From the IMG/VR virus record IMGVR_UViG_3300021185_002479, positions 1 to 43,315 of that record: a stretch of DNA of 43,315 nucleotides; one strand, written 5' to 3'. The notes beneath the pieces are model-generated. The model was given only the letters and a program-made list of their open reading frames with translations, had not been told where the DNA came from and made no database searches. The stretch is from a virus. The translations under genes were made by a program, and so were the position numbers. Position 1 is the first letter of the stretch. Each line of letters starts with the position of its first letter. Shown here one piece after another: positions 1-43,315 of this stretch.

Positions 1-389
1 GAGACGTTGATTGTAAAACTGAAGATGTAAATCGTTACACGATGGAATATCTAACTAAGATTGAAATGTTTGCAAAAAAATATGATGTTTTAGTATTTAT
101 TGTAGCACATCCAACTAAAATGTATAAGGATAAAGATGGAAAAATCGAAGAACCTACTATGTATAACATTAAAGGCGGTGGTGAATGGTATGATGCAAGT
201 TATCATGGTATATTGGTCCACAGAGATTATGAGGCTAAAACAGTTAAAGCAAAAATACTTAAAGTAAAATTTCAAAACTTAGGTGAAAACGGGGCTGAAG
301 CTCATTTTAAATGGGAACCACGATCCGGTTGTTTTATACCTCATGAGTTAGCAACTATGGCTAGTGATGAACAAATGCCTTGGGATTGA
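1..389 (+). CDS. Replicative DNA helicase, C-terminal part (cut by window edge)
   Basis: This is the 3' end of a RecA-fold hexameric helicase of the DnaB/T7 gp4/Twinkle type, which unwinds DNA at the phage fork. The frame is open from base 3, upstream of the first ATG at 42, so the gene enters from outside the window. Visible are the hydrophobic strand ending in AHP (VLVFIVAHPTK), as in helicase motif H3, and a GGGEWYDASYHGILVHRD segment matching motif H4 (Gly-rich loop, Asp, then Leu-x-x-Arg-like), which contacts ssDNA and the neighbouring subunit. The protein ends in an acidic tail with a late aromatic residue (SDEQMPWD), resembling the T7 gp4 tail that docks on the polymerase; that parallel is inference. 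Its TGA stop overlaps the next ATG. The N-terminal half, and whether it carried a primase, lies outside the window. Confidence 0.75.
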   Translation, partial: DVDCKTEDVNRYTMEYLTKIEMFAKKYDVLVFIVAHPTKMYKDKDGKIEEPTMYNIKGGGEWYDASYHGILVHRDYEAKTVKAKILKVKFQNLGENGAEAHFKWEPRSGCFIPHELATMASDEQMPWD

Positions 390-646
390 TGGCTAGATAT
401 AAAAAAGTAACAATACCAGGACCTGAATGGACCGATGAAAATACACAAGCATATAGATGGTGTATAAACAATGGGATTAAAATAACTCCGTGGGCTTATA
501 GTAGTGAAAGAGATAATTACTACTGGTGGATAGATGTAGAAGTTAATGGAGCTAAAAAAAGATCACCATTTAAATACAACGGTAAACAAATCAACGAAAA
601 AATATTTGAATTATATAGATTTTATTATGACAAAAACAAAATTTGA
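389..646 (+). CDS. Small aromatic-rich protein of unknown function
   Basis: No family recognised. The 85-residue product is rich in Trp and Tyr (clusters EWTDENTQAYRW, NYYWWID, YRFYYDKNK) and has no signal peptide, membrane segment or catalytic signature. An upstream in-frame TTG at 380 would add three residues. ATG 389 is preferred because it forms a TGATG overlap with the helicase stop, the translational-coupling arrangement seen repeatedly in this block. Its last 20 bases overlap the start of the hydroxymethylase-like gene. Lying between helicase and nucleotide-metabolism genes it is probably an early protein, but nothing in the sequence assigns a role. Confidence 0.7.
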   Translation: MARYKKVTIPGPEWTDENTQAYRWCINNGIKITPWAYSSERDNYYWWIDVEVNGAKKRSPFKYNGKQINEKIFELYRFYYDKNKI

Positions 647-1277
647 AACAGCAAGCGATGCTTTTAATTATTTCTTTCCTAAAATTATGTGGGATGGTGT
701 TAAGTTTGATAATACAATGGCTTTATTTAATATAGGTTTCTATATTGAAAAACCTATGTACAATCATATACTAGCTGAACACAGAAACTGGAACGATGAA
801 TATGCAGAAGCTGAATGGCAATGGTATTTATCAGGTGATCCTAACGTAGATAAGCTAGGAGAAATATATGGTAAAGTACCTGAAATATGGAAACGAATGG
901 TTGACAGTAACAACGAAGTAAGATCTAATTACGGTTGGCAATGGGAACGTAACTATCAACTTGATTATGTTGTTGCTAAACTAAAAGATAATCCTAATAC
1001 TAGACATGCAACTGTAAGTATATACGATGGTAAAGAACATAGCACGTATGCCAAAGATACGCCGTGTACTTATGCAGTTCAGTTCACAGTATTAAACAAT
1101 AAACTAAATATGTCAGTTGTGATGCGTTCTAACGACCTCTGGTACGGTTTCTGTAATGATCAGTATTGTTTTTCAAAGCTACAGGAATTAGTCTCAGAGA
1201 GGACAGGATATGAGATCGGTACGTATTACCATTTCGCACACAACTTACATTTGTATAACGATAAAATAACAAAATAA
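627..1277 (+). CDS. Thymidylate synthase-family enzyme, probable dCMP hydroxymethylase
   Basis: The product is about 216 aa of the thymidylate synthase fold. Seen: EAEWQWYLSGD (catalytic-Glu helix, Glu63), SNYGWQW, TPCTYAVQF with nucleophile Cys147, the phosphate/base loop MRSNDLWYGFCNDQY, and HNLHLYN near the C-terminus. Thymidylate synthases have Asn eleven residues after the loop Arg (Asn229 in L. casei), which reads the uracil; here that position is Asp178. T4 dCMP hydroxymethylase (gp42) also has Asp there (Asp179) and its nucleophile is Cys148, so the Cys-Asp spacing of 31 is identical. This favours dCMP over dUMP as substrate, with methylene-tetrahydrofolate donating the hydroxymethyl carbon. 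A longer frame opens at 546, but its extra 27 residues lie in the previous gene and are unlike the family, so ATG 627 is chosen. A thymidylate synthase role remains possible without biochemistry. Confidence 0.8.
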   Translation: MTKTKFETASDAFNYFFPKIMWDGVKFDNTMALFNIGFYIEKPMYNHILAEHRNWNDEYAEAEWQWYLSGDPNVDKLGEIYGKVPEIWKRMVDSNNEVRSNYGWQWERNYQLDYVVAKLKDNPNTRHATVSIYDGKEHSTYAKDTPCTYAVQFTVLNNKLNMSVVMRSNDLWYGFCNDQYCFSKLQELVSERTGYEIGTYYHFAHNLHLYNDKITK

Positions 1278-2077
1278 TGTATTATTTATACCACATACCG
1301 GGTAAAAAAATCGGAGTTACGCGTGATCTTAATACAAGAGTTACGTTAATTCAGGGTTATAAGCCAAACGAGTATGAAGTTCTTGATCAGTCAGACGATA
1401 TAGATTATATATCGGACAAAGAGATAGAACTTCAAAAGTCTTATGGCTATAAGGTAGATAGAAAAAAATATAAAAACCTTTTTAAGAAAATGAAAATAAA
1501 CGTAACAGAACAAACTTCAACATTTGCAGTACCTTTGAATAAACTTAAAGGTCATCTGATGGATAATATAGATCTTAAGTGGGAAACTTCTCACGGTGAA
1601 TTTAATTTAGATCTACAAACAATCAACTGGATAATGGATAACGCTAAAGTTTCTATGTATAACGATAATAGATCTTATATATATAACAAAGCTTTTGCAG
1701 AATTTTTAGAAAAAGTTAAACTTCATAACAAACCATTAAATACAATAGGCGGATTAACTATACCTGACTATAATAAAACTTTAATGATGTTTAACAAGAT
1801 CAGAACTTGGGCTCATGACAGAGGGTTATATGAGAAAGGCGATACAATGACTCAATATGTTAAGCTACAAGAAGAAGCTGGCGAACTAGCTAAAGCTTTA
1901 TTAAAAGATGATCAGCCAGAAGTTATAGATGCTATAGGTGATATGGTTGTAGTGTTAACTAACTTAGCTCATCAACGAAATGTTTACATTGAAGAGTGTA
2001 TACAGTCGGCATATGAAGTTATAAACAAGAGAACAGGTAAAATGATTAACGGAACATTTGTAAAAGATGAAAATTAA
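1277..2077 (+). CDS. GIY-YIG-like domain fused to MazG-like NTP pyrophosphohydrolase
   Basis: This is a two-domain protein of 266 aa. Residues 1-20 (MYYLYHIPGKKIGVTRDLN, followed by TR) fit the GIY-YIG nuclease start: YLY for GIY, KIG for YIG, then the conserved Arg. A candidate catalytic Glu follows in DKEIELQKSYGY. Residues about 70-170 match nothing I recognise. Residues about 180-260 are an all-alpha NTP pyrophosphohydrolase: EExxE at Glu199/Glu200/Glu203 and DAIGD at 218-222, the metal-binding positions of MazG, though the usual Glu three residues before the last Asp is Ala219, a variant I also associate with phage MazG proteins. MazG-type enzymes hydrolyse (d)NTPs to monophosphates. The start overlaps the preceding stop (TAATG). 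The nuclease assignment is weaker than the MazG assignment. Confidence 0.7.
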   Translation: MYYLYHIPGKKIGVTRDLNTRVTLIQGYKPNEYEVLDQSDDIDYISDKEIELQKSYGYKVDRKKYKNLFKKMKINVTEQTSTFAVPLNKLKGHLMDNIDLKWETSHGEFNLDLQTINWIMDNAKVSMYNDNRSYIYNKAFAEFLEKVKLHNKPLNTIGGLTIPDYNKTLMMFNKIRTWAHDRGLYEKGDTMTQYVKLQEEAGELAKALLKDDQPEVIDAIGDMVVVLTNLAHQRNVYIEECIQSAYEVINKRTGKMINGTFVKDEN

Positions 2078-2396
2078 AACTAAAGATAAAATAGTCCAAG
2101 CTGTATTAGCTAAAATGGACCAACGAAGTTTAATAGGCCAAAAAAAGTATGGAGCTACAATGATGCAAGAAATTGAGGGTCAAGAAAAAGATCTTAATAG
2201 ATTTTTAATTGATGTTCAAGAAGAATTAATGGATGCATTACTGTATATCGAAGCTGCAAAAAGATGTTTGCAAGATGAGATTGAAGAATCTATGCTTAAA
2301 AGAATAAACATAATAGCTCAAAATGGTAATACAGGAGAGCATTATGATTATGATCCTCTTGGCGACATAGAAGTACACAATGAAAAAACTCTATAA
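2067..2396 (+). CDS. MazG-like all-alpha NTP pyrophosphohydrolase (small)
   Basis: A 109-aa mostly helical protein. The pattern RSLIGQKKYGATM, then a leucine-containing helix, then QEELMDALLYIEAAKR is typical of small phage proteins in the MazG/dCTPase-like superfamily, in which EExxD residues bind Mg2+ and cleave a nucleoside triphosphate to monophosphate and pyrophosphate. Substrate cannot be read from sequence. It overlaps the GIY-YIG/MazG gene by 11 bases and the nuclease gene by 17, so it is almost certainly co-translated with them. Two MazG-like proteins in a row beside a hydroxymethylase-like gene suggest dedicated removal of one nucleotide, perhaps dCTP; that is inference. Confidence 0.6.
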   Translation: MKIKTKDKIVQAVLAKMDQRSLIGQKKYGATMMQEIEGQEKDLNRFLIDVQEELMDALLYIEAAKRCLQDEIEESMLKRINIIAQNGNTGEHYDYDPLGDIEVHNEKTL

Positions 2397-2835
2397 AAGA
2401 AGACGTAAAAAAGGTCCCGTTGTATCTAAGAAAGTTAATTATGACGGGATTAAATTTGCTTCAGGTTTAGAACTATATATGTATAAAGCTTTAAAAAAAG
2501 CCAGCATAAGAGCTAAATATGAAGGAGAAACATTTGTATTAATTAATGGTTTTCATTTTGAAAACAAAGTATATGAGAGACAAGCTAACAGTAAAGGTGT
2601 ATTTAAAAACAGAGGCTGTAAAAGAATATTGCCAATTAAATATACACCGGATTTTATTGGTGAAGATTTTATAATAGAAACTAAAGGTAGACCAAACGAA
2701 TCTTTTCCTATACGATGGAAGTTGTTTAAACATTTGATGACTAAACAGTTTCCAGGATATACTTTATATAAACCACAAAATCAAAAAGAATGCGATCAGG
2801 TAATAGAACTAATAAAATTTCCGGAAAGCATTTAG
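2380..2835 (+). CDS. PD-(D/E)XK endonuclease, T7 endonuclease I-like
   Basis: A 151-aa nuclease with the motif order of the T7 endonuclease I/phage resolvase group: Glu31 in FASGLELYMY, Asp91 in YTPDFIGED, and Glu100-x-Lys102 in IIETKGRP, with a very basic N-terminus (KKLYKRRRKK). Such enzymes cut Holliday junctions and branched DNA before packaging and can also degrade host DNA. Length is close to T7 endonuclease I (149 aa). It overlaps the upstream MazG-like gene by 17 bases and ends in TAG, showing that TAG is a normal stop here. The DUF1064 group of PD-(D/E)XK phage proteins is an alternative family name with the same chemistry. After its stop the -1 frame stays open for about 42 codons (next entry). 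Confidence 0.7.
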   Translation: MKKLYKRRRKKGPVVSKKVNYDGIKFASGLELYMYKALKKASIRAKYEGETFVLINGFHFENKVYERQANSKGVFKNRGCKRILPIKYTPDFIGEDFIIETKGRPNESFPIRWKLFKHLMTKQFPGYTLYKPQNQKECDQVIELIKFPESI

Positions 2836-2963
2836 CTCGAACGAAATATAAAGAACGTAAAATAGACACGTACATTAAATGGTCTGTAAATAAAAGAGGC
2901 TATTTAAAATGGAAAGATCTTATAATGATACACGAACAATATAATATAAAATGTTATGGCTAA
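2817..2963 (+). CDS. Open frame without a usual start, overlapping the nuclease end
   Basis: Immediately after and partly within the nuclease 3' end, the -1 frame is open for 48 codons to TAA at 2961-2963. The translation is basic and looks coding (KIDTYIKWSVNKRGYLKW, then KDLIMIHEQYNIKCYG), but the only ATG (2925) leaves just 12 residues. Either translation starts at a non-standard codon such as ATT 2817, or a fraction of ribosomes shift -1 near AAA TTT at the nuclease end and make an extended nuclease, or it is a decayed gene. Its stop overlaps the ATG of the next small gene by 8 bases, in keeping with the packing of this operon. The nucleotides do not form a classical X XXY YYZ slippery site. 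Confidence 0.35.
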   Translation: MSGKHLARTKYKERKIDTYIKWSVNKRGYLKWKDLIMIHEQYNIKCYG

Positions 2964-3111
2964 TAAATCAACAGCTTGGGAGTTGTCGACTGGAATGTTT
3001 CCAGGAATACTCTTTGGAATAAGAACTTATGAAGACGGTGAGTTTCAAGTAGATCATGTTTTATATTTAGGAATATTTGACATATGTTTAACCTTATACT
3101 ACGAAGAATAA
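2956..3111 (+). CDS. Small conserved-looking protein before nrdB
   Basis: A 51-residue frame starting ATG GCT AAT AAA and ending TAA one base before the nrdB ATG. The product reads MANKSTAWELSTGMFPGILF, then GIRTYEDGEFQVDHVLYLGI and FDICLTLYYEE: a hydrophobic, aromatic, acidic little protein with no charged membrane flanks or motif that I can assign. It fills the space exactly and resembles small hypothetical proteins I associate with marine phage genomes (memory, not a search). It may be expressed with the RNR genes. No other frame in this interval is open over its length. Confidence 0.65.
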   Translation: MANKSTAWELSTGMFPGILFGIRTYEDGEFQVDHVLYLGIFDICLTLYYEE

Positions 3112-3112
3112 T

Positions 3113-4090
3113 ATGAACGTACCACTATTTACAGAAAGAATACCTTATAAGCCTTTTGAATACCCAGAATATTACACAGAAGGTTGGTTAAAACAAGCGC
3201 AAGCATTTTGGTTACATACTGAAATACCTATGTCAGGTGATTTAAAAGACTGGAATGAGAAGTTAAACGATAAAGAGAAAAACTTAGTAGGTAATATCTT
3301 ACTAGGTTTTGCACAAACTGAATGTGCTGTGTCAGATTACTGGACACAAAAAGTTGTTGGTTGGTTTCCTAAACATGAAATACAACAAATGGCAATGATG
3401 TTCGGTTCACAAGAAACTATACATGCTGTAGCATATAGCTATTTAAATGAGACTTTAGGTCTTGAAGATTATGAAGCTTTTTTACATGAACCTGCTACGG
3501 CTGCTAGATTTGATAATCTTGTAGCTTATGAAGGTAATGATCCTGTAGGAATAGGCAAATCATTAGCTACATTTTCTGCGTTTGCAGAGGGTGTTAGTCT
3601 TTACTCAGCTTTTGCTGTGCTATACAGCTTTCAAATGCGTAACTTACTAAAAGGTATTGGTCAGCAAATGAAATGGTCTGTAAGAGATGAATCATTACAT
3701 TCTAAAATGGGTTGTCAATTATTTAGACACATGTGTTCTCAAATACCAGGACTAAAAGAAGAATGTAAAGAGCATGTATACAATGCAGCTTTAACAATGC
3801 ATAATGCTGAAATGACTTATATATCTAAGTTATTTGAAATGGGTGATATTGAAGGTATAACAAAATATGACCTTCAACATTTTATTAAAAAACGAACAGG
3901 TGATAAAATTAAAGAATTGGGTTACAAAGCAGAAGGAAAATTTAAATTTGAATATGACCAAAAGTCAATTGACAAAATGGCTTGGTTTGATCATCTTACC
4001 GGGGGTCACACTCACACTGATTTCTTTGCTATTAGGCCGACTGACTATAGTAAAGCAAATGAAGGCGAAGATTTTGAAGACGTATGGTAA
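3113..4090 (+). CDS. nrdB: Ribonucleotide reductase class I, small (radical) subunit
   Basis: The 325-aa ferritin-like R2 subunit generates the radical used by NrdA to reduce ribonucleoside diphosphates to deoxynucleotides in the cytoplasm. All metal ligands are visible: Glu70 (FAQTE), Glu101 and His104 (QETIHAVAY), Glu159 (FAEGVSLY), Glu193 and His196 (RDESLHSKMG). The radical Tyr108 sits four residues after His104, as Tyr122 does after His118 in E. coli, so this is a tyrosyl-radical enzyme and not a Tyr-less type. The acidic C-terminus (EGEDFEDVW) fits the tail that docks on NrdA. It opens the RNR operon, one base after a 51-aa frame, and its end overlaps the next gene by 7 bases. Phages carry RNR to raise dNTP supply during replication. 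Confidence 0.95.
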   Translation: MNVPLFTERIPYKPFEYPEYYTEGWLKQAQAFWLHTEIPMSGDLKDWNEKLNDKEKNLVGNILLGFAQTECAVSDYWTQKVVGWFPKHEIQQMAMMFGSQETIHAVAYSYLNETLGLEDYEAFLHEPATAARFDNLVAYEGNDPVGIGKSLATFSAFAEGVSLYSAFAVLYSFQMRNLLKGIGQQMKWSVRDESLHSKMGCQLFRHMCSQIPGLKEECKEHVYNAALTMHNAEMTYISKLFEMGDIEGITKYDLQHFIKKRTGDKIKELGYKAEGKFKFEYDQKSIDKMAWFDHLTGGHTHTDFFAIRPTDYSKANEGEDFEDVW

Positions 4091-4335
4091 AATACAAACT
4101 GCTAAGGTTTTTAATAGAAAGAAAAAGAAAACTAAAACCTAGTGAAAGAATGGCTACCCGTATTGGATATATGGGGGCTGGTTTTCTAGTAGCAGCACAA
4201 TGGACAATAGAACCGGCTTTATATATAGCTGGTTTTATTTGTGTCTGTGTACAAACAGCATATCGTAAGCAATGGAACTTAGTTGCTTTAAATATAAACG
4301 GGCTTATAGCTTGGGTTAAACATTTAATAACATAA
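4084..4335 (+). CDS. Small membrane protein between the RNR subunit genes
   Basis: An 83-aa product with a basic N-terminus (IERKRKLKPSERMATR) followed by two hydrophobic stretches, about residues 27-46 (GYMGAGFLVAAQWTIEP region) and 48-60 (YIAGFICVCVQTA), and a weaker C-terminal one. The pattern YRKQWNLVALNINGLIAW distantly recalls small multi-pass transporters such as PnuC relatives, but the match is too short to use. The start ATG lies within the last codons of nrdB (7-base overlap). A later ATG at 4150 would remove the basic leader and is possible. Function unknown; its place inside an RNR operon is notable. Confidence 0.65.
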   Translation: MVKYKLLRFLIERKRKLKPSERMATRIGYMGAGFLVAAQWTIEPALYIAGFICVCVQTAYRKQWNLVALNINGLIAWVKHLIT

Positions 4336-4336
4336 T

Positions 4337-4555
4337 ATGGGAGTACAAAAAAACATAAAAGAATTACAAGGTCAAGTTGAAATACTTGGCTCAGCTTTAA
4401 CTAGAGCTTTAAAAAACCTACAAGCTTTGGAAACATTAGCTAAAGGAACTTTAACAGCTTTTCAGTTACATATAGGAGAAGAGACCTGGAACAAATTAGT
4501 TGAAGAGTTAAAAGACGTAGAATCCAGAAAAACAATAGAAAAAGATGTGGAATAA
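4337..4555 (+). CDS. Small helical (coiled-coil) protein in the RNR operon
   Basis: The 72 residues are almost entirely predicted helix, with heptad-like Leu/Ile spacing in KNIKELQGQVEILGSALTRA and the following ALKNLQALETLAK. No catalytic motif, signal or membrane segment. The gene starts one base after the membrane-protein gene and overlaps nrdA by 11 bases, so it is translated within the RNR operon. It could be a small oligomerisation or regulatory factor, but nothing in the sequence proves this and no family was recognised. Confidence 0.6.
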   Translation: MGVQKNIKELQGQVEILGSALTRALKNLQALETLAKGTLTAFQLHIGEETWNKLVEELKDVESRKTIEKDVE

Positions 4556-6269
4556 TGATTGGATAAAAGGAAAAGATTACCCTGCTTGGGGTGAAACTGA
4601 TGTTTATAAAAAAACTATTGGTGGTGGATACTTATTAAAAGGTGAAACACCTAGAGATGCTTACAACAGGGTTTGTAAAACAGTTGCAAGACGTTTAGAA
4701 CGTCCTGAAATGGCAGATAAATTTTTTGAATACATTTGGTCGGGTTGGTTGTGTCTTGCATCTCCTGTGTTATCTAACACGGGTACAGACAGAGGTTTAC
4801 CGATCAGTTGTTTTGGTATAGATGTTGCTGACAGTATATACGATATAGGTAGTAAAAACCTAGAGATGATGCTACTCGCAAAGCACGGCGGTGGAGTAGG
4901 TATTGGAATAAATCAAATCAGACCCGCTAGTGCAAAAATTAAAGGAAATGGAACAAGTGACGGAGTTGTGCCTTTTTGTAAGGTATACGATTCAACAATA
5001 TTGGCCACTAATCAAGGGTCTGTCAGAAGAGGAGCTGCATCAGTTAACCTCAATATTGAGCATCCCGACTTTGAGGAATGGCTTGAAATTAGAGAACCTA
5101 AAGGAGACGTTAATCGTCAATCACTCAACCTCCACCAGTGCGCTGTGGTCGGCGACAAGTTCATGCGAAGAGTTGAAGCAGGAGATGTTGATGCTAGAAA
5201 AAAGTGGGGAAAGCTATTACAAAAGCGTAAAGCAACTGGAGAACCTTATATATTATTTAAGGGAAATACAAACAAAAATAACCCAACAGCTTACAAAAAG
5301 CATGGTTTAAAAGTTCATATGACTAACATATGTAGTGAAATTACATTACATACAGATGAATCACATAGCTTTGTTTGTTGTCTATCTAGTTTAAACTTAG
5401 CTAGATATGATGAATGGAAAGGAACTAATTTAATACATGACTCTATATGGTTTTTAGATGGTGTATTAGAAGAGTTTATACAAAGATCCAAAGGTAAAGT
5501 TGGATTTCATAATTCTGTAAGATCTGCTGAAAAAGGTAGAGCTTTAGGATTAGGCGTTTTAGGTTGGCACACGTACTTACAAGAAAAGGGCCTACCATTT
5601 GAAGGACTATTAGCACAATATGAAACTAGAAAAATATTTTCACAAATTAAAATTGAATCTGAACGAGCCTCTATGGCCCTTGCTGAAGAGTTTGGGGAAC
5701 CTCTGTGGTGTGTCGGTACTGGCATGCGGAATACTCATCTTAGGGCTATTGCTCCTACCGTTAGTAACAGTAAGCTTAGTGGTAATGTATCTCCTGGCAT
5801 TGAGCCTTGGGCTGCTAATGTATTTACTGAGCAAAGTGCTAAAGGTACTTTCATTCGTAAAAATCCCACACTGGTTAAGCTCCTTCGCAAGCTTAAAATC
5901 AATAATGAAACTGTTTGGTCTAAAATCTTAAAAGACGGAGGATCAGTACAAGGATTAAAAGAACTTAATAAAGTTATGGTTGGTCCTTATAATGATATAC
6001 CAGCTAAAGATGTGTTTAAAACATTTAAAGAAGTTAATCAGTTAGAACTAATTAATCAAGCGGGTATAAGACAACAGTATATAGATCAAAGCGTAAGTTT
6101 AAATTTAGCTTTTCCTAGTGTTGCCATGCCTAAGTGGATTAATAAAGTACATTTTGAAGCTTGGAAAAAAGGTATTAAAACCTTATACTATACTCGGACT
6201 GAGTCAGTGTTACGTGGAGATATTGCTGAACAAGCAATGGATGAAAGCTGTCTTAGTTGTGACGGATAA
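4545..6269 (+). CDS. nrdA: Ribonucleotide reductase class I, large (catalytic) subunit
   Basis: The R1 subunit reduces ribonucleoside diphosphates using the radical from NrdB. Key residues are in place: redox pair Cys89 (LPISCFG) and Cys278 (FVCCLSSLNL); radical/acid triad Asn261, Cys263, Glu265 (TNICSEITL); radical-transfer pair Tyr548-Tyr549 (TLYYTRTES); and C-terminal shuttle cysteines Cys569/Cys572 (ESCLSCDG). At 574 aa it is far shorter than E. coli NrdA (761). Cys89 corresponds to Cys225 there, so the N-terminal ATP-cone, which shuts the enzyme off when dATP is high, is absent. Loss of this brake suits a phage that needs continued dNTP synthesis. It is the last gene of the plus-strand block, 11 bases overlapping its neighbour, and is followed by a terminator. 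Confidence 0.95.
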   Translation: MWNNDWIKGKDYPAWGETDVYKKTIGGGYLLKGETPRDAYNRVCKTVARRLERPEMADKFFEYIWSGWLCLASPVLSNTGTDRGLPISCFGIDVADSIYDIGSKNLEMMLLAKHGGGVGIGINQIRPASAKIKGNGTSDGVVPFCKVYDSTILATNQGSVRRGAASVNLNIEHPDFEEWLEIREPKGDVNRQSLNLHQCAVVGDKFMRRVEAGDVDARKKWGKLLQKRKATGEPYILFKGNTNKNNPTAYKKHGLKVHMTNICSEITLHTDESHSFVCCLSSLNLARYDEWKGTNLIHDSIWFLDGVLEEFIQRSKGKVGFHNSVRSAEKGRALGLGVLGWHTYLQEKGLPFEGLLAQYETRKIFSQIKIESERASMALAEEFGEPLWCVGTGMRNTHLRAIAPTVSNSKLSGNVSPGIEPWAANVFTEQSAKGTFIRKNPTLVKLLRKLKINNETVWSKILKDGGSVQGLKELNKVMVGPYNDIPAKDVFKTFKEVNQLELINQAGIRQQYIDQSVSLNLAFPSVAMPKWINKVHFEAWKKGIKTLYYTRTESVLRGDIAEQAMDESCLSCDG

Positions 6270-6290
6270 CTAAAGTTTGTTATAATAATC

Positions 6291-6321
6291 AAAGGGAGGT
6301 CTTACGACTTCCCTTTTTTTT
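6291..6321 (+). terminator. Rho-independent terminator between converging blocks
   Basis: An 11-bp stem (AAAGGGAGGTC, loop TTAC, GACTTCCCTTT) with a single G-U wobble runs directly into eight T residues. It sits 21 bases after the nrdA stop and touches the stop of the converging minus-strand gene. The T-run lies on the plus-strand side, so it mainly ends plus-strand transcripts; on the minus strand the wobble becomes an A-C mismatch and the downstream run is not T-rich. Confidence 0.9.
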
Positions 6322-6634
6322 ATTGTGCCTTTAATCTTTCGATATGATTTTCTATATCTTCTTTTGTTATATTTAATTTCAAAGCTATACCACCGCTCCA
6401 TTGCCCTTTAGGTTTACCATTGTGTAAAACTAAAATAGTTGGAACAGATTTTATTTGTTGTCTAAACGAAGGTGTTTGTTCTTCTAGTATTAAATATTTT
6501 ACCTTAGCATACTTAAGACCTGCAAGGTCGAGGTTATGTCTTGAATTCCAAGAAGAATTGATGTGCAGTACTTCGTATTGTGAATATCCTATGGTTGTAA
6601 AAAGTAAACTTAATATTATTAAAATCTTTTTCAT
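6320..6634 (-). CDS. Exported thioredoxin-fold protein lacking CXXC
   Basis: A 104-aa protein with a Sec signal peptide (MKKILIILSLLFTTIGYSQ), of the form common in Flavobacteriia. The mature part keeps thioredoxin-fold marks: a strand then SSWNSRH where the active site would be, the cis-Pro loop SVPTILVLHNGK, and a following Gly-containing strand (QWSGGIALKL). The CXXC pair is replaced by WNSR, and the mature part has no cysteine, so it cannot act as a classical disulfide reductase. It ends the minus-strand transcript, one base from the membrane-protein gene. It may be a binding module acting in the periplasm; the role is inferred only from export. Confidence 0.7.
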   Translation of the reverse strand: MKKILIILSLLFTTIGYSQYEVLHINSSWNSRHNLDLAGLKYAKVKYLILEEQTPSFRQQIKSVPTILVLHNGKPKGQWSGGIALKLNITKEDIENHIERLKAQ

Positions 6635-6635
6635 T

Positions 6636-6917
6636 TTATTTGTTTATAATTGTGAACAGTTTATCGTCAATTTTATCTAGTTTCTCGCTATTATCTTGAA
6701 CTTTTTCGTCAATATCCATAATAGTAGTTCTAACCAGCTCATCTTTTAAATCATATTCTGTTCTGCTTACCTCTGGTTTAGGTAGTTCTTTTGCAAGATC
6801 AATATCTTTTTGCAAAGTAAAATACATGGCCGCTAAACTCACTGCGCCTGCAACTAACATTCCAATTGTTTTTAAATCTAATTGTACTTCTGTGTTCTCT
6901 GAAATTTTTTGAGCCAT
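6636..6917 (-). CDS. Single-span membrane protein with coiled coil (spanin- or holin-like)
   Basis: The 93-aa product has a short N-terminal cytoplasmic part, one transmembrane helix at about residues 17-37 (LKTIGMLVAGAVSLAAMYF), then a charged helical region with heptads (VQDNSEKLDKIDDKLFTIIN). This topology fits an inner-membrane spanin or a small holin accessory. There is no sequence signature, so the lysis role rests on topology and place: it lies between a lipoprotein gene and an exported protein, downstream of the endolysin. Start and stop nearly abut the neighbours (bases 6917/6918 and 6636/6634). Confidence 0.6.
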   Translation of the reverse strand: MAQKISENTEVQLDLKTIGMLVAGAVSLAAMYFTLQKDIDLAKELPKPEVSRTEYDLKDELVRTTIMDIDEKVQDNSEKLDKIDDKLFTIINK

Positions 6918-7589
6918 TTAGTTTTTTGTTTTTAACCTCATAGAAACTTTAGTTGAATTAACTATAGATCTACTTGGTCTCGTGTTTTGTATATTTATAT
7001 TAGGGTTTTCTCTTGGTGTGATTTTACGGTTAAAATTATTATTAGGATTTTCTCTTGGAACAAATTTGTTTTTGTTATTCCATGACCTATCTGGTCTACT
7101 ATTGTTGTTATTTATCTTTACTTCGTTTCTTAATCTATTGGCTATTATATTAATTTTATCTTCTCTTACTTTTTTAATAATTCCTCTTCTTCCTCTTATC
7201 ATAGCCACATTACGAGGTTGTTCATACATATAATATCTTGGTATTGAGTAATGGTGGTTAAAATAAGGGTAACCAAAAGCCCAGTCATACCAGAAATTAT
7301 GTCTATTCCAATACATATCAAAAGAATTAAACGGATTCCAAAATCTAGCAAACGATGCAGACGAATAAAACGAGAACGGTTGGTTAGACGCATACTTAGC
7401 ATAGTTCCATCTAAAAGTAAAATCAGTTCTTAATTTCCAATTTAATCTTGTATAAGATAAAGTATCTATTTTAATAGTAGAAGGAACATCTAACCACGGG
7501 CCTGACAATGGAGGTGGTTGTGTTTTTTGTATTCCGCAACTAGTTACTGCTAGAATTATTATTAAAAAACAAGCCCTTAACATTTCCAT
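6918..7589 (-). CDS. Outer-membrane lipoprotein, Tyr/Asn/Arg-rich
   Basis: The product begins MEMLRACFLIIILAVTSCG: a short lipoprotein signal with a lipobox (AVTSC), so the mature protein should be lipidated at Cys18. The middle (about residues 55-120) is packed with Trp, Tyr, Phe and His; the C-terminal third is Asn/Arg-rich with two PRENPN units. No family recognised. The start lies within the end of the DUF6321-like gene (13-base overlap; 7 if the second Met is used). A lipidated partner next to a membrane coiled-coil protein suggests an outer-membrane spanin or a host-surface blocker of superinfection; neither is shown by sequence. Confidence 0.6.
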   Translation of the reverse strand: MEMLRACFLIIILAVTSCGIQKTQPPPLSGPWLDVPSTIKIDTLSYTRLNWKLRTDFTFRWNYAKYASNQPFSFYSSASFARFWNPFNSFDMYWNRHNFWYDWAFGYPYFNHHYSIPRYYMYEQPRNVAMIRGRRGIIKKVREDKINIIANRLRNEVKINNNNSRPDRSWNNKNKFVPRENPNNNFNRKITPRENPNINIQNTRPSRSIVNSTKVSMRLKTKN

Positions 7590-7960
7590 CTTCTTCTAGC
7601 TGCTTTACCTCTTTCACCAGTCCAACCTTTTGATCTTGCACAAAATGATTTTCTTCTACCAGCAGCTTTGCTACCAGGTTTTACATCACCAGTAACAGCT
7701 GTTTGTAATTTGCTACCAGGGTTTTTTCTTTTGTATTCACTAACACCTTTTGCAGTCATACCCGCACCTTCTTCTGTGCTTCTAAAGTTTCTACCTTTAC
7801 CCTTTGTAGTTTTTCTTATTTCTTTTTTTTCTTTTCTTTCAGCTCTACGTTCTTGTCTAAATTCTTTACGTTCAGCTCTAGACTGTTGTCTTTCTTCTTT
7901 AGTTCTTTTTTGAAATGGTGAGCCTAGCCCACGCGGTCCACATCCTTTACCTATTTTCAT
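7577..7960 (-). CDS. Basic virion-type protein with DUF6321-like C-terminus
   Basis: A 127-aa strongly basic protein. The N-terminus MKIGKGCGPRGLGSPF is followed by an Arg/Lys/Glu helix (about residues 18-55), then a conserved C-terminal block: GAGMTAKGVSEYKRKNPGSK, GSKAAGRRKSFCARSKGW and a final RRRWKC. That block matches, from memory, the DUF6321 family found in many marine tailed phages. The paired Cys near the end could bind metal or form a disulfide. Basic character suggests DNA binding or packaging inside the capsid, but the function of the family is not known to me. It overlaps both neighbours (4 bases upstream, 13 downstream). Confidence 0.65.
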   Translation of the reverse strand: MKIGKGCGPRGLGSPFQKRTKEERQQSRAERKEFRQERRAERKEKKEIRKTTKGKGRNFRSTEEGAGMTAKGVSEYKRKNPGSKLQTAVTGDVKPGSKAAGRRKSFCARSKGWTGERGKAARRRWKC

Positions 7961-8163
7961 GAACAGTTGTTTACTCTCTCACCAGTTCCACTAGGTGACA
8001 TTTTAGTCTTAGGCTCACCAGGTTTAGGCGCATGACCAGGCCAACATTTAGAATTGGTTGAGTTTGCTCCTTTAAATTTCATAGGTGTTTTTTTACAGTT
8101 ACAACTATCTGTACAGTCACAACTAGAACTTCTTGTTTGTTTTTGTCTTACTAACCAGTTCAT
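7957..8163 (-). CDS. Small Cys-rich protein
   Basis: 68 aa with six cysteines: a tight cluster SCDCTDSCNCKK near residues 14-25, then KCWPGHAPKPGEPKTK and a final NNCS. The cluster looks like a metal-binding knuckle, and the CWPG...NNC part resembles small phage proteins I have seen without assigned function. No signal peptide. It overlaps the endolysin gene by 4 bases (ATGA) and the next gene by 4, so it is part of the same translated chain. Function not recognised. Confidence 0.6.
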   Translation of the reverse strand: MNWLVRQKQTRSSSCDCTDSCNCKKTPMKFKGANSTNSKCWPGHAPKPGEPKTKMSPSGTGERVNNCS

Positions 8164-8618
8164 ATTACTTTATATTTTGTTTTGTTATTTTCATCTTTAT
8201 ATGCTTGTAAACATCTCTTTCTGTTTGAATCACCATCTATGTAACTTATATGCACCCAGTTTGGATTCTCTTCTGTGCCAAACTCCCATATCATCTGGTC
8301 AAAGTCAACGTTATCTTTTAACCAATAATACATATCCGCATTTGACATGTGACCATAAGTATCGTCTATATCAATTGCTCTACCCTGACAGTGTTGTGAC
8401 TTAGAACTTCCACCGATAGCAGAATTTAATTCAGCTGATCTATAGAACGAATTAATCTTTATAGGCTTACCTACGTGCTCTCTAAGAGGCTCAAATACAT
8501 TTTTAGCAAGTAACTCCATATTTTGTAATTCATATTCACCTGGTGTGTTATCTATACCTCGCCTTATAGCTGTATTGCTATACACTCCTTCTTTGCTACT
8601 TATATGTTTGCTTATCAT
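8160..8618 (-). CDS. Endolysin, M15-type peptidase
   Basis: The 152-aa protein fits the zinc D-Ala-D-Ala/L-Ala-D-Glu peptidase M15 family, which cuts the peptide stems of peptidoglycan. Visible motifs: NSFYRSAELNSAIGGSSKSQ leading to His76 in QHCQGRAIDID, Asp83, and WVHIS with His123 (zinc ligands His76, Asp83, His123), plus an acidic WEFG segment (Glu112) as general base candidate. There is no signal peptide or cell-wall-binding domain, so release would need a holin or similar. The start overlaps the stop of the giant virion protein (AAAATGA). It could instead be a virion-carried lysin, but size and place suit end-of-infection lysis. Confidence 0.8.
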   Translation of the reverse strand: MISKHISSKEGVYSNTAIRRGIDNTPGEYELQNMELLAKNVFEPLREHVGKPIKINSFYRSAELNSAIGGSSKSQHCQGRAIDIDDTYGHMSNADMYYWLKDNVDFDQMIWEFGTEENPNWVHISYIDGDSNRKRCLQAYKDENNKTKYKVI

Positions 8619-11600
8619 TTTCTTATTTTTCTCTTTTTAGAGTTTGTTTTAATTTTAACCTGACTGCTTTTACTTCTAATTTTTCTTTTTTTAGGAGATT
8701 TACTTTTTTTGTTTTTCTTTTGATATGGATTTAAACCTAAGCTCCATTGATCCCAACCTAAAGTTAAAGCTATACTTTGCCAAGCTGCAGTTTCTTCCTC
8801 TGTAGCAGTTTTTAAATTATCTACTTTTTGAATTAATCTATCTAAAGGTATGTTTGTAAAAGCAGATACAGTTTTACCAACAGCTAAATTAGCAGGGTTA
8901 TCTAAACTTAAACCTTCTTCTCTTATTTCTTTACCATTCCACTGAAATGTTCTAGCAGCAGATATTAATTTACTAAGCTTAGAAGATATAGGTGGTGATA
9001 TACTTGTTGATTTTAAAGCAACGTTTACATAATCAGGTCTATCTTTTTGGTTTTGTCTTATTAATTCCATAACCATATTTTTAACAGTAGCTACACCCGC
9101 TCCAGCCACACCAGTACCTCTAAGTAATGAATCTGCCATACCATTCATTATACCTAATTGTTTTTCATCTAATCTTTCTTCGTCATCATCAAATGCCATA
9201 GCAAACAATGCTTGTTGTAAAGCATTAAATATAAAGTTTTGAACAACACCATAGTAAAGTATTTTACTCATATTTGTTTTCCAATCACCTCTACCATTTT
9301 TTAAATCAAGTATTGCTTTCTTCTGCATCCTTGCATACTGCATAGGTGTGTTTGCAAAAGCTAATATAACACGACCGAGTGGTCCAGCTTGTTGTGAACT
9401 AATTCTGTCAGGTCTACTTGATTGCTGTGCTTCTTCAGATATTTCTCTAAAATCTAACATAGCTTGATCCATAGCCTCTTGTTTAGTCATACCACTTTTA
9501 ACTAAAGAGTTTATTCTATTTCTTATAAAGCTAGCACCACCCATAGCTATAGCAAAACTATCAGCTATTTGTGTAGGTAAAAAACCTTTTTTAAGCATAT
9601 ATTTAAATGCAGCAGTTGCTTTGTTAGGAGCAGTACCTACAGCATTAGATATTTCAGCTTCATTTATATCTGTTTTTAATCCAGATCTTCTTTGTTTTAA
9701 GAAATCACTATTAAACAACATGGTGAAGTCTGACCAAAACTGTTTTTGATTTGCAAAAGCTCCAGCAGCAGCAAATATATTATTATCTTTAAAGTTTATA
9801 AAGTTAGCTGCAGATATAGTTTGTAGTATTGCAGATCTAGCGTTAAAGAACATAATAGCGCCTACTGAGTTGTTAACCCAATTCATAAACTTAGTTGTAA
9901 GTTTATTTTGACTAGAACCTATAGGTCTGTTAGAACCTCTTTCCATTCTACCTAGTATTTCTTCTAAAGACTCTCTAAAATCCGTGCCATATATAGCTTC
10001 AATTTTATTTAAGTTTTCTTTACTAAATATTTCGTTTTTGTTTTTAACCCATTCAGCTAAAACTTCTTTTCTATTTACCTTTTGATTTATATCGCTAATA
10101 TCTGTAGGTATATTACCACCTAACCAACTTTCACCTGGTTTAACCCAGCCATCTTTAAGTTTACTAATCGCACTTAAGCTATCAGCATATAATTTTAAAT
10201 CAGCATTTTCTTTTATTTTTTTAACTAACTCTGTCTGATCTCTTTTAGATAAACCAGGTATCTCAAAACCAGCTTTGTCCCATAAATAAACTCTTACAGC
10301 GCTGTCGTATGTAAATTCATTATAACCAGTGTTTTCTCCTAGAATTTTTTTAACACCTGACATTTTCTTTTGTAACGCTAAATATTCATTAGACATCTGT
10401 TGTTTTCTTCTATCTATTTCGGCCATAGCAGAAGCAAAAGGGTTCATTAGTTTTTCTTTAAAAAACTTCATTTGTTTATCACCTATTTTACCTTTGCCTA
10501 AAAATTTATAAAGTAAACCAGAAAAATCTTCAGCAGAAGGCGGTATGAACCAGTCATATAAACCTTTTTTAGCACCTCTTGATTTAGCCGCAGCATCTGA
10601 AAATCTTTTAACAGAATCAACACCTTTTGTTTGTTCTAATATTTCATTAAACTGATCAGAATTAGATTGTTCTGTTCTGCTAAAGTCTGAAATGTCAGAA
10701 GTGTTTTCATCTATAACTTTTTCTTGAAAAACTTGACTATTTTCTGTTGCAAATATGTTTTTTCTAACATTTTCAGGTAAAAAGAATACTCTTCTACTAC
10801 CGGATTGATTTGTTGAACCACCAACATCTATTAAATCACAAACCCACTTAGGAGCATATAATGTTTTATGTTCGCTAAATATTTTACTAATAGTTTTTAA
10901 GTCAAAACCTTTTTTAAATAAAGATAAAAATAATTTACCCATACTTAATGCGTTTGGAAATAAATGCTCGTTCTTAGGCATTAACTGTAATACAGTTTTT
11001 TTCTTTTGTTCTATTAAACTAAGTTTAGGAAATCTTTTTTTAGCTTTTGTAAGCTCTTGTTTCCAATGTTTCGTAGCTTCCCATTTAGCAAAATACTCTT
11101 TTAATTTTTTAGGATATATTTCTTTAGCTTTTTCAAAAGCTTTAATACTTTTTTCTGTAAGCTCTTTTGGTTGTTTAGGTAGGGTTGGCTCTTTTATTAA
11201 ATTACCTTCTTTGGTAAGAGGTGGAACCAAAGCCCCTTCTTCTAAATACATAGCTTCTAATGTAGAATATGCTCTAAAACCATCAACTATATTAGTTTGT
11301 AACTGAAGCATGTTAAATAAATATCCTTCAGAAGCTTTAGACTCATTCATCAACGATGCCATTAAATTAGTCAAAGCAGAGTTAGCTTCATTAGCTAACT
11401 TTATATTAACCCTTTCATCAATTAACATTTGCTGCTGTTTACTTAAGCTTTTTTCAGCAGAAAACTTTAAAGCTAATTTAAAAGCATACTCTCCTTGCAC
11501 ATGCTTTGATACATGTTCTAAGTTTATTTTATCAAATAATTCTTGAGATCTTTTACTTAGTTTATTTTGTTTAGCTTTTTTGATTATAGCTTTTTGTTCT

Positions 11601-14600
11601 GACGCTGTCCAATTTATACCCCTATAATGAACACCTAACCATTTTAAACCTATAACCTCTAAAAGCTCTCCAGGCATCAAATCAATTACTTTTTGAGCTT
11701 CAGCTTTCATTGTTTTCATTACTTGCTCATCAACAATTTTTTTACCAGCAACAACCCTCCATATATTTCCAATTCTTTGAAATTCACCTATAGAAGCATC
11801 TTTCATTATTATCTTAACAAAGTTTATTTTTTCAGGGCTAATACCCATGTCTATAAACCTGTCTTGAACAAACTGTTTTACTTTAGCGCTTAAATCATTT
11901 AGTTTTAAATTACCCTTTGACCATTCTTTTGCTTCAGCAGCAGTTCTACTAAAATCAAGATCATCAAATCCTAAGGCTTCGTTTGATTTTGTATCTAGAG
12001 TAGACTCTAGTGTGTTTAAGTAACCTTCTACTATTTCAGGTGTAATGTTTTCGTTTAAAGTACTTTTAGCTATTATTTCTTGTAAAATAACAGGATCTGT
12101 TAGTGATTCTCTAGTTACTTTTAGCGATACGGCTTTAGTTATTTCAGTTCCATACTTTTTTTGCTTAGCTAGTAAAGTTGTATAACCACCTTCTGTAAAG
12201 TATTTAACCCAGTTACCCATAGTAGGTTTCCCTATTTGTAACTTGTCTATTCTATAATTACTATCTTTTTTAAGATTTTGGTTGTCAGCTTTCTTATTTT
12301 GCATGTCAACCTTACCTAGTTTTTTAGTAGGAAATAATTTGTTTAAGTAACTATCTTTTATAACTCTAATGGGTAGAGACTTTACACCACCTTCATAACC
12401 ATCTCTTACAAAATTATTATACTCATTAGATATTACAACCTTACCATCTACTTTAGATATTTTTCCTTGAGCTTTTTTAATAACATTAGAAATTTCTTTA
12501 TTTATAATTTCAACCATGCTATTAACATCTAAATTTCCCTTAGACAATAGTAATGTTATGTTATTTATTATTTTACTTTTTATACTATTATATATATCTG
12601 ATGTTATAAAGTTTTCATCGTTAATCATTAAATCGTTAAAATCTGTTAACGCTCTAGCAGCTGGACCCTGATCTACATTTGATTCAGTACTAGATTTTTT
12701 AGCAACAGAGGTTTTTATATTGCCTTCACCATCGTTCATGCTTTCTACAACAGCATCTTTAACATAGTATTTAAAAACTTCTTTAGATCTATTTTTAAAA
12801 AAAGTATTTATATAAGCAGATAAATTTTTATATTTTTGTTTTTCTTTTATAAAATCTTTTACTAAACCTACAACATTTCTACTTTTTGTTTTTGTTTTTT
12901 GGTTTGGAATTTTATCATATAACATCATAGGAATTATATCCTCCTTGTTATTATTTAAAACATTTATTTGATCTTGCGTGTAGTTACCACCATCTCTAAG
13001 GCTTTTAAAAACATCTTCAGCCATACCTTGATATTCTAAAGCTATTAAATTACCTGCTCTAGTTTTATCAGCTGTGTTTGCATAAATCTCGTTCACCCTT
13101 AGACCATCAGCGGATGTTTTAGAAAAATCAGCAACTTTAGAAGATCTATCTACATCACCTATTTTAGTATCAACCTTTGCTTCAGCTTTATCTATAGCTT
13201 GTGTAGCTCTATCACTTAATTTACCATCTCTAGTGCTTTTGCTATATTCTTTTAAAAAGTTATATATACCTTCTCCTTTATCAAAGTTTATGTTTTCGTA
13301 ACCAAGCTTAACATACATGTCTCTAAAAAAATCACTAATTTTTTGAGTTATGTTTTGCTCAGACATAATAGCATCAAAGTTATCGGTGAAAACAGTTAAG
13401 TATTCTGTACCTTCTGGCTGATCACCCATAAGCTTATCCATCATTGATCTTTGCTTACTATTTAGTTTCTTTTTAAAACCATTAACAAGGTTTTGTTGTG
13501 CTTTCGTACCACCAACTAAAGCGTTTAAAATAGGGTGTAAAACTTCGTGTGATGCAACATTTACTGCGCCTTGTTTTTTGGCTTGAGTTTTATTTATAAA
13601 TATTTTACCTTTACCGATAAATGCACCATCACTACCTACGGCTTTTTCTTTTATTTGCTCTAAGGTTTGACCTGTTGCATCAGCTATTTTTTGAAAATAA
13701 GTGTCTTCGTTTTCATTTATATCTATATCTAAACCTTTTTGATCAGCAAAATCTTGTACACTTTTTAAGTTTTTATTAAATTGTTTTTCAAACTTATTGT
13801 CTATAGCTAGTGCTACAGCTTTTTTTCTGTTTTCAATAGTAACATCTACTTTAGAATTTTCATACTTAGCTTCTATAGCATCAATTTGTTCTTTAATTTT
13901 AGCTTTTTGTTTTTTACCAGACTCCGTATCATTTTTAGCTAGTTCTTTACTTTGTTTTTCTAGCTTCATCATTTTAGCTCTATCAGCAGGGTCAGATATT
14001 TTACTATTTATCTTTTGATCTAAAGCTATATTTTCTGTTCGATTGTCTACTATTTTTTGAGCAACAGGACTATTTTCTATTTCTATAGTTGCTCCAGAAT
14101 AAGCTTCATCGTCCATTAATTTTAATGTATCAGAAAACTGTTTACCATTTAAAGATTTACCATTAATGCTGTATTTAGGATTTTTTCTTCCACTTTTTGC
14201 TACATCTATAAGTGTAAAAGTTTTATCTGTAAGTCCTTCAGCGTATATTTCAAACATATCAGTTTCTTGACCTGCAGCTTTTTGACCAAAATACTCACTA
14301 GCCATACCCATACTAGTTTCTAAACTTGCAGTTCCAAAAATTCTAGCGACATTAGTATATTTACTAGCTCTACTCAAGGCAACGCCTTTACCTATAGATT
14401 TACCAAATGCTGGTACTAAAAGACCAGCTGCTGTATCAAAGTAAGATATTGTTTTACCTCTTGCTATAGATTTACTTTTTATATCATCAAATTTTTCTTT
14501 ATCTTCAAATACGCTTCTAAGTGCTTCTTCTTTTTCTTTATCATTCATAGCAAGATATTCTTCTTGCCCTATATCATCTAAAGCTAACTCCATTAGAGTA

Positions 14601-15478
14601 AAGGATTCTTCCATAGTTCTAGAGATTCCTCCCATAACACCAGCGGCAAATGCCATTGGTATAGTTACTAATTCCTCAGGTAATCCAGCTTGTGGTCCAG
14701 CTTGACCAACTACTGCAGCACCACCCATAGTTGTAAGCGCATATTTTGATGCTGTTTCCCTAGCTGTGTAGCTTTCTTTTAATGTAAAAGCTTGAAGACC
14801 CATACTTTGAAAAAACATACTTAAAGTTCCTCCAGGGTTTTCAGCCATACTTTGCATGTAGGCTTTTAAACTGTTGTCAGGATTTTCTTTTAGTATTTCT
14901 AGATACCTAGGTTGAAAATCTTGTAGCTCTTTACTTAATGGTTGTTCTTGAGCTTCTTTTCCTAGCTTTATAAGATTTTGGAGGTCTTCACTAGACATTT
15001 TATTGCCTTCCATAATCTCTTGAAGAGGTTCAACTTGTTTAGCTTGACCTTGAGAAGCAGAAACATCAGTTATAATGTCACCCATTAAATCTACGGCTGT
15101 ATTGAAAAAGTTAGGAAAAAAGTCAAGAGCTCCTGGTTTTTCTCCATAATTCTTTTCTTTATCAAACAAACTGTAGCTTTTGTTTTCCTCCTGCCCAAAC
15201 AAGTTTTCTATCCAAGTATTAGGCCTAGCTTCATAGCTTGGATCTTTTAGTTTTTCTTTTTCTTTAGAAATGCTTTTAAATTGCTCTGGAAAATATGATT
15301 CGTAGATAGCTCCTTTTTTTTCATCATCTAGAACTTGGTCAGGAGCATACTTAGCATAAAAATCATTCATAAACCCATCTACAGAATAATCTGATTGTGA
15401 AATGTTTTTTAACTTTTCTTCAACATCTACATCTGGTGCGTATTTACCGTAAAGATCTCTTACTAATTTTTCAAACAT
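8615..15478 (-). CDS. Giant 2287-aa ejection-type (polyvalent) protein with HExxH motif
   Basis: The largest gene in the window. N-terminus: two copies of an xYxKYAPD motif (residues 9-16 and 41-48). Residues about 245-295 contain Ala/Gly-rich hydrophobic stretches. At 644-648 is HEVLH in the context NVASHEVLHPILNALVGG, followed by a possible third ligand Glu near 691, a zinc-peptidase signature seen in large polyvalent phage proteins. The C-terminal third (about 1860-2080: FFNARSAILQTISAANF, FLPTQIADSFAIAMGGASF, FANTPMQYARMQKKAI) resembles the LPD38 associated domain. The last 33 residues are a Lys/Arg/Ser tail ending KKRKIRK. Third of three consecutive ejection-type genes, it occupies the place of T7 gp16, so it probably leaves the virion with the DNA. 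No transglycosylase or polymerase motif was seen. Confidence 0.75.
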   Translation of the reverse strand: MFEKLVRDLYGKYAPDVDVEEKLKNISQSDYSVDGFMNDFYAKYAPDQVLDDEKKGAIYESYFPEQFKSISKEKEKLKDPSYEARPNTWIENLFGQEENKSYSLFDKEKNYGEKPGALDFFPNFFNTAVDLMGDIITDVSASQGQAKQVEPLQEIMEGNKMSSEDLQNLIKLGKEAQEQPLSKELQDFQPRYLEILKENPDNSLKAYMQSMAENPGGTLSMFFQSMGLQAFTLKESYTARETASKYALTTMGGAAVVGQAGPQAGLPEELVTIPMAFAAGVMGGISRTMEESFTLMELALDDIGQEEYLAMNDKEKEEALRSVFEDKEKFDDIKSKSIARGKTISYFDTAAGLLVPAFGKSIGKGVALSRASKYTNVARIFGTASLETSMGMASEYFGQKAAGQETDMFEIYAEGLTDKTFTLIDVAKSGRKNPKYSINGKSLNGKQFSDTLKLMDDEAYSGATIEIENSPVAQKIVDNRTENIALDQKINSKISDPADRAKMMKLEKQSKELAKNDTESGKKQKAKIKEQIDAIEAKYENSKVDVTIENRKKAVALAIDNKFEKQFNKNLKSVQDFADQKGLDIDINENEDTYFQKIADATGQTLEQIKEKAVGSDGAFIGKGKIFINKTQAKKQGAVNVASHEVLHPILNALVGGTKAQQNLVNGFKKKLNSKQRSMMDKLMGDQPEGTEYLTVFTDNFDAIMSEQNITQKISDFFRDMYVKLGYENINFDKGEGIYNFLKEYSKSTRDGKLSDRATQAIDKAEAKVDTKIGDVDRSSKVADFSKTSADGLRVNEIYANTADKTRAGNLIALEYQGMAEDVFKSLRDGGNYTQDQINVLNNNKEDIIPMMLYDKIPNQKTKTKSRNVVGLVKDFIKEKQKYKNLSAYINTFFKNRSKEVFKYYVKDAVVESMNDGEGNIKTSVAKKSSTESNVDQGPAARALTDFNDLMINDENFITSDIYNSIKSKIINNITLLLSKGNLDVNSMVEIINKEISNVIKKAQGKISKVDGKVVISNEYNNFVRDGYEGGVKSLPIRVIKDSYLNKLFPTKKLGKVDMQNKKADNQNLKKDSNYRIDKLQIGKPTMGNWVKYFTEGGYTTLLAKQKKYGTEITKAVSLKVTRESLTDPVILQEIIAKSTLNENITPEIVEGYLNTLESTLDTKSNEALGFDDLDFSRTAAEAKEWSKGNLKLNDLSAKVKQFVQDRFIDMGISPEKINFVKIIMKDASIGEFQRIGNIWRVVAGKKIVDEQVMKTMKAEAQKVIDLMPGELLEVIGLKWLGVHYRGINWTASEQKAIIKKAKQNKLSKRSQELFDKINLEHVSKHVQGEYAFKLALKFSAEKSLSKQQQMLIDERVNIKLANEANSALTNLMASLMNESKASEGYLFNMLQLQTNIVDGFRAYSTLEAMYLEEGALVPPLTKEGNLIKEPTLPKQPKELTEKSIKAFEKAKEIYPKKLKEYFAKWEATKHWKQELTKAKKRFPKLSLIEQKKKTVLQLMPKNEHLFPNALSMGKLFLSLFKKGFDLKTISKIFSEHKTLYAPKWVCDLIDVGGSTNQSGSRRVFFLPENVRKNIFATENSQVFQEKVIDENTSDISDFSRTEQSNSDQFNEILEQTKGVDSVKRFSDAAAKSRGAKKGLYDWFIPPSAEDFSGLLYKFLGKGKIGDKQMKFFKEKLMNPFASAMAEIDRRKQQMSNEYLALQKKMSGVKKILGENTGYNEFTYDSAVRVYLWDKAGFEIPGLSKRDQTELVKKIKENADLKLYADSLSAISKLKDGWVKPGESWLGGNIPTDISDINQKVNRKEVLAEWVKNKNEIFSKENLNKIEAIYGTDFRESLEEILGRMERGSNRPIGSSQNKLTTKFMNWVNNSVGAIMFFNARSAILQTISAANFINFKDNNIFAAAGAFANQKQFWSDFTMLFNSDFLKQRRSGLKTDINEAEISNAVGTAPNKATAAFKYMLKKGFLPTQIADSFAIAMGGASFIRNRINSLVKSGMTKQEAMDQAMLDFREISEEAQQSSRPDRISSQQAGPLGRVILAFANTPMQYARMQKKAILDLKNGRGDWKTNMSKILYYGVVQNFIFNALQQALFAMAFDDDEERLDEKQLGIMNGMADSLLRGTGVAGAGVATVKNMVMELIRQNQKDRPDYVNVALKSTSISPPISSKLSKLISAARTFQWNGKEIREEGLSLDNPANLAVGKTVSAFTNIPLDRLIQKVDNLKTATEEETAAWQSIALTLGWDQWSLGLNPYQKKNKKSKSPKKRKIRSKSSQVKIKTNSKKRKIRK

Positions 15479-15480
15479 AA

Positions 15481-16839
15481 TTAAAGTATACTTGAATCAC
15501 CTTGTGATTTAGTTTTAGGTTTTAAGCCTTTTAATTGTTGTCTTAAAACAGCTTTAGCATCTTCACTTATTCCGCTACCTAAACTGCTTATTATAAGTTC
15601 TACAACACTATTATTGTCATTGAAATCTATTTTTTTAGTTTCACTAAAGCCCTCATCATCAACAATTTCATTTCCTTTTTTATCAAAAACTAACATATGA
15701 ACAGATCCGTCATCATTAATTACTAAATCTTTAAAGTCAGGATTGTTACTTTTTAAAATTTTATTTACCTCTGCAACTTTCAACTCTATAGGATCGTTCA
15801 TTCCATTAGAATCAATTTCTTTAATTTTAGATTTTAAGTTACTATAGGTTTCTTGAGCAGGTTTAGAATATATTTGTAAATCATCTCTAGTAGATTGACC
15901 ATATTTATAACCGCTAGAATTACTAGATCCTTGAGATTTTTTAATAGCTGCTTGTTTCTTATTGTAACCAGAGTTAGCAGAACTATTTAATATATCCATA
16001 TAGTTATTTACAACTGTTTGCTCTAGCTCTTCTTGTCTTTCTGGGTTGTATAATAAATCTTCATCTACAATACCTAAACCACCTTCTTGTATTAAATCAT
16101 CTGTAGCTAGTGATAATGTAGTTTCTCTACCACCTTGTCTAATCATGTTTAGAATTTTCTGTCTATACATGTTGTTCATAGTAGGATCTAATTTTTGACC
16201 AGCGTTATATATGTCTGAATTTATAGTTATAAGAGTATCTGCGCTTTTAAAATCTTTATTAAAGTAATCAGGCACATCGTTTAAATTTAAAACTTGATCT
16301 CCTGATTGAAAAGCCATATTTCCATTTGCATCAAATATCATATCACTTCCGTCGGTATAAATGTTAGCTAATATATTACCTTGTTTAGAATTATTTCCTT
16401 TTGACAAAGATCCAGAAGAGCTACTTTTTAAATACTCAGTTTTATTAGCTTTAAATGTTTCTAAGTTATTGTTTAAATTAGAGAAAGCTTGTTTAACACT
16501 AGTCATTTTATTCATAGCCTCCATATACTGATCAGACCCAGGGTCTAAACTAGGCAGCATTTTAGCAGCTTCAGCATATTCAAACTTCATTTGTTTACTC
16601 CAAGCAGCAACACCTTCTTGTTGAGCGGGTGGTATTTTACTAAGCTCTATACCAGAAGGCATAGCGTTTAAATACGTTTCTACTTTAGCTTTTTGAGCTC
16701 TTTCTTCTTGTCTTTTTTCAGCAGCTCGAGCTTGATAATAATCACCAATAGCTGATGCTGTTTTATTTACAACAGCTCCTATGTCGTTGAATTTTGGAGC
16801 AGCAAGTGCAGCTCCTTTTATTAATGATTGATTTCCCAT
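15481..16839 (-). CDS. Putative internal virion (ejection) protein, 452 aa
   Basis: A soluble, mostly helical protein with Ala-rich N-terminus (SLIKGAALAAPKFNDIGAVV), a charged helix (RAAEKRQEERAQKAKVETYL), Ser/Asn-rich linkers (KSSSSGSLSKGNN) and no signal or catalytic motif. Between a short hydrophobic gp14-like protein and a giant protein it matches the place of T7 gp15 in the ejection-protein trio that builds a channel into the cell. I do not recognise the sequence family, so the call rests on position and composition. Spacing is 2 bases to the downstream gene and 6 to the upstream one. Confidence 0.55.
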   Translation of the reverse strand: MGNQSLIKGAALAAPKFNDIGAVVNKTASAIGDYYQARAAEKRQEERAQKAKVETYLNAMPSGIELSKIPPAQQEGVAAWSKQMKFEYAEAAKMLPSLDPGSDQYMEAMNKMTSVKQAFSNLNNNLETFKANKTEYLKSSSSGSLSKGNNSKQGNILANIYTDGSDMIFDANGNMAFQSGDQVLNLNDVPDYFNKDFKSADTLITINSDIYNAGQKLDPTMNNMYRQKILNMIRQGGRETTLSLATDDLIQEGGLGIVDEDLLYNPERQEELEQTVVNNYMDILNSSANSGYNKKQAAIKKSQGSSNSSGYKYGQSTRDDLQIYSKPAQETYSNLKSKIKEIDSNGMNDPIELKVAEVNKILKSNNPDFKDLVINDDGSVHMLVFDKKGNEIVDDEGFSETKKIDFNDNNSVVELIISSLGSGISEDAKAVLRQQLKGLKPKTKSQGDSSIL

Positions 16840-16845
16840 AATTTA

Positions 16846-17469
16846 TTATTTAGGTGATAACAAGCTTGTTAAGTCACCAGCTGCATCCATTGAGTTTAAC
16901 CCTTGTGACGCTAATCCAGTTACACCACCTATTATACTATTAGTAGCTGCATCTCTAGCTGCATTAGCAGCACCTAATCTAGCTTGCGACATACCTAACA
17001 TTGTTTCAGTTTTATCTAATTCAGCAGCTCTAGATTTTTCAGCACCTGATCTTTCAGCCATTTGTAAATTACCAGCCATTTGAGCCTGTGCGGCTTGATT
17101 GCTAGATTCTTGTCTAGCTATATCAGCGGACGCTGCTTGCATGTTAGCTGATTGTTGACCAGCCATTGCTTGTGCCATAGCTGCTATACCACCACCACCG
17201 GCAGCACCTTGCATACCACTCATCGTATTTGCTAAAACTTGTTGTTGTTTTTGAGCTGCAAAATCAGCAGCTTGAGTGTTAACCGTAAGGTCTTCATACG
17301 TGTTTTCTAAGTTAGTATATTGGTTAGAGGTATCTAAACCCTCATATCTAGCTTTGTTTCTACTAAATTCTTGCTGAGCTTGTCTTTGTTCTCTTTTTCT
17401 CTTGCCACTACCGATCATTCCACCAGCGATACTTCCTAAAGCGCCTACAGCACTTGATATTGGATCCAT
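16846..17469 (-). CDS. Putative internal virion protein, T7 gp14-like
   Basis: The 207-aa protein starts with a Gly/Ala hydrophobic segment (SSAVGALGSIAGGMIGSG, residues 4-21), followed by a basic helix (KRKREQRQAQQEFSRNKARY), then very Ala/Gln/Met-rich helices (AAMAQAMAGQQSANMQAAS) and a second hydrophobic segment (NSIIGGVTGLASQGL). This is the pattern of the gp14-type ejection proteins of podoviruses, which insert in the outer membrane. A 43-base A/T-rich gap precedes it, the only break in this stretch. The similarity is compositional, not a motif match. Confidence 0.55.
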   Translation of the reverse strand: MDPISSAVGALGSIAGGMIGSGKRKREQRQAQQEFSRNKARYEGLDTSNQYTNLENTYEDLTVNTQAADFAAQKQQQVLANTMSGMQGAAGGGGIAAMAQAMAGQQSANMQAASADIARQESSNQAAQAQMAGNLQMAERSGAEKSRAAELDKTETMLGMSQARLGAANAARDAATNSIIGGVTGLASQGLNSMDAAGDLTSLLSPK

Positions 17470-17512
17470 ATTGTTAATTGTTTATATATTATATTATTAC
17501 ACTTTTTTTGTG

Positions 17513-17836
17513 TTATTTACTACTTTCAACTATCTCTGCGCTTACAGTAAATAGTTCTGCAGCAGATGTAGAGTCATTAGTAAATTCTACTTCGGCATAA
17601 TAACCTACTAGGCTAGATAAATTTGCTTTATTGTCTTTACTGAACAGTATAAAACTATTGGTCGTAGGTAAAACTAAAGTAGCAGCGACTGTTAGTTGTA
17701 TCTGTGTTGTTGACAATGGTGATGTAACTACGCCCATTTCAATAACATCAGTACTATTGTTTGTATAATACAAAGTATCTCCAACCTGTAGTGAGTCGTT
17801 TATTTTATTAGCAAATGTTAGTGTTAATGAAGGCAT
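17513..17836 (-). CDS. Small virion-associated beta protein
   Basis: A 107-aa beta-strand-rich protein (SLQVGDTLYYTNNSTDVIEM, LVGYYAEVEFTNDSTSAAEL) without signal or catalytic motif. The pattern QVGDTLYY...FILFSKDNKANLSSLVGYYAEV is one I associate with short structural proteins in marine phages that sit beside tail or adhesin genes. It is translated between the Ig-like protein (2-base gap) and the ejection proteins and is probably a minor virion component. Function unknown. Confidence 0.6.
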   Translation of the reverse strand: MPSLTLTFANKINDSLQVGDTLYYTNNSTDVIEMGVVTSPLSTTQIQLTVAATLVLPTTNSFILFSKDNKANLSSLVGYYAEVEFTNDSTSAAELFTVSAEIVESSK

Positions 17837-17838
17837 AG

Positions 17839-19950
17839 TTAGTTATTGTTATATGATAGTTTAATTTCTAAAGTGTAGCTAGCGCCTGCTATTAACCCAT
17901 TACCACCGTTGTAAGTTCCAGGTATAAGTATACTTGCGTTGCTAAAGTTTAATGTTGCGCCAAAGCCGTCAACACTTGATGTACTTTGATTTATCTGTAA
18001 ATAACTGTCACGTAATACTGTTCCGTTTGAATCTTTAAATTGATAATCTACATCAAAATCTTCAAAACCATTTATATAGTTTGGATAACCAGTGTGAATA
18101 TTATCGAGTGACCAATCAGTTACTGAAAGTGTTATATTAGTACTACCAGCAGTTAAGTTAGTGTAGCTCACATCACCTGTCCAACTTAATAGAGTTGTAT
18201 ATGATCCAGAATTACCTTCTCTCCAAGAGAATATATCCGTAGCTGTTGGAGCTAGAGCTTGAGCCGCTACATTTAAGGTTACTGTAGCCGCTGTACTTGT
18301 TAAAGCACCATCGTTAACGGTAAACGTAAATGAATCAGATCCTGTGTAACCAGAGTTAGATGTATACACTACAAAACCGTTGTTTGAATTAAAGTTACTT
18401 AATGTACCATTTGTTGGGTTACTAGCTATTGCAAAAGTAAGCGGAGAGTTTTCAGCGTCTGTACCAGCAAGCGTCAAGCTTTTTCCTACAGCACTAATAG
18501 CTGATCTAGTTTGAGCAGTTGCAACTGGTTGAGTGTTCGCGGCTACACTTATAAAACTAGATAGATCCATTTGATATGCAACATTGCTTTCACCAAACTC
18601 ATATATAAAGCTTTGTGGTATAGTTAGATTAACTGTGTTTGTAGCACCTTGAGTTAAGGTTAAATCTGAAAAAGCAACGTCAGTGTTTCCAACATCAGAA
18701 GGTGTTGAAACAAAGTTAGAAATTAAAGGTTGTGAAAGTATAGTTATAGCAGTACTATTGCTAATAGTAAAAATATTATCAAAAGCAACAACCGGATCAG
18801 TCTCGCCAACCGGTCCAGATATAGGCGCAAAAGATGATATAGTATACCCTGAAATTGGTGCAACACTTATTGTAACAGATTTATCTAATAATTGTTTGAT
18901 GTCAAAAGTAGATTGCAATGGACTTTGTAAACTTAAAGTTGTACTAACATCCCCTGCGGCTATAACTATAGTGTATGTCGTATCCTGTGTTATTGAATCG
19001 TCAGCAGCTGTTCCACCAGGGAATAATATGTCGTATTCATAATAGCCTAAGCTAGGAATAGTCTTGCCATCTTCATACGATGCAGATGATGTAAATGTAT
19101 TATAGCTTGGGTTTAAAACTCCGGGAGATGTTTCTTCTAAAAAATCATAAGTGTCTCCACCTGTTTTTGTTATTGTTAAGTCATATTTTGAACCAGGAGT
19201 TCCATATATTCTTAATGATCTACTTTCTCCAAACTTACTTAAATTACTAGTTACAATTTCGTAGCTTTTTATTTCTAAAGGCTCGTTGTATATTTTTACT
19301 GCATTTGCTACGAAAGATATAGAGTCACCAGAGTGATTTGACGATGGGTATGTGTAGTTTACATTAAACGTTTTAGATGTTAATTGATTTTCAGAATTAT
19401 AAACTTTAGATGTGGTTATGCTATACCTACTAGCCTCTCCAAATAAAGGCATGCTACTAAAATTTATGTATGGTTCTGTTTCAAAATAATACCCACTAAA
19501 ACCAGTTCCTGAAGTAGAGCTAGCTACAAAAGTTTTAGTAAACATTAATTCTGAAGTTGTATAGTTTCCGTTATTACTGTAAGCAACATTACTAACACTA
19601 CTAGTTGTTGTGTTTGATTCTGTGGTGCTATATACACCAGATATTGTATAGTTTTTTAACTGAGCAGAACCATCTATGTCTATCTGTAAGTTTACGTTAT
19701 TAGCTGGCATTACAAAATTTGTAGCAAAGTTTACAGTTGCAACAACAAGCTCACCGTTCTGTGCAAACGTGACACTGCTGATTTCACTAGGTAGTGAACC
19801 AGCTGAAAAATTACTGTGAGTTATAGAATAACCTGCGTCAGGCGTTAAGGTTAATATATACGTGGGCGTTGAGTTACTGACGTTATCTCCCGGTGTCTCT
19901 ATTATTCCTGTAGGTGTTTCAAGTGATGATACTGTATAATTGTTTGGCAT
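17839..19950 (-). CDS. Virion surface protein with Ig/cadherin-like domains
   Basis: A 703-aa protein rich in Ser, Thr and Asn, almost all beta strand. Residues 1-95 form a repeat-like unit (LTLTPDAGYSITHSNFSAG, FATNFVMPANNVNLQIDIDG) similar to InlB-B/GYSI-type repeats of surface proteins. Residues about 471-560 are a clear bacterial Ig/cadherin-like domain (TDAENSPLTFAIASNPTNGT, YTSNSGYTGSDSFTFTVNDG). The C-terminal 140 residues form a further beta domain. No signal peptide, so it reaches the outside as part of the virion. Such domains usually bind glycans weakly, so a head or tail decoration that helps adsorption is plausible. Ten bases separate it from the tail protein upstream. Confidence 0.65.
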   Translation of the reverse strand: MPNNYTVSSLETPTGIIETPGDNVSNSTPTYILTLTPDAGYSITHSNFSAGSLPSEISSVTFAQNGELVVATVNFATNFVMPANNVNLQIDIDGSAQLKNYTISGVYSTTESNTTTSSVSNVAYSNNGNYTTSELMFTKTFVASSTSGTGFSGYYFETEPYINFSSMPLFGEASRYSITTSKVYNSENQLTSKTFNVNYTYPSSNHSGDSISFVANAVKIYNEPLEIKSYEIVTSNLSKFGESRSLRIYGTPGSKYDLTITKTGGDTYDFLEETSPGVLNPSYNTFTSSASYEDGKTIPSLGYYEYDILFPGGTAADDSITQDTTYTIVIAAGDVSTTLSLQSPLQSTFDIKQLLDKSVTISVAPISGYTISSFAPISGPVGETDPVVAFDNIFTISNSTAITILSQPLISNFVSTPSDVGNTDVAFSDLTLTQGATNTVNLTIPQSFIYEFGESNVAYQMDLSSFISVAANTQPVATAQTRSAISAVGKSLTLAGTDAENSPLTFAIASNPTNGTLSNFNSNNGFVVYTSNSGYTGSDSFTFTVNDGALTSTAATVTLNVAAQALAPTATDIFSWREGNSGSYTTLLSWTGDVSYTNLTAGSTNITLSVTDWSLDNIHTGYPNYINGFEDFDVDYQFKDSNGTVLRDSYLQINQSTSSVDGFGATLNFSNASILIPGTYNGGNGLIAGASYTLEIKLSYNNN

Positions 19951-19960
19951 TTTTTATATT

Positions 19961-22900
19961 TTAATCTTGATCTCCAGTGTCTGAAACTGTTATTACATAT
20001 TGTGGTACTATAGATCCTACAACAGAAGGATTACCTACGCCTTGAACAGAAAATTCTTTTGTGTCTAAGTTTTGTAAAGTAGTAGTATCTCCTTTTATAT
20101 AGTTAAACCATTTACCTTCTTTATCTACAAATTCTTTTATAGAACCTGTTTGTTGATCTGTAGTTATACTATTAACAAACCAACCATTTTTTGTTTTAAC
20201 TTGTGAATCTGTTTCTCCGTCACTTGGATCTATATCATAAGTATATTTTACAGCTTGAGAACCTTCGTAGTTTAATGCTGTAAAAGATTTTATACTACTA
20301 GGAGCATCATTTATTAATAGTTTTACAGATGAATTATACTGAACACCGTAAAAGTTGTTTCTAAGAGCATTACTGTAGTGAAGCCAAATATTACCATCTT
20401 TAAACGTGTAAAAGCTATTGTTTAAACTCACACCATTTTCCTGTAAAAATGATGATCTAGTTGTCCAACCTCTAACTGATTCTTTGTAACAAACTGTTTT
20501 ATTATTAAGAGTTATATGGTAAGCACCTTTATCGTTATCGTAACTACCTATGACAGTGGTAGCTTGTTTTAGGTTGTCACTAAAGAAGTCTGACATACCT
20601 TTATTAGATATTTCTTCTAAACCATCGTTAGAAAGCCTTAAAACAACACCTCTGTTTTTATCAACCCAATAAGATCGAAAACCAAATTGTACGAATGATT
20701 CAGGATTTTTACTTATTCCAAATTCTCCTACATAAGGTACAGCTTGACCAAGAACTCTATTGACTGAAGTAAGATTAGCATTGCCATCAGCATTGTAAAG
20801 AGCATCTTTATCTGCTAGTATTTTTAAACTTTTATCTTCACACAGTGTTATTAAGTCTCCATCTCTAGTTCTAGAGTATAATTTTTGTATACCTCCATAA
20901 TATGGATTTAGATCCTTAGTTATAGGCTCTGCTATTAAAAATTGATTAGTTCTGTTTATTCCCGATGTAGAATTAAATATACCTGAAAATATTAAACCTG
21001 TCTTTTTCACCTCTTGCTTATATTGCTCGGCTAATATAGTAGAAACCTTAGGTCCTTTATCTATTTGAACAGCATTAAAATCATCTCTTATTCTATTTGA
21101 TTCAACGCCATTTCCAAATGAGTAACAGTTAGACCAATCTAATGTATGTGCGTTACCATGTTGATTTATAGGATACGCGTTACTAGCCTCATAGTATAGA
21201 TCTAAACCTATATCTTCTAGTGGTTCTGTTTCCCATATAGCGGGGTTGTCAGTTGTAAATTCTGCATCATCATTATAAGGTGTTAAAAACTCAAAACCAG
21301 TACCATTAGCTTTATTTTCTATACCATTTACATTTGTTTCTGGTGACCACTTTATAGGCTTATCTATGGCTAAAGTCCATCTTATAACTCTCATGCTAGC
21401 AAACTTACCTCTTTTAACCCTAGCTTGGTCATACGCAAATATATGTGTTCTTAAATGTTTTTTTACCTCATAAACAGTGCTTGTTGGATCATCTGTTAGC
21501 CTAAACTTCATGCCATCATTTTCTAATGATTTTACAAAATCAATAAACTGTTGATCTTCTTCATCACTAGGGAAGTTTTGCCATACACTAGGCCAAGCGT
21601 TTCTATCTTTACCACCAAACCAATGATATGAAATTGATATTGTTTTTTTACCAGCTTTTATGCCATACCCAGAGTTTGTAGCGCCTAACAATTTACCATC
21701 TCTTCTCTTTGCAGGGTCTAAACTTCCACCACCATTACCACTATTATAATAATTATTATTGTTATCAATAAACCATCCGGATTTAACATCACCACCACCT
21801 TTATTAGAATCTCTCCAGAAGCTTTTACTAGCACCTTTATTCTTTATTAAAAATATTTTTTCTTTAGAAACTATACCATAACTAGTTTGTTGATCAGTTT
21901 TGCTTAATATATTATCTTGTAAAACTTGATCTTTATAGACTTTAACAAAAAATCTTCCTGTAAACTCTGGTTTGTTTTCTATAACTTGTTGTGCAATTTC
22001 TATACTTAAACCAGATACAGGTGAAGAAAAACTACCAGCAAAACTAACATCTTCTTTAAAAGTTTTATCTATAGTTATTCTGTATCTATCTGGATTAGAT
22101 ATTTTTGAAAAGCTTACAACTTCGTAGTATTTAGAAGTATTGTTACCGGCTTTAAATTTTATATAAAGATCTGAAATTGATATTATTTCTGGATTATTAC
22201 CTTCTCCTACACCAAAAGTTTCTTCTTCAAACTCAGTAGCGCCAATATCAACAAAAGTACCTTCTTTTTGTGGAAAACCTGACGTTAAAAAGTTGGTTTC
22301 CATTATACCTTTACTTTTTTTAGTTTCCTTTAAAAACTCAGGAGCTTCATTGGATATAGCTATAACTTTGTATTTAGCTTCATCTTGAACAAACACATCG
22401 GAATCATGTTTCTTTTTTAGTATAATAAACCTATCCTCTTGTATCTTGTTTCTTTCACTTGATGGAAAACTCAACCAAACATTATCATCTTCTGCATTAT
22501 ACCACCTATCCATTGCTAAATTATAATACTCATTAGAAGGTTCTTTTATAAAGTATTTAAAATGAGTGGCCCAAGAAGGATACGTAGGGTTTGTTAACTT
22601 TACTTTTATATTATTGTAATTGTCAGCAGATTTTTTACCAATTTTCTTAGACCCAGAGTCATCAGTTAATACAGGTGTTTCTCTACCATATTTATCTTTA
22701 TAAATAATACCTAGCTGGTATGTTCTTAATGACTTTATAGATTTAGACGGAGATTTAACAACTACGGTTTTATTCGTTGGTTGCTCAATAGTAACATCAA
22801 ACTTAGGTTTTACAATTTTATTATTGTAATCTATTAAGTCGTAGTTTTGTGTATAATTACCAAAAATAAGCCTATTCCCTATCATTTCTTGAGCTTTAGC

Positions 22901-24193
22901 TTTTATAGGTATATTGTCCCAAGGTCTAAGTATTTGATTACCTGGTAATGTAGCATATATTATTTCTGACTCTATGTTAAAACTATTGTTATCCCACTCA
23001 GAATCATTTTCATCAAAAGTTTTTACAGTATATATGTTATTAGAGTTTGATTCTTTATATAAAAGATCTATTTCTTTAACGCCATAAGGCATGTTAGAAG
23101 GTTTAAAACCTAATATAGTTAAGCTTCTTATGTTGTTAGTCATTCCTAAATTATAACCTTTTTTAGGATTATAATCAAACTCATCTGGTAAAAATGCTAT
23201 TTCAGAAAAAGGTGAATAACAAGAGTATTCGCCGTCTTCATATTTATACCTATAAGCAAACCTAGGGAATTTAAATTCAAACAAAGGTTCTTCTTGTTCT
23301 AAATTAGCCTTATACACTATTACACTAGTTGGAACTAAATCAGAGACAGATTGTAACGTTACTGAGAAAACAGTGTTAGAAACTATAGAAGCTATTTTTA
23401 TTCTAACTTCTATTTCATCTTTAAAATTAGCATCGTCTTCGCTAGAACTAAGTATAATAGTATCTCCAACTAAAAAGTTAGGCGCTGGGTTAAAAGTTAA
23501 ATTAAAAGCCGGTTCTGTAGTTAACATTGGCTCTTGATTTCTAGTAAAGTTATAACTAGTAGATGATTCTATTACGCCACTTCTTTTAGACAATGACATA
23601 TTTAAAGTTGGTGCTTCTATAGGAGATTTTTTTATCAATGTAATATGATCTTCTATAAAATTAGAACCATTTATTTGCGTATGTGTGAAAGTATTATTTG
23701 TAGCTGTTTTAAACTTAGATATGTTTATTTTTTTAGGTTCATGAACGTTGTCAGTCCAAAACAATAAACCTTCTAATATGTTTATACCCGTTATAAGATT
23801 ATCGCTAGAAAAGTTTAATATATCTTGAGTGTCTACAAGTATAGGTGAGATTTCTTTAGTTGTTTGGTTAAACTCTATAATACAGTCTACTGTATCAGAT
23901 GTTACAAACCAATATATTTTTTCATTTTCAGTGTCTCTAACAACGCCAATACAAGTAGCGTTAGACAAACCAAATGAACTGCCCCAGTACGTGGAAGCTT
24001 TAGTATCAGAATTATAAGTATTTACTTTTTCAATTGTATTACCTAATATATTTTGTACTGAACCTACATCTGAACCTTCAGAGCTGGATATTTCTATATT
24101 TAATGCATCTCTGTATTCGCCATTGTTAACTAATCTTTCGTCAAGGTCTTTATTCATTTTACCTAGACGAAAATGGTGCTTTAATTCTGGCAT
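19961..24193 (-). CDS. Large tail protein (tail tubular/stabilisation-type), 1410 aa
   Basis: The N-terminus HHFRLGKMNKDLDERLVNNG, followed by EYRDALNIEISSSEGSDVGS and VQNILGN, is a hallmark I associate with the big tail-hub/stabilisation proteins of marine and crAss-like podoviruses. The next residues contain strand-rich repeats (GVVRDTENEKIYWFVT, EGLLFWTDNVHEPKKI) suggesting a beta-propeller, followed by a long beta-rich middle and a C-terminal part with further strands (YYGGIQKLYSRTRDGDLITL). It lies right after the two neck proteins, as tail tubular protein B/nozzle genes do. The family name is from memory; the structural role is well supported by order and size. Confidence 0.65.
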   Translation of the reverse strand: MPELKHHFRLGKMNKDLDERLVNNGEYRDALNIEISSSEGSDVGSVQNILGNTIEKVNTYNSDTKASTYWGSSFGLSNATCIGVVRDTENEKIYWFVTSDTVDCIIEFNQTTKEISPILVDTQDILNFSSDNLITGINILEGLLFWTDNVHEPKKINISKFKTATNNTFTHTQINGSNFIEDHITLIKKSPIEAPTLNMSLSKRSGVIESSTSYNFTRNQEPMLTTEPAFNLTFNPAPNFLVGDTIILSSSEDDANFKDEIEVRIKIASIVSNTVFSVTLQSVSDLVPTSVIVYKANLEQEEPLFEFKFPRFAYRYKYEDGEYSCYSPFSEIAFLPDEFDYNPKKGYNLGMTNNIRSLTILGFKPSNMPYGVKEIDLLYKESNSNNIYTVKTFDENDSEWDNNSFNIESEIIYATLPGNQILRPWDNIPIKAKAQEMIGNRLIFGNYTQNYDLIDYNNKIVKPKFDVTIEQPTNKTVVVKSPSKSIKSLRTYQLGIIYKDKYGRETPVLTDDSGSKKIGKKSADNYNNIKVKLTNPTYPSWATHFKYFIKEPSNEYYNLAMDRWYNAEDDNVWLSFPSSERNKIQEDRFIILKKKHDSDVFVQDEAKYKVIAISNEAPEFLKETKKSKGIMETNFLTSGFPQKEGTFVDIGATEFEEETFGVGEGNNPEIISISDLYIKFKAGNNTSKYYEVVSFSKISNPDRYRITIDKTFKEDVSFAGSFSSPVSGLSIEIAQQVIENKPEFTGRFFVKVYKDQVLQDNILSKTDQQTSYGIVSKEKIFLIKNKGASKSFWRDSNKGGGDVKSGWFIDNNNNYYNSGNGGGSLDPAKRRDGKLLGATNSGYGIKAGKKTISISYHWFGGKDRNAWPSVWQNFPSDEEDQQFIDFVKSLENDGMKFRLTDDPTSTVYEVKKHLRTHIFAYDQARVKRGKFASMRVIRWTLAIDKPIKWSPETNVNGIENKANGTGFEFLTPYNDDAEFTTDNPAIWETEPLEDIGLDLYYEASNAYPINQHGNAHTLDWSNCYSFGNGVESNRIRDDFNAVQIDKGPKVSTILAEQYKQEVKKTGLIFSGIFNSTSGINRTNQFLIAEPITKDLNPYYGGIQKLYSRTRDGDLITLCEDKSLKILADKDALYNADGNANLTSVNRVLGQAVPYVGEFGISKNPESFVQFGFRSYWVDKNRGVVLRLSNDGLEEISNKGMSDFFSDNLKQATTVIGSYDNDKGAYHITLNNKTVCYKESVRGWTTRSSFLQENGVSLNNSFYTFKDGNIWLHYSNALRNNFYGVQYNSSVKLLINDAPSSIKSFTALNYEGSQAVKYTYDIDPSDGETDSQVKTKNGWFVNSITTDQQTGSIKEFVDKEGKWFNYIKGDTTTLQNLDTKEFSVQGVGNPSVVGSIVPQYVITVSDTGDQD

Positions 24194-24196
24194 GTG

Positions 24197-25075
24197 CTAG
24201 TGTTTTATTTGTTTAGATTTACCTCTCATAACTTGAGTTAAATCTTCAATTTTTAAATTTGATAATCTTAATTTTGCATTTCTTACAGCGGCAAACTTTT
24301 CTTTTTTAAATCTAGCTACTATATATTCTTGAACACCTGAAGACGAAGCTAGTATTGAGTGGGCTATAAATTTATATATAGCTTCTTCAACAAACTTATG
24401 TACTTTCATTTCATCGTCTGTAGCTAAACTATCAGATATGTATTTTAAAGTTACTGTTTTACCATTTATGTCAGCGCTAAAATGTATTCTACTTTTTAAA
24501 GGGTCTATATAAAAAACTCCATTTGACTGTGCTTTTGAAGGCTCTAAACCAAATCTACCACCGTTGGATGTAGATGTATCAAAACCACTATCATCGACGC
24601 TAGTATCGCTTGTTGCATTAGATGACGCTTTAAAGTCTAACCAAGTGTCTGAATCAGTTGACGTTGATAAGTTGTTATTACTATCAAATAAGTAGTTATA
24701 AGAACCATCTTGTAGTATAGAAAGTGGATTACTAGTTTTATCAGCTTGATATATGATTCTTTCAACACCAGAAGTATCTTTCCAAGTGATTTTAACATAG
24801 TTAACATAGTCGTGAGGTAAAGCCATAACCAAGTTAGGGCTTATTTCTATTTCTTGTGATTTTTCTGATTTTAAAGTGTCGTAGCTTAATTCTTGTAAAG
24901 CTCTTTTTGCAAAAAATACTATATTGCTTCTTTTTTGTTTGGGTATAATTTTACCTTCACCAACATAAGCTATTTCAAAGTTGTTAATTATATCCTTAAG
25001 GCTTATAGTTTGATAATTTCCGAAACTAGAAGCAGTAGTGTAGTAGTTTTGTTGTGTTCCTTGAAATAATCCCAT
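24197..25075 (-). CDS. Head-tail connector (neck) protein, 292 aa
   Basis: The 292-aa protein has a conserved-looking N-terminal half (ISLKDIINNFEIAYVGEGKI, FFAKRALQELSYDTLKSEKS, LVMALPHDYVNYVKITW), a Ser/Thr/Asp loop insertion (about 130-170), and a helical C-terminus (KVHKFVEEAIYKFIAHSILA). This layout fits ring or adaptor proteins between portal and tail in crAss-like and related phages (place of T7 gp11). Directly followed by the tail protein gene (3 bases) and preceded by the other connector gene (3 bases). Assignment is from order and remembered family pattern. Confidence 0.55.
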   Translation of the reverse strand: MGLFQGTQQNYYTTASSFGNYQTISLKDIINNFEIAYVGEGKIIPKQKRSNIVFFAKRALQELSYDTLKSEKSQEIEISPNLVMALPHDYVNYVKITWKDTSGVERIIYQADKTSNPLSILQDGSYNYLFDSNNNLSTSTDSDTWLDFKASSNATSDTSVDDSGFDTSTSNGGRFGLEPSKAQSNGVFYIDPLKSRIHFSADINGKTVTLKYISDSLATDDEMKVHKFVEEAIYKFIAHSILASSSGVQEYIVARFKKEKFAAVRNAKLRLSNLKIEDLTQVMRGKSKQIKH

Positions 25076-25078
25076 TTA

Positions 25079-25780
25079 TTATTGTTTTTCTTGTTGTAGT
25101 GATTTTTGATCTTCTGTACTAGCTATTTGATACATGTTAGGATCTTTAAGCATTACTCCTGCTAAAGAAAGTATCTTCATAACTAATTCTGTTTCTTCTG
25201 AATCATGTAATTCAAAATTAACACTATTATTTGCATTATACATAGCTTGTTCAAAAACTACAGTATATGCCCACTTTACAGTAGCGGGTCTAGATATATA
25301 GTTACACGTAACTCCGGAAGTTATAGTGATAGGGTAAACTTGTATAGCAGATGATGATGTATTTACATAAATAGGTAAAGAAAGTGATGGGGTTGTTAGT
25401 GGTGAATTTATATAGTGGTGTAATTCGTTTTGTTGTAGTTTTTCTACTTCAACGTAATTTCCTGAGTTAAGATAGTATAATTCACCCATTCTGTAGTAAG
25501 TAGGTAAAGTACCCACACCTCCAGAACTCATTGTTACAGTTTGCCTAAACTTTTCAAACACATCTATCTTTTCTTGTAAAAGATCTGTCATATCTGAATA
25601 AGTAGAGTCATTACCAGGTATTCTACTAAATTGATTTAGATCATAAAAATATTGCTCAAAGATGTCCATCTGTGCTTGGTTAGCGAACAGATTAAACTCT
25701 TGAGGTGTTATGTATCCTCTTTGCTCTTTATTAGCAATGTTTAATACTCTTTGATAAACTGTATCTATATTTACGCTCAT
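25079..25780 (-). CDS. Head-tail connector (neck) protein, 233 aa
   Basis: The protein begins with helices VYQRVLNIANKEQRGYITPQ and EFNLFANQAQMDIFEQYFYD, a pattern I recognise from ring/adaptor proteins encoded after the capsid genes of marine Bacteroidota phages, then beta strands (YYRMGELYYLNSGNYVEVEK, NYISRPATVKWAY) and a helical end (ETELVMKILSLAGVMLKD). It likely binds the portal ring and receives the tail. It is the first gene after the terminator at 25800-25823, so it either has its own promoter or depends on read-through. The leader directly before the ATG is A/T-only (AATAAAAAAATAAC). Confidence 0.55.
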   Translation of the reverse strand: MSVNIDTVYQRVLNIANKEQRGYITPQEFNLFANQAQMDIFEQYFYDLNQFSRIPGNDSTYSDMTDLLQEKIDVFEKFRQTVTMSSGGVGTLPTYYRMGELYYLNSGNYVEVEKLQQNELHHYINSPLTTPSLSLPIYVNTSSSAIQVYPITITSGVTCNYISRPATVKWAYTVVFEQAMYNANNSVNFELHDSEETELVMKILSLAGVMLKDPNMYQIASTEDQKSLQQEKQ

Positions 25781-25799
25781 GTTATTTTTTTATTATAGG

Positions 25800-25823
25800 A
25801 AAAGGCCCACAAAAGCAGGCCTT
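25800..25823 (-). terminator. Hairpin terminator after the capsid-linked gene
   Basis: Read on the minus strand: AAGGCCT, an 8-base loop GCTTTTGT, then GGGCCTT, a 7-bp stem closing with a T-G wobble, continuing into a short TTTT. It lies 14 bases after the 250-aa gene and 20 bases before the connector ATG. The short T-run suggests partial termination, which would lower expression of the neck and tail genes relative to the capsid genes. Confidence 0.6.
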
Positions 25824-25837
25824 ACCTACAATTGTTA

Positions 25838-26590
25838 TTATCGCTTTTCGATGTTTTTGTATATTTCTATACCTTCGTCAGTTTTAAAATATGAAGCCAA
25901 CGCAGAGTATGGATGTTCATCAAACGGAACAGTTAAAACTTTTCTACCATTGCTAGCCCAAGTAAAGTTTCTTTGATCCGGGGATAGTTTTAGTATTCCA
26001 GCTTCAACAGCTTTAATACCGAAATTTCTAAGTTCTACGCTATCGTCTTGTAGTAAATCTAAGAATAAAGCTGGATTTCTTTTAGCAAATACTAGTAAAT
26101 CTCTTTTAATCTCCTTAGAAGTCATGTTATTGACTCTAGATCCAACCTCTACTCTTAATATAGCTTCAGCTATATCAATTTCAACGTTTTTAGCAGCAAC
26201 CAATGCATCAATCTCTAAATTCATATATTCAAGATCGTCTTTAGCATCTTCTACTTCATCATGCTCTTTATAAATAACATCCTTTGCAGGGTGGTATAAA
26301 GAAAGCAATTTTTGTAAATTTTGTTTTTGTTTCGGTACATTTAAAGTTCCATCTCTAAATATAATGTGACCTAATGTAACCGATCCTTTTTGCTCTTCAA
26401 CTAGAGGTGACGATTGATTTGTCGCATATCTAATCTCTTGTTGAATACCGTTATTTTCATCAAACCACAATAATGATTTTCGTCTAGTGTGTTTAGACGG
26501 TAGTGTAAAAACTAATGGTTGAACTCCAGACTTTAAAACATAAAGTCTATCTTTTACTTCCCAGCTACTTGCTGTTTTTTCTTTTTTCAT
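25838..26590 (-). CDS. Conserved capsid-linked protein of unknown function, 250 aa
   Basis: Encoded directly after the major capsid gene between two terminators. Begins with a strand-rich N-terminus (SWEVKDRLYVLKSGVQPLVF, HTRRKSLLWFDENNGIQQEI, RYATNQSSPLVEEQKGSVTL) and continues as helices (DDLEYMNLEIDALVAAKNVE, AILRVEVGSR, KRDLLVFAKRNPALFLDLL), ending KTDEGIEIYKNIEKR. I associate this pattern with an unassigned protein found beside the capsid gene in many marine phages. A head decoration, vertex or head-completion role is likely from position alone. No enzyme motif, signal or membrane segment. Confidence 0.6.
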   Translation of the reverse strand: MKKEKTASSWEVKDRLYVLKSGVQPLVFTLPSKHTRRKSLLWFDENNGIQQEIRYATNQSSPLVEEQKGSVTLGHIIFRDGTLNVPKQKQNLQKLLSLYHPAKDVIYKEHDEVEDAKDDLEYMNLEIDALVAAKNVEIDIAEAILRVEVGSRVNNMTSKEIKRDLLVFAKRNPALFLDLLQDDSVELRNFGIKAVEAGILKLSPDQRNFTWASNGRKVLTVPFDEHPYSALASYFKTDEGIEIYKNIEKR

Positions 26591-26615
26591 GATATAATAT
26601 AATATAAATGTTAAT

Positions 26616-26653
26616 AAAGGTAAAAGTTACCCCCGTCAGAACAACGAGGGTAA
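26616..26653 (-). terminator. Terminator after the major capsid gene
   Basis: On the minus strand TTACCCTCGT, loop TGTTCTG and ACGGGGGTAA make a 10-bp stem with one G-U pair, followed by CTTTTACCTTTATT. The same bases on the plus strand give a C-A mismatch instead of G-U, which supports the minus-strand orientation. It starts about 20 bases after the capsid stop, a common placement that boosts and isolates capsid mRNA. Confidence 0.75.
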
Positions 26654-26672
26654 AATTTACTATTGGTAATAA

Positions 26673-28088
26673 TTAGTCACCGATAACTCCATCAGAAGAT
26701 TTCAACAATACGAAGTTGTTTGCAGCTTGAACACATAAACATCTCTCAGATAAGAAATGTACGTTCATTGCATCCTCGTCGCTTGTATAGTTTCCACCAA
26801 CAGAACCAGTGATCCAAGATTTCATTCTTCTATCGTCAGCTTCAGAAGCTCTGTATCTAACGTGTAAGAATGGTCTTGAGATGTTTTTACCTAATTGCTG
26901 ATCGTAAACTGTAGAAGTTCCAGCAGGAACAAATACACCTTCAATATCACCAACTAGTCCTCTTGTAGTTGAGTCATTTAAGTATTTCCAGTCAGTTTTG
27001 TAGAAGTCATAAGAACCTCTTCTGAAACCAGAAAATCCTAAATTTAATGCCATATCTTCGCTGTTACTAAAAACACCGTAAGATGTACCACCTGAACCGT
27101 AAGAGTTTTGAGCAGCTAACATATTGTCGATAGCTAGAGAAGTTCCTCTATCTAAGAATAACATGTTTTCCTCAATTGATCCTTGCTTGTCTAATTCTTG
27201 TAAAATTAAATCAAAGTCAGCTAGACCGTCCGTAGCTTCAGAACCTCCAAAGTCAGCATTGTTAAATACTAAACCTCTAGAGTTAATTGCAGCAAATAAA
27301 CCTTCAGATCCAGAAATTCCTGAAGATACAATTGCAGATGATCCTGCTTTTTTCTCCGCTTCAATCATAGACATTTCTAGTTGATCTTCAAATCTTAATC
27401 TTGCTTCGTGCTCTGATTTTAAATACCAAAGGTAACCTCCAGTTCCAGATTCAGTAGTTACTTCAACCCACCCAATTTGAGCAGTATCAGAACCATTTAC
27501 ACTGTACTTATCTCTTAGAATAATTGGTTTATTGCTAAAAGATGTGAAGTTGGCGTCTTTAGTGTTACCAGCTCCAGAAGATCCTTTTTTGTATTCTGAA
27601 CCATAAACAAATACTTTTAATGCAGCAACGTTATCAGCGCCAAGACCTGAAAGGTCAGCAGCAGTGTAAGGTTGAGCAGTAATTGTAGTTGAAGTAGGAA
27701 CAGCAGATACATAACATTTTAATGTTACACCACCTTTACTAACGATGATAGTATCACCAATGTTAATTAAGTGAGCAGCACTAAAAGTAAGTGAGTTAGC
27801 AGAAACATCAGTACTTACGACATCGTCATAAGCAACGTGAATTCTACCTTGTTCAGACCATACAACTTCGTCAGAAGCCATAGGCATTTCAGCTCCTACC
27901 ATTTTCAAAAATCCAGAGATAGTACGGTTTCCGTATCTTTCTACTTCTTTTTCATATACTTCTGGTAAGAATTGTTTTGTAAAGTTAAAGTCATTCCCGG
28001 TAATGCTTAAATAATTGTCTCCAAATAGATCTTTTACGGGTCTTGGAGTAAGGTGCGCTAGAGCGGCACCTGAACTTGCTATTGCCAT
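26673..28088 (-). CDS. Major capsid protein
   Basis: The 471-aa protein fits the HK97-fold capsid protein of crAss-like and related marine podoviruses: N-terminal arm (ALAHLTPRPVKDLFGDNYLS), the segment FLPEVYEKEVERYGNRTISG, then FLKMVGAEMPMASDEVVWSE, a spine-like helix (YLWYLKSEHEARLRFEDQLE) and a C-terminal A-domain part (NISRPFLHVRYRASEADDRR). Position after scaffold and before a strong terminator supports this. Codons look slightly less AT-rich (more GCT, GTA, TCA, CCT) than in flanking genes, as expected for the most expressed protein. There is no separate protease gene beside it and no cleavage site was identified. Confidence 0.85.
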   Translation of the reverse strand: MAIASSGAALAHLTPRPVKDLFGDNYLSITGNDFNFTKQFLPEVYEKEVERYGNRTISGFLKMVGAEMPMASDEVVWSEQGRIHVAYDDVVSTDVSANSLTFSAAHLINIGDTIIVSKGGVTLKCYVSAVPTSTTITAQPYTAADLSGLGADNVAALKVFVYGSEYKKGSSGAGNTKDANFTSFSNKPIILRDKYSVNGSDTAQIGWVEVTTESGTGGYLWYLKSEHEARLRFEDQLEMSMIEAEKKAGSSAIVSSGISGSEGLFAAINSRGLVFNNADFGGSEATDGLADFDLILQELDKQGSIEENMLFLDRGTSLAIDNMLAAQNSYGSGGTSYGVFSNSEDMALNLGFSGFRRGSYDFYKTDWKYLNDSTTRGLVGDIEGVFVPAGTSTVYDQQLGKNISRPFLHVRYRASEADDRRMKSWITGSVGGNYTSDEDAMNVHFLSERCLCVQAANNFVLLKSSDGVIGD

Positions 28089-28106
28089 TTTTTAAATTTT
28101 TAATTG
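28089..28106 (-). promoter_or_regulatory. A-rich translation leader of the capsid gene
   Basis: Between the scaffold stop and the capsid ATG lie 18 bases reading, on the minus strand, CAATTAAAAATTTAAAAA. There is no Shine-Dalgarno site; A-rich unstructured leaders like this are typical of efficiently translated Bacteroidota genes, whose ribosomes make little use of Shine-Dalgarno pairing. This is a translational signal, not a proven promoter. Confidence 0.5.
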
Positions 28107-29291
28107 TTATTTTCTAATTTTAATCTTAAAATCGTTAGAACTTTCACTTGGCACTGATCTCACGCTAAAACCACTTTTGATAACATTTTCATGACCTTTT
28201 CTAGGTTCCATACTTATGTTCTTAGATCTAGACATGCTATCTTTTATAGCATCTGCTTTTCCTTGTTCATAAAAATGGTTTGCTACCATGTCTGGATTCA
28301 TAGCTGTAAATAACGACTTGTGGTAACCTTTAGCATCATTCATTTCATTTTTATCATTAAGAAACTTCTTAACAAAATTATTGATGTCGCTTTGGGTATT
28401 CTTTACACTTTTTGCGTCCTTTACGTTAAATCTATATTTTTTTTCTCCAACTTTGTATTCAAAACCTTTGAATTCGTTAGAAAAGACTTGTTCAGTCTTT
28501 TTATTAAATATAGATTTCTGAGAGTTTAATACCTTATTGTTTTCCTCAGATTCCTTATTGTAACGGTTGAAAAAATCTACAGCTTTCTTTTGCTCAGGCG
28601 CTAACCTGTTTCCTGCTTTGATCTCTTCGTAATATTTAGACTTTTGCCCGTCTAGGTGGCTTTTAGCACTGGCAACTTGCTCTTTAAGCGCTAATTTTTT
28701 TCTTTTAATATCTCTTTCTGTATCTTCATCTTCATCAAAACTAAAACTATCCTCTATCATGAAATTAATTTCATCATTTGATAAATGAGGCTTAGTTTGT
28801 TTATAGTACTCTTTTAACAGTTGATCATCATCAAAACTACTGAAGTCTTGATTAAGTCTTACATAATCTTCTAAATTACCACCTGTTTCATTCATAAAAT
28901 CTACAGCTTTCTGTATATTTTCAGGTAAATTAATTCCAGACTCTTCAGCTTCAGCAACAGCTTCTTCTACTTCTTCTGCTAATTGCTCTGTTTGTTCTTG
29001 TACTTCTTCTTCTTTTACTTCTTCTAATACAGGTTGTTCTTCTTGTTTTTCTCCAACAATTTCTTCAACAACTTCTTCTACTACTTCTTCAGCCTCTTGT
29101 TCAACAGGCTCTTCTGTAGTTTCAGATGGATTTGGTATTTTATTTAAATTACTTAAATCCAACTTAATAGTACCGTCTTCATCAACCTCATTTTTAGGTT
29201 GCTCTTCGACGGGTTTTTCTTGATCAACAACTTCCTCAGTCTGTTGGTCAACTGTAGATTCCTCTACAACTTCTTGTAATTCTTCTGACAT
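28107..29291 (-). CDS. Scaffolding protein
   Basis: A 394-aa protein in the expected slot between portal and capsid genes. The first 125 residues are extremely Glu-rich and without structure (QEVVEESTVDQQTEEVVDQE, VVEEVVEEIVGEKQEEQP); the middle and C-terminal parts are helical (KRKKLALKEQVASAKSHLDG, PEQKKAVDFFNRYNKESEEN); the C-terminus is short and basic (SNDFKIKIRK). Acidic disordered head, helical body and basic tail that grips the capsid protein is the known scaffold plan. No catalytic protease motif, so scaffold release rather than self-cleavage is assumed. Confidence 0.8.
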   Translation of the reverse strand: MSEELQEVVEESTVDQQTEEVVDQEKPVEEQPKNEVDEDGTIKLDLSNLNKIPNPSETTEEPVEQEAEEVVEEVVEEIVGEKQEEQPVLEEVKEEEVQEQTEQLAEEVEEAVAEAEESGINLPENIQKAVDFMNETGGNLEDYVRLNQDFSSFDDDQLLKEYYKQTKPHLSNDEINFMIEDSFSFDEDEDTERDIKRKKLALKEQVASAKSHLDGQKSKYYEEIKAGNRLAPEQKKAVDFFNRYNKESEENNKVLNSQKSIFNKKTEQVFSNEFKGFEYKVGEKKYRFNVKDAKSVKNTQSDINNFVKKFLNDKNEMNDAKGYHKSLFTAMNPDMVANHFYEQGKADAIKDSMSRSKNISMEPRKGHENVIKSGFSVRSVPSESSNDFKIKIRK

Positions 29292-29319
29292 AATATAATA
29301 TTATAAAATTAAACAATTT
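29292..29319 (-). promoter_or_regulatory. A/T-only leader of the scaffold gene
   Basis: Minus-strand 28-base gap between portal stop and scaffold ATG, read as AAATTGTTTAATTTTATAATAT followed by TATATT before the ATG. It contains a TATAAT box and no G/C-rich ribosome site. Similar TATAATAT or TATATTATATTAT stretches lie before the genes starting at 17469 and 26590. It may be a late promoter -10 or only an unstructured leader; sequence alone does not decide. Confidence 0.3.
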
Positions 29320-31746
29320 TTAGGCATTGAATAAACCTAAATCTATACCACCCATAGTATCATTCGATGTAGATTCAAAGTTCTTAGGTGGCTTAGCATT
29401 ATTCCTTTGATCTATTAATTCAGACTGTTGAGATGCTTGAATTTTAGTTCTTTCATCTTTTCTGTCTTCTTTGTATTTTTCTTTATCATTAACAGTTTGA
29501 TTCTCCAATTGTTTTAATTGCATGTTTAATTGGAATTCTAACTGCATTAACTCTTTTTTACTAGCAACTTCTTGTTGAAGTTTTTGTAGTTCTAACTGAG
29601 CTTTAGTTTGTTCTAATGCTGTTTGTATCTGTATAAGAGCTTGTTGCTTTTGTACTTCAGCTTGAGACGCAGCTTGTTGAGCTTGAGCATTAGCTTGTGC
29701 TTGTGCTTGAATATTTCTTTCTTGCATCTGCTGATCTCTTTCTTGTTTTTTCTTTCTACGTATTTTAAGTAGCTGGTTTGCAAGTTTTATATTTTTAATA
29801 TTTCTAAGATCTATAGCATCATCAAGATCAATCATTTTTTGTGCAATAGCAACTTGTATGTTATTTTCAAGAAGTTGTTTTTCCTCTTCATCAGGTGCTA
29901 ACTCTAAAAATATTCCAAAATCATAAAGATGTAACTCTTGCATTTCAGATAAAACAGCAACATTGTGAGAACCTATAGCTTGTATGAAAGCATCTCTTGT
30001 TGGTGAATACTCTAAAATGTCAGATATTCTAAGTGATAATGAATCAGCTGTTTCAGACGTTAAGAATAAACCAGCTTGTAATATATGTCTTGTTGCTGTA
30101 TTTGAATTTGCAGCAGCAAGTTTTTGTATACCAACCAAAGCATTACTATCAGGTGTACTAGCATCTCTAGCCTCATTAAGACCAGTTGCATCACGTATCA
30201 TCTGTAAGTAGTAATTATAAGTTTGTATTAATGTTTGCATTTTAGAACCACCAGAACCACTATTTATTTCTTGTATAGGTACTTTACCAGGGTTCATATC
30301 GCCTTCAGACGTAAATGATCTACCTAATATAGAACCTGTTTGAAAGAACATGTTTAATGCTTCCTGTGGATTATAATTTGTTCCATTACCTAAATCAATT
30401 TCAGCTAAACCATCAGCGTCTAAATATATACCGTCTGGTACTATTCTTGACATAACTTGTTGTAGCTTTAAATGAGTTAACTGTATCATATCCGCAAAAC
30501 CAGTTATTCTACTAACTAATGATTCGATTCTACCTTTATACATTCTTGGAGCTACGATGTTGTAATTCATTTTAACCTTAGTGTAATCACTTTTAGGTCT
30601 CATCATGTTTTTAGCAAGTTCCCATTTTAATAATCTTTGAGTTCCTAAAACCAATGCTCCTTCGTATAGAACCTCTATAGATCTAGACATTTTTCCATAT
30701 CTAGCTTCTAGCTGCTCATCTAAACCTGGTGGATTAAAACTATCATCTTTTATAATAATCTTAGTAGCACCAGTTGCAGTTTCTTTAACCTTATATACTT
30801 CATTAGCGTATGTTTTATAATTAAAATATAAAACTTGTATTGTGTTTTTATCTAAGTTGTTTGTTTCAGATACTGTTCTATTGAATAAACCAGTGTTGTG
30901 AACACCTTGTTTAGTTATATTGTTTAAATCTTCGTTAGTTAAATCAGGAAATTGTTTTTTAACTTCATTTAAATGTAGTGATTTTATTTCTCCTACATAA
31001 TATATATCATCAAAATAAGGCGACTCAGTATATGAGTATATCATGTTGGCTGGATCGCAGTATTCAACTTTAACACCTTCAGATGTATTATAACTATTTT
31101 TTACAGCTGCTATACCTATTGTAGTAAGATCATAATTTAACCTCTTTCTAGTTAATTCATACTTATTACCTTCTAATAGTGTGTTTATAGCTTGTTCTTC
31201 AGCTATTTCAACAGCTTGCTTATAGTTTAATTGCATATGTAGATCAAGCTCTTCTCTAGAGTCTGGTAACTCTTCAGTAGCGTTCTCTTGCATATCAACA
31301 TTAAAATTTTGTTTAGCAAACTGTATTAATTCCTTAGTTTGCATGTCTCTAAGTATCGATTCCATATACTTAGTTCTTTTACTAACACCATATGGATCTT
31401 GAGAAAAAGCTTTTATATCATAAGCTCTTTCAGATATACCGTTAACTACTATATCTACAAATTTAGGTATAATAGGTACGGGTTTCCAATCTAAGTTTAA
31501 ATAAGATAAATCACCATTAATAGATAGTTCGTCTTTATATTTTTGTATACTCTGCTCTCCTCGTGCGTATAATCTTAATCTATGAAACTCATTAGAGTTA
31601 CTATAAAACCTATTAGTACCTGAATCTCTTTTGAACCACTCAGACTCTATAGCTTTAGCAACCTTTAAACCATATTCTTGGCTATTTTTTTCTAAATCGC
31701 TTGCGATTTGACTTGGAAAGTAACCTTTTACAACTGATTCAGCCAT
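29320..31746 (-). CDS. Portal protein
   Basis: The 808-aa protein follows the large terminase by one base, as portals do. N-terminal helical clip/wing segments (RLRLYARGEQSIQKYKDELS, IPKFVDIVVNGISERAYDI), a long stem with RGRIE-like turn (VAPRMYKGRIESLVSRITGF), and the typical crown region GLNEARDASTPDSNALVGIQ, with TYNYYLQMIRDATGLNEARD just before it. The last 110 residues are a Gln/Ala-rich coiled coil (AQANAQAQQAASQAEVQKQQ) ending GGIDLGLFNA, probably the barrel projecting into the head. It forms the 12-subunit ring through which DNA enters and leaves. Confidence 0.8.
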   Translation of the reverse strand: MAESVVKGYFPSQIASDLEKNSQEYGLKVAKAIESEWFKRDSGTNRFYSNSNEFHRLRLYARGEQSIQKYKDELSINGDLSYLNLDWKPVPIIPKFVDIVVNGISERAYDIKAFSQDPYGVSKRTKYMESILRDMQTKELIQFAKQNFNVDMQENATEELPDSREELDLHMQLNYKQAVEIAEEQAINTLLEGNKYELTRKRLNYDLTTIGIAAVKNSYNTSEGVKVEYCDPANMIYSYTESPYFDDIYYVGEIKSLHLNEVKKQFPDLTNEDLNNITKQGVHNTGLFNRTVSETNNLDKNTIQVLYFNYKTYANEVYKVKETATGATKIIIKDDSFNPPGLDEQLEARYGKMSRSIEVLYEGALVLGTQRLLKWELAKNMMRPKSDYTKVKMNYNIVAPRMYKGRIESLVSRITGFADMIQLTHLKLQQVMSRIVPDGIYLDADGLAEIDLGNGTNYNPQEALNMFFQTGSILGRSFTSEGDMNPGKVPIQEINSGSGGSKMQTLIQTYNYYLQMIRDATGLNEARDASTPDSNALVGIQKLAAANSNTATRHILQAGLFLTSETADSLSLRISDILEYSPTRDAFIQAIGSHNVAVLSEMQELHLYDFGIFLELAPDEEEKQLLENNIQVAIAQKMIDLDDAIDLRNIKNIKLANQLLKIRRKKKQERDQQMQERNIQAQAQANAQAQQAASQAEVQKQQALIQIQTALEQTKAQLELQKLQQEVASKKELMQLEFQLNMQLKQLENQTVNDKEKYKEDRKDERTKIQASQQSELIDQRNNAKPPKNFESTSNDTMGGIDLGLFNA

Positions 31747-31747
31747 G

Positions 31748-33955
31748 TTATTCTATTATTTTTGATCGCATGCCAGCTTGTTTATATCTAGCAAAACTTA
31801 TGTTTAATTTTTGTTTTTCCATTGATGCGTGTGGAGTATATAAATGCCTGTTACAAGCCATAACCGCTAGGCCAGAGCTTATTGCAGCATCGTATTTAGT
31901 TCTTTTATTTATATCAAATCCAGCCCAGTCGTTTAAAGTAGAATTAAAATACATATTTCCATAAGTACCATCTCCTTTTAAACCTACATGATCTTGTATA
32001 TACATTTCTATTGCAGCTGCGTGAGCTTGTTTAATATCTTCACTTGAATTAGGTATACCACCTATTTCTTTTTCTGCTACAGATAATTTATTCCAAACTT
32101 TATCTGGTCTATTCATTGAATAACCTCTATAACCTCGCCTTTTTAAATAATACAATAGACGTGGTTTATTATTCTCTGCAAGTATAGGCATCCCGTAAAA
32201 TACAAGTGCCATTAGAACGTCTTCAAAGAAGATCTCAGCAGTCTGAGGTCTTGCTATGTACTCTAAAAAGAATTGATTAGGTGGACAGTTTTCCATAGAA
32301 AACTTTGTTAACCCATGCAATGCACCTTTAGATCCTGTTCCATCTACAGTTCCTGATATATCATATGAGTCACAACCAAACGCTCCCATATGTTCGTTGC
32401 CAGGTGTTTTTCTACCGTTTTTAATAATTACGTTATTTTGTAAGTGAACTGGTGGAACCCAGCTAACTTTAAATCTACCATTATTATCAGGATAAAATAC
32501 TACTTTTGAATCTTTGCTACCCATAGCCCACTGAAAATTGCCTTGTGTTATTCCAGCAGAGCTTTTTAAATCTTCATTATAATCTATTTGTTCGTATATC
32601 TTAACTAGGTTAAATATACTGTTATTGGCTTCATCTCTAAAAGCATGTTCCTCTGTACGAGGAAATTGTCTGTAAAATTCATTTAAAGCATCTTGATCAT
32701 TTTTTAATCCGTCAGCTTCATTTTGCCAATGTTCTATTACACCTATCTCTATTGGATCTCCCTGTGGTCCAAGCGTTTCTTTTTTAGGAGTGTCGAACGT
32801 AGGTATTCCATGCATATCAATGAATCCTTCGTAGTTCCATTCCATAGGTATGAACAAAGAATATAATCCTGAGCGAGTTTGGCCATTGGCGTTTCTTTTC
32901 GTAACATCTGAATTATTATATAATTTCTTAAAATTTGTTCCTCCTTTGTCTAAAGCGTTTGATGTTGAACCCATCATACACTTACCAATTATTCTTGAAC
33001 CTAATCTAAGCGTGGTTTTCGTAACCCGCCAGTTGTTAAGAATATTTTCTGGACGTTCCCATTTTCCTGCTTCATCATGTACTAGTAATGCAAGTTTTTC
33101 ACCATCATAACTGTTGTCCCCTGTATTTTTCCAATCAATAGTTGTATCTAATCCAGCTATATCTTGAGTTTTGTTTTTAGACTCAAATCTTTTACGAGTA
33201 AACTTTGAAGCTGGTACTCTATATGCAAGTTCTGTTTTCGGTCTATCCATACCGTCTTGTATGGGTCTGAAAAAGAACGGATAGTTGATGGATATTGGTA
33301 CAACCTTATCTGTAAACATTTTTTTTGCATCAGCACCTGACTTTGATAATATACCGTATCTTGAATCAGATGATACTGTAGCCAAGTTAACGGTCTCTCC
33401 GGATGCCATAAATGAAAAGCCTGAACGTCTGTTTTTAAGATAACACATTCCGTAGCATCTTGTATCTGCTTTGCAAGCTTCCCAGAATATAAAGAATAGT
33501 CTGTTTGCTTCCCTAAAATCTGGTCTCCCAACATCAATCTTGGTCCACTGCAAGTACATGTAATGAGTGCCAGTAATATAGGTAGGAATCTTTTTATTCT
33601 GAAACCAATAACCTTCATCTCTTTTAGCAAACTCTTTATCAATATACCCATGCCATCTTTTTTTAAATTCATCTGGATAATCTTTCCAATCAAATATACT
33701 TTTAATAGATTTAAGTTCTTTAGGATACTCGTGTGGCGTCCATTTATCGTTTTCATTATCAACTTCTATTGCTTTAGGTAAAGCTATTTTTAAATTTTGT
33801 ATGCTATACACTTCACCTATCTGACCTGTCTTTGATATAACAACAACATCATGCTCTTTATTATATCCATACTTCCATTTTTTAGATTTATTTAATCTTT
33901 TAATGGTGTTTATTTTTATAGGTTCTACAACCTTATACAAACTTTGTTCGTACAT
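31748..33955 (-). CDS. Terminase large subunit
   Basis: The packaging motor and nuclease, 735 aa. ATPase: unusual Walker A-like loop KNRRSGFSF near residues 174-182; Walker B LALLVHDE at 288-295 with Asp294/Glu295; coupling motif MMGSTSNALDKGG around 328-339. Nuclease: first acidic residue Asp529 in HMGAFGCDSYDISG, further acids in EIFFEDVLMAL (574-583) and NDWAGFD. The start overlaps the previous stop by one base (TAATG). The Walker A lacks the standard GKT/GKS, reading RRSGFS, as in other crAss-like-type terminases from memory. Confidence 0.85.
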   Translation of the reverse strand: MYEQSLYKVVEPIKINTIKRLNKSKKWKYGYNKEHDVVVISKTGQIGEVYSIQNLKIALPKAIEVDNENDKWTPHEYPKELKSIKSIFDWKDYPDEFKKRWHGYIDKEFAKRDEGYWFQNKKIPTYITGTHYMYLQWTKIDVGRPDFREANRLFFIFWEACKADTRCYGMCYLKNRRSGFSFMASGETVNLATVSSDSRYGILSKSGADAKKMFTDKVVPISINYPFFFRPIQDGMDRPKTELAYRVPASKFTRKRFESKNKTQDIAGLDTTIDWKNTGDNSYDGEKLALLVHDEAGKWERPENILNNWRVTKTTLRLGSRIIGKCMMGSTSNALDKGGTNFKKLYNNSDVTKRNANGQTRSGLYSLFIPMEWNYEGFIDMHGIPTFDTPKKETLGPQGDPIEIGVIEHWQNEADGLKNDQDALNEFYRQFPRTEEHAFRDEANNSIFNLVKIYEQIDYNEDLKSSAGITQGNFQWAMGSKDSKVVFYPDNNGRFKVSWVPPVHLQNNVIIKNGRKTPGNEHMGAFGCDSYDISGTVDGTGSKGALHGLTKFSMENCPPNQFFLEYIARPQTAEIFFEDVLMALVFYGMPILAENNKPRLLYYLKRRGYRGYSMNRPDKVWNKLSVAEKEIGGIPNSSEDIKQAHAAAIEMYIQDHVGLKGDGTYGNMYFNSTLNDWAGFDINKRTKYDAAISSGLAVMACNRHLYTPHASMEKQKLNISFARYKQAGMRSKIIE

Positions 33956-34230
33956 TACTTAGATCTTTTTTCAGCAAATCCACTAAACACCTCAATTTCA
34001 ACCTCTTCTTTAGGTTTGTTATTAAGAATATCGTCTTCTTCCTGTATTCTACTTAAAATCTCAAATGCATCGAATATTGCGAGCTTTTTAGTGGCTGCAG
34101 CGTTCTTGAGTCTATCGGCTGAGATGTCATCATCAGTTTCAACAATAGGTTCTTTAGCAACTTTAATAAGTTCTTTAACTGCTTCATGTCCAGCTTGGAT
34201 TATATTCTTTTTCGTTTCCTTGACGTTCAT
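33955..34230 (-). CDS. Candidate terminase small subunit
   Basis: The 91-aa helical protein immediately before the large terminase (TAATG overlap) fits the small terminase slot. Helices ETKKNIIQAGHEAVKELIKV and ISADRLKNAAATKKLAIFDA (continuing FEILSRIQEEDDIL) could be the DNA-binding and oligomerisation parts, and the C-terminal KRSK is basic. No helix-turn-helix can be read with confidence. The 5' end overlaps the upstream GroES-like gene by 47 bases, the longest overlap in this block, which suggests tight coupling. Confidence 0.45.
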   Translation of the reverse strand: MNVKETKKNIIQAGHEAVKELIKVAKEPIVETDDDISADRLKNAAATKKLAIFDAFEILSRIQEEDDILNNKPKEEVEIEVFSGFAEKRSK

Positions 34231-34774
34231 ATTTGATTGTAATTGATTGAATTCTCACTCTATACATTCTTTCATTGTCTATAACAAATTCAAACTCACT
34301 AGTTGGTACAAAACCAATTAAATCATTTTCTTTTATATAATCAGTTTTATTATCTAAATGTTTAACAATACCCACTAACGGTTGTTCTTTGTCTGTATTT
34401 AAATAATTATTAGACTGTATAGGTTTAACAAAACAGTAGCCGTCATTTGCTATCCATTTGTTTTTGTGTTTATACATGAATACTTGATCAGGCCAAGCAA
34501 AATATAAATCTTCTTTATAGTAACTTTTAGAATTTTTTTCAATACCTTTTACATCATGGTATCTTCTAAAAATGTTATGATGAACAATCACTGTGTCACC
34601 TATTTTAATATCTGTTTTAACAGCTTTAGGTAATGCTACAACTTTAGCGGTTCTATTAACAAAATTATGATTTTGGAGCTCAGTATTTACAATGAGCTCC
34701 TTATCACCAACTTTCTTTTTATTATCGTATCTTCCTCCTATAGGCTCAATAATAAAATTGAATATACTTTGCAT
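34184..34774 (-). CDS. GroES-like co-chaperonin (two-domain)
   Basis: The 196-aa product, from ATG 34774 (TAATG overlap with the preceding stop), carries a chaperonin-10-like barrel: NFIIEPIGGRYDNKKKVG, TAKVVALPKAVKTDIKIGDT followed by VIVHHN, and YCFVKPI. VGD/IGD-x-VIVHHN is the Cpn10 strand pattern. A second partial barrel follows (LVGIVKHLDNKTDYIKENDL, MYRVRIQSITIKYER). Phage GroES-like proteins such as T4 gp31 replace host GroES so GroEL can fold the phage capsid protein. The mobile loop that binds GroEL is not obvious but could lie in NTELQNHNFVNRT. A longer frame from 34831 is rejected because of the coupled start. Confidence 0.6.
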   Translation of the reverse strand: MQSIFNFIIEPIGGRYDNKKKVGDKELIVNTELQNHNFVNRTAKVVALPKAVKTDIKIGDTVIVHHNIFRRYHDVKGIEKNSKSYYKEDLYFAWPDQVFMYKHKNKWIANDGYCFVKPIQSNNYLNTDKEQPLVGIVKHLDNKTDYIKENDLIGFVPTSEFEFVIDNERMYRVRIQSITIKYERQGNEKEYNPSWT

Positions 34775-34992
34775 TAATATTCTAAATTGTATTCCACAGC
34801 TATCGCCATGTTCTTGTTGAAATCTTTCCAAGGAAGTACTTCGTCTTTCTTTTTTATGTATACGGAAAACTTAGAGTCTTCTTCAATTATATCACAAATA
34901 GTGTGACCTCCATAGACCTCTTGACCAACAGAATAATGCATTGCATCGTTCTTGTAATCTCTACCGATGCTTATCTTACGAACTAGCTTCAT
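34774..34992 (-). CDS. Small conserved protein upstream of the GroES-like gene
   Basis: A 72-aa protein, MKLVRKISIGRDYKNDAMHY, then SVGQEVYGGHTICDIIEEDS, ending NKNMAIAVEYNLEY. Strand-rich, no motif or membrane segment. I associate this pattern with a short protein kept next to packaging genes in marine phages, but have no function for it. It overlaps the coiled-coil gene by 17 bases and the GroES-like gene by one. Confidence 0.65.
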   Translation of the reverse strand: MKLVRKISIGRDYKNDAMHYSVGQEVYGGHTICDIIEEDSKFSVYIKKKDEVLPWKDFNKNMAIAVEYNLEY

Positions 34993-35230
34993 CTTCTTTT
35001 ATATCCTCGTAAGACCCATCTTCAATATTGATTTGTATTTTACCGTACTTTTCTTCTAGCTTAGCTTGTAGCTTGTTCAAATCTTGTTGAACTTCTGCTG
35101 CAGCGTGGTTAAGCTGGTGTTTCTTTAATTCTAAGTTACCTATTTGCGAAGCAGCGTTGTTAAGCTTACCTACAAATCCCTGTAATTCTTCTAATTGTTC
35201 AGGTGTAATTTTGTTTACTTGGTTTTCCAT
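34976..35230 (-). CDS. Small coiled-coil protein
   Basis: 84 residues, nearly all helix with heptads (EQLEELQGFVGKLNNAASQI, LKKHQLNHAAAEVQQDLNKL, QAKLEEKYGKIQINIEDG) and an acidic end (SYEDIKEDEASS). It starts the packaging run of genes after a 75-base A/T-rich gap (35231-35305) in which I see no structured element. Possible scaffold-like or small packaging factor; no family name. The acidic tail and coiled coil are what the sequence shows; the rest is open. Confidence 0.6.
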   Translation of the reverse strand: MENQVNKITPEQLEELQGFVGKLNNAASQIGNLELKKHQLNHAAAEVQQDLNKLQAKLEEKYGKIQINIEDGSYEDIKEDEASS

Positions 35231-35305
35231 AATCTTTAATTTTTTAAAATTTAATTTAATTGTTTGGGTTATAATTTATTATCACTTGTTTTACTTAATT
35301 TCTAA

Positions 35306-35656
35306 TTATTCTTCTACGTCTGGTATTGTGCTAGGTTCAAAAGGCAAATGAAATGTTGTATCAACTGGCGTTTTTTGTAATTCAATTTGTGAATCTAAAC
35401 TAGCTTTCATACTGTCTACATCTAACCCGTTTTCTAACCAACCAATCACATCAGCCTCTTCTATACTGTCGTATTCCGTAAAGTTGTTCGCATCGTATTC
35501 TATAATGTGTACCCCTATTATATTAGATGTTTTAGTAGGATCACTCTCATCAACCGCAGTATATTCCCAGTGAATTGAGTTAATAACATTATCTTTGCTA
35601 TCGTGGGAAATTTTCGCGTCTAACGCATTAATTGCCCATTTGTAGGTGCTTGCCAT
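35306..35656 (-). CDS. Fibre-associated small protein (DUF7936-like)
   Basis: The 116-aa protein matches, from memory, a family of small proteins that follow tail-fibre genes: STYKWAINALDAKISHDSKD, SIHWEYTAVDESDPTKTSNI, IEEADVIGWLENGLDVDSMK, then DSQIELQKTPVDTTFHLPFE. The Trp-containing VIGWLE motif and the late LPFE motif are the clearest marks. It lies 2 bases after the S74 fibre gene, suggesting a fibre-assembly helper. The biochemical role is unknown. Confidence 0.6.
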   Translation of the reverse strand: MASTYKWAINALDAKISHDSKDNVINSIHWEYTAVDESDPTKTSNIIGVHIIEYDANNFTEYDSIEEADVIGWLENGLDVDSMKASLDSQIELQKTPVDTTFHLPFEPSTIPDVEE

Positions 35657-35658
35657 GT

Positions 35659-38600
35659 TTAATTATTTATTTGAGTTTTTAATTGTTCTATTTCTAATTT
35701 TAGTTCTTGTATTGCTTTTACCAACACGGGTACTAAATAGTCATTAGTCATTTTTAACTTATTTTCGTCTGTGTTGTTTACTATAATTGGATTATCATCT
35801 TCTATTTTTAAAATATCTTGTGCTAAAAATCCAAATCTTTGTTTTCCATCTGGAATATTTTCTTCCCTATTGTTTGTAAACTCATAAACTTTAGGGTTTA
35901 ATTGATTTACAAAATCTAATCCATAAGGTATGTCATTAATATTACTTTTATCTCTTGCATCAGATACTGTTGTCCAGCTAATTTGAATATAAGCCTGAGA
36001 GTGATCGTCATTCCCCATTTGTATTTCATTAGACCCTGTAGTTACAATACCTAATGAATTAGAGTTACTTGCATTATTACCAGCCGCTTCTCCAATTAAA
36101 ATATTATTGTTTCCGCTCGTTACAAGAAAACCAGCATTTCTACCAATACAAATGTTATTATCTCCACCACCTACATTGTGTGCAGATCCAAACCCTAATG
36201 ACACGTTACCATTCCCTGTTATTACAGTATTATCTGCTGATTGTGATCCTACAAAAGTGTTTTGCTCACCAGTTGAATTAAATCTACCTGCAAGCGCGCC
36301 TAAAAATGTATTGTTTGATGCTCTATTATATGCACCTGCATAATATCCATTAGATGTATTATAACTTCCGCCTGAATTTCCTGAAACACCATATTGAGAG
36401 AAATAACCAAGTGCGGTGTTATAACTACCAGTTTGATAAACACCAGTGCTTGAACCAACACCTGTATTAAAACCTGCGCTAGTTACAGCTTGAAAAGAAT
36501 CATAACCTAAACAAGTATTATGACTTCCGGTTGTTATATGAGAACCAGCTGATAAACCCATAGCAACATTAACACCTCCGCTTGTAAGTCGTAATAAAGC
36601 ATACGCACCTACAGCGACGTTATGAGCTCCACCGATCAACGCTTTTAATGCTTCATGACCAACAGCAACAGAGTTAACCGCTGATTCTATATTATATGCT
36701 GCAGAATTCCCTATAGCTACATTTCTAGCACCACTTGTTAAATTTGTGCTTGCGCTCATACCTATGGCTATATTGTCATTACCTGTTGTTGCCGCTATTT
36801 CTACAGCACCATTACCTATGGCTATATTATTATCTCCGCTTGTTAAGCCGTACCCAGCTTGCATACCTAAACAAGTGTTATTATTACCGGTTGCTACATA
36901 CATTGATCTTCTACCCACCGCTACGTTTCCTGCTCCAGCTGCAATAGAGCCCCCAGTTCTTTCTCCAACAAAAGTATTAAAATTACCGGTTGTAACTCCA
37001 TAACCAGCTTGATGACCAATAGCTGTATTATATGCAGCCGTGCTATTATATAAAGCATATCGACCCACACCAGTATTGTCACTGCTTGCGTTTTTATAAC
37101 CCGCGCCGGAACCAACAAACGTAACTTCATTACCACCTGTTGTTAATCTACCAGCGTGATGACCTATAAAAGTATTTTCTTGGCCATTAACATCTCTACC
37201 AGCTTCATAACCTAAAGCTGTATTATAACTATTTGAATCATTATTCAATGTTTCCATACCAATACCAGTATTATAACTACCAGTATTACCATTTAATGAA
37301 GCATAACCAACACCCACGTTTCTTTGACCACCCGATATACTTCCACCTGATTGTCTTCCTATCAAAGTGTTATAACTACCCGTTGTTACATCATATCCCG
37401 CTCTGTAACCTACTAAAACATTAGATTGCCCTGAGCTTACTATTCTTCCAGCAAATATACCAACAGCTACGTTATCGTCTCCAGTGGCACCTTCTAAAGC
37501 ATCATTACCAATACCAACAGAATTTGCAGCGGTTGATACTTGCATGGCTGTTCTACCTATAGCAATGTTGTTGCTTTGCGTTGTGGTGGATGAAAGTGCT
37601 TTATAACCTATAGCGACGTTGTTAGCGCCTGTATCTAGCGCATCTCCAGCATAATTTCCTATAACTACGTTTTGTGAAGCGTTACCAAGCGATTGCATGG
37701 CGTAATGGCCAACGGCTACATTATCATCTCCTGTCGCACCAATTGCTTCCATAGCTTGAGATCCTAAGGCTACATTTCTTGCACCGGTTGTTATACCTTT
37801 ACCAGCAAAATAACCTATAGCAGTATTATAGTCATTATTACTATAATATAAAGCTTGACCTCCAACACCTGTGTTGTGACTTGCTGTAGTTAAAACTCTT
37901 AATGCAAATGCTCCAACACCAGTATTATAACTTCCATCAATATTGTTTTCTATAGATTCACCACCTACCGCAGTGTTATAACCACCTGTGGTTAAATCTT
38001 GAAGAGCTCTAAAACCAAACGCATGGTTTCTACCAGATACAGAAGACGCTAAAGCGTTAGTACCAAAAGCAGAGCTTTCATCAGCTGTAAAACTAGTTCC
38101 ATTTAAAGCGTTATAACCATATTTAGTTATTGATCCTGACGATTGATGGTTGTATATTGAACCATTGTTTGATATAGCTAAAGTAGGTAAACTACTAGAT
38201 TCATTATAAAAATATATTTTACCGCTATCGTGTTCAATAGAAAAGTTATTACCCCCTGTTCTTCTAAAAGCTATTTTTTTATCATTTGCCACGTTTGCAA
38301 GTACAAGTTTACCGCTAGCATTTATGTCATCGCCTGAAGTAATTTCACCTGCAAAAGTTGCGTTACCACTTTCATCTACAACAAATAACTCATTATTGTT
38401 ATTTATACTAGTTTGGTTATGACCAACAACAAATTTTTCTCCTGTACCTGTGCTATTACTATCTATATTAATTCTTAAAGATGCTGGGGCATTTATAATA
38501 CCATTATGTGTTCCATTGTCATCTAATTCTAAAACCCCATCTGTTGAAGTTAACTTTTGGGCTGTTAAAAAACCTGCAAAAGTTGCATTTCCAGTAAACG

Positions 38601-38976
38601 ATGGCGAAGCTAATGGTGCTTTCAGCCCAATGTTTGTAGCTGTTGTAGTAGCGAAATTAGGATCGTCGCCTAAAGCGGCCGCTAATTCGTTTAAAGTATC
38701 TAAAGTTACTGGTGCAGAATCTACAATTAAAGCAACTCTTGCGTCAGCCCTAGCATCTGTATAATATAGATTTGTACCTTCACTTAAATCACTAGTTGTT
38801 GCGGCAGTTATCCTGGCATCTGCTCTAGCATCTGTATAATACAAGTTAGCACCCTCAGTAATATGAGCTGTTGTAATCCCACTTATTTTATCGCTAGTAA
38901 CCGCATTATCCGCTATGTTGCCTGTAGCTATCGTTGAGCTCGCTATTAAATCACCTGTTACTTTAGTGTTTGCCAT
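35659..38976 (-). CDS. Tail fibre with YadA-like repeats and S74 self-cleaving chaperone
   Basis: 1105 aa in three parts. Residues 1-140 form an attachment region with two NLYYTDARADAR units and TLNELAAALGDDPNFATTTA, shared with the next fibre. Residues about 298-970 hold about 40 units of 16-18 aa with core Asn-x-x-x-Gly-x-x-Ala (NTAIGYFAGKGITTGAR type), a left-handed beta-roll like YadA heads. Residues 1005-1105 are an intramolecular chaperone domain: SDARDKSNIND with Ser1005 as nucleophile, FGFLAQD, and a C-terminal coiled coil (VLVKAIQELKLEIEQLKTQI). The S74 domain trimerises the fibre then cuts itself off before Ser1005, as in endosialidase and T5 fibres. The repeats suggest a long shaft or receptor surface. 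Confidence 0.85.
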   Translation of the reverse strand: MANTKVTGDLIASSTIATGNIADNAVTSDKISGITTAHITEGANLYYTDARADARITAATTSDLSEGTNLYYTDARADARVALIVDSAPVTLDTLNELAAALGDDPNFATTTATNIGLKAPLASPSFTGNATFAGFLTAQKLTSTDGVLELDDNGTHNGIINAPASLRINIDSNSTGTGEKFVVGHNQTSINNNNELFVVDESGNATFAGEITSGDDINASGKLVLANVANDKKIAFRRTGGNNFSIEHDSGKIYFYNESSSLPTLAISNNGSIYNHQSSGSITKYGYNALNGTSFTADESSAFGTNALASSVSGRNHAFGFRALQDLTTGGYNTAVGGESIENNIDGSYNTGVGAFALRVLTTASHNTGVGGQALYYSNNDYNTAIGYFAGKGITTGARNVALGSQAMEAIGATGDDNVAVGHYAMQSLGNASQNVVIGNYAGDALDTGANNVAIGYKALSSTTTQSNNIAIGRTAMQVSTAANSVGIGNDALEGATGDDNVAVGIFAGRIVSSGQSNVLVGYRAGYDVTTGSYNTLIGRQSGGSISGGQRNVGVGYASLNGNTGSYNTGIGMETLNNDSNSYNTALGYEAGRDVNGQENTFIGHHAGRLTTGGNEVTFVGSGAGYKNASSDNTGVGRYALYNSTAAYNTAIGHQAGYGVTTGNFNTFVGERTGGSIAAGAGNVAVGRRSMYVATGNNNTCLGMQAGYGLTSGDNNIAIGNGAVEIAATTGNDNIAIGMSASTNLTSGARNVAIGNSAAYNIESAVNSVAVGHEALKALIGGAHNVAVGAYALLRLTSGGVNVAMGLSAGSHITTGSHNTCLGYDSFQAVTSAGFNTGVGSSTGVYQTGSYNTALGYFSQYGVSGNSGGSYNTSNGYYAGAYNRASNNTFLGALAGRFNSTGEQNTFVGSQSADNTVITGNGNVSLGFGSAHNVGGGDNNICIGRNAGFLVTSGNNNILIGEAAGNNASNSNSLGIVTTGSNEIQMGNDDHSQAYIQISWTTVSDARDKSNINDIPYGLDFVNQLNPKVYEFTNNREENIPDGKQRFGFLAQDILKIEDDNPIIVNNTDENKLKMTNDYLVPVLVKAIQELKLEIEQLKTQINN
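36060..38085 (-). repeat. About 40 tandem YadA-like 16-18 aa repeats in the fibre gene
   Basis: Counting by eye, from SSAFGTNALASSVSGR to NILIGEAAGNNASNSN there are close to 40 units with the core N-[TV/I]-x-[IVL]-G and a second Ala/Ser four residues on. Units are imperfect in DNA (typical of old repeats), but Gly, Ala and Asn positions hold. Such arrays can gain or lose units by recombination, changing fibre length. Confidence 0.85.
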
Positions 38977-38987
38977 TTATTTGTTTT

Positions 38988-41720
38988 TTATGTATAATAA
39001 TTTGTTGTAGCGCTGAATGTAGAACCTAATATTTCTAACTGATGGTTACCTCCTGTGGGATTTTGGAAACCTATATCCATCCAAAGCCCTGCATAATAAG
39101 TACTTCCACCCATATCAATTCTAAAACACACTTGATTGCTAGACGTTAAATATATAGCGCTAGAAATACCACCAACACTGCTATTGTTTATCGTTCCTTG
39201 GGCTATAACCGATCCACCTGAATATGCATATCCTGAGTGTTGTAAATCTAATATCGCACTTTGACCATACAAGTAACCATAAAATTTAGCTAAAAACATA
39301 ATGTTTGCATTAGGAATTATATTAGTTTTTATATGCCAATACCCTGCGGAACTACTTCCCGTGTGCCCATGTGCTACTCTACTGTAATATCTTGCTCCTC
39401 CGTTGGCATGCGTATCCACAATACCTCCATTATTTCCGGCCGTAGAGTTTACTACCAAAGCGCCAACACCTCCCCATCCGGAAGTTCCTACCTGAAGTTT
39501 ACCACTTATATATGAATCACCTCCAGCAGAATTTATAAGGGAAGGACTTTGACCAGAGCTACCGGTTACAAATAAATACCCATGATTTGATGCGTTTAGT
39601 CCCGCAAAAACTCTAGTGGCAGTTGTTCCCACGCCTATAATATTAATACCGTTACTGCTTGTTCCTTTTACAGAAAGAGTCGTTGTAGGCGAATCCGTTC
39701 CGATCCCGATATTACCGCCACCTTGGATACGCATTTTTTCTTGATTGTTTGCGGTACCCGCTACGTTAAAAGTCATTGCGTTACTTCCACCACTACTAGA
39801 TGTTACTATGTAATTTATAGAACCTTTAATTCCTGCGCCTTGCCCCGAACCATCTTCTCCAAAGAAATTTATACCACCAATTCTATCTCCGGCAGTCCAA
39901 CTTGAATCATTTTTTGTACATTTTAAAGTTACTATAGAAGTATTTGCTAAAGGACTTCTTAAGCTTAAAAGAGTTCCAGGCGCAGTTTCGCCGATACCGA
40001 CGTTGCCGGTGTTGGTCATAGCCATAGTCATTATACCATCCGATGCTACGGTATAGTCTGCAGCATCAACAGTATTGTTTGTGTAAAACTGGAATCCTCC
40101 TCCTGCGGCTGTTCTACCAGCAATTATTTTATTTGTTCCATTGTTTCCTAACTGCAAACCTGCCCACCTCATACTGCCGTGATAATTATCAGTATTATTG
40201 TAACTTGCTTTAAAAGCACTATTCGCATTTAAAAAAATGTTACCAACAACATGAAGTTTTTCATTAGGCCCAGTCGTTCCGATTCCTACGTCTGAGGTTG
40301 TAGAACTAGTAGCTTTAAAATACAATTGAGCAGTTCCTGCAGTAATTGGGTCACCTCCACCAGCATTAGATTTATACATACCAAAATCACTAGCTGCTAA
40401 ATTTGTAGTAGCTAACCCCCAATCATAAACTCCCCCAGCACCTTTCATTTTAAAAGTAGCCACATCAGCACTTTTAATTAAAATACCACCACCAGTTGGA
40501 ACGTTCACTTCTAATTTAGCGTTCGGTGAAGCTGTTCCGATTCCAAAGTTGCCATTGGCTGCTGGATCTATCCAATTATTACCATATGAAGTAATTCTTA
40601 CTTTTTCTAAAGGCGTTGCCTGACCTGTGTACAATGACAGAAATCCATCGGCGTTTAAAGTGTATAATTTAGATACATAATCGCCGTCTGCTTGAGTTGT
40701 TCCTATCGCTGCCCCTGTTGTTTTAACATCACCACCAAAAGTTGCAACAGTTGGTGAAAGGCTAAATTGTACGCCACTAACTGCGCCCGATGGATACATT
40801 TTCATAGAAGTACCATTAGCTGCTAAAACAGGGCCACCATTTCCATAACCACCACCCCAAAACAAATCACCGCCATCGGGTAAGCTAATTTTAGTTCCCG
40901 CATTAATTTGACCTGAAAAAGTTGCGTTTCCTGTATTTGTAATAGTTAAGACTCTTCCTGAATTTCCAACTGGGTTTGCCCCTGTGCTTGCTCCAGCAAA
41001 AAAATGGAAGTTTCCATAAGAGTCATCTGCTGGCCCAATTGCCCAATCTCGCACACCTGCGTCTGCAGTACTGGTTGAATCAAAATAAACAAGTGGTGCA
41101 GTTGCATAAGTATTTGTGTTACCAGAAACAATAACTCTTTCGTTTGCATGCACATTCCCTGAAAAAGTTGCTGATTTATCGTGATTTAAAGTTAAAGCAT
41201 CACCTAAACCAGTAGTAAAAACAAGATTAGATGAACTTAAAATTGCAGTATTTCTAATATTACTCCAATTGTTGCTACTACCTGCTGTATCATTTTTAAT
41301 TGCTAAACCTGTTCCATCTATATTTAAAGAATGTGAACTCGTATATATACCTGTTCCTCCTAAACCTACATCTCCTGCAAAAGTTGAGTTTCCTGTAAAA
41401 CTAGGTGATGCTAATGGAGCTTTTAACCCAATACTTGTTGCTGTAGTTGTTGCAAAGTTTGGATCATCTCCAAGAGCAGCAGCTAATTCATTAAGTGTAT
41501 TAAGAGTTGCAGGTGACGAATCAACTAAATTAGTTATCTGTGTACCCACATAGCTTTCTGTAGCAAAACTATTTGTAGATAAGTAAGAACTCACTCTAGC
41601 ATCCGTGTAATACAAATTGCTGCCCTCACCAATATGCGCGGTAGTTATACCGTGGCTTGAGTGTAAATTACCCTGGACTATTACCCCGTCTGATATAAGT
41701 TTTACTTTAGTTTGTGCCAT
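38988..41720 (-). CDS. Tail fibre, 910 aa, with shared anchor and GNVGIG repeats
   Basis: Starts MAQTKVKLISDGVIVQGN and shares with the neighbouring fibre the segment HIGEGSNLYYTDAR, then TLNELAAALGDDPNFATTTA and IGLKAPLASPSFTGNSTFAG. The shaft repeats short motifs such as GNVGIGETAPG, GNIGIGTDSP and DVGIGTTGP, each followed by a KL-x-V strand, interspersed with beta-strand blocks. The last 160 residues (GYWHIKTNIIPNANIMFLAK, MGGSTYYAGLWMDIGFQNPT) are a distinct beta domain likely to meet the receptor. No S74 chaperone is present, so trimerisation must occur otherwise or with help from the small proteins beside it. Eleven bases separate it from the next fibre. Confidence 0.75.
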   Translation of the reverse strand: MAQTKVKLISDGVIVQGNLHSSHGITTAHIGEGSNLYYTDARVSSYLSTNSFATESYVGTQITNLVDSSPATLNTLNELAAALGDDPNFATTTATSIGLKAPLASPSFTGNSTFAGDVGLGGTGIYTSSHSLNIDGTGLAIKNDTAGSSNNWSNIRNTAILSSSNLVFTTGLGDALTLNHDKSATFSGNVHANERVIVSGNTNTYATAPLVYFDSTSTADAGVRDWAIGPADDSYGNFHFFAGASTGANPVGNSGRVLTITNTGNATFSGQINAGTKISLPDGGDLFWGGGYGNGGPVLAANGTSMKMYPSGAVSGVQFSLSPTVATFGGDVKTTGAAIGTTQADGDYVSKLYTLNADGFLSLYTGQATPLEKVRITSYGNNWIDPAANGNFGIGTASPNAKLEVNVPTGGGILIKSADVATFKMKGAGGVYDWGLATTNLAASDFGMYKSNAGGGDPITAGTAQLYFKATSSTTSDVGIGTTGPNEKLHVVGNIFLNANSAFKASYNNTDNYHGSMRWAGLQLGNNGTNKIIAGRTAAGGGFQFYTNNTVDAADYTVASDGIMTMAMTNTGNVGIGETAPGTLLSLRSPLANTSIVTLKCTKNDSSWTAGDRIGGINFFGEDGSGQGAGIKGSINYIVTSSSGGSNAMTFNVAGTANNQEKMRIQGGGNIGIGTDSPTTTLSVKGTSSNGINIIGVGTTATRVFAGLNASNHGYLFVTGSSGQSPSLINSAGGDSYISGKLQVGTSGWGGVGALVVNSTAGNNGGIVDTHANGGARYYSRVAHGHTGSSSAGYWHIKTNIIPNANIMFLAKFYGYLYGQSAILDLQHSGYAYSGGSVIAQGTINNSSVGGISSAIYLTSSNQVCFRIDMGGSTYYAGLWMDIGFQNPTGGNHQLEILGSTFSATTNYYT
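39997..40008 (-). repeat. GC-rich repeat coding the GNVG motif (copy 1 of 3)
   Basis: The plus-strand word CCGACGTTGCCG occurs exactly at 39997-40008, 42725-42736 and 42992-43003, always at GNVG-coding positions of two different fibre genes; several near copies lie at 39700, 40270, 40545 and 43175. Its GC content (9 of 12) stands out from an AT-rich background. It may serve as a short crossing-over point between fibre modules. Confidence 0.45.
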
Positions 41721-41721
41721 A

Positions 41722-41967
41722 TTATTCTATTTCTAAACTTGCTTGGTATGCTGCTTTTATTTCGTCTGTCCAGTATATATCAGCTAAAGCTTTTACATTG
41801 TGTTCGATAGCCTTTGCATCTTCGCCACAGGGAACAGTGTCTCTATAGTAAGAACTTGATATAACATTACCGTCTTCAATTATTTGATCTGAATATCTTA
41901 TTTGAATATGTTTAAATTCGGTAACTATTTCAATTTTGTCTTGGATTCTTTTTTTTTCTAAACTCAT
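41722..41967 (-). CDS. Small fibre-associated protein
   Basis: An 81-aa protein between two fibre genes, one base from the downstream one. The sequence, IEIVTEFKHIQIRYSDQIIE, then VISSSYYRDTVPCGEDAKAI and NVKALADIYWTDEIKAAYQA, matches from memory small proteins that follow marine phage fibre genes. Likely a fibre assembly factor or tip component; I have no solid family name. No signal or membrane segment. Confidence 0.6.
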   Translation of the reverse strand: MSLEKKRIQDKIEIVTEFKHIQIRYSDQIIEDGNVISSSYYRDTVPCGEDAKAIEHNVKALADIYWTDEIKAAYQASLEIE

Positions 41968-41982
41968 TTTTAAATATTTATT

Positions 41983-43315
41983 TTATTGTACTCTATATGT
42001 GCAATTCATCATAAAATGTTGACTTGCTCCCCAAGCATTAACCCCAGCCCCGTTAACGTGAGTTGAGGATCGTTGCCCATTGGTACCATTATGCATAAAG
42101 TATAAACTTGCGGCCGAAGAATAGCCACCATACGAGGTTACACCACTGCTAGCATAAGCTAATTCCCAAACACCGTAATTTTCTGGAATAAAAGGCATAC
42201 CTCTGATTCCATAGTAAGCACCGCTCCCGGCATGACCACCTCCCCCGGTATTAAATGTATCTATCCATGCTGAAATATAAACTAAATCTCCAATTTTAAC
42301 ATACCTAGCGCCACTTATAGTAAGAGGAACATTTCCAGTGCCATCATTGTGTTGAATAACCGGCGTCCAAGTCCCTTCTTCGTAGTCGTCTAATGCGTTT
42401 GCTGATGCTGTATCGCCATTAAATGTTATACCCCCTGCTTGTGTAATACGTACTTTTTCTGATCCACTTGTATTACCGGTTTTAAATACTATATTTCTAG
42501 CTGCTATAGTTAAATCTCTATATCGCTGAGTGCCTCCGTGACCACCATATGAATCTATATAACTATTATCTCCATCATATTGAAGAAATAATCGTCCACC
42601 AGGAAAGTTGTCACCACCTATTCTTACAGCTGCATTTGTGTAACTAGTTTCACCAAACCAAGCTTGAACTTGAGCGTTCCCCGCTACCACTTGAAGCTTA
42701 TTGTCAGGCGAATCCGTCCCGATTCCGACGTTGCCGGCAGAATCAATTAAAAAAGGTACACCAAAAGAAATTCCAGCATCTGCTGTTCCGCTTGCTGCTG
42801 TTCTAAATCTTAAAATATTACCCTCAACTTGTAAAACGCCAGCAGCCGCAGTTGTTTTATAAAGCCATCCATTATTATAATAAGCGTTAGCATTTAAATA
42901 TACGGAATTAGAATATCCCCATACGCTGGCTACAGGATTTATATCAATTACGGTATTAGGTAAACTTGAAGCCCAAGGTGCAACCCCAATTCCGACGTTG
43001 CCGTATAATCTAGTTTTAGAATAACCTTCACCAACTTGAAGTAATGTACCGTTAACATCACCTTCTAAAGCTCTTCTATCGGTTCCACCAGATGTTCCAA
43101 AAACTAAACGACTATTTGAATTAGCAATTTTTATACTACCATTAACATGAAGTTTAGCGTCAGGACTCGCCGTTCCGACCCCAACATTGCCGTCAGCTGT
43201 AATTCTCATATGTTCAAACATACCTGATGCAGCTCCTGCTGTTCCATCTGAAGTTGTGAAAAAAGACAAATAACCACCCCACTGACCATCGCCTAAAGTA
43301 GTTTCTTTACCACCA
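41983..43315 (-). CDS. Tail fibre, N-terminal part cut by window edge
   Basis: The frame is open through the right edge (residues before the TTG at 43269 read GGKETTLGDGQWGGYL), so the gene begins outside the window. At least three GNVGIG or GNVGVG units with SPD(A/N)KL-x-V follow, as in the 910-aa fibre. Near the end LDDYEEGTWTPVIQHNDG begins a C-terminal beta domain common to many fibre tips, continuing YVKIGDLVYISAWIDTFNTG and SQHFMMNCTYRVQ. It probably forms a receptor-binding tip on a trimeric shaft. Upstream of it, off the window, more structural genes may lie. Confidence 0.7.
   Translation of the reverse strand, partial: GGKETTLGDGQWGGYLSFFTTSDGTAGAASGMFEHMRITADGNVGVGTASPDAKLHVNGSIKIANSNSRLVFGTSGGTDRRALEGDVNGTLLQVGEGYSKTRLYGNVGIGVAPWASSLPNTVIDINPVASVWGYSNSVYLNANAYYNNGWLYKTTAAAGVLQVEGNILRFRTAASGTADAGISFGVPFLIDSAGNVGIGTDSPDNKLQVVAGNAQVQAWFGETSYTNAAVRIGGDNFPGGRLFLQYDGDNSYIDSYGGHGGTQRYRDLTIAARNIVFKTGNTSGSEKVRITQAGGITFNGDTASANALDDYEEGTWTPVIQHNDGTGNVPLTISGARYVKIGDLVYISAWIDTFNTGGGGHAGSGAYYGIRGMPFIPENYGVWELAYASSGVTSYGGYSSAASLYFMHNGTNGQRSSTHVNGAGVNAWGASQHFMMNCTYRVQ

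Follow-up and report, generated by a model that had tools for sequence, protein, structure and literature searches.

It has long been asked how phages exchange the parts that recognise their hosts while keeping a trimeric fibre intact. In the polyglycine-II sandwich system, recombination occurs at Gly-rich motifs. That system resembles the fibres described here in that conserved Gly-rich stretches part variable host-recognition segments, and it differs in having a sandwich fold with loops, whereas capping loops between beta-helix modules are proposed here. The mosaic adhesive trimer (MAT) fibres of Bdellovibrio are trimers built of beta-helix segments whose edges bear capping loops, and they have exchanged tips (Caulton et al., 2024; PMC10769870). 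Unlike the present fibres, these are bacterial surface proteins, and the portions of that article considered here neither describe a joint at the DNA level nor place any breakpoints. Domain mosaicism of phage tail fibres and spikes has been described at the protein level (Smug et al., 2023; PMC10684548), unlike the DNA-level joint reported here; the words "breakpoint" and "linker" are absent from that text, and no joint is thus located there. Host-recognition genes, including tail fibres, also vary among otherwise similar marine phages in metaviromic islands (PMC3909814), which are read-recruitment gaps; the word "recombination" is absent from that text, and no joint is located in it. As for pairing, lambda Red gives high-yield phage recombination between sequences that are 22% diverged (PMC2327257). 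This homeologous recombination is the kind of pairing that we propose below, with the difference that engineered gene pairs in lambda were used there. In the open-licence literature, no paper was found in which GNVGIGT occurs together with tail fiber, and the matches to VGIGT with phage concern antimicrobial peptides, as judged by title.

The DNA analysed here, hereafter the window, is the entire record of a marine virus (IMGVR_UViG_3300021185_002479; 43,315 nucleotides). The tail-fibre genes of this virus and its relatives are assembled from pieces that can be interchanged, and many exchanges fall inside a short DNA repeat that encodes GNVGIG. A natural fibre joint is thereby placed to about 30 nt. 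It turns up again among relatives of a crAss-like virus as well as in pelagiphages and cyanophages, and from it one can predict the points at which a fibre gene ought to be cut into units. The features concerned are as follows.

38988..41720, minus strand: fibre gene A, an ORF of 910 aa with 4 of the 7 counted motif sites
39506..39686, minus strand: gene A cassette also present in contig L020, with the word at 39690-39719 at one border and, at the opposite one, an L020 motif that is degenerate in the window
39690..39719, minus strand: gene A joint word, GNIGIGTDS
39981..40010, minus strand: gene A joint word, GNVGIGETA, with an exact 12-mer at 39997-40008
40269..40298, minus strand: gene A joint word, SDVGIGTTG
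40527..40556, minus strand: gene A joint word, GNFGIGTAS
41722..41967, minus strand: gene D, encoding 81 aa and lying between fibre genes A and B (phrog_6228, function unknown)
41983..43315, minus strand: fibre gene B, with 3 of the 7 motif sites, its 5' end missing at the end of the record
42709..42738, minus strand: gene B joint word 3, GNVGIGTDS, with an exact 12-mer at 42725-42736
42976..43005, minus strand: gene B joint word 2, GNVGIGVAP, with an exact 12-mer at 42992-43003
43165..43194, minus strand: gene B joint word 1, GNVGVGTAS

The N-terminal part of gene A matches tail protein and tail fiber PHROGs (phrog_1197, E 7.5e-18), and gene B likewise has a tail fiber PHROGs match. The whole gene B protein also matches Bdellovibrio fibre structures (8ond, E 1.6e-6), with GNVGVGTASPDAKLHV aligned on GNLGLGTAAPTSALHV of 8ond, a matching sequence motif. 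Three MAT chains align over the motif with whole-sequence E values of 1.6e-6, 4.2e-5, and 0.0021, single stretches being weak, and the printed MAT consensus V-G-G/N-pi-x-x-P-x-x-x-L has no letter-for-letter fit in gene B. A Peptidase S74 (endosialidase chaperone) domain, which other fibres have at the C-terminus, is present in the neighbouring gene C (Pfam, E 1.8e-10). Neither gene A nor gene B had any Pfam match, even with E values as high as 0.1 allowed.

The 12-mer CCGACGTTGCCG occurs exactly at the three positions listed above, once in gene A and twice in gene B, with a two-mismatch copy at 43181-43192 and no further exact copy in the window. With at most two mismatches allowed on both strands of the window, there are 4 matches against 0.22 expected, and none of 100 shuffles gave 4. 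The matches are confined to the two fibre genes and lie over GNVG codons, spelled GGC AAC GTC and then GGA or GGT, while the GC content of the window is 33.5% and the GC3 of genes A and B is 0.22. The preliminary description had reported such a word, three times exactly and with near copies, in GGC, AAC, GTC, and GGA codons of an AT-rich gene, and had held that a random spread over the genome would count against it; the first was found as described, and the second was not observed. The codon-bias check that it called for, run over 7 sites fitting [GS][ND][VIF]G[IV]G from codon -1 to +8, gave G or C at 40 of 70 third positions, against a mean of 14.8 and a maximum of 27 in 2,000 synonymous shuffles within the gene. 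In genes A and B together, 6 of the 8 uses of ATC and 4 of the 6 uses of GTC fall within motifs. Sixteen different 12-mers are present three times in the window, CCGACGTTGCCG being the GC-richest, and therefore triple occurrence alone is not rare; what stands out is that a recurring coding position is spelled with GC-rich codons, not that a 12-mer recurs. All word matches lie on one strand, with no reverse-strand copy in the window that would point to a shufflon or site-specific inversion. The window ORFs that were scanned yielded no recombinase, and the window proteins covered by general profile scans gave no reverse transcriptase match of the kind that a diversity-generating retroelement would carry.

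Breakpoints between fibre modules were mapped in the window and 20 related contigs. Because a conserved word can itself lengthen a match, we relied on an analysis in which the words were masked beforehand, with decoy masks as the control, and not on unmasked BLAST ends; the 12-nt limit, the motif zone (first to last motif), and the 24-nt de-duplication bins were our choices, and breakpoint events share lineages. In the motif zone, all 32 breakpoints were at most 12 nt from a masked word in at least one partner and 27 of them in both, as against 0-7 of 25-36 with decoys (2/32, 1/34, 1/36, 3/33, 7/29, and 0/25). A narrower motif placed 17 of 17 breakpoints at a word, where 1,000 randomisations had a mean of 1.8 and a maximum of 7. 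The expectation that the word would mark breakpoints between divergent fibre modules in other viral contigs was borne out, at the level of the motif, in the motif zone, and breakpoints away from it, which would have spoken against the idea, were not observed there; across the whole clade, 53 of 99 breakpoints were more than 12 nt from a GxxGxG word, many of them at other conserved fibre linkers. The unmasked BLAST ends gave 18 of 74 left ends at -30 to +15 nt of the motif (4.1 expected) and 27 of 138 right ends at 0 to +45 nt (8.4 expected).

Cassettes with 94-100% DNA identity sit between unrelated neighbours. In the window, 43198-43314, to the left of gene B joint word 1, equals contig L010 at 100% over 117 bp, with no match beyond the word, and downstream of the GNIGIGTDS word of gene A a cassette is 96.1% identical to that of L020 over 180 bp, the upstream sides being unrelated. 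Between L011 and L023, cassette identity is 94.6% versus mostly 70-72% in the backbone, and between L012 and L023 it is 95.9% versus 78%. The same masked analysis of cultured phages placed 22 of 31 breakpoints at a word, 19 of them in both partners, while decoy masks gave 3/21, 0/24, 0/24, 2/27, 3/23, and 3/31; overall, 19 of 47 isolate breakpoints lay farther than 12 nt from any word. Pelagibacter phages HTVC142P and Jormungand share 100% identity for 978 bp starting at the word.

The precision of the switch was seen in 14 three-way comparisons, drawn from few recombinant genes, in which it fell inside the 36-nt word; 12 of 181 informative positions were discordant, versus 55.3 when shuffled. 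Crossovers fall within a stretch common to both partners, a feature of homologous-recombination joints, and the longest run shared by the three members of a trio had a median of 5 nt (range 3-18). L006 and L016, whose backbones are 99.2% identical, differ by one precisely missing module with an 18-nt common joint.

The best reading of these data is that the DNA encoding a beta-helix capping-loop motif also serves as the joint at which fibre cassettes cross over. Fibre genes are chains of modules, many of which start with G-N/D-V-G-I-G-T-x-x-P-x-x-x-L. When two viruses, or two gene copies, are present in one cell, strands may pair at the motif-coding DNA, which would be alike in every module, and a crossover in this DNA of about 30 nt would fuse, in frame, the left-hand module of one partner with the right-hand module of its counterpart. 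That GNVGIG(T) codons form the joints of such a cassette system, with homologous pairing at the motif and in-frame crossover within about 30 nt, is probable in our judgement. On this reading DNA similarity, rather than protein selection alone, would guide the crossover, and pairing would be by homologous or homeologous annealing and not by illegitimate joining filtered by selection.

It might instead be supposed that protein selection acts alone, with crossovers occurring anywhere, survivors retained at the capping-loop border where a trimer can fold, and the DNA spelling incidental. In solved relatives, the motif forms a capping loop at the beta-helix edge, at or beside the edges of structural modules, the stretches shared at the switch are short, and partner words (11 trios) are 0.73 identical versus 0.67 for random words, a value reached by 7.4% of randomisations and not significant, all of which suits this explanation. 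However, it leaves unexplained the synonymous codons shared among the words of a gene or pool and not at identical residues elsewhere. Within an ORF, codon identity between motif words was 0.493 versus 0.372 expected (63 of 80 ORFs), using only word pairs with unrelated downstream modules (identity no higher than 35% over 24 residues), whereas away from the motif the same ORFs gave 0.368 versus 0.368; isolates had such sharing in 20 of 22 ORFs. Recurrent 4-mers elsewhere in ORFs showed some excess (0.574 versus 0.488, unbiased set). Overall, we regard selection on the protein alone as unlikely. The proposal that conserved DNA words at domain borders guide module swapping is supported in part: breakpoints lie at the motif, inside the word in trios, and within one gene or pool, words with unrelated flanks have more synonymous codons in common than codon usage predicts. 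The word may seed recombination, or it may mark the border where recombinants survive.

Shared descent alone, by which the modules are recent copies whose codons have not yet drifted, is improbable. Some module pairs are indeed related, and words of one ORF are the most alike, but the excess was measured on pairs with unrelated downstream modules, identical residues elsewhere have none, and the breakpoints are left unexplained. Still less probable is a universal fixed-sequence signal such as a Chi-like site or recombinase target. In its favour are a pooled codon lean (119 loci, one site each), with ACG at 48 versus 15.8 expected and TCG at codon +8 at 33 versus 5.1, and a between-locus excess in two middle-GC3 bins (0.395 versus 0.321 and 0.353 versus 0.299). 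Yet between ORFs of unrelated viruses overall, codon identity at the motif is 0.319 versus 0.318 expected, in the most AT-rich bin it is 0.363, below the expected 0.423, and diverged homologous modules show no excess at the motif. Because identity is at the expected level between unrelated viruses overall and between diverged modules, a universal DNA word is rejected as such, and the differing spellings of different gene pools also argue against it. Assembly chimeras, in which short-read metagenome assembly joined unrelated modules at repeated words, have a negligible probability: the contigs are mostly metagenomic and the words are repeats, but cultured phage genomes have the same breakpoints, by which this explanation is rejected, and L007/L008/L009 and L012/L013, from different metagenomes, agree in their motif series within their overlaps. 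Rare codons that slow translation at module borders and so aid folding can be dismissed, since the motif codons are rare in the genome of the window but pelagiphage words have mostly AT-ending codons in AT-rich genes, and codons such as GGC and GTC are still favoured at the motif even in ORFs of higher GC content, which do not use them rarely.

Returning to crossover guided by the motif DNA, gene pools each have their own motif spelling, that of pelagiphages being AT-rich, and neither GC-richness nor the exact word, both put forward in the preliminary description, is thus the key. Steady exchange through the words may keep the codons of each pool uniform, and this would explain the partly GC-rich spelling here and the AT-rich one in pelagiphages. 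It is a more speculative and somewhat doubtful extension that each marine phage gene pool has a private joint spelling, serving as a recombination currency for codon-precise module exchange and largely shutting out other spellings. If so, synonymous sites at the joint would be selected for exchangeability or kept uniform by exchange, and, if pool-specific spelling matters, sequence alone would reveal viruses sharing a fibre gene pool.

Finally, pelagiphages have ORFs of about 255 bp at the position that gene D occupies in the window.

The word considered here is a DNA stretch of about 30-36 nt that encodes a GNVGIG-type (GxxGxG) motif and was proposed as the border of swappable fibre modules, or cassettes. 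The features concerned are as follows.

38988-41720, minus strand: gene A, a fibre gene.
41983 to the record end, minus strand: gene B, a fibre gene with its 5' end cut off.
41722-41967: gene D (phrog_6228), between these two fibre genes.
35659-38976: gene C, 1,105 aa, with an extended series of NTAxG-type repeats and, at its C-terminus, a Peptidase_S74 domain (E 1.8e-10).
2380-2835: an ORF of 151 aa, with a DUF1064 match (7.5e-7) and a weak phage endonuclease I match (0.0084).

The repeats of gene C presumably resemble YadA head repeats, and several Pelagibacter phages carry an ORF of about 255 bp in the position of gene D.

The preliminary description had reported a word recurring exactly three times, with near copies, in two fibre genes and written in unusual GC-rich codons, and both statements are confirmed in the window. 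Exact copies of CCGACGTTGCCG lie on GNVG codons once in gene A and twice in gene B, a fourth site has two mismatches, and nothing else in the window matches at that limit. Because 16 different 12-mers have three copies in the window, the triplicate is not rare as such. At codons -1 to +8 of the seven motif sites, G or C fills 40 of 70 third positions; 2,000 within-gene shuffles of synonymous codons gave a mean of 14.8 and a maximum of 27.

Twenty relatives of gene A, some of them near-copies of one another, were compared all-against-all with the window, with motifs in fibre ORFs masked from nt -6 to +30; a breakpoint is the end of a match of at least 85% and at least 80 bp without collinear continuation. 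After de-duplication, this clade has 99 breakpoints, 32 of which fall inside the motif zone, bounded in both partners by the first and last motif. For all 32 zone breakpoints a word edge lies no more than 12 nt away in one partner or both (both in 27), whereas decoy masks at +60, +90, +120, +150, -60, and -90 nt capture 2/32, 1/34, 1/36, 3/33, 7/29, and 0/25, respectively. With a narrower motif pattern, 17 of 17 breakpoints are at words, 12 in both partners (random means 1.8 and 0.05). The proposal that these words border swapped modules therefore holds within the zone, but not as the sole border type: GxxGxG words account for 46 of all 99 clade breakpoints. Under the narrower pattern, the remainder include further motif variants and other conserved fibre linkers, for example NLYYTDAR, GDDPNF, SPSFTG/GGTLTG, and LDDYEEGTWTP, and thus the GNVGIG motif is one border type among several.

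Cassettes exist, their joint is located, and the crossover switches within the word. In 14 trios, non-independent and drawn from few genes, one partner shares only the left flank with the recombinant and another only the right flank. Along the 36-nt word the recombinant switches from tracking the left-flank partner to tracking the right-flank one; 12 of 181 informative positions are discordant (55.3 when shuffled), and seven trios have none. In the cleanest trio, contig L006 is 100% identical on its left to one joint of contig L016 and on its right, again at 100%, to a joint further along that L016 gene, so that the two differ by one module precisely removed or added; 18 nt (GGAAACGTAGGAATTGGA) are common to all sequences of this trio. 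Over 5.2 kb spanning the backbone and the start of the gene, these two contigs are 99.2% identical, yet they carry different cassettes; such precise presence or absence on this backbone indicates that cassettes are exchanged quickly compared with the divergence of the backbone. Among left-shared pairs (49, not de-duplicated), identity at third positions drops from 0.80 two codons ahead of the motif to 0.33 at codon +6 and lies at 0.39-0.69 beyond; among right-shared pairs (37, not de-duplicated), it rises from 0.38-0.57 immediately ahead of the motif to 0.81-0.89 at the word end. Two results argue against a strict homology requirement: the longest run that all sequences of a trio share is 3-18 nt (median 5), and partner words are not significantly more similar than random words.

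Cultured phages show the same pattern. Sixteen isolate regions, taken from 116 matching records, were compared. Of their 31 zone breakpoints, 22 fall at words (19 of them in both partners), against 0-3 of 21-31 for the decoys, and of all 47 breakpoints 28 do so; these breakpoints rule out assembly artefact as their source. In the Pelagibacter phages HTVC142P and Jormungand, 978 bp starting at a word and running downstream are 100% identical, and on its upstream side the match ends at that word. Between HTVC168P and HTVC134P, a 204-bp stretch bounded by words at both ends is 93.6% identical. For Kolga and Jormungand the common stretch is 260 bp at 93.5%; at its far end Kolga has a word and Jormungand a degenerate copy of one. 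The taxonomy on file places Jormungand in Autographiviridae and Kolga in Caudoviricetes only. S-TIM5 and S-TIM66 share 472 bp at 98.5%; both phages have a word at one end of this stretch, and at the other end only S-TIM66 does. Contig pairs frequently show lower identity outside their fibre genes than in the cassette they have in common, as in L011/L023 (mostly 70-72% versus 94.6%), L012/L023 (78% versus 95.9%), and L020/window (79-87% versus 94.1%).

The codon spelling of the joint is pool-local. A scan of IMG/VR with a pattern covering all GNVGIGT encodings gave at least 120 stretches (L024-L143), and those listed hold at least 217 sites, 216 of them usable, in 119 loci. With one site per locus among the matches listed, GGC (61 versus 28.8 expected), ACG (48 versus 15.8), and TCG at codon +8 (33 versus 5.1) are over-used, each at a fixed position. 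However, words of unrelated ORFs agree in codon at 0.319 against 0.318 expected (n = 139,737), and hence the lean exists without a universal word. Diverged homologous modules are likewise at expectation (0.35 versus 0.36, 1,624 pairs; 0.39 versus 0.37, 309 pairs), which also argues against a universal DNA word. Different-locus pairs are below expectation in the AT-richest GC3 bin (0.363 versus 0.423), equal to it at GC3 0.2-0.3 (0.362 versus 0.363), and above it at GC3 0.3-0.4 (0.395 versus 0.321) and 0.4-0.6 (0.353 versus 0.299). G/C-count variance per word is 4.02 against a permuted mean of 1.62 and maximum of 2.19 (142 sites in low-GC3 ORFs, among the matches listed), so codon choices inside one word are linked. 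A pooled lean to ACG at threonine and to AGT at +7 followed by TCG at +8 is seen across loci of differing GC among the matches listed in L024-L143.

Within single ORFs, words followed by unrelated downstream modules agree in codon at 0.493 versus 0.372 expected (n = 7,820), with 63 of 80 ORFs above expectation, whereas identical residues elsewhere in those ORFs show no excess (0.368 versus 0.368, n = 2,538). The excess recurs in 25/28 ORFs of gene B relatives, 32/39 of the gene-A clade, and 20/22 of isolates. Many bacterial genomes (Bacteroidota, Patescibacteria, Omnitrophota, and others; L240-L358) carry the motif too, and 56/81 ORFs of cellular genomes show the excess, with weaker sharing. 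Within the gene-A clade, comparisons across genes and contigs included, word codons agree at 0.518 versus 0.408 (126 sites, 20 loci), and positions outside words at 0.475 versus 0.451. Two main spellings, read from the site list, occur in this clade: GGC AAC GTC GGG ATC GGG ACG and GGA AAC GTA GGA ATT GGA. Synechococcus phage S-CRES2 typically has GGC AAC GTT GGT ATC GGT ACG AGT (0.695 versus 0.339) and Pelagibacter phages GAC AGT TCT GGT AAC GTA GGT ATT GGT ACA (0.578 versus 0.434); S-TIM cyanophages agree at 0.463 versus 0.339. Recurrent 4-mers of the same ORFs outside words served as a control, with 0.487 versus 0.454 in the clade (words 0.566 versus 0.428), 0.428 versus 0.395 in isolates (words 0.582 versus 0.355), and 0.574 versus 0.488 in the unbiased set (words 0.543 versus 0.368). 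The excess of the control 4-mers is smaller, but in the unbiased set it shows that the excess is partly not word-specific.

Selection on protein folding alone might set where breakpoints survive, and it does account for their surviving positions; however, it leaves the shared synonymous codons unexplained. Joint-coding DNA is inferred to pair by homeologous annealing. One study of lambda Red describes high-yield recombination between genes 22% diverged (PMC2327257). No recombinase was identified among the window ORFs scanned; the ORF at 2380-2835 is, from its matches, a possible junction resolvase. Modular fibres and conserved separators between modules are already known, and no paper naming the GNVGIG joint was found in searches of open-licence papers on fibre recombination and related topics.

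At the protein level, gene B matches three Bdellovibrio fibre chains (8ond, whole-sequence E 1.6e-6; 8oml, 4.2e-5; 8on4, 0.0021), and its GNVGVGTASPDAKLHV aligns on GNLGLGTAAPTSALHV of 8ond, single stretches being weak. In the study of these fibres, loops of this type cap beta-helix edges, and G683 of Bd2133 starts a beta-helix region (PMC10769870); by the numbering T681-S-G-N-L-G found there, G683 is the motif's first glycine. A joint at a capping loop would be the place least likely to break the trimer.

The window, the entire 43,315-bp IMG/VR record, has a GC content of 33.5% and probably belongs to a marine crAss-like phage. One structural protein matches crAss-like muzzle protein families (PF25731, E 2.3e-13; PF25729, 3.7e-10), another protein matches terminase family phrog_6681, and thymidylate synthase, a MazG-like protein, and both ribonucleotide reductase subunits are encoded. 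At 38675-38682, a GC-rich GCGGCCGC lies within the LNELAAALGDDPNF linker of gene C, and gene A's version of this linker is AT-rich. Finally, CCTGCAAAAGTT occurs three times in the window, with the copies at 38573-38584 and 41374-41385 in ATFAG/STFAG linkers of fibre genes, and may be another border word.
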